DNA of 64,000 nucleotides. Origin: Gemmatimonadales bacterium (lineage in GTDB: Bacteria; Gemmatimonadota; Gemmatimonadetes; Palauibacterales; Palauibacteraceae). The stretch's first letter is position 1, and the number at the start of each line of letters is the position of its first letter. The notes under the pieces are model-generated. The model saw nothing but the letters and a program-made list of their open reading frames with translations. It did no database searches and was not told where the DNA came from. Positions 1 to 64,000 of this stretch are shown here, piece by piece. The stretch spans positions 1-64,000 of the forward strand of contig VXQX01000051.1 in the NCBI GenBank assembly GCA_009838765.1, written 5' to 3'. A program made the position numbers and the translations under genes.

Positions 1-1215
1 GGCGCGCGGGGAGCGGCCTCGGGGGGCTGGCCGACCGATCCGGAGGCGCTCGAAGCGCTCTACCGCGACAACATCTACACCCGCCTTCTCGGCGTTCGCC
101 CGCACCTTCCGGCACACGAGCACGTCTCCCGGCTGGGTGGCGGACGCATGGACGCCGAGGTCATCGCGGCGATGGCGGAGGCGAACGAGTTCTTCGTCGA
201 CATGAACGAGTTGCTCGAGGCGGCGGGGGCGCGGATTGCGGAGCGGCTCGGGACCGAGGGGGCCCTCGTCACGGCCGGCGGGTTCTCGGCGATGGTACTC
301 GGGGCCGCGGGCTGCCTGACGGGCACGGATCCGGAGCGGATCCACGCGCTTCCCCTCCCCACCTGGCCGCGCCGCGAGTGCCTGATCCAGACGCCGCACC
401 GGTTCGGCTACGACCGGGCATACCGGGACGCGGGGATGACGATCGTCGAGGCGGAGACGCGGGAGGACTTCCGGGCCGCGCTCTCGGAGCGCACGGCGAT
501 GATCGCCGCGCTCGCGACGGCCGAACGCCAGAGCATGTTCGCGCCGCCGGCACCCGTGGACTGGGCACCCGCTCCCGGGCCGGGGGTCATGACCGTGCGC
601 GAGCAGATCGAGATCGGGCGCGCGGCCGGTGTCCCCGTGCTGGTGGACATGGCGTCGGACCTCCCGACCGGGGTGGGTCTGGGCGAGTTCGTCGAGGCGG
701 GAGCCGACCTGATCGTGATCAGCGGCGGCAAGGGGATCGGCGGCCCCCAGTCGTCCGGCATCCTGGCGGGGCGGGCGGACCTCGTCGAAGCGGCCCGTCT
801 GAACGCCTCGCCGAACGATGGCATCGGCCGGGGCATGAAGGTGGGCAAGGAGGAGATCGTCGGTCTCGTGGTCGCCCTGGACCGCTACGTGGAGCGCGAC
901 GTCGAGTCGTGGGTCGCGGGCTGGTCCGACATGGCCCGCCGCATCGCCGCGGATCTCGCCGACGTCCCCGGCCTCACCGCCGAGGTCGTGACGAACACGG
1001 CGGGATACGAGGACGTCGAGTTAACCTGGGACCCCGACGTCATCCCCCTCACAACCGACGAAGCGAAAGCCGGACTCATGGCCGGGGATCCGCGCCTCGC
1101 CTACCTGATGACGGTCCGCACGCGCCTCCTCCGCGAAGGTGAGGATGCGCTCGTCGCACGCACCCTCCGCGACTTCTTCGCGGTCTCGGCAACCACCGCG
1201 TGGACAGGAGGCTGA
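1..1215 (+). CDS. SelA-like PLP-dependent enzyme (5' end outside window)
   Basis: The reading frame is open from the window edge, so the start lies upstream; 404 codons are visible. The product is a fold-type I PLP enzyme of the SelA / D-glucosaminate-6-phosphate ammonia-lyase group. Seen: an N-terminal stretch YTRLLGVRPHLPAHEHVSRL, a glycine-rich GGFSAMVLGAAGC segment, an Asp pair region VLVDMASDLP, and the likely PLP lysine in ISGGKGIGGPQSSG (Lys codon 730-732). True SelA needs selenocysteine machinery, and none is visible here, so a lyase or aminotransferase acting on an amino sugar or amino acid is as likely. It is followed by a 157-bp gap with a promoter, so it probably ends its own operon. 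Confidence 0.8.
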   Translation, partial: GARGAASGGWPTDPEALEALYRDNIYTRLLGVRPHLPAHEHVSRLGGGRMDAEVIAAMAEANEFFVDMNELLEAAGARIAERLGTEGALVTAGGFSAMVLGAAGCLTGTDPERIHALPLPTWPRRECLIQTPHRFGYDRAYRDAGMTIVEAETREDFRAALSERTAMIAALATAERQSMFAPPAPVDWAPAPGPGVMTVREQIEIGRAAGVPVLVDMASDLPTGVGLGEFVEAGADLIVISGGKGIGGPQSSGILAGRADLVEAARLNASPNDGIGRGMKVGKEEIVGLVVALDRYVERDVESWVAGWSDMARRIAADLADVPGLTAEVVTNTAGYEDVELTWDPDVIPLTTDEAKAGLMAGDPRLAYLMTVRTRLLREGEDALVARTLRDFFAVSATTAWTGG

Positions 1216-1250
1216 CAGTCGAGGCTCCTCATCGCGGCTGCCTGCCGCGA

Positions 1251-1286
1251 TTGTCGCGACACCCGCCGATAATCTAGGTTTGCGGG
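1251..1286 (+). promoter_or_regulatory. Bacteroidota-type promoter (TTG N21 TAGGTTTG)
   Basis: TTGTCGCGA starts at 1251 and TAGGTTTGCGGG lies at 1275-1286. TAGGTTTG fits the -7 element TAnnTTTG known from Bacteroidota, with a TTG -33 element 21 bases upstream. The same two blocks at the same spacing recur at 25468-25503. It would give a leader of roughly 85 bases for the Asp-box protein gene. Confidence 0.6.
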
Positions 1287-1372
1287 CCGCGGTTCGACCG
1301 GGTATTGACGCCCGGGAGATCCGCCGAAACCGCAGCGAATCCATGTGCAGCCGCAACAGGAGCGAGAGCCTC

Positions 1373-4300
1373 ATGCGCAAGCTGGCCATCGTCACCCCGA
1401 CCACGCTCACCCTCGCCGCAGCCGTCTTCGGCACGGCGGACCTCGCCGTCGCGCCCCCGGCGCTCGCCGCGCAGGACGCGGTGGTGTTCGACTCCGCCGA
1501 TGTCGCGGGCCTCGGCTTCCGGTCCATCGGGCCGCCTCGTGGCGGGCGCAGCACCGCCGTGGCGGGGATCACCGAGCAGCCGCTGACCTACTTCATGGGC
1601 GCGACCGGCGGCGGCGTGTGGCGCACGGACGACGCCGGCCTCAACTGGCGCAACATCTCCGACGGCTACATCGGGACGGGGGCCATCGGGTCGATCGACG
1701 TGGCGGACAGCGACGCGAACGTCATCTACGTGGGCACGGGCTCGTCCTGCATCCGCGGCAACATCTCGAAGGGAATCGGCCTCTACCGCAGCACCAACGG
1801 CGGCGACTCGTGGACCCACATCGGGCTCCCGAACTCGGGCCAGATCGGCGACATCCAGGTCCACCCGCACGATGCCGACATCGCTTTTGTGGCGGCGCTC
1901 GGCGATCCCTTCGGCCCCAACCCGGAGCGCGGCGTGTTCCGCACGACGGACGGCGGCGACACGTGGGACCACGTCCTGGCGATCTCCGACTCCACGGGCG
2001 CCGTGGACCTCGCGATCAACCCGTCGAATCCGCGCATCGTCTTCGCCTCGGCGTGGCGGGCCGAGCGGAAGCCCTGGACTGCGACGTCGGGTTCGGAGGA
2101 GTCCGGCGTCTTCCGGTCGACCGATGGCGGGGACACGTGGGACCGGCTCGAGGGCGGGCTCCCCACCGGCCTCGTCGGCAAGTCCGCCGTCACCGTCTCC
2201 CGGGCGAACCCCGATCGCGTGTGGGTGCTCATCGAGGCGTCCGACGACCGCGGCGGCGTCTACCGCTCCGAGGACGGCGGCGACACCTGGCGGCGGGTGA
2301 ACAGCGACCGCGGACTCCTGCAGCGGGCGTGGTACTACACGCACATCTACGCGGACCCGGTGGACGAGAACACGGTCTACGCCCTCAACGTGGGCTACAA
2401 CAAGTCGGTCGACGGGGGCGTGACGTGGCAGAGCTACGGCGTCCCGCACGGGGACGTGCACGACCTCTGGATCAACTACGAGAACCCCGACTTCCAGGTC
2501 GTGGCGAACGACGGCGGCGGCCAGGTGACGACGACCGGCGCGGAGAGCTGGTCCACCTACTACAACCAGGTCACGGCCGAGATGTACCGGGTGTTCGTCG
2601 ACAACCAGTTCCCCTACCGGGTGTACGGCTCGCAGCAGGACAACTCCACGATCATGGTGCCGAGCCGCGGGATGCCGGCGGTCCAGCAGGCGCAGCACTG
2701 GGCCGCGGTCGGGGGCTGCGAGAGCGGCCACATCGCGATCGACCCGCGGAACCCCAACGTGACGTACGCGGGCTGCTACGGCGGCAGCATCAACCGAGTG
2801 GACCGCGAGACGGGCGACGTGCGGCAGATGCTCCTCTATCCGCAGCTCCAGCTGGGACAGGCGCCGAAGACGATGAAGCACCGCTTCCAGTGGAACGCGC
2901 CGATCCGGATTTCCCCGCACAACCCCGACGTCATCTATCACACGTCCCAGTTCGTGAACCGGACATCGGACGCCGGATACTCGTGGGAGACGATCAGCCC
3001 CGACCTCACGCGCAACGACACGACGAAGATGGAGCACGCGGGCGGGCGCATCACGTGGGACAACACCGGGGTGGAGATGTACGGGACGGTCTTCGCCTTC
3101 GAGGAGTCGCCGCACGAGGCAGGGGTCCTGTGGGCGGGCTCGGACGACGGCCTCATCCACGTGTCGCGGGACGACGGGGCGAGCTGGATGGACGTGACGC
3201 CGGGCGACCTGCCGGAGTTCTCGACCGTCAACATGATCGACCTCTCGGCGCACGGCCCGGGGCGGGCGCACGTCGCCGTCTACCGCTACCGGATGCAGGA
3301 CGTCACACCCTACATGTGGCGCACGGACGACTACGGGGAGAGCTGGACGCGCCTCTCGGCGAACGGGATCGAACCCGGCCACTTCGTGCGCGTCGTGCGG
3401 GAGGACCCGGTGCGGGAGGGGCTCCTCTACGCGGGCACCGAGTTCGGGCTCTACGTGAGCTTCGATGGCGGCGACAACTGGCAGCGCTTCCAGCAGAACC
3501 TGCCGATCACGCCGATCACGGACATGCTCGTGCACGAGGGCGACCTCGTCATGGGGACGCAGGGCCGCTCGTTCTGGATCCTCGACGACGTGACGCCGCT
3601 GCGGACGATGTCGGCGGCCACGCTGGCGTCCGATGTCCACCTCTACACGCCGCGCGAGGCGGTGCGCGCGCAGGGCGTCTTCCCCAACGGGGCGTCGATC
3701 TACTTCGCGCTCGGCGAGGGGATGGAGGAAACGATCGACCTCGAGATCGTAGATGCGGGGGGCGAGGTCGTGCGGGTCTACTCCTCGAATCCCGGTTCGT
3801 GGGACGATGAGGCGAAGGCGGCGATCGGGCGCGCGTCGAGCTGGTCGCCCGACCGCCTGCAGACGAGCGCGGGCCTGAACCGAATGGTGTGGAATCTGCA
3901 GGAAGAAGGGCCCGACCTCGTCCAGGGCGCCCGGATCTGGGGCTTCACGGGTCGCGTGCCCGCCGTCCCCGGGCGCTATGAGGTGCGTCTGACGGCTGGC
4001 GAGGCGACGCAGACGCAGCCTCTGGCGGTCCACATCGACCCGCGGGTGGCCGACCAGGTCACGGTCGCGGACCTGCAGCAGCAGCACGACCTGATGGTCC
4101 GGGTGCGCGGTCTTCTGCAGCAGTCGCACGACGCCGTGCGCGAGGCGCGGTCGATCCGGTCGCAGATGGGCGACATCGCGGAGTCCGTGGAGGAGGCCGG
4201 CTATGGCGATGACTTCGCCGAGATGGCGGACGCCGCAGGGGAGAAGCTCACGGACGTGGAGGAGGAACTCTTCCAGACGAGGAACCGGTCAGGGCAGGAC

Positions 4301-4546
4301 ATGCTCAACTTCCCGCCCATGCTCGACAACGAGATCGCCAACCTGTACGGCTACATCGCGTCCACCTACGACCGGCCGAACGCGGTGGCGGCCGTCCGCG
4401 CCGCCGAACTGGAGGCCGAACTCGGCGGGTGGCTGGGGACCCTCCAGCAGATCATCGACACGGACGTGGCGGAGTTCAACAACCGCCTGCGCGAGGCCGG
4501 CGTCCCCGGCGTCATCGTGCGCACGCCGCCGCGCGCCACGAGCTGA
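1373..4546 (+). CDS. Secreted Asp-box (BNR/sortilin-like) beta-propeller protein
   Basis: This 1,057-residue protein starts at an ATG preceded by AGGAGCGAGAG at a good distance and opens with a signal peptide ending near PPALAAQD. About ten Asp-box motifs (S/T-x-D-x-G-x-x-W, for example STNGGDSW, RSTDGGDTW, SVDGGVTW, SFDGGDNW) are spread over residues 65-700, which predicts one or two beta-propellers of the VPS10/sialidase-like type. The last 350 residues carry a beta-rich segment and then a helical tail. Such proteins are common in secretomes of Gemmatimonadota and Bacteroidota and are usually annotated as glycosyl hydrolases, but no catalytic residues can be assigned here. An in-frame ATG at 1343 exists but lacks a ribosome binding site and would bury the signal peptide. 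Confidence 0.85.
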   Translation: MRKLAIVTPTTLTLAAAVFGTADLAVAPPALAAQDAVVFDSADVAGLGFRSIGPPRGGRSTAVAGITEQPLTYFMGATGGGVWRTDDAGLNWRNISDGYIGTGAIGSIDVADSDANVIYVGTGSSCIRGNISKGIGLYRSTNGGDSWTHIGLPNSGQIGDIQVHPHDADIAFVAALGDPFGPNPERGVFRTTDGGDTWDHVLAISDSTGAVDLAINPSNPRIVFASAWRAERKPWTATSGSEESGVFRSTDGGDTWDRLEGGLPTGLVGKSAVTVSRANPDRVWVLIEASDDRGGVYRSEDGGDTWRRVNSDRGLLQRAWYYTHIYADPVDENTVYALNVGYNKSVDGGVTWQSYGVPHGDVHDLWINYENPDFQVVANDGGGQVTTTGAESWSTYYNQVTAEMYRVFVDNQFPYRVYGSQQDNSTIMVPSRGMPAVQQAQHWAAVGGCESGHIAIDPRNPNVTYAGCYGGSINRVDRETGDVRQMLLYPQLQLGQAPKTMKHRFQWNAPIRISPHNPDVIYHTSQFVNRTSDAGYSWETISPDLTRNDTTKMEHAGGRITWDNTGVEMYGTVFAFEESPHEAGVLWAGSDDGLIHVSRDDGASWMDVTPGDLPEFSTVNMIDLSAHGPGRAHVAVYRYRMQDVTPYMWRTDDYGESWTRLSANGIEPGHFVRVVREDPVREGLLYAGTEFGLYVSFDGGDNWQRFQQNLPITPITDMLVHEGDLVMGTQGRSFWILDDVTPLRTMSAATLASDVHLYTPREAVRAQGVFPNGASIYFALGEGMEETIDLEIVDAGGEVVRVYSSNPGSWDDEAKAAIGRASSWSPDRLQTSAGLNRMVWNLQEEGPDLVQGARIWGFTGRVPAVPGRYEVRLTAGEATQTQPLAVHIDPRVADQVTVADLQQQHDLMVRVRGLLQQSHDAVREARSIRSQMGDIAESVEEAGYGDDFAEMADAAGEKLTDVEEELFQTRNRSGQDMLNFPPMLDNEIANLYGYIASTYDRPNAVAAVRAAELEAELGGWLGTLQQIIDTDVAEFNNRLREAGVPGVIVRTPPRATS

Positions 4547-4562
4547 GCGGCGTGGCCGTCCG

Positions 4563-7193
4563 ATGGCGGCGGTCGTCGCGGGTAATCCCCTGAGCCGGCG
4601 GGGAAGAGGCTCGCCGGCCGGGGGGGCGGGGCTGCTGGCGCTCCTCATCTTCTCGGCCGGGGCGTGCGGCGACGAGGCCACAGCACCGCCGACGGCTTCT
4701 CCCAACCGTCGGCCGACGCCGACGAGCACGATCCCGCCGCAGGTACTGGCGGCCGGCGACACGCTCACGGTGGACGCGTCGGCCTATTTCACGGACCCGG
4801 ACGGGGACGCCCTCGCGTTCTCGGTCGAGTCCTCCAACACCGGCGTCGTTTCCGCTTCTCTGTCGGGCGCGACCGTCACCGTCGTCGCGGTCGCGCCGGG
4901 CGAGGCGCGGGTCACGATCCGGGGCCGCGATCCGGGGGCGCTGCAGGCCCGGCTGGACTTCACCGTCCTCGTGCCCGAGCCCGTGACGGCGGACCACGTC
5001 GTGCTCCGGGCGCTCTACGAAGCGACAGGCGGCGAGGGCTGGACGCACGACGACAACTGGCTGACCGGACGGCCGCTCGAAACGTGGTACGGTGTGGACG
5101 TGGATGCCGAGGGGCGGGTGACGGGCCTCCGCCTCGACTTCAACGGGCTGCGGGGACCGTTGCCCCCGGAACTCGGCGAGCTCGACCGGCTCCAGTCGCT
5201 CGTACTGTCGCGAAACGAACTTGCCGGGGCTGTCCCGCCGGAGCTGAGTCGGCTGCCGATCCTCGTGCGACTGGATCTCGGCGACAATCGCTTCGGCGGC
5301 GATATCCCACCGGCAATCGGCGACTTCGGCTACCTCGACGAACTGGATCTCGGCGACAACGCATTCGAGGGGCCGATCCCGGCCGCGCTGGGCGATCTCG
5401 GCGCGCTGCGCCGGCTGGATCTGAGCGGCAACGATCTCACGGGAGCCATCCCGCCCGAACTCGGGAGCCTCGGCAGGCTCGAGACCCTGCTGCTCATGCG
5501 CAACGACCTCGAGGGGCCGGCGCCCGCGGCGTTCGGACGACTGGCCGCGCTCCGCGTCCTGAACCTGTCCGGCAACGCCGGACTGGCTGGCCCCCTGCCT
5601 GTCGAGTTGACGTCGCTCCGGAGGCTGTCCCAGCTCCATCTCGGAGGCTCGGCCCTCTGTGCCCCCGCCGAAACCGTCTTTCGGGACTGGCTCGAGCGAC
5701 TGTACAGGCACCGGGTCGCCGCGTGCGGGCAGGACGCATCGATCGTGCTCGCCCAGGCCGTACAATCGTCACGGTTTCCGGTTCCGCTCGTCGCCGGGGA
5801 TTCCGCGCTCCTGCGCGTGTTGCTGGCGGCCCCCGACGGCGCGTCCGTCGACTTTCCGGCGGTCCGGGCCCGGTTCTTCCTGGAGGGCGCGGAAACTCAC
5901 GTCGTCGACATTCCCGCCCAGTCGAACCCGGTGCCGGCCGCGATCGAGGAAGGCGATCTTGCCGCATCCGCGAACGCCGTGATTCCCGGACGGGTCGTGC
6001 AGCCCGGGCTCGAAATCGTCGTCGAGACGGATCCCGGCGCCACGCTGGACCCGGCCCTCGGACTCACGCGGCGAATCCCCCGCAGCGGGCGGCGCGCGGT
6101 CGACGTCCGGAGGATGCCGACGTTCAATCTCACGGTGATTCCGTTCGTGCTCGCGTCCCAACCGGACAACTCGATCGTGAGCTACGTGAACGGGCTGACC
6201 CCGGAGCACGAACTCTTCTGGGACACGCATACGCTGCTCCCGATCGGAGCCATGACGGTCAGAGCGCACGGGGCCGTGACGGTGTCCACGAACAGCCAGA
6301 GCGCGCTCCTGAGCCAGACGGCGATGATACGCGCCGCGGAGGGGTCGATCGGGCACTACATGGGGACGATGACGAACAGCGACGGCGGCGGCCTGGCCTA
6401 CGTCGGCGGGTTCGCCAGCTTCTCCAGCCACGACCGGGCCGACATCGTCGCGCACGAATTCGGGCACAACATGAGCCTCAGCCACGCCCCGTGCAGCGCG
6501 ACCAACCCCGATCCGTGGTATCCCGGCGAGGGCGGACTCATCGGCGCGTGGGGATACGATTTTCGGGATGGCGGGCAACTCGTGCCGCCGGCCAGGCCCG
6601 ACATCATGGGATACTGCGATCCGCACTGGATCGGGGACTATCACTTCTACAATGCGATGCGCTTCCGCCTCCGCACCGAGCCGCTCGAAGCCGCCCCGGG
6701 CGGGGCGGCCGGCGGCGATGTCCGCACCCTGTTGCTCTGGGGCGGCGTGAGCGACGACGGCGTTCTCTACCTTGAGCCCGCGTTCGTCCTCGACGCTCCG
6801 CCGTCCCTGCCCCGGCGCGGCGGCAACTATCGTATTCGCGGCCGGAACGCGGCCGGTGAAGAACTGTTCGCATTGAGCTTCGACATGTGGCGCATCGACC
6901 ATGGGAACGGAAGCCTGGGTTTCGCCTTCGCCGCGCCCGTCCGGCCCGGGTGGTCGCGCGCGCTCGAGAGCCTCACGCTCTCCGGGCCCGAGGGATCCTT
7001 CACGCTTGACGGGGAGAGCGGCCTTCCCACCGCCATCGTGCGCAATCCCGCGACCCGGCAGGTGCGGGCGATCCTGCGGGATCCGTCGCCCGCCGGACTG
7101 GCCGGGACGGTGGCGGAGGCGCTGGCTCTGGATCCCGCCCTGGAGGCGCTGGTCAGCCGCGGGATCCCCGACCCCGCGGACTGGGAGCGCTAG
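4563..7193 (+). CDS. Lipoprotein with leucine-rich repeats and a metzincin-type zinc protease
   Basis: The 876-residue product begins 16 bases after the previous stop. It has a lipoprotein signal (lipobox region LIFSAGAC), a low-complexity Pro/Thr linker, an Ig/cadherin-like domain (about residues 65-145) and plant-type leucine-rich repeats at about 173-375 (repeating LDLGDNxFxGxIPxxLGxL). The C-terminal half has the zinc motif HEFGHNMSLSH with ligands H631, H635 and H641, base E632, and a Met-turn candidate in DIMGYC (M682). This is the full HExxHxxGxxH-type layout with Ser at the usual Gly position. It is probably a cell-surface protease that binds a protein or glycan partner through the repeats. 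The substrate cannot be told from the sequence. Confidence 0.8.
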   Translation: MAAVVAGNPLSRRGRGSPAGGAGLLALLIFSAGACGDEATAPPTASPNRRPTPTSTIPPQVLAAGDTLTVDASAYFTDPDGDALAFSVESSNTGVVSASLSGATVTVVAVAPGEARVTIRGRDPGALQARLDFTVLVPEPVTADHVVLRALYEATGGEGWTHDDNWLTGRPLETWYGVDVDAEGRVTGLRLDFNGLRGPLPPELGELDRLQSLVLSRNELAGAVPPELSRLPILVRLDLGDNRFGGDIPPAIGDFGYLDELDLGDNAFEGPIPAALGDLGALRRLDLSGNDLTGAIPPELGSLGRLETLLLMRNDLEGPAPAAFGRLAALRVLNLSGNAGLAGPLPVELTSLRRLSQLHLGGSALCAPAETVFRDWLERLYRHRVAACGQDASIVLAQAVQSSRFPVPLVAGDSALLRVLLAAPDGASVDFPAVRARFFLEGAETHVVDIPAQSNPVPAAIEEGDLAASANAVIPGRVVQPGLEIVVETDPGATLDPALGLTRRIPRSGRRAVDVRRMPTFNLTVIPFVLASQPDNSIVSYVNGLTPEHELFWDTHTLLPIGAMTVRAHGAVTVSTNSQSALLSQTAMIRAAEGSIGHYMGTMTNSDGGGLAYVGGFASFSSHDRADIVAHEFGHNMSLSHAPCSATNPDPWYPGEGGLIGAWGYDFRDGGQLVPPARPDIMGYCDPHWIGDYHFYNAMRFRLRTEPLEAAPGGAAGGDVRTLLLWGGVSDDGVLYLEPAFVLDAPPSLPRRGGNYRIRGRNAAGEELFALSFDMWRIDHGNGSLGFAFAAPVRPGWSRALESLTLSGPEGSFTLDGESGLPTAIVRNPATRQVRAILRDPSPAGLAGTVAEALALDPALEALVSRGIPDPADWER

Positions 7194-7222
7194 GGTCGGA
7201 CCGGGCCCGCTGACCGGTTGCG

Positions 7223-7957
7223 CTACCCGCCTTCGCGGTCGCGCAGGTCGGCCAGCGCGTCGGTGCCGATCGCGTCCCGAAGCTCGTGGAGTTCGTCGAT
7301 CGTCAGGTTCCGTCCCTCCAGGGAAACGACGAAACGATCCTCGATGAACCAGGTGAACTCCGCGCGGCCGCGGTCGTCGCGCGTGCGGCGGAACTCCTCG
7401 ATCGCCGGATAGCCCTCGTACTCAATCGTGCGTTCCCACCCCCGGTCGCTCTCCTGGTCGACCGAGAGATCGAGCCACTCCACGAAGCCCTCCGAGCCGA
7501 TCACCGGAAGCGCGCCGATGTCGGCGATGGAGACATCGACCTCGGCCCCGCCCCTCCCCTCGTACTCGGCCTCGGCCACCGAGACGCGGAACCCGAAAGC
7601 TCCGCCCGTCGCCCCCTCGCGCGAGGTCCGCCTCAGGTTCCCCGCCCGCTCGGGCAGAAAATCGTAGAATTCGCGGAAGTGGATCGGGTTGGCGACCAGC
7701 GCGTCGCCGCTCAGATCCTCGGCGAAGTCGGACATGTGCTCGCCGATCTCCTCCACCGCGTCGGTGATGCTGGCCGCGATGTCGTCGGCGGCGTCGCGCA
7801 GATCCTCCCGCACTTCCTCCCGCACTTCCTCGGCTTCAGCCCGAGACTCGTTGTCGCCGACGAAGATGCAGCCCGCCGACGTGAGGCCGCAGAACAGGGC
7901 GCCCGCGAGGGCGATCCGCCGCGAGGGACGGCCGACAGAGTGGCGTTTCCGGAACAT
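7223..7957 (-). CDS. Hypothetical lipoprotein
   Basis: This 244-residue protein has a basic N-terminus, a hydrophobic stretch and a lipobox ending SAGC (Cys30). Residues 35-85 are acidic and helical (EEVREEVREDLRDAADDI), likely a coiled coil, and the rest looks beta-rich with no family I recognise. It starts at an ATG with GGAGGAAAGAG just upstream. It lies tail to tail with the protease gene (29 bases between stops) and divergent from the glycoside hydrolase gene. Probably a periplasmic or outer-membrane lipoprotein; function unknown. Confidence 0.7.
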   Translation of the reverse strand: MFRKRHSVGRPSRRIALAGALFCGLTSAGCIFVGDNESRAEAEEVREEVREDLRDAADDIAASITDAVEEIGEHMSDFAEDLSGDALVANPIHFREFYDFLPERAGNLRRTSREGATGGAFGFRVSVAEAEYEGRGGAEVDVSIADIGALPVIGSEGFVEWLDLSVDQESDRGWERTIEYEGYPAIEEFRRTRDDRGRAEFTWFIEDRFVVSLEGRNLTIDELHELRDAIGTDALADLRDREGG

Positions 7958-8137
7958 CTCTTTCCTCCAGACGCTGAACGCAGGGTTTAGGGGCCTGTGC
8001 GCGCCTACGCGCCTCGCCGGAAGGAAGTGTCAGTCCGCGGGCCCGAGGCGTCGCGCGCCGGGGCCAGACCGGTGAGGCGCCGGGGCGGGACCCCTCCGGC
8101 CGTTGACCGACGACCCGGGTGGTTCGATGCTGTTGCC

Positions 8138-10459
8138 ATGAACCGCCCCCCGTCCCGTCCCGCCGTTTCTCCGAAGGCTCGCATCGCGGCGCTGGCTCGC
8201 GATGACAAGTGGTTCCTCGGGGGGATGGACGGCGTGGTGTGGGCGCCGCCGTTCCCGCAGTGGCTGCACCGGCCGGGGTTCTGGGATCCGGTTCACCTCC
8301 TGCAGCACGAGGTCGGCCCGGGATTCTCGGTGGCTCTCGTACGCTCCGGCGGGCCGGAATGCCCCCTCCGCAGGGCGGGCGGCGGCCCGCGCGGCCGGGA
8401 ACCGACGACGCGGCGGTGGCGGCCCGGCAGGCTGGTCGCCCGGTGGCTGGACGAGCGGGACGCGATCGTCGAGGAGCACCGCCAGGTGCTGCCGGGCGGC
8501 ATCCTGGAATCGGCCTGGGACATCCCGCGCGACTTCGATGGCCACCTCGTCGCCTTCACCGCGCAACCCGCCGGCGAGACCGAACGCGCGGAACCCACGG
8601 CGGCCGGAGTGGGCTGGATGCGGGCGATCCCGGACCGGGGCGGGCAGGAGATGGTCCTGCGCATGGAACTCACGGGCTCCGTCTCGCCGGCGTGGCGGCG
8701 GATCGCGCCTTCCGAGGGGCGCGCCGCGCCCGAATGGCGGCACTCACCCTTCGCGGAGGAGGTCGGCGGCACCGAGAACGCCGCGGGCGCGGGCGCCGAC
8801 CCCGGATCCGGCCCGCCCCACGATCCGGACGCCGACCCGGGCTCCCACCGTACGGGATGGATCTGGATCGCCCTCGCGCTTCCGCTGATGGGGATCGACG
8901 GCAACGGGCCGCCGGCCATTCGGCTGAAGCTCCGCCTCCGGGAGACCGAGTCTCGGCGTCCGGCCGCCAAGCCATCGATTCCTTCGGCTCCGACGTCCTC
9001 GACGCCCCCGCCGGACGAGATCCCGGCGACCTCCGCCTGGGAGTCCTTCTTCGGCGGTTTTCCGCGTTTCGAGAGCGGGGATCCCTATCTCGACCGCACC
9101 TTCGACTACCGCATCTACGGTCTCGGCCTGAACCGCATCGAGGGTGCGTGGGGGCCGGTGCGGCACCCCGCGATCGCCGAGGGCCCGGAGTACTTCCACG
9201 TGCCGATCGCCTACAGCGCGCAATGCCACATGATGGAGATGCGCTGGCGGAGGGGCGGTCGCGAGGCGTGGGGATCGCTCCTGAACTTCGTCGACAATCA
9301 GAAGCCGAACGGGTCCTTCCACGGGCGCCTCTATCCCGGGCGCCTCGATGGAACCGACTTCTACCACTCCAACTGGGGCGACGCGCTGCTCGCCGTCGAC
9401 GACATGCACCCCGATGCGGCGGCGCTGGCCCGCTGCTACGAGGGACTGTCGCGCTACGCCCGCTGGCTGACGGCGGAGCGCGACCCCGAGGCGTCGGGGA
9501 TGTTCACCGTCACGAACCATTTCGAGACGGGCCAGGAATACATGTCGCGCTACATGGCCGTGGACGGTGAGGCCGACGTGGCGGGATGGAATCCCCGACT
9601 CCGGCTCAAGGGGATCGACGTCACGGTCTACGCGCACCAGTTGTTTCGCGCCCTCGCCTCCGTGGCGCGCCGCTTGGAGCGGCCGGGTGACGAGGCCGAA
9701 TGGCGCGGGCTCGAGGCTGGTTGCCGGAGGGCGATCGATGAGCGCATGTGGTCGGCGGACGCTCGGTTGTTCACGGACGTGGACGGACGCACCGGCGAAC
9801 GGACCGGCGTGAAGGCGGCGGTGGGGTTCTACCCGCTGCTCACCGGGGGAGTAGACGGCGCGCGGCTCGATGCCCTGCTCGATCACCTCGAGGACCCTGA
9901 GACGTTCGGCACGCGCTTCCCCCTGCCGTCGTCGAGCGTGGACGACCCGCGGTTTTCGGCGGAGGGCGTCTGGCGCGGGAAGCGCCGCAACTGCCCGTGG
10001 AACGGACGTGTATGGCCGATGACGACGAGCCACGTGATCGAAGGGCTGCTGCGCTGCTGGCGCGGCGGGAAGGCGCGGGCGGGCGCGCGGGCGGCCGACA
10101 TGCTCCACCGCTTCGCGCGCATGATGTTCACCGATGGCGATCCCTCGCGCCCCAACTGTTTCGAGCACTACAACCCGCACACGGGGCGCGCCTGCCACTT
10201 CCGGGGGATCGACGACTACCAGCACTCGTGGATCCTCGACCTGCTGGCGCGCGGATTCGGCGGGCTTCACGTAGACGCGGCGGGCGTCGAGGTGCGGCCG
10301 CTGCCGAACGGTCCCGCGCGCGTGTCGCTGGGACCGGTCATCGCGCGGGGGCGCACGGTGTCCGTCGAGGTGGCGCCCCAACGGGTGAGCCTGGAGGTGG
10401 ACGGCGAGCGGTTCGACGGACCGCGCGGCGAACCTCTGCGGGTGTCATGGGTCTCGTGA
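8138..10459 (+). CDS. MGH1/GH63-like glycoside hydrolase
   Basis: The 773-residue product has an N-terminal beta-rich half and a C-terminal (alpha/alpha)6-barrel-like half from about residue 300, with motifs of the trehalase/mannosylglycerate hydrolase/GH63 superfamily such as WESFFGGFP, FHVPIAYSAQ, FYHSNWGD and CPWNGRVWPM. No signal peptide is evident from this ATG, so it is probably cytoplasmic and acts on an imported oligosaccharide. The 13-base overlap with the transporter ATPase gene couples the two. Upstream in-frame codons exist back to 7997 but are rich in Arg/Gly and look non-coding. The exact substrate is not predictable; a second, diverged paralogue lies at 16654. Confidence 0.78.
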   Translation: MNRPPSRPAVSPKARIAALARDDKWFLGGMDGVVWAPPFPQWLHRPGFWDPVHLLQHEVGPGFSVALVRSGGPECPLRRAGGGPRGREPTTRRWRPGRLVARWLDERDAIVEEHRQVLPGGILESAWDIPRDFDGHLVAFTAQPAGETERAEPTAAGVGWMRAIPDRGGQEMVLRMELTGSVSPAWRRIAPSEGRAAPEWRHSPFAEEVGGTENAAGAGADPGSGPPHDPDADPGSHRTGWIWIALALPLMGIDGNGPPAIRLKLRLRETESRRPAAKPSIPSAPTSSTPPPDEIPATSAWESFFGGFPRFESGDPYLDRTFDYRIYGLGLNRIEGAWGPVRHPAIAEGPEYFHVPIAYSAQCHMMEMRWRRGGREAWGSLLNFVDNQKPNGSFHGRLYPGRLDGTDFYHSNWGDALLAVDDMHPDAAALARCYEGLSRYARWLTAERDPEASGMFTVTNHFETGQEYMSRYMAVDGEADVAGWNPRLRLKGIDVTVYAHQLFRALASVARRLERPGDEAEWRGLEAGCRRAIDERMWSADARLFTDVDGRTGERTGVKAAVGFYPLLTGGVDGARLDALLDHLEDPETFGTRFPLPSSSVDDPRFSAEGVWRGKRRNCPWNGRVWPMTTSHVIEGLLRCWRGGKARAGARAADMLHRFARMMFTDGDPSRPNCFEHYNPHTGRACHFRGIDDYQHSWILDLLARGFGGLHVDAAGVEVRPLPNGPARVSLGPVIARGRTVSVEVAPQRVSLEVDGERFDGPRGEPLRVSWVS

Positions 10460-11589
10460 CCCGCGCCCCGCAGGGCGTGGAGCTGCGCGGCCTCGAGAAG
10501 CGATACGGCGAGGTCGCGGCCGTGCGGGCGCTGGACCTGGAGATCCGGCCGGGAGAACTGATGGTGCTGGTGGGACCCTCGGGGTGTGGCAAGAGCACTC
10601 TGCTGCGCCTCATCGCCGGGCTCGTCGAACCCACCGCCGGGGAGGTGTGGATCGGGGGAAGGCGGGTGGACGACGTCGAGCCGGGCGCTCGCGACGTGTC
10701 CATGGTGTTCCAGAGCTACGCGCTCTACCCGCACATGACCGTGGCTGGTAATCTGGGCTTCGGCCTGCGAGTGCGGGGTACGCCGCGCGACGAGATCGAG
10801 CGTCGCGTCGCGGACGCCGCCGCCGCGCTCGGGCTCGCCGAACTGTTGTCGCGGAGGCCCGGTGAACTGTCCGGCGGACAGCGCCAGCGGGTGGCCCTCG
10901 GACGCGCGATGGTGCGCGATCCGGGCGTGTTTCTGTTTGACGAGCCGCTTTCGAATCTCGACGCGGAACTGCGCCTGCGGACGCGCGACGAGATCGCCGC
11001 CCTGCACCGGCGCCTCGGCACGACGATGGTCTTCGTGACGCACGATCAGGTGGAAGCGCTCTCCCTGGGCCAGCGGGTCGCGGTCATGGATCGGGGGCGG
11101 CTCCAGCAGGTGGGTACGCCGGATGAGGTGTACCGCCGGCCGACGAATCTGTTCGTGGCGGGTTTCGTGGGATCGCCGCCCATCAACCGCATCCTTCTTT
11201 CCCGAGACGAGGGGGGCCGTCTGGCAGGCGGTCCGTTCGCCCTGTGCGCGCCAGCGGACCTCGACCGGGCTACGCTCGGGGTGCGACCGGAAGACCTCGC
11301 CGTCGTCCCCGCCGGGGGGCTCGATTCGAGCACGGCCGGCGACTCGACCGAGGCGAGCGACTTCCGGGCCGCAGTGCTCCGCATCGAGGCCCTGGGCAGC
11401 GAACAGCGGGTGCACCTGGACGGCCCGGGCGACGGGGCGTGGGTGGCGCGCGCGTCCCCTGCCCTCCGAGTCTCGGCCGGGGACCCGGTGGACGTGTCCG
11501 TGCGGTGGGAGCGCAGCCACCTGTTCGGGCCGGATGGCCGCCGCGATGAGACGGCGGCGCGACCGGTCGACCGGCCGGGTCCCCGATGA
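10447..11589 (+). CDS. Sugar ABC transporter ATPase (MalK/UgpC family)
   Basis: This 380-residue protein powers import together with the next three genes. Seen: Walker A GPSGCGKST (residues 43-51), Q-loop MVFQSYALYPHM, signature LSGGQRQRVALGRA, Walker B VFLFDEPLSNLD and switch histidine in VFVTHDQVEA, followed by a C-terminal TOBE-type regulatory region (about 240-380) as in MalK. The ATG sits within the end of the hydrolase gene, and the stop overlaps the start of the binding-protein gene as ATGA. ATPases of this type can serve several importers, so it need not be dedicated to this one. Confidence 0.93.
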   Translation: MGLVTRAPQGVELRGLEKRYGEVAAVRALDLEIRPGELMVLVGPSGCGKSTLLRLIAGLVEPTAGEVWIGGRRVDDVEPGARDVSMVFQSYALYPHMTVAGNLGFGLRVRGTPRDEIERRVADAAAALGLAELLSRRPGELSGGQRQRVALGRAMVRDPGVFLFDEPLSNLDAELRLRTRDEIAALHRRLGTTMVFVTHDQVEALSLGQRVAVMDRGRLQQVGTPDEVYRRPTNLFVAGFVGSPPINRILLSRDEGGRLAGGPFALCAPADLDRATLGVRPEDLAVVPAGGLDSSTAGDSTEASDFRAAVLRIEALGSEQRVHLDGPGDGAWVARASPALRVSAGDPVDVSVRWERSHLFGPDGRRDETAARPVDRPGPR

Positions 11590-12938
11590 CGCGTCGCGGC
11601 CCGCCCGCGCGCCGGTCCCCGCCGGCCGCGAGCGTTCGCGCCGCCGTCGTCCGCGCCGGCGTGATCTGCGGCGGCGTGGTCCGCGCGGCCCTCGTCCTCG
11701 CGATGGTCGGCTGCGCGTCCGGCGAGTCGGACACCGTGCTGCGCGTGGCCCTTTGGGCCGGCGGACACGAACTCGAGATCGAGCGGCAGGTGGTCGACCG
11801 CTACGAAGCGCTGCACCCGGGCGTCCGCGTCGCGCTCGAGTCGGCCCCCAGTGGATACGAGGAGCGCCTGCTCACGTCGATCGCGGCGGGCCGCCCGCCG
11901 GACGTCTACCTCATGGATTCGCCGGACATTCCGACGTTCGTGGAGCGCGGGCTGGCGCTGGACCTCGCGCCGTACAGGGAGGCGCTCGGCTTTCGGCCGG
12001 ACAGCGTGTTCGGGCAGGTGGCGGACGCGTTCCGGCGGGGCGCGTCCATGTTCGCGCTGCCGAAGGACTTCACGCCGATGGTCCTGTACGCGAACCGGGG
12101 CGTTCTCGCCGACGCGGGGGTCGAGGACCTTCTGCCCGCGGCCAGCTGGACGTGGGCAGACTTCCGGCGGGCCGCCGAGACGGTGGTCGCAGACACCGAC
12201 GGCGACGGCCGGAAGGACGTGTTCGGGTTCGACTTCCCGCGCAACCTGTATCAGTGGGTGCCGTTCGTGTGGTCGGCGGGCGGCGACATTCTCGGCCCTG
12301 GCGGCAGCGGCGCGGTGGGTTATCTGGACGGACCGGAAGCGCTGGAGGCCTACCGGTTCCTCACGAAGTTGGCTGAAGACGGCCTCACGCCGGGGGCGCA
12401 GTTCGTCCAGCAGGGAGATCCCGCGCGGGAAGCGCGCTTCGCATCCGGCGGCCAGGCGTTCCTACTGTCGGGTCACTGGACGCTCCCCGTGTTCCGCGAC
12501 CTCGTGGCGAGCGGCACGCTGGACCTGGCCATCGTCCCCATTCCTCACCACCCGTCCCGGACCGCGGCGACCGGCGTGCTGTACGCCTCGGGGTGGGCCG
12601 TGCCGCCCAACGCGCCGAACCTGCGCCGGGCCATCGACCTGGCTGGTTTTCTCGCCTCGCCCGAAGCGCAACGCATCCGGGCGCGGTCGGGCCTCGCCAT
12701 CCCCTCGCGAATGGATGTGGCAGCCGAGATCGCCGCCCTGGACAGCACGGGGGTCGAGGACGCCTTCATCGCGCTCGTGCGGGGGGCGCGGATGACGTGG
12801 GGTGCTCGCGTGCGCGACTTCTCCCGCCTCGAGGCGCTGGCGGTGGAGATCATGGATCGTCGGCTGGTGCGCGGAGAGTCCCTCGCAGCGAGCGCAGCGG
12901 ACGTGGCCCGCCGCATCGACGCGGAGTTCGATTGGTGA
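11586..12938 (+). CDS. Sugar ABC transporter substrate-binding lipoprotein (family 1)
   Basis: The 450-residue product is an extracellular solute-binding protein of the maltose/multiple-sugar class. It has an Arg-rich N-terminus, a hydrophobic segment and a lipobox-like AMVGC (Cys43), then the typical RVALWAGGHELEIERQVV, YEALHPGVRVAL and PPDVYLMDSPDI segments. ATG overlaps the ATPase stop (ATGA) and its TGA overlaps the GTG of the permease gene, so all parts are translated together. It would capture the sugar outside the inner membrane; the ligand is unknown. Confidence 0.92.
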   Translation: MTRRGPPARRSPPAASVRAAVVRAGVICGGVVRAALVLAMVGCASGESDTVLRVALWAGGHELEIERQVVDRYEALHPGVRVALESAPSGYEERLLTSIAAGRPPDVYLMDSPDIPTFVERGLALDLAPYREALGFRPDSVFGQVADAFRRGASMFALPKDFTPMVLYANRGVLADAGVEDLLPAASWTWADFRRAAETVVADTDGDGRKDVFGFDFPRNLYQWVPFVWSAGGDILGPGGSGAVGYLDGPEALEAYRFLTKLAEDGLTPGAQFVQQGDPAREARFASGGQAFLLSGHWTLPVFRDLVASGTLDLAIVPIPHHPSRTAATGVLYASGWAVPPNAPNLRRAIDLAGFLASPEAQRIRARSGLAIPSRMDVAAEIAALDSTGVEDAFIALVRGARMTWGARVRDFSRLEALAVEIMDRRLVRGESLAASAADVARRIDAEFDW

Positions 12939-14728
12939 ACGTGGTGCGGCTCCCGGTTCTCGACGCCCTCGCCGCCATCGCCCTCGCAGTCGGCCTCGGG
13001 CTGGTCCTGGCCGTCGCCGCGGGCCGGGTGGGGAGCGCGCGGACCGCCGCGGCAGAAGCCGAGGCGCGCATGGCGGCCACGCTGTGGGAGGGTGCAGAGG
13101 GTAGCGCCCCAGCCGTGACTGCGCTGCTCGGCGAACGAGCGACGATCGTAGAAGTCGACTTGGGAGGCGCCGGTACGGGGGCCTACGCCTACGAGGCCGG
13201 CGCACTCAACCCGGCCGTGTGGGTCGCGGTCGCGCCGCACCGCTCGGGCGGCCCCCGCGCCACGTTTCCGGCCGGCGCCGCGGCCATCGCGCTGGCGGGC
13301 GCCGCGATCATCGCGGGCTGGGCCGCGAGCCGGCGCCACCGGCCGACGCCGACGCCCCACCGCTACCCGGCGGGCATCGCGCTCCTGTCCGTCGGCTGCA
13401 TCGCCCTGACGGCAGTCGTCGCCGGGCGGTGGGCGGACCGCGAACTCCGAGCGCTGAGTACCGCGACAGTGGCTCAAGGCGCGCGAGCCTTTGAGCTTGC
13501 GCTGGCCAACGGCGTGGATACGGCCCGCGCCGCCCGGGTCGCACAGCTCCCCTGGGCCCGGGACGCGGAGCTGCAAGCGGCGGACGAGCAGTGGACCATG
13601 CCGGCCTCCGTGGCGGCGGCCATCGCCGCCTCGCCGGAAAGAATCGCCCCGATGCCTCCCGGGACCCCCGCCGGGCCGTCGTACGAGGTGGAAGCGGATG
13701 GTCTCATCTACCACGCGACGCACACCGCCGATACCCACTTCGCCCTCCTCGGATACGAGCGCACCGCCTCGCCCGTCCTCGCGCTGGCTGCCGCGGCCGC
13801 GTTCGCCGCCCTGCTGGTCGCGCTGGCGCTCCACCTCGTGCAACTCGCGGCCCGCCCCCGAGCCCTGCGCCGAACGCTCGCGGCGTGGAGCCTCCTCGCG
13901 CCGGCGGCGGTCCTCATCCTCGCGTTCACCATCGGACCGCTCCTCTTCTCCCTGTGGATCTCGCTGCACGAATGGCGGCTCATCGACCCCGGGCCGCTCT
14001 TCCTCGGACTCGACAACTACGCGGGGCTGCTCGCGGACGGCGATTGGTGGTCGGCGATCGGAAACACGGCGCTGTTCACGCTGCACGTGCCCGCCGCGAT
14101 GGCCATCGCCCTCGCCCTCGCGCTCCTCACGCGGGGATCGCGCCGCGCCATGCGCTGGGCCCGGCTCGCCCTCTTCCTGCCCGGCATCACGAGCGTGGCG
14201 GCGATCGCGGTGGTGTGGAAGTGGCTGCTGAGCGACCGGTACGGGCTGCTGAACCGGGGTCTGGAGCGCGTCGGGCTCGAGTCCGTCCCGTGGCTCACCT
14301 CGCCCGACACCGCGCTCGTCAGCCTGATGGCGATCGGCGTCTGGATGGTCGCGGGCTACCAGATGGTCGTCTTCCAGGCGGGCCTCGCGGCGATCCCGCG
14401 CGACTGGTACGACGCGGCCCGGGTCGACGGCGCGGGGCCGTGGCAGCGTTTCCGCCACGTCACGCTGCCTGGTCTGCGCCACACGCTGTTCTTCGTGCTC
14501 GTCACGTCCGTCATCGGGTCCTTCCAGGTGTTCGGACTCGTCTACGTGATGACCGAGGGCGGGCCGCTGGGCGCCACCGACGTCGCCGTCTATCACATCT
14601 ACCGCGAGGCGTGGGAGTTCCTGCAGTTCGGCAACGCGGCGGCGATGAGCTGGATGCTGTTCGCGGTCGTATTCGCCGCCACGTGGCTGCACTTCCGCTT
14701 CCTCGATATGCGGCGCGCCCATGGCTGA
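12935..14728 (+). CDS. Sugar ABC permease (MalF type) with an N-terminal sensor-like extension
   Basis: From the GTG overlapping the previous stop, the product is 597 residues, about twice the usual permease length. Residues 316-597 are a normal MalF-type permease with the EAA loop AARVDGAGPWQRFRHVTLPG (about 494-513). Residues 1-310 are extra: a TM segment near 7-29, an external stretch, TM segments near 112-135 and 144-165, an external domain of about 110 residues, and a TM segment near 279-303. That layout resembles two membrane-bound sensor modules. The reading frame runs without break and pairs with MalG downstream. The extension could sense substrate or dock the binding protein; this is inference. 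Confidence 0.85.
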   Translation: MNVVRLPVLDALAAIALAVGLGLVLAVAAGRVGSARTAAAEAEARMAATLWEGAEGSAPAVTALLGERATIVEVDLGGAGTGAYAYEAGALNPAVWVAVAPHRSGGPRATFPAGAAAIALAGAAIIAGWAASRRHRPTPTPHRYPAGIALLSVGCIALTAVVAGRWADRELRALSTATVAQGARAFELALANGVDTARAARVAQLPWARDAELQAADEQWTMPASVAAAIAASPERIAPMPPGTPAGPSYEVEADGLIYHATHTADTHFALLGYERTASPVLALAAAAAFAALLVALALHLVQLAARPRALRRTLAAWSLLAPAAVLILAFTIGPLLFSLWISLHEWRLIDPGPLFLGLDNYAGLLADGDWWSAIGNTALFTLHVPAAMAIALALALLTRGSRRAMRWARLALFLPGITSVAAIAVVWKWLLSDRYGLLNRGLERVGLESVPWLTSPDTALVSLMAIGVWMVAGYQMVVFQAGLAAIPRDWYDAARVDGAGPWQRFRHVTLPGLRHTLFFVLVTSVIGSFQVFGLVYVMTEGGPLGATDVAVYHIYREAWEFLQFGNAAAMSWMLFAVVFAATWLHFRFLDMRRAHG

Positions 14729-15542
14729 GCGCACGGTCGTGCCCCGGGCGGCGCGGGGGCTTCTGCTCGCCGCGGCCTGCCTCCTCATGGCGGCACCCTT
14801 CGCGTGGATGGCGCTCACGAGCCTGATGGGACAGCTCGAGGTGTTCGCCGGCGGGAGCCTCCTGCCGCGGTCGCCGCGGTGGTCTAACTATCCCGAAGCG
14901 CTCACGGTCCAGCCCTTCGGGCGCTACTTCCTGAACTCGCTCCTATTCGCGACGGCTGTGGCGGCGGGCCAGGTCGCGACCTCGGCCACGGCCGGGTACG
15001 CCTTCGCGCGCCTCGAATTTCCCGGGCGGGACGGACTCTTCCTGCTCTTCCTGTCGACGATGATGGTGCCCGCCGTCGTCGTCCTCATCCCCCGCTTCCT
15101 CATGATCGAGGCGCTCGGCTGGATCGACACGTACCAGGGACTCATCTCCACGGAACTCGTCTCGGTGTGGGGCATATTCCTCATGCGCCAGTATTTCCGG
15201 ACGGTGCCGCGGGAGCTGGAGGACGCCGCGCGCGTGGACGGGGCCGGGCGCGTGCGCATCTTCTGGAGCGTCGCCCTGCCGCTCGCGAAGCCCGCAGTGG
15301 CCACGCTCGCGCTGTTCGCGTTCGTCGACGCGTGGAAGAACCTGCTGTGGCCGCTCCTCGTGACCCGCTCCATGGACATGCGCGTCGTGGAGGTGGGGAT
15401 CGCCGCCTTCCATTCGACCTACGAGATCCACTGGCCCTATCAGATGGCGGCCGGCGTCGCCGCCGTGCTGCCCATCGCCCTCCTCTTCCTCTTCACCCAG
15501 CGGTATTTCGTGCGGGGCATCCAGCTGGAAGGGATTCGCTAG
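14721..15542 (+). CDS. Sugar ABC permease (MalG type)
   Basis: This 273-residue inner-membrane protein has about six TM segments and the EAA loop DAARVDGAGRVRIFWSVALP, and is the usual partner of the MalF-type subunit. The ATG lies 8 bases inside the previous gene. Its stop codon shares the palindrome CTAG with the stop of the convergent cysteine synthase gene, so there is no room for a terminator between them. Length and topology are normal for the family. Confidence 0.93.
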   Translation: MAERTVVPRAARGLLLAAACLLMAAPFAWMALTSLMGQLEVFAGGSLLPRSPRWSNYPEALTVQPFGRYFLNSLLFATAVAAGQVATSATAGYAFARLEFPGRDGLFLLFLSTMMVPAVVVLIPRFLMIEALGWIDTYQGLISTELVSVWGIFLMRQYFRTVPRELEDAARVDGAGRVRIFWSVALPLAKPAVATLALFAFVDAWKNLLWPLLVTRSMDMRVVEVGIAAFHSTYEIHWPYQMAAGVAAVLPIALLFLFTQRYFVRGIQLEGIR

Positions 15543-16468
15543 CGGGCCACGGTCTCCGGCGGATCCTCGGGCGAATACAGCACGGTACTCAGGTAGCGGG
15601 CGCCGTCGTCGGGCGAGATGGCGGCGACCCGGTGGCCGGGGCCGATCTCGCGTGCGATCTGAAGCGCCGCGTAGATGATGCCGCCGCTGCTCATTCCGAG
15701 GAAAAGCCCCTCTTCCCGGGCCAGGCGCCGGCCCAGCGGGAACGCGTCCTCTTCGTAGACGGTGATTACGCGGTCGAGGATCGTGCGCTCCAAATTCTCG
15801 GGGATGAAGCCCGGTCCCATTCCCTGGAACTGGTGCTGGCCGCGTTCACCGCCCGAGATGACCGGCGAGCGAGCCGGTTCGACGGCTACGACCTGGATGT
15901 TCGGATCCTGTTCCTTGAGGAATCGCCCGGTGCCGCTGATGGTCCCGCCCGTCCCGGAGCCATATACGAATACGTCGATGCGTCCCTTCATGTCGGTCCA
16001 GAGTTCCGGTCCGGTCGTCTGGTAGTGAACGCGCGGGTTCGCAGGATTGGAAAACTGGTCGGGATAGTAGGCGCCGGATTCCCGGGAAATGCGTTCGGCT
16101 TCCTCGCGCGCGGCCAGCATGCGCCGTTCCGGGTCGGTCAGCACCAAGTCGGCGCCGTACGCACTGAGAGTGCGCTTGCGCTCCGCGCTCATCGACGACG
16201 GCATGCACAGGATGAGCCTGTACCCGCGCCAGGCGGCGATCTGGGCGAGGCCGATGCCGGTGTTGCCGGAGGTGGGCTCGACGATAGTGCCGCCGGGCTC
16301 GAGCAATCCCTGCGTCTCGGCGTCGTCGACCATGGCGCGCGCGGTCCGGTCCTTGATCGAGCCGGCCGGATTCATCCCCTCCAGCTTGATCCAGACCTCC
16401 GCCATGCCCGGCTCAACGACGCGGCGGAGGCGGAGCGTCGGAGTATATCCGATCAGCGCATCGATCAT
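15539..16468 (-). CDS. cysK: Cysteine synthase family enzyme (O-acetylserine sulfhydrylase)
   Basis: The 309-residue product joins sulfide (or another thiol donor) to O-acetylserine to form cysteine. Seen: PLP lysine K39 in NPAGSIKDR, the TSGNTG substrate loop (66-71), the phosphate-binding GSGTGGTISG loop and the C-terminal MSSGG. Length matches CysK (about 310). I chose the ATG at 16468 because MIDALIGYTPTLRL aligns with the family start; a longer open frame upstream is Arg/Thr rich and not family-like. Cystathionine beta-synthase-type use of homocysteine cannot be excluded. It lies against the strand of its carbohydrate neighbours. Confidence 0.88.
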   Translation of the reverse strand: MIDALIGYTPTLRLRRVVEPGMAEVWIKLEGMNPAGSIKDRTARAMVDDAETQGLLEPGGTIVEPTSGNTGIGLAQIAAWRGYRLILCMPSSMSAERKRTLSAYGADLVLTDPERRMLAAREEAERISRESGAYYPDQFSNPANPRVHYQTTGPELWTDMKGRIDVFVYGSGTGGTISGTGRFLKEQDPNIQVVAVEPARSPVISGGERGQHQFQGMGPGFIPENLERTILDRVITVYEEDAFPLGRRLAREEGLFLGMSSGGIIYAALQIAREIGPGHRVAAISPDDGARYLSTVLYSPEDPPETVAR

Positions 16469-16555
16469 CGCGGCGCTGCGCGGTTGTCGCCTGTTCCGAC
16501 GCCGCGCTGTCGGGGTCCGGGTAGTTGCCGTCGAGGTCGGTCGCGTCCGGTCCTG

Positions 16556-16583
16556 CTGACCGTCTGGCGCATATACGCATAAT
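16556..16583 (+). promoter_or_regulatory. Candidate promoter for the second glycoside hydrolase
   Basis: CTGACC (16556-16561) and CATAAT (16578-16583) are 16 bases apart. The -10 box overlaps the proposed cysK -10 box on the other strand, so the two divergent promoters would compete. Weak evidence. Confidence 0.28.
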
Positions 16584-16608
16584 GGCGCCGTCCGGCGTGC
16601 CGTGCCAA
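16579..16608 (-). promoter_or_regulatory. Candidate promoter for cysK
   Basis: Read on the minus strand, TTGGCA (16608-16603) and CATTAT (16584-16579) are separated by 18 bases, resembling a sigma-70 promoter. It lies about 110 bases upstream of the cysK ATG. The match is moderate. Confidence 0.3.
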
Positions 16609-16653
16609 TCCGATCAGCCTGCCGAGTCCGGCGCGGGCTGAGACTCGCCGAGC

Positions 16654-18753
16654 GTGACGGCCGCCCTGCCAACCCTCGAGTCCTTGCGGCCGTCGCCCCT
16701 CGGGACGGCCAGCCATAGACTGGCGGGGCATGAACTCCGCCCAACCGAGCACGCGGATCGGACCAGCATGATGCGGGTCGGGGCGCTCGAGGCGCGCCGC
16801 TGGGCCGGGCTCGTGTTCGCGGCCGGACCCGGCGACGGGGTTGGACTCCGCCTCATCTTCACCACCCCCGACGGAGAACGCCGGGACCTGGAGGACTGGT
16901 ACTGGATGGTCTCCCGCGTCGGTCCCCACGCACCGGACGGATGCTACGCGCGGATGGAGTTCGATCTCGCTGCCGAGCCCTCGCCCGCTTCCCGCCCTGG
17001 GGAGGGTACGCTCATCCTGGAATGGTCGCGCCGCGAGGGTGCCGTGGCCCTGCGGGCGGTGGCGGGGATGCCGGGCCGGGTGGAGTTGGTGGGCGACGAT
17101 CCATGGGGATGGAAGCCACGATGGGAGCGAGGTCCCGACGGCTGGCGGGCGGGGCTTGGAAGCACGGAGATCGCTGCCGCCTTCGCGCCTCGGGCGAGGG
17201 AACGCGTGGCCGCCGTCGTCGCCTGGGAGCCGAGGAGCGCGCCGGGGCCTCCGTCCCGGCCGGGAGCCAGCCTGGACCGCGCCCAACAGCTCCTTCCCGA
17301 ATTGGACCGCTGGATCGACGACGCGCGCGCCGACTGGGACCGCCGCCGTCCACGTGGGTCGGGGGCCGCGGAAGGACTCGTCGAGGCCGTCACGGACAAC
17401 CTGATGTGGACCGTCCTCCTCCAGCCGGAAACCGGACGCCTGTACGCGCCGGCCGGCCGCCGCTGGATCTTCCCAAAGCCGAGGGACGAGACACCGACGG
17501 AGAGTACGCCGAATCCCGACGACTGGACGGTCTTCGGGTGGGATTCCTTCTTCAACGCCCTCGCGCTCGCCACCGCGTCGGGGCGTCTGGCCTGGGACGC
17601 TCTCCTCGCGGGGCTCGAATCGCGCTACCCGAACGGGAACGTGCCCAACTGGAGGAGCCGCCTCGGCGGCACGCCCGACCGCTCGCAGCCCCCGGTCGGG
17701 TCGTTCGCGGCCCTGAAGCTGTACCTCGCCTGCCCCGATGCGGACGCTTTGGCCGCCGCATGGCCGGGACTCCGCGCGTGGAACGACTGGTGGGTGGCCG
17801 ACAAGGGCGGGCGCCCGCGCCGCGCGGGGCTCACGCGCGGACTGTTCGCGTGGGGTTCGGATACCGCCCTGGTCCCGGAGCGCGGGCGGCTCCCGGAATG
17901 GGAAGTCCGCGCGAGCGGCCATCAGCGGGCGGCGTGGGAATCGGGCCAGGACGACCTCCCGCTGTGGGACGACGTGGAATGGGATCCGGGGCGGGAAGTC
18001 CTCGCCATGTCCGCCGTCGATCTGTGCAGCTACCGCGCCCTGGATCTCGAGTGCCTGTCGCGGATCGCGCGCATCGTCGGCGACCCGGCGGAGGCGGCTC
18101 GGCTGGATGATGAGCGCCGCCGCATCGTCGCGGCGATGAACCGCGTGCTGTGGTCCGACGCCGTCGGGCTCTACCTCGACGAACTGCCTGGCGGTCACTC
18201 GACGCGCGTGGCTGCATCGAACTTCCTTCCCCTGATCGCCGGCGTGCCGTCGGCGCGGCAGGCGCGGCGCATGGTCGACGTGCTGCGCGATCCCGCGCGC
18301 TTCCGGGGAGAGTGGGTGCTGCCCACGATTTCCCGCGACGACCCCGCGTTCGACGACCAGCAGTACTGGCGCGGCTCCATCTGGCCGCCCATGAATTACC
18401 TCGTGCTGCAGGGACTGCGGCGCTACGGGTACGACGAATTCGCCAGCGAGCTGGCGTGGAAAGGGGCGCTCATGTTTCTCGCCGACCGCCGGCGCACGGG
18501 GTTCTGCCGCGAGAACTTCGACGCGCGCAGCGGCCGGGGGCGGGGCCGGCGCTTCCAGAGTTGGGGGCCGCTGTTCGCGCTGGGCGCGATCGAGGAGTTC
18601 GTCGACGCCTGTCCATGGCGCGGATTGCGCACCGGCTCCCGGCTGCCCGCGTTCGTCGCTCGCGGGGATGCCGCCGTCGACGGCGCCGTCCGGGCGCGCG
18701 TTGAAGGGCTCCGCATCGCGGGCGAGGCGCGAACGGTCGAGTTGTCCCGATGA
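16654..18753 (+). CDS. MGH1/GH63-like glycoside hydrolase (second copy)
   Basis: The 699-residue protein is a diverged relative of the hydrolase at 8138. Its catalytic barrel (about 230-660) shows FGWDSFFNALAL, YPNGNVPNWRS, QPPVGSFAALKLYL, RGSIWPPMNYLVLQGL and FCRENFDARSGRG, all typical of trehalase/mannosylglycerate-hydrolase-like GH63 proteins. The N-terminal 200 residues are beta-rich. No signal peptide is seen. The start is GTG at 16654; ATG at 16768 is a shorter option. Its stop overlaps the start of the kinase fusion (ATGA), so hydrolysis and sugar activation are co-expressed. Confidence 0.78.
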   Translation: MTAALPTLESLRPSPLGTASHRLAGHELRPTEHADRTSMMRVGALEARRWAGLVFAAGPGDGVGLRLIFTTPDGERRDLEDWYWMVSRVGPHAPDGCYARMEFDLAAEPSPASRPGEGTLILEWSRREGAVALRAVAGMPGRVELVGDDPWGWKPRWERGPDGWRAGLGSTEIAAAFAPRARERVAAVVAWEPRSAPGPPSRPGASLDRAQQLLPELDRWIDDARADWDRRRPRGSGAAEGLVEAVTDNLMWTVLLQPETGRLYAPAGRRWIFPKPRDETPTESTPNPDDWTVFGWDSFFNALALATASGRLAWDALLAGLESRYPNGNVPNWRSRLGGTPDRSQPPVGSFAALKLYLACPDADALAAAWPGLRAWNDWWVADKGGRPRRAGLTRGLFAWGSDTALVPERGRLPEWEVRASGHQRAAWESGQDDLPLWDDVEWDPGREVLAMSAVDLCSYRALDLECLSRIARIVGDPAEAARLDDERRRIVAAMNRVLWSDAVGLYLDELPGGHSTRVAASNFLPLIAGVPSARQARRMVDVLRDPARFRGEWVLPTISRDDPAFDDQQYWRGSIWPPMNYLVLQGLRRYGYDEFASELAWKGALMFLADRRRTGFCRENFDARSGRGRGRRFQSWGPLFALGAIEEFVDACPWRGLRTGSRLPAFVARGDAAVDGAVRARVEGLRIAGEARTVELSR

Positions 18754-20984
18754 GCGGGACCGGTTCGATCGACGGGGCGAGACAGGGCGACCGGCCGGAG
18801 CGGCCGACGCTGGTGATCCTCGCCGCCGGGCGATCCACGCGGTTCGGCCGCGCCAAGCAGCTCGAACCGGTGGGGCCGGGCGGCGCGTCGCTGCTCGAGT
18901 ATGCCGTGTACGACGCCGTACGCGCGGGCTTCGGGCGTTTTGTGGTCGTGGTGCGGGAGAGCCAGCGCGACGAGTTCGAGTCGCGCCTGGCGGCAGTGCG
19001 GGGGGCGGGGGTCTCTCTCTCCTTCGTCAGCCAGCGCCTCGCACATGCCGACCTCGTCCCGCTCCCCCCGCCGGGGCGCGACCGGCCGTGGGGAACGGGT
19101 TTCGCCGTGCTGGCCGCCGCGGCCGCCCTGCCCCGCCGGGGCCCGTTCGGCGTTTGCAACGCGGACGACTTTTACGGGCGGGTCGCGTACGAGCGCCTGG
19201 CGCACGCCCTCGCGGCGCCTCCCCCGGGCAACGGCGCCTTCGCGGTGACCTCCCGCCTCGCCGACACCCTGTCCGCCTTCGGCGGCGTGTCCCGCGGCCT
19301 GTGCGAAGCGGGGCCCGACGGCGCGCTGCTCCGCATGACCGAGGGTCTCGACCTGCGCCTCGACGGCGACGCGTCGCCGACCGGCGAGGGCGACGCGCAG
19401 CGGGCGGGCAACGGCGCCCGGACCCCGGTCGCGCGGCCCGGCGTCGTGGGGCGGACCCCCTCCGGTGCGGCGATCCGCGTGGACGCGGACAGCCAGGCGT
19501 GCATGGGCCTGTGGGGCTTCTATCCCGACATCCTGCCGTTGCTGGAGGAGCGCTTCCGCGCCTTCCTCGCCGCCTCCCCCGGGATCGAGAGCGAGTTCTA
19601 CCTGTCGGAGACCATCGGCGATCTTGCCGCCTCCGAGCGGACACGCTGCGGCCTTGTGCCCGCGGGGCAGGGGTGGATGGGCGTCACCTTTCCCGGTGAC
19701 CGCGAGGGCGTCGCCGTCTCGCTCCGACAACTGACCGGGGCCGGCGCGTATCCCGTCGACCTCTGGACGCCGCATGTTCACCCGAAGCCGGTTCGCCCGG
19801 CGCAGGCCTCACTCTTCGGTCCACCGCACGCACCGCCCAGTGGAGTCGCGACCGCTCCGGGACGCATCAACCTGATCGGCGAGCACATCGACTACAACGG
19901 CCTGCCCGTGCTGCCGATGGCTCTCGACCGACACGTCCACCTGGATTTCGATGCGCTGGAGCACGCGACGGTCGAACTCGAAGGCGATGCCGCCCATGGT
20001 TCGTTCGCCTTTCGGCTGAACCGCGCCACCGAATTCGCGCCCCGGGGACACTGGTCGAACTATGTGCGGGCCGCGGCCAGGGGATTGCTCGACCACGGCG
20101 TGGAACTCAGGCGAGGCATCCGGGGAACGGTCACGGGCACGGTACCGGTAGCGGAGGGGCTTTCGTCCTCCTCCGCCCTCGTGGTCGCGTCCGCGCTGGC
20201 CCTGTTGCACGCCAACGAGGAGCACGTGGAGGCGCTGGAGCTGGCAGCGGTCCTCGCGCGAGCCGAGCGCCATGTCGGCGTGCAGGGCGGCGGGATGGAC
20301 CAGGCCGCGTCTCTCTGCGGAGAAGAAGGGCATGCGCTGCGGATCGACTTCGGGCCGCTGCGCGTGACGCCGGTGCCGGTGCCGGAGGGATGGCGGTGGG
20401 TCGTCGCCTCGTCGTTGGCGCGCGCGGAAAAGGCGGGCGCCGTACGCGAGTTGTACAACGAACGGCGGGCCCAGTGCGCGGAGGCTCTCGAACGGGTTGA
20501 CCGGACTTCGTGGCCGGAGGTCGTGGAGGCCGAAGAGGACAAGTTCGCCTTCATCATGGCCGGGGCGCGGAAGTCGCTGCCGCTCACGTTGTGGAGGCGC
20601 TTTCGTCACGTGGCCACGGAGGGCCGCCGCGTGATCGAGGCCGAGGGCGCGCTTCGCGGCGACAACATCGCCGCGTTCGGCCGACTGATGAACGCATCGC
20701 ACACCAGCCTGCGCGATGACTTCGGCGTGAGCACGCCGGCGCTGGACGAGATCGTGGGCGTGGCCCGCGACGCGGGAGCGGCCGGGGCGCGGCTCACTGG
20801 CGCAGGATTCGGCGGCTGCGCGGTCGCACTCTGCCGCGCGAACGAGGCGAAGAGCGTGATCGAGGCCCTGATCGACCGCTTCTACGCCCCCCGCGGAGGC
20901 GTCGGCCGCCGCGCCCTCTTCGTCGCCGACGCCTCCGACGGCGCCACCGTGACAAGCGAAGGAGGTTCCACGTGTTCCGATTGA
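18750..20984 (+). CDS. Bifunctional nucleotidyltransferase / GALK2-like sugar kinase
   Basis: One 744-residue chain holds two enzymes. Residues about 22-340 are a sugar-phosphate nucleotidyltransferase: LAAGRSTRFGRAKQ (NTP loop), PWGTGFAV and NADDFYG (metal/base site). Residues about 365-735 are a GHMP kinase of the galactokinase family: GRINLIGEHIDYN (R372 near the start), GLSSSSALV phosphate loop, catalytic Asp in GGGMDQ (about 517) and LTGAGFGG. The signature IDYN..VLPMA and GGGMDQ fit GALK2 (N-acetylgalactosamine/galactose kinase) better than GalK. Likely reactions: sugar to sugar-1-phosphate, then to NDP-sugar. The order mirrors Bacteroides Fkp (fucokinase/GDP-fucose pyrophosphorylase) but with other families. 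Sugar and nucleotide are unknown. Confidence 0.85.
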   Translation: MSGTGSIDGARQGDRPERPTLVILAAGRSTRFGRAKQLEPVGPGGASLLEYAVYDAVRAGFGRFVVVVRESQRDEFESRLAAVRGAGVSLSFVSQRLAHADLVPLPPPGRDRPWGTGFAVLAAAAALPRRGPFGVCNADDFYGRVAYERLAHALAAPPPGNGAFAVTSRLADTLSAFGGVSRGLCEAGPDGALLRMTEGLDLRLDGDASPTGEGDAQRAGNGARTPVARPGVVGRTPSGAAIRVDADSQACMGLWGFYPDILPLLEERFRAFLAASPGIESEFYLSETIGDLAASERTRCGLVPAGQGWMGVTFPGDREGVAVSLRQLTGAGAYPVDLWTPHVHPKPVRPAQASLFGPPHAPPSGVATAPGRINLIGEHIDYNGLPVLPMALDRHVHLDFDALEHATVELEGDAAHGSFAFRLNRATEFAPRGHWSNYVRAAARGLLDHGVELRRGIRGTVTGTVPVAEGLSSSSALVVASALALLHANEEHVEALELAAVLARAERHVGVQGGGMDQAASLCGEEGHALRIDFGPLRVTPVPVPEGWRWVVASSLARAEKAGAVRELYNERRAQCAEALERVDRTSWPEVVEAEEDKFAFIMAGARKSLPLTLWRRFRHVATEGRRVIEAEGALRGDNIAAFGRLMNASHTSLRDDFGVSTPALDEIVGVARDAGAAGARLTGAGFGGCAVALCRANEAKSVIEALIDRFYAPRGGVGRRALFVADASDGATVTSEGGSTCSD

Positions 20985-23900
20985 CGTCGGGGCGTTGGCG
21001 GCTCGCCGCCGTGGCCGCGGCCATCCCATGCATTGCCTTGACTGCGGGCGCGTGCGACGCCCGGGGTCCCCGCGCCCGAATATCCGAGGAGGTGCGGGTC
21101 CTGGACACGTATCCGTTCTCGGATCCGAACCCCGTGCCGGTGCTGGCCACCGACCGGCGGCTGTACCCCTACCACACGTTCGAGGGATACGCCGTGACGT
21201 CGGAGCCCGGGGAGTGGAAGGTCGTGACGATGGAGAACGACCTCATCGAGGTCTTCGTCCTTCCGGAAGTGGGCGGCAAGGTGTGGGGGGCCGTGGTGAA
21301 GGCGACGGGGCATGAGTTCATCTATCGGAACGAAGTGATGAAGTTCCGGGACATCGCGCTGCGCGGGCCGTGGACCTCGGGCGGCATCGAGTTCAACTTC
21401 GGCGTCATCGGACACACGCCGGCCACCGCCACACCCGTCGACTATCTCGTGCGGGAGAACGCGGACGGCAGCGTGAGCACGATCGTCGGCGCGATGGACC
21501 TCCCGTCGCGGACGCCGTGGCGCGTCGAGATCCGGCTTCCGCCGGACCGGGCCGCCTTCGAGACGCGCGTCCTGTGGTACAACCCGACTCCGCTGGAGCA
21601 GCCCTACTACAACTGGATGACGGCCGCGGCCTTCGCCCGGGACGATCTGGAGCTGTTCGTGCCCGGCAACGCCTACCTGGAGCACTCCGGGCGCACGCGC
21701 CCCTGGCCCGAGGACGGGGAGGGGCGCTTCCTGTCGCTGTACCGCAACAACGCGTTCGGGGGACACAAGTCCTACCACGTCGTCGGGGCGCTGAACGACT
21801 TCTTCGGCGGGTATTATCACGACGAAGACTACGGTTGGGGGCACTGGGCTCCGCACGAGGAGATGCCCGGGCGCAAGATGTGGTTGTGGGCGCTCTCGCG
21901 GGCGGGGGGCATCTGGGAGGAACTGCTCACGGACACGGACGGGCAGTACGTCGAGTTCCAGGCTGGACGGCTCCACGCGCAGTACCAGCCGGGAGCGCAC
22001 CGCAACCCGATCTCGCAGGCCGGGTTCGATCCCCTCTCGGCCAGCCGCTGGAACGAGTGGTGGTTCCCGCTGGAGGGGACGGGCGGCCTCACAGACGCTT
22101 CCTCGCGCGGCGCCGTGCACGTCGAACGGGTGAGCGACGGCCTGCGGGTCGTGGTCCAGGCGTTCGGGGCCACGGCCGACACGGTGGCGGCATGGTCGGG
22201 CGGTGAACCGGTCGGCGCGCGACCCGTGGCGCTCGAGCCTCTCGAGCCGGTGGCCCTCGAGTTCGACGTCGCGCCCGGGCGCCCGTGGCGCATTTCCGTG
22301 CCGGGGCTCGGTCTGGAGGCCTGCTCGAACGCGGACGACGCCGGGCTCGACGGCGTCTGCGGATTCGGCGGAGAGCCCTCGGTGTCCCGGCCGTTCGGGA
22401 CGAACTCGGAGGCGTGGGCCGCCCTCCCCGAGACGGATCGCCTGGTGTTCGAGGCGAGGGAGCTGGCGAGGGGCCGTCGCCATGCGGACGCACGGACGCT
22501 GTACGACCGCGCGCTCGCCGCCGAGCCCTGGAACCGGGACGCCTTGCTGGGCCTCGGCACGCTGGCGTTGAGGTCGGCCCGCCATGAGGAGGGCCTCGCC
22601 CTCGCCCGGCGCGCGCTCCAGCTCGACACCTACGATCCCGCGGCCAATTTCCTCGCCGGCAACCTGTATCTCACGCTCGGACGCCGCGCCGATGCGCTCG
22701 ACTCGTTCGGCTGGGCGGCCCGGTCGGTCTCACACCGGGCCGCGGCGCGCATCCGGCTGGCGGAGCTCGCGCTGGAGGCGGGGGACATGGCCGAAACGCG
22801 CCGTCACGCCACGCTTGCGCTCGACCACGACCGCGTGAGCATTCCAGCCCGCGAGGTGCTGGCGATCGCGGCGCGCCTGGGGCGAGACGACACCGGCGCG
22901 GCGCGCGTGCAGGCGGAGATCCTGGAGCTGGACCCGCTGAACCACTTCGTGCCGGCCGAGCTATATCTCGCGGCTCGGGCCGAGGGATCCGGGGGCAACG
23001 AGGCAGCCGGCGGAGCCGAAGCGAGGCGCCTCACCGCGTCGATGCGGAGCGAGTATCCGGGCCAGACGCTGCTGGAACTCGCCGTGGGCTACGCGAACCG
23101 CGGGCTGCCCGGCGATGCCGCGCGCCTGCTCGAGCTGGGGGATGAGGTGGGCGGCGGTCCCGTGGCCGCGGCGTGGCTCGCCTTCCTGCGTGGCGACGCC
23201 GAACTGCTGCGGGCGGGGGCCGATCCCGCCCTCGCCTTCCCCTACCGCCCCGAGACTCTGCCGGTCCTGCGCTGGGCCGCCCGGGAAGACCCGCATTGGG
23301 GCTGGCGCTACCTCCTGGGCCTGAACCTGTGGGCGCTCGACCGCGACGCCGAGGCGGCGGAGGTGCTGGCGACGCTGGGCGACGAGCCCGACTACGGCGC
23401 GGCCTACGCGGCGCGCGCGCACCTGACGGCAGCCGTGGGCGGCGACCCCGGGGCCGACTTCCGGCGCGCCGTCGAGGTTGAACCCGGCAGCCGCCTCCTC
23501 CACATCTCCCTCGTCCGGCACCTGCAGGAAGCGGGACGGTGGGCAGAGGCGCGCGAAGCGTCCGGCCGGGGACGGGAACTCTTCCCGGACGACTTCAACC
23601 TCGCCCTCCTCCACGTGCGGGGGCTCATCCAGGCGGGCGAACACGGCGAGGCCATCCGAATCCTCGCAACCACCCACGTGCTCCCCTCGGAAAACTCCGG
23701 CGAGGCCCACCGGCTGTACGAGCTCGCGCACGTCGGGGCCGCGCTCGACGAACTGGAGGCCGGGGACCGTCCGGCCGCTCGCCGTCACCTGGAAACCGCG
23801 CTGCTGTGGCCGGAATCGCTCGGCCAGGGCCGTCCCTTCGACCCCGACGACCAACTGGTTCGGTTCCTGATCGACGCGGCGGCGGGTAGCCCCGAGCGCG

Positions 23901-24049
23901 GGCCCGTGCCCGGGGCCTTCGAGCCCTCGACCATCGCCTCGCTGCGCGCCCGCGCCGATGCACTCGCCGGCGCGGCCTCCCCGACTGCAGCGATCGAGCG
24001 CGCCCTCCTGCGCCGCGCCCTCGCCGCCGCCGCGCGCCTGCAACGCTAG
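20972..24049 (+). CDS. DUF5107 lipoprotein with TPR tail
   Basis: The 1,025-residue product starts at a GTG preceded by GAAGGAGGTTCC, inside the end of the kinase fusion gene. It has a signal with lipobox-like LTAGAC. Residues 60-450 match DUF5107 (VTMENDLIEVFVLPEVGGKV, NEVMKFRDIALRGPW, SGGIEFNFGVIGHTP), whose beta-rich pattern recalls the aldose-epimerase/sugar-binding supersandwich fold. Residues about 470-1000 are TPR-like helical repeats. The context suggests an exported glycan-binding or assembly protein that feeds the importer. No catalytic role is visible. Confidence 0.78.
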   Translation: MFRLTSGRWRLAAVAAAIPCIALTAGACDARGPRARISEEVRVLDTYPFSDPNPVPVLATDRRLYPYHTFEGYAVTSEPGEWKVVTMENDLIEVFVLPEVGGKVWGAVVKATGHEFIYRNEVMKFRDIALRGPWTSGGIEFNFGVIGHTPATATPVDYLVRENADGSVSTIVGAMDLPSRTPWRVEIRLPPDRAAFETRVLWYNPTPLEQPYYNWMTAAAFARDDLELFVPGNAYLEHSGRTRPWPEDGEGRFLSLYRNNAFGGHKSYHVVGALNDFFGGYYHDEDYGWGHWAPHEEMPGRKMWLWALSRAGGIWEELLTDTDGQYVEFQAGRLHAQYQPGAHRNPISQAGFDPLSASRWNEWWFPLEGTGGLTDASSRGAVHVERVSDGLRVVVQAFGATADTVAAWSGGEPVGARPVALEPLEPVALEFDVAPGRPWRISVPGLGLEACSNADDAGLDGVCGFGGEPSVSRPFGTNSEAWAALPETDRLVFEARELARGRRHADARTLYDRALAAEPWNRDALLGLGTLALRSARHEEGLALARRALQLDTYDPAANFLAGNLYLTLGRRADALDSFGWAARSVSHRAAARIRLAELALEAGDMAETRRHATLALDHDRVSIPAREVLAIAARLGRDDTGAARVQAEILELDPLNHFVPAELYLAARAEGSGGNEAAGGAEARRLTASMRSEYPGQTLLELAVGYANRGLPGDAARLLELGDEVGGGPVAAAWLAFLRGDAELLRAGADPALAFPYRPETLPVLRWAAREDPHWGWRYLLGLNLWALDRDAEAAEVLATLGDEPDYGAAYAARAHLTAAVGGDPGADFRRAVEVEPGSRLLHISLVRHLQEAGRWAEAREASGRGRELFPDDFNLALLHVRGLIQAGEHGEAIRILATTHVLPSENSGEAHRLYELAHVGAALDELEAGDRPAARRHLETALLWPESLGQGRPFDPDDQLVRFLIDAAAGSPERGPVPGAFEPSTIASLRARADALAGAASPTAAIERALLRRALAAAARLQR

Positions 24050-25335
24050 ACGGGCGTCGCTTCCTCCGTCGCGAGCGCCACGCCCTCTTCTTCATCCACG
24101 CGCAGCAGGAGCAGCAGCCCGGCGGCGAGGAACACGAGGATGGAGGCGATGGCCCAGCGGTGGCTGCCCGTGGCGCCGAGGATGAGCCCGTAGGAGAGCG
24201 GCCCCAGGGCGGAGGAAAGCCGGCCGGAGAAGGCGTAGAAGCCGAACAGTTCGCCCTGCTTGTTCTCGGGCACGAACGAACCCAGGAGCGCGCGGCTCCC
24301 CGCCTGATTCGGCCCGACCATCAGCCCGAGGAGTATGGCCGCGGCCCAGAACATGGGGAGATCCCTCGCGGACCACGCCAGCACGATCGCCACCATCAGC
24401 AGGACGAGCGTGATGGCGATCGTGCGCTTCCCGCCGATCCGGTCCTGGACGAACCCGAAGCCGATCGCGCTCGCGCCGGCCGCCAGGTTCACGACGATGC
24501 CGAGGATGAGGAGGTCGGCTGTCTCCATCCCGAACTCGACCCCGGCGAAGATCGCCGCCATGGCGAAGGCGGTCGCGAGCCCATCGTTGTAGACGAGACG
24601 CGCCACGAGGAGGCGGACGGCCTGGCGATAGCGCCTCAGGTCCCGGGCTGTGTTCGCGATGCGGCCGAAGCCCATCCGAACGCAGGTGGCGAGCGGCGCG
24701 CGGCGGCGGGGCTGCCGCTCCCGAAGGAAGAGAAAGACCGGAATCGAGAACACGAGCAGCCAGCCGGCGGCGAGGAGGCTCGTGGACCGCACGTTCAGCC
24801 CTCCGTCCTCCGGCAGCCAGCCGCTGACCATGCCGAGCGCCGGCACGAGGCAGAGGAGGCCGCCGAAGTACCCGAGGCCCCAGCCCAGCCCGGAAATCCG
24901 TCCCATGTTCTCCCGTGTCGAGATCTCGGGAAGGAACGCGTTGGCGAGCGACTGCATGGACTCGTAGGCGACACTGGCCCCGATGAATACGAGCGCCGCC
25001 ATCCAGGCATCTCCCGGCCCCATGCCGAAGAGGCCCGCGGTCAGGGCGACACAGACGATCGTCGCGATGAGCAGAAACCGCTTCTTGAGGCCGCCGAAGT
25101 CCCCCATCGCGCCCACCACCGGCATGATGAGCGCGGTCGTGACCGCCGAGACGGTGACCGCCCATGTCCACCAGACGCCACCCAGGTCGGGATCGGGAGC
25201 GATCGACAGCGCAAAGTACGCCGAGAAGATGAACGTGACGACGATCGTCCCGAAGGCCGAGTGGGCGAAGTCGTACAGCGCCCAGGAGACGATCTCCCGG
25301 CGGACGACGGGCGGGGGTTGAGGAGTCGAGTTCAC
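24046..25335 (-). CDS. MFS transporter, UMF1/Atg22-like
   Basis: This 429-residue membrane protein has about 12 TM segments and the opening REIVSWALYDFAHSAFGT, characteristic of the UMF1 (Atg22-like) MFS family. Loops show GAMGDFGGLKKR and FGFVQDRIGGKR, typical MFS A-type motifs. The start is a GTG at 25335; no ATG is available between it and the conserved N-terminus. Its stop shares CTAG with the convergent DUF5107 gene. The substrate is unknown; the family includes amino acid and sugar efflux candidates. Confidence 0.85.
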   Translation of the reverse strand: MNSTPQPPPVVRREIVSWALYDFAHSAFGTIVVTFIFSAYFALSIAPDPDLGGVWWTWAVTVSAVTTALIMPVVGAMGDFGGLKKRFLLIATIVCVALTAGLFGMGPGDAWMAALVFIGASVAYESMQSLANAFLPEISTRENMGRISGLGWGLGYFGGLLCLVPALGMVSGWLPEDGGLNVRSTSLLAAGWLLVFSIPVFLFLRERQPRRRAPLATCVRMGFGRIANTARDLRRYRQAVRLLVARLVYNDGLATAFAMAAIFAGVEFGMETADLLILGIVVNLAAGASAIGFGFVQDRIGGKRTIAITLVLLMVAIVLAWSARDLPMFWAAAILLGLMVGPNQAGSRALLGSFVPENKQGELFGFYAFSGRLSSALGPLSYGLILGATGSHRWAIASILVFLAAGLLLLLRVDEEEGVALATEEATPV

Positions 25336-25466
25336 TCGCGGCGGCCTTTCGAAGGTGACGGAGGTCCGTTTCGGACGCTCAAGGGTACGACGCGGGGTCC
25401 GCGCGACGCGACCCGGCCGGCCGCGCTCGTCCGCCGTCGCCGGCGGCCCGAACGCGACGCCCGCAG

Positions 25467-25503
25467 TTTGTCGCGAACGCGTGGCGCGGGGTAGGTTTGC
25501 GGG
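25467..25503 (+). promoter_or_regulatory. Bacteroidota-type promoter (TTTG N21 TAGGTTTG)
   Basis: TTTG at 25467-25470 and TAGGTTTG at 25492-25499 are separated by 21 bases, matching the -33/-7 promoter layout of Bacteroidota. Blocks TTGTCGCGA and TAGGTTTGCGGG are identical to those at 1251-1286, with identical spacing. It would drive the acyl-CoA dehydrogenase gene with a leader of about 65 bases. Confidence 0.62.
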
Positions 25504-25572
25504 AGAGTCGCCGTCGAAGCGGCCGTTCGCGGCGACGTTTTCTCCATAAGGCTCACGAGACGGAAGATCCAC

Positions 25573-29460
<3,888 letters not shown>

Positions 29461-29463
29461 CCG

Positions 29464-29495
29464 GAAAGATAGGGGGTCGCCGGCCGCACCGCAGA
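29464..29495 (-). promoter_or_regulatory. Candidate thiC promoter
   Basis: On the minus strand TATCTTTC (29471-29464) resembles the TAnnTTTG -7 element and sits 20 bases after a TCTG -33-like element (29495-29492). Transcription would start close to the first base of the TPP aptamer, which supports the call. CCCCTATCTT is shared with the leuA promoter. Confidence 0.5.
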
Positions 29496-29568
29496 TCGCC
29501 GTTGACCGGAGGAACGCGGCGGCCGGCGCTCGCAGCCGGTGTGCCGCCCGTCGTGCGCGGGCGAGGCG

Positions 29569-30192
29569 TCAATGTCCGCCGCGGGCAGGTCTCGGGGGTA
29601 TGATCGACGATCCGGACGGGTTCGACGTTTCGAATGCCGATATCGCGTCGTCATGGCGCAGGATGTACGAGAGTTCGTCGAGCCCCTCGAGCAGGCAGTT
29701 GCGAGCGAACGGATCGATCCGGAACGGGATCGTGCGTGCCGGCGTCGTCACGACGTTGTTTTTCAGATCCACAGTGAAGATCGCGCGGGACGCGGCTTCC
29801 TCGAGACAGGCCGTGTACATCTCTCCCTCAACGCGGATGGGGAGCAGGCCGTTCCTGAGCGCGTTCTTCCGGAAGATATCGGCGAAGCTCGGCGCAATGA
29901 CGGCGTCGAAACCGTGGTCCATCAGCGCCCACACGGCGTGCTCGCGCGAACTGCCGCAGCCGAAGTTCCGGCCCGCGATGAGCAGTCGGGCCCCCTCCGC
30001 TTCGGCCCGGTTGAGCGCGAACTCCGGCGTCGGCTCGCCATCGCCCCGGTATCTCCAGTCATGGAACAGGTGCCCGCCGAGTCCCGCCCGGTCCACGGTC
30101 GTCAGATAGCGGGCGGGGATGATCTGGTCCGTGTCGATGTCGTCGAAGGCGATGGTCACCGCCCGCGTCGCGACCGTCCGGAATCTCTGCAT
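29569..30192 (-). CDS. leuD: 3-isopropylmalate dehydratase small subunit
   Basis: The 207-residue subunit pairs with LeuC to isomerise isopropylmalate in leucine synthesis. Seen: DDIDTDQIIPARYL near the N-terminus, then GRNFGCGSSREHAVWAL and FADIFRKNALRNGLLP, all diagnostic. The ATG at 30192 follows GGAAGGGGGTCGC, a strong ribosome binding site; the longer open frame upstream is Arg/Ala rich and rejected. It is the last gene of the cluster, 99 bases after leuC. Confidence 0.96.
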   Translation of the reverse strand: MQRFRTVATRAVTIAFDDIDTDQIIPARYLTTVDRAGLGGHLFHDWRYRGDGEPTPEFALNRAEAEGARLLIAGRNFGCGSSREHAVWALMDHGFDAVIAPSFADIFRKNALRNGLLPIRVEGEMYTACLEEAASRAIFTVDLKNNVVTTPARTIPFRIDPFARNCLLEGLDELSYILRHDDAISAFETSNPSGSSIIPPRPARGGH

Positions 30193-30241
30193 GCGACCCC
30201 CTTCCATAGCTTGCGGCAGCCCAGGCCGGCGGCCCGCGGCA

Positions 30242-30267
30242 AGCGCCCGCTGCGTTCGAGCGGCGCT
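30242..30267. repeat. Hairpin between leuC and leuD
   Basis: AGCGCCCGCT (30242-30251) and AGCGGCGCT (30259-30267) pair with one bulge across a 7-base loop. There is no T run, so it is not a typical terminator; it could slow or process the leuC-leuD transcript. Confidence 0.35.
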
Positions 30268-30291
30268 GACGCGGGGTCTTGCCACGGACTG

Positions 30292-31710
30292 CTAGACGCG
30301 GAGCAGGTCGCGCGGGTCCGTCACCCTGCCCGTCACCGCCGCGGCGGCGGCCGTGAGGGGCGAACCCAGCATCGTCCGGCCACCAGGCCCCTGGCGCCCC
30401 TCGAAGTTCCGGTTGCTCGTGCTCACGGACCGCTGGCCGGGCGCCAGGTGGTCACCGTTCATGCCGAGACACATGCTACACCCCGGCAGCCGCCACTCCG
30501 CACCGGCTTCCGTGAAGACCTGGTCCAATCCCTCGCTCTCCGCCTCGCGGCGAACCTGCTCGGACCCCGGCACGACGAGCGCCCGCACGCCCTCGCTCAC
30601 CGTGCGACCCCGGAAGATGCGTGCCGCCTCTCGCATGTCCTCGATGCGGGCGTTCGTGCAGCTGCCAATGAACACGACATCGATCTTCTGGTCGATCACG
30701 GGCTCGCCGGCGCCGAGGTCCATGTACTTGAGCGCGCGAACGACCTGCTCCCGCTCCACCGCGTCCGCGATCGCGGCCGGATCCGGGATGCGCGAACGGA
30801 TCGGGATCGCCATCGAGGGGTTCGTGCCGAAGCTGATGAAGGGTTCGAGTCCGGACACGTCGAGCGAGACGGTCTTGTCGAAGGGCGCGCCCGGATCGCT
30901 GGGCAGCGTCCGCCACCGGTCCAGAGCCCGGTCCCACTCGGCCCCCGTCGGGGCGAACTCGCGCCCGGCCACGTACTCGAACGTCGTATCATCGGGAGAG
31001 ATCAGCCCGGCGCGGGCGCCGGCCTCGATCGACATGTTGCAGATCGTCATCCGACTCTCCATCGACAGGCCGCGGATCGCCGGGCCCGCGTACTCGATGA
31101 CGTGGCCGACCCCACCGTCCACGCCGATCTTCGAGATCAGCGCAAGGATGAGATCCTTGCTCGTCACCCCCGGCCGGAGTCGTCCTTCACACTCCACCCG
31201 GAGGTTGCCCATCTTGCGCTCGAGCAGGCACTGCGACGCGAGGACGTATTCCACCTCCGTCGTCCCGATGCCGAAGGCCAGGGCCCCGAACGCGCCATGA
31301 GTCGATGTGTGGCTGTCGCCGCACACGATCATCTGGCCCGGCTGCGTGAGTCCGAGTTCGGGACCGATGACGTGGACGATCCCCCGATACTCGTGCCCCA
31401 TCGTGTAGAGCCGGATCCCGAACTCCTCGCAGTTCTCCTCGAGGCTGCGCAGTTGTTTCGCGGCGAGTTCCCCGGCCGCCGCGATGTTCAAGCTCCTCGT
31501 CGGAGTCACGTGATCCGCCGTAGCCAGCGTGCGATCCCGCGCCCGGACCTTGAGGCCGCGGCGCCTGAGTCCTGAGAAGGCCTGCGGCGAGGTGACTTCG
31601 TGAACGAGATGAAGGTCGACATAGAGCAGCGACACGCCTCCCTCGCCCTCCGTGACGACGTGGCTGTCCCAGATCTTGTCGTAGAGCGTCCTCGGCCGGT
31701 TCGCGGGCAT
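30292..31710 (-). CDS. leuC: 3-isopropylmalate dehydratase large subunit
   Basis: The 472-residue aconitase-family protein carries the 4Fe-4S cluster. Seen: [12 protein letters not shown] at the start, [34 protein letters not shown] and [10 protein letters not shown] (the cluster cysteines), and [12 protein letters not shown], all in the expected order and spacing. It starts 6 bases after ilvC stops, so the two are cotranscribed. LeuD supplies the small subunit downstream. Confidence 0.97.
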
Positions 31711-31716
31711 GGCGGG

Positions 31717-32754
31717 TCAGGGCCTCAGTTCGCGGAGCGCCTTGCCGGCGCGCCAGAGCTCCGAGTTCGCCATCTCGTCGAGTTCCTCTCCGAGCCGGTC
31801 GCGATAGTCGTCCTTGCCGCAGGTCTCGATGACGATCCGGGCCTCCTCGCCCGTCTTTACGCTCTCGTAGAGTTCGTCGAACAGCGGCGTGACGGCCTCG
31901 CGGAACCTGTGCCGCCAATCCAGCGCCCCCCGCTGCGCCGTCGTCGAACAGTTCCGGTACATCCAGTCCATACCGTTCTCGGCCACGAGCGGCATCAGGC
32001 TCTGCGTGAGTTCCTCGACGGTCTCATTGAAGGCCTCGGAGGGGGAATGGCCGTTCTTCCGCAGCACCGCGAACTGCGCCTCGAAGACGCCCGCGATCGC
32101 GCCCATGAGGATCCCGCGCTCGCCCGTGAGGTCCGACCACACTTCCCGCTGGAAATCCGTCTCGAACAGGAAGGCGGAGCCGACGCCGATGCCGAGCGAG
32201 ATGACGCGCTCCCGCGCGCGGCCCGTCGCATCCCGGAAGATACCGTAGCTCGAGTTCACGCCCTTCCCCTGAACGAACAGCCGCCTGAGCGAAAGGCCGG
32301 ATCCCTTCGGGGCCACGAGCACGACGTCGACATCCCCGGGAGGGATGATCCCCGTCTGTTCCCGGTAGGTGACGCCGAACCCGTGCGAGAAATAGAGACA
32401 CTTCCCGGGGGAGAGTTGTGCCTTGACCTCGTCCCAGCAGGCGATCTGACCGGCGTCGGAGAGGAGGTACTGGAGGATGGTGCCGCGGCGGGCCGCCTCC
32501 CCGATCTCGAACAGCGTCTCGCCCTCCACCCAACCATCGGCGACGGCGCGGTCCCAGGAATCCGAGCCCTTGCGCTGCCCGATGATCACGCGGAATCCGT
32601 TATCTCTCAGATTGAGCGCCTGTCCCGGACCCTGGACCCCGTAGCCCAGCACGGCGATCGTCTCTTCCCTCAGCGCCTCGCGCGCCTTCTCGAGCGGCCA
32701 CTCTTCCCGCGTGACGACATCTTCTTCCGCGTCACCGACATGTATCCTTGCCAC
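31717..32754 (-). CDS. ilvC: Ketol-acid reductoisomerase
   Basis: This 345-residue enzyme makes dihydroxy acids from acetolactate or acetohydroxybutyrate with NAD(P)H. The Rossmann motif GYGVQGPGQALNLRDNG, SHGFGVTY, APKGSGLSLRR and the class I C-terminal knotted domain (GERGILMGAIAGVFEAQF, EELTQSLMPL) are visible. GPGQA replaces the more common GHAQA, and the GMDWMYRNCSTTAQRGALDW region is like the Bacteroidota-type variant. It lies between ilvN and leuC in the cluster. Confidence 0.95.
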   Translation of the reverse strand: MARIHVGDAEEDVVTREEWPLEKAREALREETIAVLGYGVQGPGQALNLRDNGFRVIIGQRKGSDSWDRAVADGWVEGETLFEIGEAARRGTILQYLLSDAGQIACWDEVKAQLSPGKCLYFSHGFGVTYREQTGIIPPGDVDVVLVAPKGSGLSLRRLFVQGKGVNSSYGIFRDATGRARERVISLGIGVGSAFLFETDFQREVWSDLTGERGILMGAIAGVFEAQFAVLRKNGHSPSEAFNETVEELTQSLMPLVAENGMDWMYRNCSTTAQRGALDWRHRFREAVTPLFDELYESVKTGEEARIVIETCGKDDYRDRLGEELDEMANSELWRAGKALRELRP

Positions 32755-32788
32755 AGGCCCTAACCCTCCTTGCGAGCTACCGGTGTCT

Positions 32789-33061
32789 TCAGCCGGCCTT
32801 CTCGGAGTTCACGTTCTCTTCCAGGCTGCGATAGCAGATTCCGAGAACGCCCACGTAGCCACCGATTTGCTTGACCGCGCGGCGCATGCCCTCCGGCCGG
32901 GCCCGCACGGTCAGTACGTGTTTATATGTCGCGCCGGACGGGCTGGTGCTACAGGCGTAGCTCTCGATCTCGATTCGATGCCGACCCATGGCCGCAATGA
33001 GGCGCAGGAACGAACTGTTTTCCTTTTCCGTCAAGGCTGTGACGGTATACTGAGCATGCAC
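32789..33061 (-). CDS. ilvN: Acetolactate synthase small (regulatory) subunit, ACT domain
   Basis: The 90-residue product is a single ACT domain (QYTVTALTEKENSSFLRL, RIEIESYACSTSPSG) that would bind valine and tune IlvB. The GTG start at 33061 follows AATAGGAGGGGGAAC and lies 10 bases after the ilvB stop. The larger IlvH-type C-terminal domain is absent, as in short IlvN/IlvM-like subunits. Confidence 0.85.
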   Translation of the reverse strand: MHAQYTVTALTEKENSSFLRLIAAMGRHRIEIESYACSTSPSGATYKHVLTVRARPEGMRRAVKQIGGYVGVLGICYRSLEENVNSEKAG

Positions 33062-33071
33062 GTTCCCCCTC

Positions 33072-34856
33072 CTATTCGAGACGAATCTCCGCACAACCCG
33101 CCCCCGCCGGGACCATGGGAAAGACGTTCTCCTCGCGCTCCACGACCACTTCCAGAAGGTATGGCGCTTCCGAGGACAGCATCTCGTCGATCGAGGCGTC
33201 GAGTTCGGTCCTCTCCGACACGCGTCTGCCCTCCATGCCGTACGCCTCGGCGATCGCTACGAAGTCCGGATTCGTAAGCTCGGTCTGGGAATAGCGGCGG
33301 CGGAAGAACAGCTCCTGCCACTGCCTGACCATGCCCAGATACCCATTGTTCAATATCATGACCTTCACGGGTATCCGTTCCTCTACGATCGTCGCGAGTT
33401 CCTGCGACGTCATCTGAAAGCCTCCGTCGCCGATCACCGCGACCACGGGACGATCCCGGCGGGCCAGCCCCACGCCCATCGCCGCCGGCAGGGCGAAGCC
33501 CATCGTGCCGAGGCCGCCCGACGTGATGAAGGCACCGCCCTCGCGACATCCGTAGTAGCGCGCGGCGGCCATCTGATGTTGCCCGACATCCGCGATGACG
33601 AGAGCTCGACCCCCGGTTCTGGCAGCGAGCCGGTCCATCACCTCGCTCATCCGAAGTTCGGGGGACGCGGGGTTCAGGTCGTTCTCGATCACGCGCGCCC
33701 GCTCGACCGCATCGCAGGCGGCGAACTCGGCCAGCCATGCCGTGCGAACCCTGCTCCGCACTCGCGTCGTCATGGCGCCCAGGGCTTCTCTCGCATCGGC
33801 CAGGATCTCCACCTCGGCAGGCACGTTCTTGCCGATTTCCGATGCGTCGATGTCCAGGTGAACGACCTTGGCCTGTCGAGCGTACTTCGCGAGGTCGCCC
33901 GTTACGCGGTCGTCGAACCGCATGCCGACCGCAACGAGCAGATCGCACTCGTTGGTCTTGATGTTGGGCCCGTAGTTCCCGTGCATGCCGAGCAGCCCCA
34001 CGTAGAGCGGATGTTCGCTCGTTATGGCGCCCAGCCCCAGCAGGGTGCAGGCGAAGGGAAGTCCGGCCTTCTCCACGAACTCCCCGAGTTCCTTCTGCGC
34101 CCCGGACAACAGGACGCCCTGGCCCACGAGCACGAGCGGCCGCTTCGCCCGGTCGATGAGCCGGCACGCGGCTTCCACACGCTCCTCATCCAGGGTCGGG
34201 AACGGTTCGTAACCCCTGATCTCGTGCTCCTCCTCGTGCGGCCGATAGGCGAGCGTGCCGATCTGGGCGTCTTTCGTGATGTCGACGAGGACGGGCCCGG
34301 GGCGGCCGCTTCGAGCCAGGTAGAGGGCCTTCGAGATCATCGCCGGGATCTCCGCCGGATCCGTGATCTGATGGTTCCACTTCGTCAGCGGGGCGCTCAC
34401 GGAAATCACGTCGGTTTCCTGAAACGCGTCGGAACCGAGGGCGCTCGATGGAACCTGGCCCGTGATGCACACGACCGGCGTACTATCCATCTTCGCGTCG
34501 GCGATGCCCGTGATGAGGTTCGTCGCGCCGGGCCCCGAGGTGGCGATGCACACTCCGGTCCTTCCGCACGCGCGCGCATATCCCTCGGCGGCGTGTATCG
34601 ATCCCTGCTCATGGCGCACGAGGACGTGGCGTATCTCATGACCGTGGTCGAAGAGGGCATCGTAGACGGGCATGATCGCGCCGCCGGGATATCCGAACAC
34701 CGTGCGCACGCCGCCCTCCGCGAGCGAGCGGACCACGGCTTCCGCTCCCGATATCGTGTTCGAGGGGCGCGCGAGGTCTCGTTCCAGGCCGGGCAGACGG
34801 GTCTGACCGGCCGCGGGAACGGCGGCGCGCTCGAGTTCCATCACCTTACGGTCCAT
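33072..34856 (-). CDS. ilvB: Acetolactate synthase large subunit
   Basis: The 594-residue TPP enzyme condenses pyruvate into acetolactate. Seen: [31 protein letters not shown] with the catalytic Glu, [17 protein letters not shown], and the TPP-binding [12 protein letters not shown]...NN motif. FAD and TPP domains are in the usual order. The ATG overlaps the end of ilvD by 11 bases and the next gene is its regulatory subunit, confirming the biosynthetic rather than catabolic enzyme. Confidence 0.97.
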
Positions 34857-36519
34857 CGGTCATACAGCCTTCCGAGGCGGGGGACACGGTGCGGGCGTAT
34901 CTATGGAGCGCACCCGACGCCACCCGCGGAGGCGGGGCCGTCCACTTCTCTCGTCGGGCGGTCAGCTCAGCCGACGAAAGGTCGGCATTGATGGTGTTCT
35001 CGACCGCGTCGATCCGGATGCGGTCGCCGTTGGAGAGGAGAGCCAGGACGCCGCCTCCCTGCGCTTCGGGCGTGATGTGTCCGACGACGAAGCCGTGCGT
35101 GCCGCCGGAGAATCGGCCGTCCGTGATGAGGGCGACATCGCCGCCCAGCCCGCGTCCCATGATCATGGAGGTCGGCGTCAGCATCTCCGGCATGCCGGGG
35201 CCGCCGCGTGGGCCTTCGTAGCGGATGACGATCACGTCGCCCTTCCGGATCCGCCCCTCGCCGATCGCCTCGTTCGCTTCGGCCTCGCTGTCGAACACCC
35301 GGGCCGGCCCCTCGAAGACCTCGCCCTCCTTGCCGGTGATCTTCGCCACGGAGCCGCCCTCGGCCACGTTGCCGTAGAGGATGCGGAGGTGCCCGGAAGC
35401 CTTGATGGGGTCATCCAGACCGCGCACGACTCTCGGATCGTCGCCCAGGGGGGGCGCATCCGCCGCGTTCTCCGCCAGCGTCTTCCCGGTGACGGTCATG
35501 CAGTCGCCGTGGAGGAGGCCTTCCGCGAGGAGCACCTTGATGAGGGCCGGCATGCCGCCGATCCGGTGCAGGTCCTCCATGACGTAGGGGCCGCTGGGTC
35601 TGAAGTCCGCGAGCAGCGGCGTGCGGTCGCTGATCCGCTGAAAGTCGTCGATCGTGAGGTTCACTCCGGCCGTGCGCGCGATGGCCAGGAGGTGAAGCAC
35701 CACGTTCGTGGATCCGCCGATCACCACAGCCAGCGTGATCGCATTCTCGAACGCCCGGCGCGTGAGAACGTCGCGGGGGCGAATGTTCCGCTCGAGCAGG
35801 TTCCGGATCGCCTGTCCCGCCCTCCGGCACTCGGCCTTCTTGTCCTCGCTCGTCGCGGGGTTCGTGGAGCTGCCCGGCAGACTCATCCCCATGACTTCGA
35901 TCGTCGAGGCCATCGTGTTCGCCGTGAACATGCCGCCGCACGCCCCCGCGCCCGGGCAGCTCAGGCGCACGATGTCCCGGTACTCCTCCTCGGTGATGGC
36001 GCCGGCCAGCCGCCGCCCGAGCGCCTCGAAGGAGGAAACCACATCGAGTCGCTCCCCGTTCCGGCGTCCCGGCGCGATGGTGCCGCCGTAGATCATCATC
36101 GCGGGGCGGTCGAGGCGGCTCATGGCCATCATCGCGCCGGGCATGTTCTTGTCGCAGCCCATGATCGTGACCACGCCGTCATAGTGCTGCGCCGACGCGA
36201 TCGTCTCGATCGAATCCGCGATCAGGTCGCGCGACGGGAGCGAATAGCGCATCCCGAACGTGCCCATGGAGATTCCGTCGCTGACCCCGATGGTGTTCGA
36301 GACGAACCCGATCATGTCGGACGACCGGACCCCTTCCCTTGCCGCCGCGGCGAGACCGTTGAGGTGCATGTTGCACGGGTTGCCTTCGTACCCGGAGCTG
36401 ACGATCCCGATCTGCGGGCGATCCAGATCATCCTCGGTCAGACCCGCCGCGAACAGCATCGCGCGCGCGGCCGGCCGGTCCCGGTGCTGCGTCAACTCAC
36501 GGCTGATCCGGTTCAGCAT
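34846..36519 (-). CDS. ilvD: Dihydroxy-acid dehydratase
   Basis: This 557-residue iron-sulfur enzyme dehydrates dihydroxy acids to keto acids for valine and isoleucine. Seen: [58 protein letters not shown] and the C-terminal [18 protein letters not shown]. The cysteines of NPCN, GCDKN and GACGG fit the cluster-binding pattern. It overlaps leuB by 7 bases at its start and ilvB by 11 at its end. Confidence 0.97.
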
Positions 36520-37640
36520 GCGCCCCCCCGCGCACCACCCTCCGTCCCCGCCGCACCCGCCATCGCCGCCGTACCCGGCGGGCGCAGCGCTCCTGCGATC
36601 AACTCGCCCATCCTCGCGGTCGACACCGGCGCCCGGCGGCCGCCGGCGTGGATGTCCGCCGTGCCGTACCCGTTTTCGAGCACGCGGTTGACGGCGTCCC
36701 GCACGGCGCCAGCCTCTTCCGGAAGCGCGAACGTGAGGTCCAGCAGCATCGCGACCGAGAGGATCGCGCCGAGAGGGTTGGCGATCCCCCGCCCCGCGAT
36801 GTCCGGTGCCGCGCCGTGTACCGGCTCGTAGAGACCGACGTCGCCGCCCACGCTCGCCGACGGCAGCGTTCCCAGGCTCCCGACGAGCACCGCGGCCTCG
36901 TCGCTCAGGATGTCGCCGAACATGTTGCTCGTCAGCAGGACGTCGAACTGTCGCGGATTATGGATCAACTGCATCGCGCAATTGTCCACGAGCATGCTGG
37001 AAAACTCGACGTCCGGATAGTCGCGGGACACTTCTTCGGCAATGCGGCGCCAGAAGATCGACGATTCCAGAACGTTCGCCTTGTCGATCGATGTCACTTT
37101 CTTCCGCCGCCCGCGCGCGAGTTCGAACGCCGACACGGAAATCCGCCGGATCTCCTCTTCGGTATAGACCTCCGTGTCATAGGCGACGCCGTCCTCGATC
37201 CCCCGCGGGCGTCCGAAATAGATGCCGCCGAGCAGCTCGCGGACGACCACCAGATCCACGCCCCGGACGCGGTCCGGGCGGAGGGGAGACCGGTCGACGA
37301 GCGCCGTCGGGACGGAGACGGGCCGGATGTTCGCGTAATTTCCGAGCAGCTTTCGCAGATCGAGGAGTCCCCTCGAGGCATCGGCCCGCACGCCATCCAC
37401 GGAGCGCACGGCGAGCCCCACGGCCCCGACAAGCACGGCGTCGACGCCGATGGCCAGCGCTCGGGTCTCATCCGGCAGCGGGTCCCCGAAACGCTCCAGC
37501 GCGTCGTCGCCGATCAGAGCCTCGACGACTTCGAACCGGTGGCCGAAGTTCTCGCCGATGGCCTCCAGAACCCGCCGCGCTTCGCGGAGGACTTCGGGTC
37601 CGATGCCATCGCCGGGCAGGAACAGGATGCGCCCGTCCAT
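36513..37640 (-). CDS. leuB: 3-isopropylmalate dehydrogenase
   Basis: The 375-residue enzyme oxidises and decarboxylates isopropylmalate. Seen: [65 protein letters not shown] and [13 protein letters not shown], all diagnostic of LeuB and distinct from isocitrate or tartrate dehydrogenases. ATG at 37640 was chosen since [12 protein letters not shown] is the family start. It follows leuA after 4 bases. The last 20 residues are Gly/Ala rich. Confidence 0.96.
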
Positions 37641-37644
37641 GGGA

Positions 37645-39231
<1,587 letters not shown>

Positions 39232-39237
39232 GGCGGC

Positions 39238-39252
39238 ACCCCCTTTGGGGGT
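39238..39252 (-). promoter_or_regulatory. Hairpin over the leuA ribosome binding site
   Basis: ACCCCC-AAA-GGGGGT is a perfect 6-bp stem with a 3-base loop. Its right arm, GGGGGT, is the likely leuA Shine-Dalgarno sequence, 7 bases before ATG. Folding would hide the site; the loop is tight, so stability is uncertain. Confidence 0.45.
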
Positions 39253-39271
39253 TGGAGGACGCGGAAGCGGC

Positions 39272-39302
39272 GGAAGATAGGGGATTCGCCCCGTTTCGCA
39301 AA
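39272..39302 (-). promoter_or_regulatory. Candidate leu-ilv cluster promoter
   Basis: On the minus strand TTTG (39302-39299), 19 bases, then TATCTTCC (39279-39272). This fits the TTTG / TAnnTTTG layout with two mismatches in the -7 box. It gives a leader of about 35 bases that contains the hairpin at 39238-39252. A 17-bp direct repeat abuts its -33 side. Confidence 0.5.
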
Positions 39303-39336
39303 TTCCGAGGCCGGGCAAGTTCCGAGGCCGGGCAGG
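39303..39336. repeat. Tandem 17-bp direct repeat upstream of the leuA promoter
   Basis: TTCCGAGGCCGGGCAAG (39303-39319) is followed at once by TTCCGAGGCCGGGCAGG (39320-39336), differing by one base. The pair ends exactly at the -33 box of the candidate promoter, a natural position for an activator or repressor site. It also lies just after the rhomboid gene start region is left behind, in the only gap of this stretch. Confidence 0.7.
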
Positions 39337-39354
39337 GCAGCGGAACAGTCTCTG

Positions 39355-40140
39355 CTAGCTGAAACCGCCGAATCGCTCCACGAACGTGCGTTCGCGGTCG
39401 GTGAGGGCGGACCATCCCGCGGCCTTCAGCTTGTCCGCGATGCGCTCGTACTCGGCCCGGTTCACGGGATGAAGGGTGCTCGGCTCGATGCGCCCCCACT
39501 TCACGTTCAGCTCCCGCTCTCCCATGCGGACGCCGGGACTCTCGGCCTTCTTGCGGAACTGCGCCGCGGAGGAGCGGGAGGCCCGCAGCCTCAGGTAGAG
39601 CCAGCCACCGAGGAACCCGCCCAGGTGCGCGAAGTGCGCCACGCTCCCGCCGACGCCGCCCAGGCCCAGCCACAGGGAGAGCACCGTGAACCCGAGGACG
39701 AGGAAGCGGACCTGCACCGGGATGACGAACCAGATCATCACGCGGTCGCGCGGCCAGTAGCGCGCGTAGCCGAAGAGGACGCCGTACACCGCCGCCGAGG
39801 CGCCGACCATCGGAACGTAGAGGCTCCCCTGCGACATCGCGGGGATGGTCCACAGGATGTGGACCAGGGCTCCCACAAGCCCGGCCAGCAGATACAGCCT
39901 GAGGAAACCCTTCGATCCGAGCAGCGCCTCGAGCTTCGGCCCGAAGAAGAAAAGCGCGAGCATGTTGAAGAAAATGTGAGACACGCCGCCGTGCAGGAAC
40001 TGGTAGGTGAGGAGCGTCCAGGGCCTTGTAAGAACCTGGGCCGGGACGAGCCACAGCTCCGACATCAGGACGGGATTGCTGCTCGTGAACACGTAGGCGA
40101 CGACGTTGATGAGAAGCAGTTGACCGACGACGCGGGTCAT
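39355..40140 (-). CDS. Rhomboid-family intramembrane serine protease
   Basis: The 261-residue membrane protein should cut other membrane proteins within the bilayer. Seen: HGGVSHIFFNM (HxxxN, residues 55-59), catalytic Ser115 in GASAAVYG and catalytic His172 in AHLGG, over about six TM segments. A soluble tail of about 75 residues follows, with an Arg/Lys-rich linker and a short helical end (RTFVERFGGFS). ATG overlaps the DUF72 stop (ATGA). Confidence 0.92.
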   Translation of the reverse strand: MTRVVGQLLLINVVAYVFTSSNPVLMSELWLVPAQVLTRPWTLLTYQFLHGGVSHIFFNMLALFFFGPKLEALLGSKGFLRLYLLAGLVGALVHILWTIPAMSQGSLYVPMVGASAAVYGVLFGYARYWPRDRVMIWFVIPVQVRFLVLGFTVLSLWLGLGGVGGSVAHFAHLGGFLGGWLYLRLRASRSSAAQFRKKAESPGVRMGERELNVKWGRIEPSTLHPVNRAEYERIADKLKAAGWSALTDRERTFVERFGGFS

Positions 40141-40877
40141 GCGTGCGCGCCCTCCGTCATCCCCGTCATTCCCGTCATCTCCGTCATCATCTCCGTGAAC
40201 TGCCCGGCGAGTGCGGGACCCACGCCGGCGTCCTCGTGCTTGAAGAAGGCGTAGACCCGGCCCCAGCCGGAGGCGCGCAACCGCTCGGACCAGGCTTCCA
40301 GCTCTTCCGTGGAGTACGCGCTCCGCCGCAGCCGGAGGTAGCTCCAGTCCGCCGTCTCGACGAGAGGCGCATCATCTCCGTCGTCCGTCTCGGCGAGGCA
40401 GAGGGCGGAGTTCCGGGCCCGGAGGATGTCGAACACCGCCTCGTCGAACCACGAGGCGTGCCGGAACTCGAACGCCGACGTGCCGGGGTTCGGAAGCTGA
40501 TCCACGAAACGCGCGAGCCGTTCATCGTCCCGCTTGAAGTTGGGCGGAAGCTGGTACAGGATGACGCCCGCGCGATCCGCCATCACCGACGCCGTCTGCA
40601 CGAGATACTCCGTCTCCTCTTCCGCGTTCTGCAACCGCTTGAAGTGCGTGATGCGGCGCGAAGCCTTGAGCGCGAAGCGGAACCCGTCGGGCACCGCTCC
40701 GGCCCAGTTCTCGAGCACGCTCTCGCGCGGCATGCGGTAGAACGTGTTGTTGATTTCGACGGCCCGCAGGCGGCTGCCGTAGAAGGACAACATCTCCCTG
40801 TTGGGGAGATCCTCCGGGTAGAAGCTGCCTTTCCACGCGGGATAGCTGTAGCCGCTCGTGCCGATCCAGACCTGCAT
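40137..40877 (-). CDS. DUF72 (YecE-like) TIM-barrel protein
   Basis: The 246-residue product has the DUF72 marks WIGTSGYSYPAWKGSFYP, INNTFYRMP, FALKASRRITH, VILYQLPPNF and FEFRHASWF. The biochemical role of the family is not settled. The start was placed at ATG 40877, where the conserved N-terminus begins. The C-terminus ends in a short run of Met-Thr repeats coded by an 8-10 bp DNA microrepeat (40150-40195). It is coupled to the rhomboid gene. Confidence 0.9.
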   Translation of the reverse strand: MQVWIGTSGYSYPAWKGSFYPEDLPNREMLSFYGSRLRAVEINNTFYRMPRESVLENWAGAVPDGFRFALKASRRITHFKRLQNAEEETEYLVQTASVMADRAGVILYQLPPNFKRDDERLARFVDQLPNPGTSAFEFRHASWFDEAVFDILRARNSALCLAETDDGDDAPLVETADWSYLRLRRSAYSTEELEAWSERLRASGWGRVYAFFKHEDAGVGPALAGQFTEMMTEMTGMTGMTEGAHA

Positions 40878-40881
40878 GGCC

Positions 40882-40912
40882 GGATGATACGGCCCCGCGG
40901 TCGGCGGGCCAA
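40882..40912 (-). promoter_or_regulatory. Candidate leaderless promoter for DUF72 gene
   Basis: On the minus strand TTG (40912-40910), 20 bases, TATCATCC (40889-40882). Transcription would begin at about the ATG (40877), implying a leaderless message. The -7 box has several mismatches to TAnnTTTG. Confidence 0.3.
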
Positions 40913-40987
40913 CGCACCGCGCCAGCGCCCGCGTTGTACGCCGCCCGGCCCCGGCGTGCGCGTGAAACTGCCCGCTGCGAGCGGCGG

Positions 40988-41322
40988 CTAGATGACGCGA
41001 ATCGGGCCGGAGTAGCGCGCGAGGGTCTCGTCGACCGTCCAGAGCGTCAGTCCCTCGAGTTGCGCCTGGGCGACCAGGAGCCGGTCGAAGGGATCCTTGC
41101 GGATGGGCGGCAAGAGATCCACGATCGCCGCGTGGGCGCCGGTCACCGGCAGTTCGGTATAGTCGTGGGCCAGCAATCTTCGGCGAAGAACGCACACACC
41201 GAGGCGGTGCTGTAGACGAGGGTCGTCCCCGGATCTTCGATCACGGCCCGCGCCTTGGGCGGCAGCTGGTCCGGCGCGCCCGCGGCCCCTAACAGAACAT
41301 GCGTGTCGAGGAGCACCGTCAC
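40988..41322 (-). pseudogene. Broken VapC-like PIN-domain toxin
   Basis: The GTG at 41322 overlaps the antitoxin stop (GTGA) and begins TVLLDTHVLLGAAGAPDQLP, the PIN N-terminus with its first metal Asp. After VYSTAS the frame becomes CAFFAEDCW and soon ends. The C-terminal half continues in another frame as LRRRLLAHDYTELPVTG...KDPFDRLLVAQAQ...WTVDETLARY, to 40988. About 20 residues expected between the halves (the WEIAIK-type helix) are missing, so a deletion of non-multiple-of-three length broke the gene. GAAG instead of the common WAAG is a further change. Confidence 0.8.
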
Positions 41323-41589
41323 GCGTCGCGCAACGTGACTTCGTCGCCCTCGAACATCGCTTCGATCTCCGCCGATCTCATGCGGTCGAAGTCGCCCGGA
41401 ACGGAGATTTCTCCGGCCATGAACCCCGTGCGGCGCGCCTCGGCTCCCTCGCGAACCTCGATGGAAACGATCCTGACCAGGGGTTTGCCCGCCCGCGCGA
41501 TGACGAACGGTTCGCCGTCCACGGCGTCCACGGCCCTGGACGAGTCGGGAAAGGTGTGTCTTGGCTTCATGCATATTGACGGTGCGCAT
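41319..41589 (-). pseudogene. Frameshifted Phd/YefM-type antitoxin
   Basis: MRTVNMHEAKTHLSRLV, the standard Phd N-terminus, reads from ATG 41589. The rest, VDAVDGEPFVIARAGKPLVRI and an acidic tail (FDRMRSAEIEAMFEGDEV), is in the next frame and ends at 41319. Removing one base from the CCC run at 41534-41536 (GGG on the coding strand) would join them as LSRLVQAVDAVDGEPF. The partner toxin is also broken. An internal start at 41570 would give 83 residues without the DNA-binding end. A sequencing error is possible for this single base. Confidence 0.75.
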
Positions 41590-41607
41590 CACGATCTCCG
41601 CGAGGCG

Positions 41608-42615
41608 TTAGGGGTCGGTGTCGAGGAGGACCTTGCCGAAGGACTGGTTGGACTCGACGTAGCGGTGGGCCTCGGCGGCCCCGGCGAGGGGGAAGACGCG
41701 GTCGATGACGGGGCGCAGGTGAGAGGGGTCGGTCTCCGGGGCGGTGAAGCCGGGGAGGAAGCGGGTCGCGAACATCTCCGTGAGGTGCGCCTTCTCGGCC
41801 TTCGAGCGCGCGCGGAGGACGGTGCCGACGACGGTCGCGCGCTTCCCCATGAGGGTGCGCAGGTTGGCCTCGACCTTCATGCCGCCCATGACGCCGACGA
41901 TGACGAGGCGGCCGAGGGTGGCGAGGCTGGCGATGTTCGCCTCCCAGTACGGGGCGCCGACGGTGTCGAGGATGACGTCGGTGCCGCCCCGGTCGGTGTG
42001 GCGCGCGACCGCGTCGGCGAAGGAGCCGGCGCGGCGGTCGACGGCGAGGTCGCACGGCAGTCCGGCTTCGCGGATGCGGTCGAGCTTGGCCGCCGACGCC
42101 GTGGCGATGATCGAGCCCGCCCCGCTCGCGCGGGCCAGTTGCAGGGCGGCGGTCCCGACGCCGCCGCCGGCCGTGTGCACGAGCACGGTCTCGCCGGGAC
42201 GCAGACGGCCGCGCTCGATGAGGGCGTCCGCCGCGGTGAGGAAGACCTCCGGGATCGCACCCGCCTCGGTCCAGCTCAGCGTCGGCGGGACGGGCAGGAG
42301 CTGCCCGGCCGGGACGGTCACGCGCTCGGCATATCCGCCGCCGCCCAGAATGCCCATCGCACGGTCGCCCGCCGACCAGCCGTCGACGCCGCTCCCGACC
42401 GCCTCGATCTCTCCCGCGAACTCGAGCCCCGGGATGTCGGGCGGGGCGTCCGCGGGGGCCGGATAGCGGCCCAGCCGCTGCAGGAGGTCGGCCCGGTTGA
42501 TCCCCGCGCACCGCACGCGCACCCGCACCTCGCCCGCCCCCGCGACCGGGTCCTCCCGTTCCACGAGTTCGAGGACCTCCGGACCGCCGGGCTCCCGGAC
42601 ACGGATCGCCCTCAT
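41608..42615 (-). CDS. Quinone oxidoreductase (zeta-crystallin-like MDR family)
   Basis: The 335-residue NADPH-dependent reductase has the MDR layout: MRAIRVREPGGPEVLEL, GINRADLLQRLGRYP, PGLEFAGEIEAVG, then the Rossmann motif GGGVGTAALQLARASG. No structural or catalytic zinc cysteines are visible, so it belongs to the zinc-free quinone reductase branch (PIG3-like). ATG overlaps the stop of the nucleotidyltransferase gene (ATGA). The link to its cell-wall neighbours is probably only positional. Confidence 0.9.
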   Translation of the reverse strand: MRAIRVREPGGPEVLELVEREDPVAGAGEVRVRVRCAGINRADLLQRLGRYPAPADAPPDIPGLEFAGEIEAVGSGVDGWSAGDRAMGILGGGGYAERVTVPAGQLLPVPPTLSWTEAGAIPEVFLTAADALIERGRLRPGETVLVHTAGGGVGTAALQLARASGAGSIIATASAAKLDRIREAGLPCDLAVDRRAGSFADAVARHTDRGGTDVILDTVGAPYWEANIASLATLGRLVIVGVMGGMKVEANLRTLMGKRATVVGTVLRARSKAEKAHLTEMFATRFLPGFTAPETDPSHLRPVIDRVFPLAGAAEAHRYVESNQSFGKVLLDTDP

Positions 42616-43445
42616 GCGCCGTGCCCTCCTGTGCGCGGCGGCCGACCGGTGGCGGCCGAAGGGGCCGTCTCCGCCGCGGCAGCGTCGTCCGCCGAAGCGC
42701 TCGCCCCGAAGGCGCGCCGCGCGGTGTCGAGCCGCTCGGGCGTCCCGATGTCGTACCACGCCGCGCCCGTCGCGTCGAACACGCCGACGTGCTCACCATC
42801 TCCGATCCAGTCCATGTACGAATCCATGATCGAAAAGACGCCTCCTTCCGCGTAGCGTTCGAACACGCGCGGCGAGAGCGCGTGGATGCCGCAGAACCCG
42901 TACTCCCGGGCTTCCTCTGCACTCGACGGCTCGCGCGCCACAACCTCCCACCCCTCGTCCCGGTTCGCGCGCCCGTACACGCCGCGGCCGTCCACCAGGA
43001 GAGGCCGCGATGTCTCCCGCTCCGCGATCGCCAGCGTGGCCAGCCGCCCGTCCCGGGCCTCGCCTTCCAGGTGCGCGCGGTACAGCGCGGCGAGGTCGAC
43101 ATCGGTCACCACGTCGCAGTTGTGGAGCAGGAAGGGTGCCCGCGCCTCGAACAGCGACCGCGCGTGGAAGAGCCCGCCACTCGTGTCCAGGGGAGCCGGC
43201 GACTCCTCGTCTTCCCGCGACACGAACACCGGGACGTCCAGCCGCGACGCCTCGGCCCACGCCGCCACCTGCCCGGCCAGGTAGTGCGCGTTCACGATCA
43301 GCCGGTGCGCGCCCGCCGCGACGAGGTTTCCGGCGACGCGCTCCAGCAGAGGGACGCCGCCGAAGTCGACGAGCGCCTTGGGCGTCGCGTCGGTCAGCGG
43401 CCGCAGTCGGCGTCCCCGGCCCGCCGCGAAGATCATCGCCTCCAC
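42612..43445 (-). CDS. murU: Sugar-phosphate nucleotidyltransferase (MurU-like)
   Basis: The 277-residue product has MIFAAGRGRRLRPLTDATPKAL (NTP-binding loop), a metal-site LLHNCDVVTD and GFCGIHALSPRVF. It lies directly downstream of an AmgK-type kinase, the arrangement known for MurNAc-1-phosphate uridylyltransferase in the Pseudomonas and Bacteroidota cell-wall recycling route. It would make UDP-MurNAc or UDP-GlcNAc from the sugar-1-phosphate. GTG at 43445 gives MEAMIFAAG, matching the family start (MKAMIFAAG). The last 25 residues are low complexity. Confidence 0.8.
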   Translation of the reverse strand: MEAMIFAAGRGRRLRPLTDATPKALVDFGGVPLLERVAGNLVAAGAHRLIVNAHYLAGQVAAWAEASRLDVPVFVSREDEESPAPLDTSGGLFHARSLFEARAPFLLHNCDVVTDVDLAALYRAHLEGEARDGRLATLAIAERETSRPLLVDGRGVYGRANRDEGWEVVAREPSSAEEAREYGFCGIHALSPRVFERYAEGGVFSIMDSYMDWIGDGEHVGVFDATGAAWYDIGTPERLDTARRAFGASASADDAAAAETAPSAATGRPPRTGGHGA

Positions 43446-43489
43446 GCGTCCGCTCCCGCCCTCCGGCTCAAGCAGTCCGCGGCCACGGC

Positions 43490-44971
43490 TCAGACCCGGG
43501 CGGGACGGCGCGGCCAGTCCGCCGATTCCCGGTGCGTGACCTCCACGCGCACGTCGGGGAAACGCACGCTCAGGTGCTGGCGCAGCCGCTCCGCCATGTA
43601 CACCGAGCGGTGCTGCCCCCCCGAACACCCGAAACTCACGCTCAGACTGTGGAACCCGCGCTCCAGGTAGTTCGCGATGTGCGCGTCAACGATCCCCCGC
43701 ACCCGTTCCCAGAACTCCTGCGCCTCCGGCCGGGCCGCGATGAAGGCGATCGTCTCCTCGTCGAGCCCGGTGAGGTCGCGGTATGCCTCCTCCCGACCCG
43801 GATTCGGGAGCCCGCGGCAGTCGAACACGTATCCTCCGCCGTGACCCGACGTGTCCGCCGGATAGCCGCCGGGATACCGGAAACTCGAGACCGTCACCTC
43901 CAGCCCTCCCTCGACCGCCGACGGCTCCGCCCTGCGGCTCCAGCGCTCGACGATCGCGCCCAGCGCCCCCTCGAGTTCGGGGACGTCCACCGGCAGACCC
44001 GCCTCGAGCAGCCCCCGCAGGTTCTCCGCCGCGTAGGGCACGCTCTGCAGGAAGCGCGGCTTGCGCTCGAAGAACCCCCGGTAGCCGTAGGCCCCGAGCG
44101 CCTGCAGCAGGCGCACGAGGACGTACCCGGGCCAGAGTTCGAGGAACTCGTCGCGACGCGCGACCCCGCGCGATTCGATGACGCCGATGTAGTGATCGAG
44201 CAGCGCTTCGCGGTGCCGGAGCGCGAGATTCGCCTTCGAGTCGTAGAGCAGCGACGCCACGTCGTACTGCAGCGCCCCGCGCCGCCCACCCTGGTAGTCG
44301 ATGAACCAGGGCTCCGGACCTTCTGGCCCCTGCCGCACCATCACGTTGCGGGACTGGAGGTCGCGGTACAGGAACGAGGACCGGTCGCCGCCGAGCAAGT
44401 GGCGCGCGAGCCGCGAGAAGTCGCGTTCCAGGTGCGCCTCGTTGAACGGGATGTGCGCGAGCTTCAGGAAGTGGTACTTGAAGTAGTTGAGGTCCCAGAG
44501 AATGGACTGCCGGTCGAACGCCGCCCGGGGATAGGCCCGGCGGAAGTCGATCCGCTCCCCTCCCTCGACCTGGAAGCGCGGCAGCACGTCGAGCACCCGC
44601 CGGTAGAGGGGGAGGACGACGTCGGGGAAGGCGTCCGATCCCGGGTCGCGCGCCTCCTTGATCGCATCGAAGAGGGTCGTGTCGCCGAGGTCCTCGAGGA
44701 GCCACACGCCGGACTTCTCATCCGCTCCGTACACCTGCGGCACGGGCAGCCCGAGTTCGCGCAGCGTCCGCGAGTAGGACAGGAAGGCCCGGTTCTCCAT
44801 CGGGTCGGGTCCGTGGGCCCCGATGGCGGACATCCCATCTCCCGCCCTGAGACGCCAGTAGCTGCGGGTGGAGCCGTCCGCGGCGACGGGCCGGATGTCC
44901 CGCGGCGACTCGCCGTGCCACGCGACGAAGAGCGCCGACGCGAGGTCGACCAGGGCCTTGCCGGGAGCCAT
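43490..44971 (-). CDS. AmgK-like anomeric sugar kinase fused to a RapZ C-terminal domain
   Basis: In 493 residues, positions 1-345 are an aminoglycoside-phosphotransferase-fold kinase like AmgK (MurNAc/GlcNAc 1-kinase): GSTRSYWRL, LLEDLGD, the catalytic YRDLQSRNVM (D204, with Tyr where APH enzymes have His) and FIDYQGGRRGALQYDVASLLYD. Positions 355-493 match the RapZ C-terminal domain, FGCSGGQHRSVYMAERL (Cys449). RapZ binds glucosamine-6-phosphate, so the fused domain may sense the pool the kinase feeds. It starts at the last base of pyrD and is followed by the MurU-like gene. Confidence 0.85.
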   Translation of the reverse strand: MAPGKALVDLASALFVAWHGESPRDIRPVAADGSTRSYWRLRAGDGMSAIGAHGPDPMENRAFLSYSRTLRELGLPVPQVYGADEKSGVWLLEDLGDTTLFDAIKEARDPGSDAFPDVVLPLYRRVLDVLPRFQVEGGERIDFRRAYPRAAFDRQSILWDLNYFKYHFLKLAHIPFNEAHLERDFSRLARHLLGGDRSSFLYRDLQSRNVMVRQGPEGPEPWFIDYQGGRRGALQYDVASLLYDSKANLALRHREALLDHYIGVIESRGVARRDEFLELWPGYVLVRLLQALGAYGYRGFFERKPRFLQSVPYAAENLRGLLEAGLPVDVPELEGALGAIVERWSRRAEPSAVEGGLEVTVSSFRYPGGYPADTSGHGGGYVFDCRGLPNPGREEAYRDLTGLDEETIAFIAARPEAQEFWERVRGIVDAHIANYLERGFHSLSVSFGCSGGQHRSVYMAERLRQHLSVRFPDVRVEVTHRESADWPRRPARV

Positions 44972-45936
44972 CAGCCGGCCGGAATCGCGGGTCCGGTTCC
45001 CGGCCGGGCCCGGAGCGCGCCCACGAGATCCGCGAGGCGCGCGACGCCGTTCGCCTCCAGGTATGCCGAGAGCCCTTCGTGGACATCCACCGCGGCGCCG
45101 GGATCGACGAACGAAGCCGTCCCGATCTGCACGAGACAGGCGCCGGCGAGGATGTACTGCAGCGCGTCATCGGCGTTGCGGATCCCTCCGATGCCCATGA
45201 TCGGAAGCCCGCAGGTCTGCCGCGCGCGCCAGGTGGCATAGACGCCCATGGGGAGGATCGCGGGCCCGCTCACGCCCCCGGACTTGTTGCCGATCAGCGG
45301 TTCGCGCCGCCCGATGTCGACGACCATCCCGGGGAAGGTGTTGATCGCGCTCAGGCCGTCGGCCCCTGCCTCCTCGCAGATGCGGGCGAAGTCGCCCACA
45401 TCGGGGACGTTGGGCGTGAGCTTGATCACGAGCGGCCGCTCCGTGCAGGCGCGGAGCCGCGCCACGAGGTCGGCCAGCGCCCGCTCGTCGGTGCCGAACA
45501 TCGTGCCACCCTTCACGTTCGGACAGGAGACGTTGATCTCGTACCCGAGGAAGCCGTCCTCTCCGTCGAGTCCGCGTACGACGGCGGCAAAATCCTCCGC
45601 CGAGTGCCCGACGACGTTCACGAACACGTGCGCGCGGCGCAGGTGCTCGCGCAGCCAGGGGAGTTTCTCCGCGATGAAGCCGTGCAGGCCGGGGTTCTCG
45701 AGCCCGATCGCGTTGATCATTCCGCCGGGCGTCTCCGCGACGCGGTGCGGCGGGTTCCCGGGGCGGGGCTCGAGGCTCACCGCCTTCGTGACCAGCCCGC
45801 CGATCTCATCGAGAGGGATGAGATCCGCGTATTCCTGCCCATAGCCGCATGTGCCCGAGGCGAGGAGCACGGGACTCGGAAACTCCGCCCCGAACACGCG
45901 CTGGACGAGGCCGGGGGACGCCGCGGCGGAGGTCAG
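44971..45936 (-). CDS. pyrD: Dihydroorotate dehydrogenase, catalytic subunit (class 1B)
   Basis: The 321-residue FMN protein oxidises dihydroorotate. Seen: PVLLASGTCGYGQEY, GGMINAIGLENPG, the catalytic Cys in INVSCPNVKGGTMFG, KLTPNV and GIGGIRNADDALQYI. The Cys base and the adjacent pyrK gene point to the 1B, NAD-linked type. The start is uncertain: a CTG at 45936 overlaps the pyrK stop (CTGA) and gives the normal N-terminal length; the nearest ATG/GTG options are GTG 45897 (8 residues before the conserved block) and GTG 45987 (inside pyrK). Confidence 0.93.
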   Translation of the reverse strand: MTSAAASPGLVQRVFGAEFPSPVLLASGTCGYGQEYADLIPLDEIGGLVTKAVSLEPRPGNPPHRVAETPGGMINAIGLENPGLHGFIAEKLPWLREHLRRAHVFVNVVGHSAEDFAAVVRGLDGEDGFLGYEINVSCPNVKGGTMFGTDERALADLVARLRACTERPLVIKLTPNVPDVGDFARICEEAGADGLSAINTFPGMVVDIGRREPLIGNKSGGVSGPAILPMGVYATWRARQTCGLPIMGIGGIRNADDALQYILAGACLVQIGTASFVDPGAAVDVHEGLSAYLEANGVARLADLVGALRARPGTGPAIPAG

Positions 45937-46745
45937 ATCGCCCCCCAGTCGAGTTCCTCCGCCGGGAAGACGGAGCCCTCGATGCACGACTTCACCCAGC
46001 GCCCGTCCGCCCCGCGCACGACGCACCCCTGGCAGGTGCCGATCCCGCAGCCCATGTGCTCCTCCACCGAGACCTGGAGCCGGCGGCCGTGTTCCCGCGC
46101 GAAGGCCTCGAGCGCCCGCAGGAGCGGCGTGGGGCCGCAGCCGAGGAGGAGCGCGCCCGAGGCGGGGTCGAGGCCCGCGGTCACGAGGCCCTTCCGGCCG
46201 CCGCTCCCGTCTTCCGTGAACAACTCCGGGTCGTGATCCGTGAGGCGGGCGATGAGCGTTGGGTCGAAGACGGCTCCCGCGTCCCGCTCGCCGTAGATGA
46301 GCCGCACGCGCCGTCCCGCCGCCGCCTCGCGCGCGGCGAGGAAGATGAACGGGGCGAGCCCGACGCCGCCCGCGACGCACTCGACCTCCGCGCCCTCCGT
46401 GTCGAAGGGGCGGCCCAGCGGGCCGAGCAGCAGGGCGGTCTGCCCGGTTTCCAGCCTGGCGAGTGCCCGGGTGCCCTCTCCGTAGGCGCGCAGCAGGATG
46501 CCGACCTCGCCGCCGGGGCCCGTCCAGCCGACGCTGAAGGGACGCGGAAGCAGCCAGGCCCCCGGCGCGTCGAGCCCGACGCCGAGCATGACGAACTGCC
46601 CGGGGAGCGCGGCGGCCGCGATGTCCGGGCAGTCGAACTCCTGCCACCACGTATCGCGGGCCACGAGGCGCGTGGAGAGCAGCGTCGCCCGCCGGCTCAC
46701 GGGTACCGCGCGCTCCACGGCCACTCCGCCGCCGGCGCTCAGCAC
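45933..46745 (-). CDS. pyrK: Dihydroorotate dehydrogenase electron-transfer subunit
   Basis: The 270-residue protein passes electrons from PyrD to NAD through FAD and a 2Fe-2S cluster. Seen: the FAD site RPFSVGW, NAD-binding GGVGLAPFIFLA and GCGPTPLLRAL, and the cluster cysteines in GCGIGTCQGC...KSC. Start is GTG 46745 overlapping the amidase stop; GTG 46718 is an alternative. It is cotranslated with pyrD. Confidence 0.95.
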   Translation of the reverse strand: MLSAGGGVAVERAVPVSRRATLLSTRLVARDTWWQEFDCPDIAAAALPGQFVMLGVGLDAPGAWLLPRPFSVGWTGPGGEVGILLRAYGEGTRALARLETGQTALLLGPLGRPFDTEGAEVECVAGGVGLAPFIFLAAREAAAGRRVRLIYGERDAGAVFDPTLIARLTDHDPELFTEDGSGGRKGLVTAGLDPASGALLLGCGPTPLLRALEAFAREHGRRLQVSVEEHMGCGIGTCQGCVVRGADGRWVKSCIEGSVFPAEELDWGAI

Positions 46746-47998
46746 CCCGGCTCCGGCGCGGGGGCGTACCGGCGCAGCACGTCGGCGCGGTACGCCGCGA
46801 TCGCGTCCGCGATCGCCCGCGCGATCGCCTCCTGTCCTTCCGCGCCGTTCAGGTAGCCCTCCTCTTCATCGTTCGAAAGAAAACCGACTTCGACGATCAC
46901 CGACGGCATGCGCACGAGCGCCCCGAGCAAGACCCACCACGGACCCTGTATGACGCCGCGGTCGGGGGACCCGCCGCGCCGGACCCTTCGGATCGAGTTC
47001 TGCACGAACCCGGCGAAGAGCCGCGACTCCGCAAGATTCTCGGTACGATCCAATCCCGCGAGGATGAACTGGACATCGGACGGCGAACCCGCCGCGTCTT
47101 CCACTTCGGGACCCCGGTTCTCCCGCAGCGCGACCTCGCGCGCCTCCTCCGAGCGCGCCTGGCCGAGGAAGATGGTCTCGAACCCGCGCGCCCGTTCGTC
47201 CCCCGCGGCGTTGGCGTGAATCGAGACGAAGAGATCGCCGGCCCGGTCCACCGCGAACTGGGACCGCTGGTCGAGGTCCACATAGACATCGGTGTTCCGG
47301 GTCATGTAGGGCTCGAACATCTCGCGCCCCTCGAGCTCCTCGGACAGTCGGCTCGCGATCGCGAGCACGACGTCCTTCTCGTAGCTCTCGTTACCCAGCG
47401 TTCCCGGATCCCGGCCTCCGTGCCCCGGGTCGATGATCACGCGCCACGGCGCCGTCGGGTCGACGCGGTCCGGCAACGGATCCGCGGGCGGCGGGAAAGA
47501 TGGGGACGCCGGGTTCGAGGCGGGGTCCCGGGACCCTTCGGACGCGGCGGCGGCCGGCGGTGGCCCCTCCGACACCCACCGCGTGACGAACTCGGCCGGA
47601 AGCCAGAAGGCACCGCCTTCCTCGTAGGGTGGATTCGCAAGCTGCACCGCGCGTCCCCCGTGCCGGAAGAAGGGAGATTCCGCCTCGAACGCGACCTCTT
47701 CGCCGTGGAAGCTGGCGCGAAGGAAGACCCCGTTCCGCGTGACATCTTCGAGGACGCTCTCCAGCGCGAGCGCGAGATCCGCCGCCGCCACGGCGGGGTA
47801 GGCCCGGTGCCGCGCGATCGGAAAGCTCACGGTACGGCCCGAGACCTCCGCCTGTACCGTTTCCGGGGGCGCCTGTGCGTCGATTCCCGCCGGGATCCCG
47901 CAGAGCACGACCTGTCCGGCGACGACGGCGGCAACCGCGATCCGCCCCTCCGCGCCGACCCGGCCGCGTCCTCCGCCGCCGCGCCGGTCAACCGCCAC
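46739..47998 (-). CDS. N-acetylmuramoyl-L-alanine amidase (Amidase_3) with stalk-like N-domain
   Basis: The 419-residue exported hydrolase cuts the stem peptide from MurNAc. A signal-like stretch (about 20-45) precedes a beta-rich domain at 50-145 resembling copper-amine-oxidase N-terminal/stalk domains (RAVQLANPPYEEGGAFWLPAEFV), then a Pro-rich linker and the catalytic domain from about 190: IIDPGHGGRDPG, the zinc-ligand Glu region NESYEKDVVLAIA, FVSIHANA and VEVGFLSN with catalytic Glu. GTG 47998 overlaps smpB by 11 bases. Its products could feed the AmgK/MurU salvage pair nearby. Confidence 0.92.
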   Translation of the reverse strand: MAVDRRGGGGRGRVGAEGRIAVAAVVAGQVVLCGIPAGIDAQAPPETVQAEVSGRTVSFPIARHRAYPAVAAADLALALESVLEDVTRNGVFLRASFHGEEVAFEAESPFFRHGGRAVQLANPPYEEGGAFWLPAEFVTRWVSEGPPPAAAASEGSRDPASNPASPSFPPPADPLPDRVDPTAPWRVIIDPGHGGRDPGTLGNESYEKDVVLAIASRLSEELEGREMFEPYMTRNTDVYVDLDQRSQFAVDRAGDLFVSIHANAAGDERARGFETIFLGQARSEEAREVALRENRGPEVEDAAGSPSDVQFILAGLDRTENLAESRLFAGFVQNSIRRVRRGGSPDRGVIQGPWWVLLGALVRMPSVIVEVGFLSNDEEEGYLNGAEGQEAIARAIADAIAAYRADVLRRYAPAPEPGC

Positions 47999-48461
47999 GC
48001 GCCGCCTCCCTCTTCGCCCGCTCGGCCTCCCGCTGCATCGTCTTCCTCTTCAGATCTTCCCGCCGGTCCCGGTGCTTCTTCCCCCGCGCCAACCCCAGCG
48101 TCACCTTGGCGAAGCCGCGCCGAAAGTGGAGGTCCAGCGGCACGAGCGTCAGCCCGCTCTCGCGCGTCTTCGAGCGCAGGCGATCGATCTCCCGCCTCTT
48201 GAGCAGGAGCTTCCGCCGGCGCACCGGGTCCGGGGCGTCGATCGTCGCCTTGTCGTACGGAGGAATGTGGAGATTATGGAGCCACGCCTCCCCGCCGTCG
48301 ATGCGCCCGAACGCGTCGGCGAAGCTCGCCTTCCCGTCCCGCAGCGACTTCACCTCCGCGCCCCGCAGCACGATCCCCGCCTCGATCTGCTCGAGTACCT
48401 CGTAGTCGTGGCGGGCCTTCCTGTTGCGGGCGATGACCCGGACCCCATCTCGGTCGCCCAC
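47988..48461 (-). CDS. smpB: SsrA-binding protein SmpB
   Basis: The 157-residue protein binds tmRNA and brings it to stalled ribosomes. Seen: IARNRKARHDYEVLEQIEAG, LRGAEVKSLRDGKAS, AWLHNLHIPPYDKA and the basic C-terminal tail (ARGKKHRDRREDLKRKTMQRE) that reaches into the ribosome. Length is normal. GTG start at 48461. No tmRNA gene is visible in the window. Confidence 0.97.
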   Translation of the reverse strand: MGDRDGVRVIARNRKARHDYEVLEQIEAGIVLRGAEVKSLRDGKASFADAFGRIDGGEAWLHNLHIPPYDKATIDAPDPVRRRKLLLKRREIDRLRSKTRESGLTLVPLDLHFRRGFAKVTLGLARGKKHRDRREDLKRKTMQREAERAKREAARGG

Positions 48462-48464
48462 GGC

Positions 48465-49001
48465 TCACTCCCGGGACGCCCCGCCGTCCGCGTCCCCGGC
48501 GCTCTCATCGGCCTTCTGCTCATCGTCCGGGTCGCCCCCGGACGTGTCTCCCGATCCATCTCCGGACTCTTCCTCCGAGTGTTCCTCCGGAGCTTCGCCT
48601 TCCGCCAGCGCCGCGCGGTAGGCCTCCCTGGACTCGGCGACGCGCGCCTCGAGGTCGGAGCGGGCCTGCCGGGCCGCGTCCTTCCCCGCCTTGATCGCCT
48701 CTCCCGCCTTCTGCTGCCGGTCGGCGACGTTCCTGCGGAAGGCGTCCACGCGCGTTCCCACCTCGTCGCGCGTGCGGTCGTAGCGTTCCCCGAGCGTTTC
48801 ACGGAGGTCCGTGAGCCGCTCCTCCGTCCCCTCCTTCAACCGGCGAGCCCCCTCGCGCAGGTCGGCCTGCGTTTCGCGCCCCGACTTCGGCGCCAGGAGC
48901 AGCGCGACGCCCGCGCCCACCAGGGCGCCGCACAGGAATGCGACGACCCCGGACGCCCGGCGTTCCACGACCACGTACGGCTGTTGATCCTGTTCCGACA
49001 T
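48465..49001 (-). CDS. YtxH-domain membrane protein
   Basis: The 178-residue product has one TM segment (about 18-37, VVAFLCGALVGAGVALLLAP) followed by KSGRETQADLREGARRLKEG, the YtxH signature, a long charged helix (to about 135) and an acidic Ser/Gly/Glu tail. The family is linked to stress response but its function is not settled. It starts one base after the M28 peptidase stop and ends 3 bases before smpB. Confidence 0.85.
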   Translation of the reverse strand: MSEQDQQPYVVVERRASGVVAFLCGALVGAGVALLLAPKSGRETQADLREGARRLKEGTEERLTDLRETLGERYDRTRDEVGTRVDAFRRNVADRQQKAGEAIKAGKDAARQARSDLEARVAESREAYRAALAEGEAPEEHSEEESGDGSGDTSGGDPDDEQKADESAGDADGGASRE

Positions 49002-49002
49002 G

Positions 49003-50460
49003 TCACTCCCTCTCCTGCTGGCGCCCGACGCCCTCTACAACCCGCCGGTACGCGGCCGGGTCCCACTCGGGCCGTTCGTCGGCGTCGGCGATGCGCTGCC
49101 CGAGATGAAAGATGAGGCGCGTGATGCGCGCCGTCTTGTCGTACAGAATCCGGTCCGGTTCGTCGTTGGGACCGTGATAGTCTTCGTGCGTACCCGTGAA
49201 GAAGAAGAGAATGGGCACGCCCTTCTTCGCAAAACTGTAGTGGTCCGAGCGAAAATAGAAATTCTCCTCCGGCCACGGGTCGTCGATCATCTCGAGCCCG
49301 AGTTCCGGGTGCGCCCGCAGCGTCTGCCGAAGCGTCCCGCCGAGCGTCGATTCGTCGGCGCCGATCGCCACGACGGTGTCGCGCCAGTTTCGTCCGATCA
49401 TGTCGATGTTCAGGTTGGCAACCGTCGCGCCGAGGGGGAACAGCGGGTTCTCCGCATACCACCCGGAGCCGAGCAGCCCGCGCTCCTCCCCGCTCACGGT
49501 CATGAATACGAGGGAGCGGCGCGGCGGCGTTTCCAGCGACGCGAACGCCTGCGCGAGTTCGATGATTGCCGCGGTACCCGAGGCGTCGTCGTCGGCGCCG
49601 TTGTAGATGGAATCCCCGTCGACGGGCCGCCCCACGCCCACGTGGTCCATGTGGGCCGTGAAGACGATGAACTCGCCCCGGAGGTCGGGGTCCGAGCCCT
49701 CGATCCATCCGATCGTGTTGTATGCCCTCTCCTCGCGGAACTCGGAGTGCGTGCGCACCCTCGCCTCCCAGACGGTCGCGCCCGCGCCGGAAGTGAGGGC
49801 CGCGCTCAGCGCGTCGGGGAGCGCCTGCGTCCGGACGAGCGCGACCGGGGCGCCGAGTTCCTCCGGCATGCCGACGGACAGCCGCTCCCGCTCGTAGAAC
49901 CGCCGGATGCCGTCGAAGTAGTCGTCCGGCGCATCGACCGCGAGCAGGACGGCGACCGCCCCGCCATCGAGGATGCCGCGGACGGCCTCGAGGCCTCGCC
50001 GCGTGTCTTCGGGCGCGACCGCCACGACCGCCACGGAGCCGGGAGGCGGATCCGTGCCGCCGGGCTTCACGATCGCGAGCGGACCCGCGGCCTCGCCGCG
50101 GCCACCCGGAACGGAGAGGACGTCGGACCCGTCGATCGTCCCGCCGCCCGGACCGTCGATCTCGAGCAACTGCCGGCCGGGGGCGCCGGCCCGGGACGCG
50201 GTCAGCGGATACTCCTGCAGGTAGCTGTCGCCGTCCGCCGGCTGGAGGCCGAACTCCTCGAAGCGACGGGCGATGTGCCGCGCCGCCTTGTCCAGTTCCG
50301 GGCTCGGCGTCGCCCGGCCGCGCATCGAATCGTGAGCCAGGGCGCCGATCCGAAGCCGCAGGTCGCCCGCGGTGATGGTCGCCGCCCCGGCCTCGGCCTG
50401 CGCGGAGATTCCCGCGGGGGAGGCCGCGAGGGCCAGCAACGGGACCCATGTCCTTTTCAT
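49003..50460 (-). CDS. Secreted M28-family zinc aminopeptidase
   Basis: The 485-residue exported enzyme has a signal peptide (cut near GISAQA), a PA-like insert (about 100-210) and an M28 catalytic domain. Zinc ligands and active site fall in TAHMDHVGVG (His), GADDDASGTAA (bridging Asp), SGEERGLLGS (catalytic Glu pair), NIDMIGRN (Asp) and THEDYHGPNDE (His). It would remove N-terminal residues from peptides outside the membrane. It is divergent from the DUF58 gene. Confidence 0.93.
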   Translation of the reverse strand: MKRTWVPLLALAASPAGISAQAEAGAATITAGDLRLRIGALAHDSMRGRATPSPELDKAARHIARRFEEFGLQPADGDSYLQEYPLTASRAGAPGRQLLEIDGPGGGTIDGSDVLSVPGGRGEAAGPLAIVKPGGTDPPPGSVAVVAVAPEDTRRGLEAVRGILDGGAVAVLLAVDAPDDYFDGIRRFYERERLSVGMPEELGAPVALVRTQALPDALSAALTSGAGATVWEARVRTHSEFREERAYNTIGWIEGSDPDLRGEFIVFTAHMDHVGVGRPVDGDSIYNGADDDASGTAAIIELAQAFASLETPPRRSLVFMTVSGEERGLLGSGWYAENPLFPLGATVANLNIDMIGRNWRDTVVAIGADESTLGGTLRQTLRAHPELGLEMIDDPWPEENFYFRSDHYSFAKKGVPILFFFTGTHEDYHGPNDEPDRILYDKTARITRLIFHLGQRIADADERPEWDPAAYRRVVEGVGRQQERE

Positions 50461-50545
50461 CCGCTTCCTTCCCGGAGAGACGTTCGACCGAAGGCGAGCC
50501 CGCGATGTGTGGCGGGCCTCCGCTACGTGGGGCTAGTCTTTTCCG

Positions 50546-51481
50546 ATGACCGAAGGCACCGCAACTCTCACCTCCGCTCTCGACGCTTCCCGGCAGCGCC
50601 TCGACCTCGCGAGTCCGCGCGAGATCGTGGGCCTTTCGCACCTCGAACTCGTGGCGCGCCATATCGTCGAAGGGTTTCTCATCGGGCTCCACGACTCGCC
50701 GAAGCGCGGCTTCTCCGCCGAATTCGCCGAGGATCGCCCGTACAATCACGGCGACGATCTCCGCTACCTCGACTGGAAGGCCTACGCGAGGACGGATCGT
50801 CTCTTCATCAAGCAATACGAGGAGGAGACCAACCTGCGGGCCTACCTGCTCGTCGACGTGAGCCGGTCGATGGGCTGGGTGTCGGACCGGGAGCGCTTTC
50901 CAACCAAGCTCGCCTATGCGCGGCTGCTCGCGGCCTCGCTTTCGCTGCTCCTCGTGCAGCAGGGAGACGCGACCGGACTCATCGCCTTCGATGAAGCGCT
51001 GCGGAGCCACCTCGCGCCGCGCACGACGCGCCGCCACTGGCGCCGGCTGCTGGGCGAACTCACGCGCCTCTCCGCCGATGGCCGGACGGACGCGGGTTCC
51101 GCACTCAAGGAGATCGCCGGCCGGCTGCAGAGGCGGGGTCTCGTCGTGCTCATCTCGGACCTGCTGGTGGACCCGGATACGACGCGGATGTCCCTGCGTT
51201 ATCTCCGGCACCGCGGCCACGAGGTGATCCTGTTCCACATCATGGACCCCGGCGAGCGGGAACTACCGGCCGAGGGGGAGGCGATCTTCTTCGACCCCGA
51301 GACGGGCGAGGAGCTGGGCGCCAACTCCGCGGCGCTCCGCAGGCAGTACCGGGAGGCGGTCGAGGCGGCGGTCGATGGCTGGCGCAAGGAGGCGCTGCGC
51401 TGGGGCGCCGACTACGCGCTCCTTACGACGGACACCCCCCTCGGACTCGCGCTCAGGCAGTTCATGCGCAGGCGGGGCTAG
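50546..51481 (+). CDS. DUF58 protein (VWA-like)
   Basis: The 311-residue cytoplasmic protein shows the DUF58 core: GLHDSPKRGFSAEFAEDRPYNHGDDLRYLDWKAYARTDRL (seen as three conserved blocks), then VDVSRSMGW, a MIDAS-like D-x-S-x-S of a VWA fold. DUF58 proteins normally work with a MoxR AAA-ATPase and Bat membrane proteins. A BatA-like gene follows, but no MoxR gene is adjacent. The TAG stop lies in the left inverted repeat of the element at 51478-51644. Confidence 0.88.
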   Translation: MTEGTATLTSALDASRQRLDLASPREIVGLSHLELVARHIVEGFLIGLHDSPKRGFSAEFAEDRPYNHGDDLRYLDWKAYARTDRLFIKQYEEETNLRAYLLVDVSRSMGWVSDRERFPTKLAYARLLAASLSLLLVQQGDATGLIAFDEALRSHLAPRTTRRHWRRLLGELTRLSADGRTDAGSALKEIAGRLQRRGLVVLISDLLVDPDTTRMSLRYLRHRGHEVILFHIMDPGERELPAEGEAIFFDPETGEELGANSAALRRQYREAVEAAVDGWRKEALRWGADYALLTTDTPLGLALRQFMRRRG

Positions 51482-51644
51482 TGTGGTGTCCCGGGAATAC
51501 GCGAGCTACCGAGAGTGCCGAGGCGCCGGATTCCGCAAGGCGCTCCGACGAGGAGTGGCAGCGCGAGTTCGAGGAGGAGCAACGCCGCGGAGCCGGATGC
51601 ATCGGCGCTCGAATGGCCGTGGTATTTCCCGGGCACGACACTAG
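51478..51644. mobile_element. Small element with imperfect terminal inverted repeats (MITE-like)
   Basis: CTAGTGTGGTGTCCCGGGAATAC-like ends occur at 51478-51500 and, inverted, at 51622-51644, matching at 19 of 23 positions. The 167-bp unit holds no convincing gene and separates two genes that are usually adjacent. Ends begin with CTAG. No target duplication is obvious. It may instead be a structured intergenic RNA or regulator. Confidence 0.45.
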
Positions 51645-51650
51645 GGTGAC

Positions 51651-53639
51651 TTGAGCTTCCTCTACCTGTCGGCGCTTGCGCTCGGGATGAGCGTGGTCGT
51701 GCCGCTCATCCTCCACCTGCGCCGGCGACAGACCGACCGGCGCGTGTCCTTCCCGGCCCTCCGCTACCTCAGCCGCGCGGAGGACGCGCGCTCGAGGTCG
51801 CTCGCGGCCTCGGACCTGCTGCTGCTCGCCGTGCGGATCGGCCTCCTGATCGCGCTCGCTCTCGCCGCGGCGGGGCCGCTCATCGGACGTGGCGGGGCCC
51901 GCGACCACGAGCCGACGGACCTCGCCCTCATCGTGGACAATTCGGCGAGCGTCGGGCGGCTGGACGAAGACCGCGTCCTGTTCGAGTCGCTCGTGGAGCT
52001 GGCCCGGTCGGCGCTCGCCGCGGCCCGCCCGGAAGACCGCGTGTGGCTCTTCTCCACCGTGGGGGAACCGCTCGCGGCCGGCGTCTCCGCGGGGCGGGCC
52101 GCGGCGGCACTCGGGCAGCTCCGGCCGACCGACGGCGCGGCCGATCTGGCCGCCGTCGTGGCCCGGGCGGCCGCGGCGCTTCCCGCCGACGGCGAGCGGC
52201 GGCGCGAAATCCAGTTGCTGTCGGACCTCCAGGCGTCCGCTCTGCGGACCGTCCCGGCGTCCGCGAGCGACGCCGCTCCCCTCGTCGTCTACGCGCCCCG
52301 GCCGCCGGCCGAGCCCAACGGCGCCCTCGTCGACGTCGAACTCACCGGCGGCACGACCGCTCCGTCGGGGACGGGCCACGGCGTCATCGTGCGGAGCGCC
52401 CTCACCGGGCCGGCCGCTCCGCCGGACCCACCGGACGCCGCCGCGGCGGAGGCCGACATCCGCCTTGAACTCGACGGGCGGCTGGCCGGCGCGGCCCGGG
52501 CCCCATGGGGAGCGAGCGCCATCCTCGGTCTCCCCGAACTCGGGCCGGGGCTGCACGAGGGACGGCTGGAGGTGGACCCCGCCGGCGCGCGGGCCGATGA
52601 CCTGCGCTACTTCGCGATCCGGGTCGTGCCTCCCCCCACGGTTCGCTTCCATGGCGATGCGAACGGCTTCGTCGGGCTCGGGATCGAAACCCTCCGCGAC
52701 GGCGGACGGCTGGGAACTGCAGGCGCCGAGGCTGTCGCGGTCGTGGACGGGGACGCGAGCGTCGGCGCGCCGTGGGAGGGCGCGGAGACCGTCATCTTCA
52801 TTCCGCCCGCGGACCCCGTGGATCTGGCTGCATTCAACCAGGGGCTGGCTTCCGTCGGGGTCGCCTTCCAGGCGCGCGTCGATGCGGGCTCGGGCGACCT
52901 CGGACTCGCGGAGCCGGAGGCCGCCTTCTCGCTCTCGGGGGTACGGGTCCGGCAGCGCTACCTCCTTCGCGCGACCGGCGGCGGGTCGAGCGCCGACACG
53001 GTGCTGCTGCGGACGGAAGACGGAGAACCGTGGCTCATCCGCACGGATTCGGACGACCGGATGGCGCTGGTCCTCGCTTCGCCGCTCACCGCCACGGCCA
53101 GCGATCTCCCGGCACACCCCGCCATGGTCCCCTTCCTCGAAGCGCTCCTCGTGCATTGGTCGCATCTGGCCACCTGGCCCTTCGCCGACTTCGGCGCGGG
53201 GCGCGCGCTGACCCTCCCCGAGTGGGCACGCGAGGTCGAATCGCCCGACGGAACGGTGCGCGCCGTGGAGGGCGGCGCGCGGTTTACGCCGCTCAGGGCG
53301 GGAGTGTATACGGTCCGGGGCACCGGTAGCGACGGGGCGGTCGCGGAGACGCACTTCGCGGCGAACGTGCCGGAGGAAGAGGCCGATCCGACGCCGATGG
53401 GACGACGCGAACTGGAGGAACTGTTCGCCGGCCGGCCGGTATACACGGCGGGCCCCGACGCGAGCGCCTGGGAAGACGGTATTTATCGCGCGCGGCGGGG
53501 CCGGGACGCGGCCCCGTGGCTGATCGCGCTCGCGCTCGCGCTGATCGGGATCGAGCTGTACCTGGCAACGCCGGGGCGGTCGCGCCGCCCGAGCGCGGAC
53601 GGTGAAGGGAGCGAGGTGACATCGGGCGCGTCGAACTGA
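51651..53639 (+). CDS. BatA-like membrane protein with VWA domain
   Basis: The 662-residue product opens with the BatA N-terminal region (FLYLSALALG...VPLILHLRRRQTDRRVSFPALRYL), a second TM segment (about 58-82) and a VWA-like domain with VDNSASVGRL (MIDAS D-x-S-x-S). A long beta-rich periplasmic part (about 200-620) and a final TM segment (about 625-648) follow. The best start is TTG 51651 with AGGGTGAC upstream; no ATG is available before the conserved block. It probably forms a membrane complex with the DUF58 protein. Confidence 0.83.
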   Translation: MSFLYLSALALGMSVVVPLILHLRRRQTDRRVSFPALRYLSRAEDARSRSLAASDLLLLAVRIGLLIALALAAAGPLIGRGGARDHEPTDLALIVDNSASVGRLDEDRVLFESLVELARSALAAARPEDRVWLFSTVGEPLAAGVSAGRAAAALGQLRPTDGAADLAAVVARAAAALPADGERRREIQLLSDLQASALRTVPASASDAAPLVVYAPRPPAEPNGALVDVELTGGTTAPSGTGHGVIVRSALTGPAAPPDPPDAAAAEADIRLELDGRLAGAARAPWGASAILGLPELGPGLHEGRLEVDPAGARADDLRYFAIRVVPPPTVRFHGDANGFVGLGIETLRDGGRLGTAGAEAVAVVDGDASVGAPWEGAETVIFIPPADPVDLAAFNQGLASVGVAFQARVDAGSGDLGLAEPEAAFSLSGVRVRQRYLLRATGGGSSADTVLLRTEDGEPWLIRTDSDDRMALVLASPLTATASDLPAHPAMVPFLEALLVHWSHLATWPFADFGAGRALTLPEWAREVESPDGTVRAVEGGARFTPLRAGVYTVRGTGSDGAVAETHFAANVPEEEADPTPMGRRELEELFAGRPVYTAGPDASAWEDGIYRARRGRDAAPWLIALALALIGIELYLATPGRSRRPSADGEGSEVTSGASN

Positions 53640-53662
53640 TTCGAACGTCGTTCCTCCGGACC

Positions 53663-56600
53663 GTGCGAGCCGCCGGAGTCGCGGAGGCGCTCTCGCGGCG
53701 TGGCGCCCGTGCGTCCGTCCACTCGCTCCCGGGGGCGGGATCCGCCGCGCTTGCGCTCGCGCTCGACGATCTCGCCATCGGCGCCCCGATCGTCCTCGTC
53801 GCCGACACGCCCGAGCGAGCCGAGGCGCTCCACGAGGATCTCCGCACGCTCGGGGCCGCGGGCGCCCGCTGCTATCCGCAGCGGGAGACCCTCCCGTACG
53901 AGGACGCGGACCCGCACATCGAGATCGAGGCCCAGCGCGTGGAGGCGCTGGGCGCGCTGCTCGGCGGGGGTTGCCGCATCCTCTCGACGACGGCCCGGGC
54001 GCTCGCCGAGCGGGCGCCGATCCCGGTCGGTCCCGGCGCGGGCCTCGCCCTCACGATCCGGCGCGGGGCCGAGCGTCCTCTGGCCGAACTTGGCCGCCGC
54101 ATCGAGGAGATGGGATTCGGCCGCACCCACACCGTGCGTGAAGTCGGGGATTACGCGATCCGCGGCGGGATCGTGGATCTGTTCCCGTACGGACACCCGG
54201 CGCCGCTTCGGATCGAACTCTGGGGCGACGAGGTGGAGTCGGTGCGCCGCTTCGACGCGCTCACCCAGCGTTCGACCGAGCCCCTGGAGAGCGTGGACGT
54301 CCTTCCGATCGCGCTGCAGGTCTCGGAAGCGGCCGGCAACATGGAGCGGCGTGCCCTGCTCGAGACGCTGCCCCCGACGGCGATCGCGCTGATGCTCGAC
54401 CCGGAAGGGAGCGTGCGGGCCCGCGACCGCCTGTGGGCCGAGGTACGCGACGCGAGGAAGCGCGTCGGCGCCGGCGCGGAACCGGCCGAGTCCCTCGTCC
54501 TTCCCCCCTCCGAGGCGGAGCAACGGCTCGCCGCATTCCGCCTCGTCGAATTCACGGCGCCGGAGCAGGCCCCGCCGGCGGCGATGCGGCTGCCGGTCGA
54601 ACCCCCACCCTCCATAGACCGTGACATGAAGCGGCTCGTGGCCGAGATCGGTACGGCGCGGGCCCGCGGCGAACGGCTCATCGTCTTCTGCGACAACGAC
54701 GGCCAGGTCGAGCGGCTGGAGGAGATCCTCACCGAACGCGGGGGCGCGGCGCTCGCCCGCGAGGTCGCCCTCGCCATCGGATCGCTTAGCGGCGGGTTCA
54801 GGGTCGGGGTCCCCGGCACCCTGCTCGTCCTCACCGATCACGAGGTGTTCCGGCGCCGGTATCGCCGCCACCGCGTCCGGCTGCGCGGCGCCGCCACCAT
54901 CGAATCCATCGCGGCCATCGAACCCGGAGACTACGTGGTTCACATGGAGCACGGGATCGGCCGCTACATGGGCCTCGAGCGCGTCGAGGTGCGCGGCGAG
55001 ACGATTGAGACGATGGAGATCCGCTACGCCGACGGCGAGATCCTGAGACTCCCGCACTATCGGCTGGACCTCATCGAAAGGTGGAGCGCGGCCGGCTCCG
55101 ACGCGCGGCCGCCCGCGGTCCACAAGCTCGGCCGGCGGAAGTGGAAACAACTCCGGAATCGGACCGTCGCGGCGATCGAGGCCACGGCGGTCGAACTTCT
55201 CCAACTTTACGCGCGCCGCAAGATGTCGCCCGGACGCGCCTTCCCGGCCGAGACCGCATGGCAGCGCGAGATGGAGTCCGCCTTCCTCTACGATGAGACG
55301 CCGGACCAGCTCCGCGCCTGGCAGGCGGTGCGGCGCGACCTCGAGGCGCCGGTCCCGATGGATCGCCTCGTGTGCGGGGACGTCGGCTTCGGGAAGACGG
55401 AGGTCGCGATCCGCGCGGCGTTCAAGGCTGTGCAGGACGGCGCGCAGGTCGCCCTGCTCGCCCCGACCACGATCCTCGCGGACCAGCATCTCGCCACCTT
55501 CCGCGAGCGGCTCGCGGGCTTCCCCGTGCATGTGGACGGGTTGTCGCGTTTCCGCACCCCGCGTGAGCAGCGCGAGGTCATGGCGGGGCTCGAAGCCGGG
55601 ACCATCGACATCGTCATCGGCACGCACCGGCTCCTCTCGCGCGATGTCGGATTCCGCGACCTCGGGCTCCTCATCGTGGACGAGGAACAGCGATTCGGCG
55701 TCCGCCAGAAGGAGCGGCTGAAGGAGTACCGCGAGACCGTGGATGTCCTCACTCTCACGGCGACGCCCATCCCGCGGACCCTCCACCTGGCGCTCGGCGG
55801 GCTGCGCGACCTCTCCACGATCCGCACGCCGCCCCGAAACCGCATGCCGATCATCACGCACGTGCTGTCGTGGGACGACGGGATCCTGGAGGAGGCGCTG
55901 CGCCGCGAGTTCGACCGTGGCGGCCAGGTGTTCTTCGTCCACGACCGCGTCGAGACGATCCATGCCGCCGCGAGCCGCGTGGAGAGACTGATGCCCGAGG
56001 CGCGGGCGGCCATCGCGCACGGCCAGATGCCGGAGCGCGAACTCGAGGACGCCATGCACCGCTTCGTCCGGGGCGAGATCGACCTCCTCATCTGCACGTC
56101 CATTATCGAGAACGGGCTCGACGTCCCATCCGCCAACACGATGATCGTCCACAGGGCCCACAACTTCGGCCTCGCCCAGCTCTACCAGTTGCGGGGGCGG
56201 GTCGGCCGCTCTCACCGCCGCGCCTACTGCTATCTCGTCGTCCCTTCCGATGTCGCCCCCGATGCGGCGGAGCGGCTGCGCGTGCTCGAACACCACACGG
56301 AGCTGGGTTCCGGATACGAGGTCGCGCTCAAGGACCTCGAGTTGCGGGGGGCGGGGAACCTCCTGGGCGGAGAGCAGAGCGGCTTCGCCACCGCGGTGGG
56401 GATCGAGACGTGGCAGCGGCTCGTCGAGAGCACCCTCCGCCGATTGAGGGGAGAATCCCCGGACCCGGCGCCGCGTGCCCGGGTCTCGGTAGACGGAGAG
56501 TCCTTTCTCCCCGACGCCTACGTCGCGGGGTCTCCGGTGAAGATGCATCTCTATCGCCGTCTCTCGCGTCTCACCAGATGGGAAGAGGTGAAGGCATTCC

Positions 56601-56962
56601 GCGGGGAACTCGAGGATCGCTTCGGCCGGCTTCCGCCCCCGGCGACCCGTCTCATCGCAGCGGCGGAACTCCGGATTCTCGGGGCGGCGATCGGCGCGGA
56701 CTGGATCCGGGCCTCCGACGACGACGCCCGAATCTCGTTCGAAGCGACGGCCTCGCCGCGGCTCCGGGTCCTCACGAACGCGCTCGCCGACCGCCAGTTG
56801 CACGTTGAAGTACGGCGGCTGGAACCGTTATCGTTGGTCCTGCGTCGGGCGGGAACCGAGCCCCTCCTGCCGATGCTGGTGGAGGCCCTGGGGATCCTGG
56901 CGGCGCCGGGGCGCGCAGAGGCGAAGGAGACCGGGATTCCGGCGGTCGCCGGAGGAGTCTAG
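53663..56962 (+). CDS. mfd: Transcription-repair coupling factor Mfd
   Basis: The 1,099-residue motor frees stalled RNA polymerase and recruits UvrA. N-terminal UvrB-like domains (1-300; YPQRETLPYEDADPH, GGIVDLFPYGHPAPLRIE) are followed by the polymerase-interaction domain (about 417-475, IEPGDYVVHMEHGIGRYMG), the helicase core with Walker A GDVGFGKTEVA (about 571) and DEEQRFGV (about 672), and the C-terminal TRCF domain (970-1099). It is slightly shorter than E. coli Mfd (1,148). GTG 53663 is the only reasonable start after the batA stop. Confidence 0.97.
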   Translation: MRAAGVAEALSRRGARASVHSLPGAGSAALALALDDLAIGAPIVLVADTPERAEALHEDLRTLGAAGARCYPQRETLPYEDADPHIEIEAQRVEALGALLGGGCRILSTTARALAERAPIPVGPGAGLALTIRRGAERPLAELGRRIEEMGFGRTHTVREVGDYAIRGGIVDLFPYGHPAPLRIELWGDEVESVRRFDALTQRSTEPLESVDVLPIALQVSEAAGNMERRALLETLPPTAIALMLDPEGSVRARDRLWAEVRDARKRVGAGAEPAESLVLPPSEAEQRLAAFRLVEFTAPEQAPPAAMRLPVEPPPSIDRDMKRLVAEIGTARARGERLIVFCDNDGQVERLEEILTERGGAALAREVALAIGSLSGGFRVGVPGTLLVLTDHEVFRRRYRRHRVRLRGAATIESIAAIEPGDYVVHMEHGIGRYMGLERVEVRGETIETMEIRYADGEILRLPHYRLDLIERWSAAGSDARPPAVHKLGRRKWKQLRNRTVAAIEATAVELLQLYARRKMSPGRAFPAETAWQREMESAFLYDETPDQLRAWQAVRRDLEAPVPMDRLVCGDVGFGKTEVAIRAAFKAVQDGAQVALLAPTTILADQHLATFRERLAGFPVHVDGLSRFRTPREQREVMAGLEAGTIDIVIGTHRLLSRDVGFRDLGLLIVDEEQRFGVRQKERLKEYRETVDVLTLTATPIPRTLHLALGGLRDLSTIRTPPRNRMPIITHVLSWDDGILEEALRREFDRGGQVFFVHDRVETIHAAASRVERLMPEARAAIAHGQMPERELEDAMHRFVRGEIDLLICTSIIENGLDVPSANTMIVHRAHNFGLAQLYQLRGRVGRSHRRAYCYLVVPSDVAPDAAERLRVLEHHTELGSGYEVALKDLELRGAGNLLGGEQSGFATAVGIETWQRLVESTLRRLRGESPDPAPRARVSVDGESFLPDAYVAGSPVKMHLYRRLSRLTRWEEVKAFRGELEDRFGRLPPPATRLIAAAELRILGAAIGADWIRASDDDARISFEATASPRLRVLTNALADRQLHVEVRRLEPLSLVLRRAGTEPLLPMLVEALGILAAPGRAEAKETGIPAVAGGV

Positions 56963-56963
56963 C

Positions 56964-58364
56964 GTGATCGACATCAATCGTGGAATGAAGATCTTCCGGG
57001 CCGAGGCCTGCCTGCTTGCCGCGGCGCTCGCGCTGACTGCGCCGCTCTCCGGGGTGCAGGAAAACGAACCCGCGGCGCCCGACACCGTGGCGGCGGCGGA
57101 GTTTCCCCCCGGCGTGGAGTCGCTCGACAGGGTCGTGGCCGTGGTCGGCGACACGGCGATCCTCCTGTCCGACATCCAGGTCACGCTCTACCAGTTGCAG
57201 GCTCGCGGCGCGCGCGTTCCGCTCGAGGGGACCGAAGGCTGGGAGGCGTTCGCCCGCGAAGTGCTCGATGCCATGATCGACGATCTCATCTATCTCCAGC
57301 AGGCGAGGAACGCGGGCATTACGGTGCCCGAGGACCGCGTGACGGAGATGGCGGACGCCTACTTCGAGGAGACGCGGGCCAACTTCTCCTCCGACGAGGA
57401 GATGATGCTGGCGGTGGAAGAGACGGGCATGAACATGCTCCAGTTCCGCCAGATGCAGCGCTCGCAGGCGCAGGCCGAGGGAATGCGGCAGGCCTACCGG
57501 ATCGAACTCGAGCAACGCTCGGATCTGCCGCCCGTCATCGTCAGCGAGGAAGAGGTCGAGGCCGCCTTCGAGGAGTTCGCGCAGAACCAGCCGCCGCGCC
57601 CCGCGCTCGTCTCGTTCAACCGGCTCGTGGTCACGCCGAGTCCGAGCGGCGCGGCCCGGGACAGCGCCCTGGCGCGCACGGTTCGCGTTCAGAACGATTT
57701 CACGAACGAGGAGGAGTTCTCGGTCCTCGCCCGCCGCCATTCCGACGACGAGGGCACCCGGGAGCAGGGCGGCGAGTTGGGCTGGATGAGCCGCGAGCTG
57801 CTCGTGAAACCCTTCGGCGACGCCGCCTGGGGGGCGCGCCCCGGCCAGACGGTGGGACCGGTGCAGACGCAGTTCGGACTCCACTTCATCAAGATCGAGC
57901 GCCAGCGGGGGGCGGAGCGTTTTCTGCGTCACATTCTCCTGCGCCCCGAGATCACGGACGAAGACGTCGAGGAGGCCCGGACGCTCGCGACCCAGATTGC
58001 GGACAGCCTCCGGGCGGGCGCCGATCCGGAACGGCTCGTGGCCGTGTTCCGCGGACAGGTAGCCGACGAGGCGATTCGCTTCGACGACGTCTCGCTCGCG
58101 AGCCTGGTCAGCCAGTTCACGGGCGGGGGCGCCGACTCCGGACTCACCGCCCCGACGCCGGGCACCGTCTACGGGCCGCTGCCGATGCAGCGCGGCGGTC
58201 CGATCGAGTTCGGGCTCGTCCACGTCCTGACGTTCCGCCCCGAGGGCCCGATCGAGCTCAACGACGTGCGGGACCAGATCCGGCAGAGCCTCCGTACCCG
58301 CAAGCAGATCGACATCATCCTCCAGGAGGTGCGTTTCAACACGTACATCGATGTGAGATTCTGA
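56964..58364 (+). CDS. SurA-like periplasmic peptidyl-prolyl isomerase
   Basis: The 466-residue product has a signal peptide, a SurA N-terminal domain (LDRVVAVVGDTAILLSDIQ...LDAMIDDLIYLQQA), one clear parvulin domain (about 215-315; LVSFNRLVV, FSVLARRHSDDEGTREQGGELGWM, GPVQTQFGLHFIKI) and a second, degenerate one (about 320-450). It would help outer-membrane proteins fold. GTG 56964 is preferred because GGAGGAGT precedes it; ATG 56985 is an alternative. It lies one base after mfd. Confidence 0.9.
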   Translation: MIDINRGMKIFRAEACLLAAALALTAPLSGVQENEPAAPDTVAAAEFPPGVESLDRVVAVVGDTAILLSDIQVTLYQLQARGARVPLEGTEGWEAFAREVLDAMIDDLIYLQQARNAGITVPEDRVTEMADAYFEETRANFSSDEEMMLAVEETGMNMLQFRQMQRSQAQAEGMRQAYRIELEQRSDLPPVIVSEEEVEAAFEEFAQNQPPRPALVSFNRLVVTPSPSGAARDSALARTVRVQNDFTNEEEFSVLARRHSDDEGTREQGGELGWMSRELLVKPFGDAAWGARPGQTVGPVQTQFGLHFIKIERQRGAERFLRHILLRPEITDEDVEEARTLATQIADSLRAGADPERLVAVFRGQVADEAIRFDDVSLASLVSQFTGGGADSGLTAPTPGTVYGPLPMQRGGPIEFGLVHVLTFRPEGPIELNDVRDQIRQSLRTRKQIDIILQEVRFNTYIDVRF

Positions 58365-58369
58365 GGAGG

Positions 58370-59326
58370 ATGACCGACATGCCGCGCCTCGGGATCACGC
58401 TGGGAGATCCGCGCGGGATCGGGCCGGAGGTGACCGCGGCGGCGCTGTCCTCGTTCTCGGGCGCGAACGCGATCGAAGCAGTCCTTGTGGGGCCGCGGTC
58501 GCTCGGCGAGGTGGAGGACCGTCTGGAGGGGGCGCCCCGCGAGCCGGTGGGAGACTGGGACCCCGCCGGCGGCGAGAGGCTCGCGGGCCTGCTGTCGGCG
58601 CGGGCCATCGAACGGGCGGTCGCCATGGCGCGGACGGGCGAGATCGACGGGATCGTCACGGCTCCCATCAGCAAGGCCGCCCTGCGGGCCGCGGGGTACG
58701 CGCACCCGGGGCATACGGAGTTTCTCCAGGAGTTGGCCGGAGCGCACGAGGTCACGATGATGATGGCCGCCGAGCGCACGCCTCTCGGCGGCTCCCTCCG
58801 CCTGGCGCTCCTCACCGCGCATCTTCCCCTGCGCGACGTCCCCTCGGTGCTCGACGCGGACCTCTTCGCGCGCAGGTCCGGGATCGCGATCGAAGCTCTG
58901 CGCGCCTGGTGGGGGATCGAGCGGCCCCGCGTCGCCTTCGCGGGGCTCAATCCGCACGCGGGCGAGGGCGGGCTGTTCGGCGACGAGGAGATCGAGGTGT
59001 TCGCGCCGGCGCTCGCCCGGCTCGCGTCCGACCGCGCGCTCGACATCCTCGGCGTCTTCCCCGGGGACACCGTCTTCCTCAAGGCGCTCTCGGGGCAGGC
59101 CGATCTCGTCGTGACGCCGTACCACGACGTGGGCCTGGCGGTGCTGAAGACGATCGCGATGAACGAAGGCGTGAACGTGACGGCCGGACTTCCCTTCCCG
59201 CGTACCTCTCCGGATCACGGCACGGCCATGGACATCGCGGGCCGCGGGGTCGCGGACCCGGGAGCGATGCGGGCCGCGATCGACCTCTGCGCCCGGTTCT
59301 GCGCGGCGCGGGCCGTCGCGACATGA
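58370..59326 (+). CDS. pdxA: 4-hydroxythreonine-4-phosphate dehydrogenase
   Basis: The 318-residue enzyme acts in de novo vitamin B6 synthesis. Seen: PRLGITLGDPRGIGPEV, GIVTAPISKAALRAAGYAHPGHTEFL (with metal and substrate His), GLNPHAGEGGLFGDEE and TPYHDVGLAVLKTIAMNEGVN, with PDHGTAMDIAG at the end. All metal histidines are present. The TGA overlaps the ftsE ATG (ATGA). Confidence 0.96.
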   Translation: MTDMPRLGITLGDPRGIGPEVTAAALSSFSGANAIEAVLVGPRSLGEVEDRLEGAPREPVGDWDPAGGERLAGLLSARAIERAVAMARTGEIDGIVTAPISKAALRAAGYAHPGHTEFLQELAGAHEVTMMMAAERTPLGGSLRLALLTAHLPLRDVPSVLDADLFARRSGIAIEALRAWWGIERPRVAFAGLNPHAGEGGLFGDEEIEVFAPALARLASDRALDILGVFPGDTVFLKALSGQADLVVTPYHDVGLAVLKTIAMNEGVNVTAGLPFPRTSPDHGTAMDIAGRGVADPGAMRAAIDLCARFCAARAVAT

Positions 59327-59991
59327 TCTCGCTGAGAGACGTCTCGAAGGCCTACCCGCGCGCCGGAGACGCGCTCAGGGGGGTTTCGTTCCGCCTCCGA
59401 AAGGGGGAGTTCGCCTTCCTGACGGGACCGTCGGGGGCGGGCAAGTCGACGGTGCTCGAACTGATTCACTTCCAGACGCGGCCGACCGAAGGCGAGGTGC
59501 AGGTCTCGCGCTACAACTCGAGGCGGGTCCGCCGCCGGGACATCCCCGCGCTGCGGCGGCGCGTGGGTTTCGTGTTTCAGGACTTCAAGCTGCTGGAACG
59601 GCTGACCGCCGCGGAAAACGTGGCCTTCGCGCTCGAGGTCATCGGGACGCCCCGGCGCGAGATCGCGGGACGCGTCCAGCGGCTGTTGAGCCAGGTGGGT
59701 CTCGCCGCCCGCGCCAGCTCGAGACCCTCGGAACTGTCCGGCGGCGAGCGGCAGCGCGTCGCGGTGGCGCGCGCCCTCGCCACGGAACCGCGCATCCTCC
59801 TCGCGGACGAGCCCACGGGCAACCTCGATCCCGACGCCGCCGGGGGGGTGTTCGAGTTGTTCCGGATGCTGAACCACCTCGGCACGGCCGTGCTCATGGC
59901 CACGCACGACGCGGATTTCGTGCGCCGGCATCGCGAGATCCGCCGCTTGGAGCTCCAGGGCGGACGACTCGTAGGGGATTCCGCCGCATGA
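59323..59991 (+). CDS. ftsE: Cell division ATPase FtsE
   Basis: The 222-residue ABC ATPase has Walker A GPSGAGKST (about 36-44), Q-loop FVFQDFKLLERLTAAENVAF (typical FtsE), signature LSGGERQRVAVARA and Walker B ILLADEPTGNLD. With FtsX it signals to a murein hydrolase activator at the septum. It overlaps pdxA and ftsX by 4 bases each. Confidence 0.96.
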   Translation: MISLRDVSKAYPRAGDALRGVSFRLRKGEFAFLTGPSGAGKSTVLELIHFQTRPTEGEVQVSRYNSRRVRRRDIPALRRRVGFVFQDFKLLERLTAAENVAFALEVIGTPRREIAGRVQRLLSQVGLAARASSRPSELSGGERQRVAVARALATEPRILLADEPTGNLDPDAAGGVFELFRMLNHLGTAVLMATHDADFVRRHREIRRLELQGGRLVGDSAA

Positions 59992-60863
59992 GAGCCGTCC
60001 GGGAGGCGCTGGCCGGCTTCCGGCGCACTCCTCTGCTGTGCGCCCTCTCCATCGGAGCGGTCGGGCTCAGCCTCGTGATCCTCGGTCTGTTCGGACTCGT
60101 CGCGCACAATGTCGGCGGGGCGATCGGCGACGTGGAGCGCCGCATGGAGGTCGTCGGCTACCTGCTCGACGACGTCGGCCCGGAACAGGTGCGGGACGCC
60201 CGGCGGGAGTTGGAGGCGCTCCCGGCGGTGGAATCCGTGCGCTACGTCTCGAAGAACGAGGCGCTGGAGCGGGCCCGGCGCGATCTCGTGGAGTTCTCAG
60301 ACGTTTTCGGAGAACTCAGGGTGAACCCGCTTCCAGCCTCGTTTCACCTCAGGCTGCGGGAGGGTTTCCGCACTCCCGAGACGGTGTCCGAGACCGCGGG
60401 CACGCTCGCGGCGTATCCGTTCATCGAGGAGGCTCGCTTCGGGGATGAGTGGGTTGAGCGGCTCTTCGCCCTGCGGAGCGCGGCGGCGGCGATCGCCCTC
60501 GCCCTGGGCGGAGGGTTCGCGCTGGTCGCCGTGCTTCTCATCGTCACGACGGTGCGCATGGCCGTCCTCGCGCGCGGCGAAGAGATCGAGATCATGCAGA
60601 TCGTCGGGGCGCGGGAAGGCTACATCCAGCGGCCCTTCCTGCTCGAGGGCGCGGTGACGGGGTTCGCGGGCGGACTGCTCGCGCTCGGGGTCACGCGACT
60701 CGCGTATGTCGTCTTTCCCGCGCGTTTCGCGGCCGTCGAATCTCTCGCGTGGCTCCCGCACCCGTGGACCGTGGCCGGCGTCGCCGGGGCCGCCCTTCTC
60801 GGCCTGCTCGCCGCCGCCTTCTCCGTGCATCGTGAAGTGGGACGGGCCTATGGTCCCTCGTAG
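59988..60863 (+). CDS. ftsX: Cell division membrane protein FtsX
   Basis: The 291-residue protein has an N-terminal TM segment, a periplasmic loop (about 45-155; VGYLLDD, VRYVSKNEALERAR, NPLPASFHLRL) and three more TM segments, the FtsX layout. The loop binds the EnvC-type activator, which is encoded next and overlaps by 14 bases. Confidence 0.95.
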   Translation: MRAVREALAGFRRTPLLCALSIGAVGLSLVILGLFGLVAHNVGGAIGDVERRMEVVGYLLDDVGPEQVRDARRELEALPAVESVRYVSKNEALERARRDLVEFSDVFGELRVNPLPASFHLRLREGFRTPETVSETAGTLAAYPFIEEARFGDEWVERLFALRSAAAAIALALGGGFALVAVLLIVTTVRMAVLARGEEIEIMQIVGAREGYIQRPFLLEGAVTGFAGGLLALGVTRLAYVVFPARFAAVESLAWLPHPWTVAGVAGAALLGLLAAAFSVHREVGRAYGPS

Positions 60864-62073
60864 CCGCGCGCGGACGGCCTGGGTCGTTGCGCTCGTGGGC
60901 GTCGCCGTCGCGACGATCCCTGCGTGGACCGCGCCCGGGAGCGCGAGCGCGCAGCAGTCGCCGGATGTGAGGCGCCGCCTGGACGAGAGTCAGGCGCGGC
61001 TCGAGCTCATCCGCGAGGAACGGCGGCGGCTGCGTCGGGAACTCGCGGGGATCGCCGGCCAGGTCAGCGGCGACTCGGCCCAACTCGTGAACATCGAACG
61101 CCAGATCGGCGCCTCGGCGAGCCTTCTGGCCGAGTTCGACGTTCAGGTGCTCGCGCTCTCCGACCGGCTCACGGCCATGACGCGCGAGATGCTGCTCACG
61201 CGCGACGAACTCACGGCGCGCCGGGTCGTGCTGCGGGCGCGGCTCCGCGACATCTACAAGCGGGGCCCCCTCCGCGCCGTCGAGGTGCTCCTCTCCTCGC
61301 GGTCGTTCTCGGACCTGCTCAATCGCTACAGGTACCTCCGCGATGTCGCCGTCTTCGACCGCATGCTCCTGGAGGACGTGAGGGGACTCGAGGGCCGGCT
61401 CGCGGACCAGCGCGGCAGGTTGAGCCGGGAAGGCGACCGCATCGCGGGCGTACGTGCGGATCATCTCCGGGAATACGACGAGCTGGAGAGGCTGGAGGGG
61501 CAACGGCAGGAGCGGTTGCGCCGCTTCGCCGACCGACGCGACGAGGCGCAGTCGACGCTGGCCCGGCTGGCAACGGAAGAGGCCGAACTGCGCGCGCTCA
61601 TCGGGGACCTGGAAGAACGACGCCGCTCGGCGGAACGCGCGGCGGGCGCCGCGTCGGTCTCATCGCTGACGACCGGCGACCTAGGGCGCCTGGCCTGGCC
61701 GGTCGAGGGAGAGATCCTGTGGCGCTTCGGACCCGAGCGGGAAGGACGCACGACGATCCCGCGCGAAGGGATCGGAATCGCGGCGCCGCTGGGCACGCGC
61801 GTGAACGCCGTGGACCGCGGCACCGTCGCTTCCGTGGCGGCGCGCGCCTCCGGACAGACGGTGATTCTCGATCATGGAGGAGGCTTCTACTCGTCCTATC
61901 AGAAGCTCCGCGACGTCATGGTGCGCGAGGGACAGCCGGTCGGCGAGGGACAGCCGATCGGACGCGTGGGCGGTGACGCCACTCGGCCGCACATCGAGTT
62001 CCAGATCTACGAGCCGGGGGCGGTGGGACCCCGCGCGGTGGATCCGGTTCGGTGGCTGAGGGGCCGCCCGTGA
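60850..62073 (+). CDS. envC: EnvC-like murein hydrolase activator (degenerate LytM)
   Basis: The 407-residue exported protein has a signal peptide (cut near SASAQQ), a long coiled coil (about 36-270) and a LytM/M23 domain (about 283-407). Zinc residues are absent: the usual HxGxD block reads EGIGIAAP, the third-block His is replaced (SYQKL) and the HLH motif reads PHIEF. As with EnvC, this predicts an activator of amidases, not a protease. Adjacency to ftsEX supports this. The Amidase_3 protein at 46739 is a possible target. Confidence 0.9.
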   Translation: MVPRSRARTAWVVALVGVAVATIPAWTAPGSASAQQSPDVRRRLDESQARLELIREERRRLRRELAGIAGQVSGDSAQLVNIERQIGASASLLAEFDVQVLALSDRLTAMTREMLLTRDELTARRVVLRARLRDIYKRGPLRAVEVLLSSRSFSDLLNRYRYLRDVAVFDRMLLEDVRGLEGRLADQRGRLSREGDRIAGVRADHLREYDELERLEGQRQERLRRFADRRDEAQSTLARLATEEAELRALIGDLEERRRSAERAAGAASVSSLTTGDLGRLAWPVEGEILWRFGPEREGRTTIPREGIGIAAPLGTRVNAVDRGTVASVAARASGQTVILDHGGGFYSSYQKLRDVMVREGQPVGEGQPIGRVGGDATRPHIEFQIYEPGAVGPRAVDPVRWLRGRP

Positions 62074-63281
62074 ACGGCGCGCGTCCCTGGGGCCAGGAAG
62101 ACCTCCTGCGGCGCCTGGCCGCCGCCGTCGCGGGCCGGAGACTGCCGCAGTCGCTCCTCGTTCACGGCCCGGAGGGCGTCGGCAAGCGTTCGCTGGCCCT
62201 GTGGCTCGCGCGCGCGCTCCAGTGCGAGGCCGCCGAGACCGGAGATGGACCCTGCGAAGCGTGCCGGAGTTGTCGCATGGCGGCGCGGCTGGAGCACCCG
62301 GACATTCACCTTCACTTTCCGATGCCGCGCCCGAAGCGGGCCGCCTCGCGGGCGAAGCTGCGAGAGGCCATCGAGGCGCAGCGCCACGAACGCCTCGCTC
62401 TGCTGCGGGAGGATCTCCACGCGCGGCTGGACGCGGACGCGGTCACGGGGCTCTATGTGGCCGCCGTGGAGAACATCCGGGAACAGGCGTCCCGGCGTCC
62501 GTCGATGGCGCGCAGTTCTGTGTTCGTGATCGAGGACGCGGAACGAATGGTGCCGCAGAGCGCCAGCCCCGAGGCGGCGAACGCCTTTCTCAAGCTCCTG
62601 GAGGAACCGCCGCCGTTCGCGTACATCGTGCTTGCCAGCAGCCGGCCGGACGCCCTTCTGCCGACGATCCGGTCCCGCACGGTGCCGCTCCGCGTGGCGC
62701 CGCTGCCGACTGAACGCGTGGCGGCCTACGTGGCGGAACACCTCGGTGTCGGCGACGAGGACCGCGCGCGGGGGGTGGCACGGCGGGCCGACGGCGCCGT
62801 CTACCGGGCCCGCGTGCTCGCCGATGCGGAAGTCGGCGAATCGGAAGCCGCTGCGGACGGTCTGCTGGCCGCCGCGCTCGATGGCACGCCGCTGGCGCGC
62901 TACCGCACCGCGTCCCTCTACTCGGCCCGAGGCGCCCGCGGCGAGTTGGAGCCCGCGCTCGAGGCGTTGCGCATCCGGCTGCGGGACATGCTCTGCGTCG
63001 CCGCGGGAGCCGAGGACGCGGCACTCGATCCGGAGCGCGCGAAGCAGTCCGGCGGAGCGGAAGGCCGGGACGCCCGAGGAGCGGCCGGAGGCCCTGCGGA
63101 GGGAGCGGTCCTCGAAGCCCTCGGGGCCGTCGATGCGGCGGTGGAAGGGGTGGGACGCAACCTGAATCCGCAGGCGACGACGGCCCTCCTGCTCGAGGAG
63201 ATGAGCGCCGCCTTCTCCGGCCGCTCCACTGGCCGAACGGCGGGAACACCGCAGTTTGCGGGGGTACTGAGAAGTCTGTGA
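62070..63281 (+). CDS. holB: DNA polymerase III delta-prime subunit
   Basis: The 403-residue clamp-loader protein has Walker-A-like GPEGVGKRS (about 33-41), a zinc module with C...CEACRSC (about 51-68), and the SRC-like sensor region (ANAFLKLLEEPPP...SSRPDALLPTIRSRT). An unusual Arg/Lys-rich insert, MPRPKRAASRAKL, follows the zinc site. The GTG at 62070 overlaps the envC stop (GTGA) and follows GAGGGG; GTG 62052 is an alternative. Confidence 0.9.
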   Translation: MNGARPWGQEDLLRRLAAAVAGRRLPQSLLVHGPEGVGKRSLALWLARALQCEAAETGDGPCEACRSCRMAARLEHPDIHLHFPMPRPKRAASRAKLREAIEAQRHERLALLREDLHARLDADAVTGLYVAAVENIREQASRRPSMARSSVFVIEDAERMVPQSASPEAANAFLKLLEEPPPFAYIVLASSRPDALLPTIRSRTVPLRVAPLPTERVAAYVAEHLGVGDEDRARGVARRADGAVYRARVLADAEVGESEAAADGLLAAALDGTPLARYRTASLYSARGARGELEPALEALRIRLRDMLCVAAGAEDAALDPERAKQSGGAEGRDARGAAGGPAEGAVLEALGAVDAAVEGVGRNLNPQATTALLLEEMSAAFSGRSTGRTAGTPQFAGVLRSL

Positions 63282-63778
63282 CGGGAGGCAGCTTCGTGGA
63301 CGGACTCACACATCTGGACCCGGACGGCCGGGTGAGAATGGTCGACGTTGGTGAGAAGCCGCTCACGCGACGCGTGGCCGTGGCCGAGGGCCGGATCCGA
63401 ATGCGCCGCGCGACGCTCGATGCCATCCGGGGGGGCGAGATCGAGAAGGGAGAGGTGCTCGCCGTGGCCCGCCTCGCGGCGATCCAGGGGGCCAAGGCGG
63501 CGTCCACGCTCATTCCGCTCTGCCATCCGATCCCGCTCGACGCGGTCGATGTCGACCTCGATGCGGAGGAGACGCCGCCCGCCTACCGGCTCAGCGTGCG
63601 GGCCTCGGCGGAGTGGCGCACGGGCGTCGAGATGGAGGCGATGGCGGGCGTCGCGGCCGGCCTGCTCGCCCTGTACGACATGTGCAAGGCGATCGACCGG
63701 GGCATGGCGCTGGGGCCGATTCGACTCCTCGAGAAGCGCGGCGGACGATCGGGCACCTGGGCGGCGGACGCGGAGTGA
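63278..63778 (+). CDS. moaC: Cyclic pyranopterin monophosphate synthase
   Basis: The 166-residue enzyme makes cPMP in molybdenum-cofactor synthesis. Seen: LTHLDPDGRVRMVDVGEKP, RRATLDAIRGGEIEKGEVLAVARLAAIQGAK (in pieces), LIPLCHPIPLD, VEMEAMAGVAAGLLALYDMCKAIDRGM. The catalytic Lys residues are present. It is fused head to tail by GTGA with holB and with the next gene. No other moa gene is nearby. Confidence 0.95.
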   Translation: MTGGSFVDGLTHLDPDGRVRMVDVGEKPLTRRVAVAEGRIRMRRATLDAIRGGEIEKGEVLAVARLAAIQGAKAASTLIPLCHPIPLDAVDVDLDAEETPPAYRLSVRASAEWRTGVEMEAMAGVAAGLLALYDMCKAIDRGMALGPIRLLEKRGGRSGTWAADAE

Positions 63779-64000
63779 CGCAGATGCGGGGGGACGCGTT
63801 GAACCACAGAGAGGCGCTCCGGAGGAGGATCGAGTCGGGCGCGGCCCGGGTGGGCGTACTCGGGCTGGGCTATGTCGGTCTTCCCGTCGTCACGGCGTTC
63901 TCCGGGGCCGGCTTCCGGACGCTGGGGTTCGACATCGACGAGCGCGTCGTGCGGCGGGTGAGGCGGGGTGACTCCCACATCGGCGATGTCCCGGCGCGGA
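63775..64000 (+). CDS. Nucleotide-sugar dehydrogenase, N-terminus (3' end outside window)
   Basis: Seventy-five codons are visible. After a short leader, RVGVLGLGYVGLPVVTAF and GFDIDERVV form the NAD-binding Rossmann fold of the UDP-glucose/UDP-ManNAc dehydrogenase family (WecC/TuaD-like). GTG 63775 overlaps the moaC stop; ATG 63784 is an equal option. It would supply a uronic acid for surface polysaccharide, but the subfamily cannot be set from this piece. Confidence 0.85.
   Translation, partial: MTQMRGDALNHREALRRRIESGAARVGVLGLGYVGLPVVTAFSGAGFRTLGFDIDERVVRRVRRGDSHIGDVPAR

Follow-up and report, generated by a model that had tools for sequence, protein, structure and literature searches.

Two matched upstream sites in a Gemmatimonadota genome are probably sigma70-family promoters that resemble the Bacteroidota box

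Two sites that carry the letters TAnnTTTG in a stretch of Gemmatimonadales DNA of 64,000 nucleotides (hereinafter, the window; 70.6% G+C) are, in all likelihood, ordinary promoters of the sigma70 family, read by the RNA polymerase of the lineage itself. In each promoter, a -35 element TTGTCG, which belongs to the TTGnC type, and a -10 element TAGGTT would stand 18 bp apart. Transcription would probably start about 7 bp past the hexamer, and these inferred start points would give leaders of approximately 70-85 bases to the start codons. The TG that follows TAGGTT and the flanking TCGCGA and CGGG would represent a resemblance at the level of species or clade and not a defining element. A promoter function is likely because both sites are conserved 5' of orthologous genes within the genus. 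The sequence-only reading had also taken the sites for promoters, and both their position and the TTG/TAnnTT core are indeed kept across the genus.

The canonical sigma70/sigma-A promoter combines a -35 element TTGACA, a spacer of 16-18 bp and a -10 element TATAAT. Both sites contain TTGTC at -35, their 18-bp spacer falls within this range, and TAGGTT supplies T-12, A-11 and T-7. They differ from the canonical promoter in the GC-rich interior (GG) of the -10 element, which departs from TATAAT.

The two sites and the genes downstream

The window holds two exact copies of the pattern TTGTCGCGA-N15-TAGGTTTGCGGG (1251-1286 and 25468-25503), both on the plus strand and with the starts of the two elements 24 bases apart, as had been noticed previously; it is not found in 100 dinucleotide shuffles of the window. 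A relaxed form, TTGTCGNNA-N15-TANNTTTGNNGG, retrieves only this pair from the genome (3.60 Mb in 96 contigs, 95% complete) and nothing in the reversed control, and TTG-N21-TANNTTTG occurs five times genome-wide and once in the reversed control. The count of TANNTTTG by itself is unremarkable (two in the window versus 0.92 expected) because 27 of 100 shuffles reach at least two; what is notable is that both copies lie in gaps 5' of genes. Pfam matches agree with the earlier assignment of these genes to an Asp-box protein and an acyl-CoA dehydrogenase (Table 1).

Table 1. Elements of the two putative promoters, the downstream genes and a comparator site in the window
Feature	Position	Strand	Observation
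-35 element TTGTCG, Asp-box gene promoter	1251..1256	+	TTGTCGC in 8/8 aligned genus members, spacer varying; fits the lineage TTGnC
-10 element TAGGTT, Asp-box gene promoter	1275..1280	+	TA[GC]GTT in 8/8 genus members; 18-bp spacer from TTGTCG
Asp-box / Sortilin-Vps10/BNR-like protein gene	1373..4546	+	Pfam PF15902 and PF13088 above cut-off; PF02012 slightly below
-35 element TTGTCG, acyl-CoA dehydrogenase promoter	25468..25473	+	TTG at equal spacing (one base shorter in G012) in 16/16 same-genus orthologues
-10 element TAGGTT, then TGCGGG, acyl-CoA dehydrogenase promoter	25492..25497	+	TAG[GC]TT in 15/16 same-genus orthologues; TAACCT in G012
Acyl-CoA dehydrogenase gene	25573..27573	+	Pfam PF02771, PF02770, PF00441
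Comparator outside the pair, TTGGCC-N17-TATCAT, 6 bp 5' of ATG 40877, without TTTG	40884..40912	-	Conserved in 8/8 genus members

The start of the Asp-box gene was taken at 1373 in preference to the in-frame ATG at 1343 because three relatives (G003, G011 and G008) have no ATG equivalent to the latter. Across the eight aligned genus members, TTGTCGC and TA[GC]GTT[TG]G are constant and the intervening spacer is variable; constant ends around a variable spacer are what is expected of a bipartite promoter, such as this site is predicted to be. The TG at 1281-1282, 3' of TAGGTT, completes the TAnnTTTG look-alike, and base 1281, the seventh of the box, is T in two rows and G in six, with TAnnTTTG present in 2/8. 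TCGCGA is likewise found in two of the eight rows.

The acyl-CoA dehydrogenase shows 90-94% identity to proteins of Candidatus Palauibacter rhopaloidicola, Ca. P. denitrificans, Ca. P. poriticola and other Gemmatimonadetes/Gemmatimonadales, which places the genome near Candidatus Palauibacter in Gemmatimonadota and not in Bacteroidota. Its locus was sought in 35 genomes, five of which do not have it, and 30 upstream regions (16 from the same genus and 14 from other genera) were compared. All 16 same-genus loci contain TTG-N20/21-TAnnnT 5' of the gene (antisense, 1/16), TTGTCGCGA is intact in 13 of them, and TAnnTTTG in nine. The three loci in which TTGTCGCGA is altered (G013, G004 and G012) are the most distant same-genus orthologues, and there TTG-N20/21-TAnnnT stays while TCGCGA and TTTG are gone: G013 and G004 retain TTG-N21-TAGGTT, with TTCT or TTGC replacing TTTG, and G012 has, unlike the other orthologues, TTG-N20-TAACCT immediately 5' of a candidate ATG. 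Among the orthologues of the two genes, TTGG, TTGA, TTGC or TTCT is frequent instead of TTTG. The conservation of the acyl-CoA site is a result for the genus, since only three of the 14 other-genus regions contain TTG-N19..22-TA...T (antisense, one).

The neighboring divergent gene (start at 25335, minus strand) has TACCCTTG upstream, with TACCCT located 45-46 bp 5' of the start in 8/8 genus members. Because TACCCT is kept, the gap 5' of the acyl-CoA dehydrogenase gene may contain two diverging promoters.

A promoter model for the genus

Promoter-like patterns were surveyed in 1,202,596 bases of the genome, the window included, with gene starts from a home-made gene caller and the opposite strand as the control. 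In 270 co-directional upstream regions, TTG-N19/20/21-TA...T was detected 25 times in the sense orientation (the Asp-box site being one of the 25) versus three in antisense, compared with 7 versus 5 for the other spacings from 15 to 24; the enriched classes correspond to hexamer spacers of 16, 17 and 18 bp. All 498 upstream regions together yield 53 promoter candidates. Position 5 of the -35 element, which played no part in the selection of candidates, is C in 37 of the 53 versus 42% after any TTG (p = 4.5e-5), and in 35/51 once the two window sites are left out (p = 1.3e-4). T at position 4 is found in 5/53 candidates, two of which are the pair, so that a -35 element TTGT is uncommon; G at -5 gives a weak signal.

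Conservation and tRNA genes point in the same direction. A conserved TANNNT is present in 12 of 53 aligned gene families in sense and in three in antisense, which amounts to 10 distinct sense sites, the pair among them, and three antisense sites. By reading of the sequences, TTG-N19/20-TAnnnT is present in four of five tRNA leaders, and a cluster of nine tRNA genes is preceded by TTGACA-N17-TATCCT. Furthermore, TANNNT occurs 9-15 bp 5' of the start 22 times in sense versus eight in antisense (852-kb sample with 372 upstream regions), and several conserved TANNNT sit 5-7 bp 5' of an ATG, which suggests that some messages may be leaderless. Two apparent leaderless genes are found in the window itself, with TATCAT and TAGTCT located 6-7 bp 5' of the ATG at 40877 (minus strand) and 50546 (plus strand), respectively, in 8/8 genus members.

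The resulting model (TTGnC, 16-18 bp, TAnnnT) is shown for the genus and not for the phylum because G046 (400 kb) gives no clear strand signal (TA...T, 59 versus 66; TTG-N20-TA...T, 4 versus 1) and G045/G044 offer only 45 usable regions (leaderless position, 6 versus 2). The power of the survey to yield meaningful negatives is limited since, in E. coli and Cupriavidus controls of 200 kb each, it failed to detect these organisms' own promoters. Among the papers listed in a search of the literature, which covered few subscription journals, there was no mapped promoter set for Gemmatimonadota; this is weak evidence of absence.

Sigma factors of the genome

The genome contains 16 matches to Sigma70_r2 and encodes three short sigma factors of RpoD-like length (L015, L011 and L013). 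The best candidate for the principal sigma factor is L015, an open frame of 349 aa in which Pfam regions 2, 3 and 4, but neither region 1.1 nor region 1.2, were matched at an E-value of 0.001. This choice is inferred from conservation: of 61 genomes from the phylum, 57 encode a protein of this type at an identity of at least 56%, and the remaining four, from another class, reach only 45-46%. Conservation is lower for L011, a second RpoD-like protein, with 54-61% identity in the genomes of the class that have a clear orthologue and a match of only 48% in G015. A Pfam match for region 1.2 is present in L011 and in the Bacteroides protein and absent in L015.

L015 was compared in an alignment with five Bacteroidota sequences (from records labelled plasmids, the Hymenobacter one being a possible paralogue) and with those of E. 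coli and Paenibacillus; residue positions follow the E. coli sigma numbering, anchored on W433. L015 has the Bacteroidota residues L440, Q441, L454 and N455, the corresponding residues of E. coli and Paenibacillus being T, R, V and H; since Prevotella has M440, L440 is shared by four of the five Bacteroidota sequences. At the type-A loci of the best 30 of the 61 genomes (own genome included), L440, L454 and N455 are present in 30/30, whereas position 441 is occupied by Q at 17 loci and by K at 13. L011 shares L440, L454 and N455 with L015 but has S441; L013 has T440, Q441, G454 and G455, and a sigma factor encoded on a Gemmatirosa plasmid has F440, Q441, V454 and H455.

Compared with the primary sigma factor of Bacteroidota (Bacteroides fragilis type), L015 is similar in being short and devoid of region 1.1, in the motif ISYAVWWIRQ, and in the four residues above. 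It differs in having V at 425 for F and S at 458 for G, in having no Pfam match for region 1.2, and in that it apparently serves canonical promoters. Among matches in a plasmid collection, whole-protein identity is 41-43% to Bacteroidota and 41-42% to Paenibacillus and Enterococcus, so that Bacteroidota are not borne out as the closest whole-sequence relatives, identity to them being no higher than to Firmicutes. The five best alignments to solved structures are with SigA chains that have an E. coli-like region 2.4. The suggestion that the sites inform on the polymerase of the lineage thus holds in part: the likely principal sigma factor lacks region 1.1, and in region 2.4/3.0 (region 2.4 having been proposed for inspection) it is Bacteroidota-like at L440, Q441, L454 and N455, but the promoters do not belong to the Bacteroidota type and overall identity is no higher than to Firmicutes.

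The combination of Bacteroidota-like sigma residues, the lack of region 1.1, and canonical TTGnC/TAnnnT promoters, some of them leaderless, could indicate that Gemmatimonadota represent the transcription system of Bacteroidota at an intermediate stage. We consider this rather doubtful, and its odds are lowered by the fact that Bacteroidota do not stand out in overall identity.

An unlikely explanation of the pair itself is that it is served by L011 (a 313-aa frame) or another alternative sigma factor and constitutes a small regulon. The 16 Sigma70_r2 matches would provide candidates, and the uncommon -35 TTGT, two of whose five occurrences are the pair, is compatible with this explanation. However, the core is the same as in the tRNA-type promoters and, with up to three mismatches, the 36-base pattern has no members beyond the two orthologous sets in the own genome and 16 same-genus genomes. 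Among 60 genomes, the own included, 13 contain a match: the own genome, 10 of the 16 same-genus genomes, and G044 and G045 with a single match each; the reversed control gives one match, in G031.

Comparison with the Bacteroidota promoter

The sequence-only reading had assigned the sites to the TAnnTTTG promoters of Bacteroidota. A study of Flavobacterium johnsoniae describes the Bacteroidota promoter as -33/-7 elements TTTG/TANNTTTG and revises the latter to TAHHTTTG for this species, in whose -7 boxes G hardly ever occurs at -10 and -9 (PMC6847099); TAnnTTTG and TANNTTTGY are given as the Bacteroidota box in two other papers (PMC9723704, PMC12632263). The letters TAnnTTTG with a TTG upstream are present at both window sites, but both (TAGGTTTG) have GG at -10/-9, a combination that the Flavobacterium consensus TAHHTTTG excludes (PMC6847099). 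Moreover, the sites have a clear -35 hexamer with C at position 5, and TTTG is lost in many of the orthologues.

The survey shows that TAnnTTTG is not the consensus of this genome. Only 4/53 promoter candidates contain it, TANNTTTG is found in 6 of 498 upstream regions in sense versus 5 in antisense, and TAHHTTTG in none versus one. The same count gives 29/81 versus 15 in a Prevotella control, a record of 38.5% G+C that is not composition-matched, 7/89 versus 2 in E. coli, 0/73 versus 0 in Cupriavidus and 3/171 versus 2 in G046.

Two further signals were considered. All eight occurrences of TANNTTTG in the 852-kb sample are intergenic, versus 243/1110 for permuted motifs, which could reflect a real preference; comparison motifs behave similarly (TAnnTTAT, 8/8; TAnnTTGG, 16/19), and a preference for TAnnTT[TG]G deduced from the intergenic share was set aside as confounded by codon usage. 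T at -8 appears to exceed base composition (20/53, p = 1e-4; without the two sites 18/51, p = 6e-4), but a Bacteroidota-like preference vanishes in the comparison with the other strand (81/274 sense versus 67/223 antisense TANNNT).

Taken together, recognition of TTTG/TAnnTTTG by the RNA polymerase of this lineage, in the way known from Bacteroides and Flavobacterium, is very improbable. The exact box at both sites, its intergenic location, and a sigma factor without region 1.1 in which Q441, L454 and N455 agree with 5/5 Bacteroidota sequences would favor such recognition; the rarity of the box among candidates and upstream regions, the GG, the C at -35 position 5, the strand control for T at -8 and the similar identity of the sigma factor to Bacteroidota and Firmicutes all argue against it.

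Similarity of the two sites to each other

A common regulator had been suggested by the outer bases that the two sites share. The pair is identical in 22 of 36 bases, 21 of which form identical blocks of 9 and 12. The candidates with this spacing number 19 and make 171 pairs, which have on average 15.6 of 36 bases in common (sd 2.7). The window pair exceeds this average by 2.4 sd; one other pair shares 22 bases and one shares 25. For the best pair (25/36), and not for the window pair, a column model gives P = 0.0017 per pair. Compared with similar promoters, the outer bases of the pair do not stand out; the impression of a special match comes from its arrangement in two blocks and from its having been picked out after it was seen.

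The least probable reading, that a regulator binds TTGTCGCGA as a shared operator and co-controls both genes, could invoke a 10-bp palindrome at the first site (TGTCGCGACA, by reading), the identical blocks at equal spacing within one window and the retention of TTGTCGC by close relatives in the two gene families, but the palindrome is absent at the second site, the genome holds two copies only, and little is left for this reading, which was rejected, because TCGCGA is replaced in the three distant acyl-CoA orthologues, and kept in only two Asp-box rows, and because the 22/36 identity is equalled or exceeded by other pairs.

Other elements in the window

A TPP riboswitch (Rfam RF00059, 59.4 bits) is located at 29364-29462 on the minus strand, upstream of a minus-strand gene with a called start at 29300. 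At 7957-8138, a divergent gene pair has the block GGCGCGTAGGCGCGCACAGG, which is retained in six aligned relatives, with a single base changed in G008 and G014.

Implications

The probable interpretation of the two sites as sigma70-family promoters corrects the conclusion that a match to TAnnTTTG implies a promoter system of the Bacteroidota type. It also provides an uncultured genus of Gemmatimonadota with a promoter model to work from (TTGnC, 16-18 bp, TAnnnT). If Gemmatimonadota do represent an intermediate stage, the sigma residues shared with Bacteroidota would be insufficient to impose TAnnTTTG. A sigma factor that is partly Bacteroidota-like and apparently functions with canonical promoters would be a natural comparison for defining the residues that set the Bacteroidota specificity.
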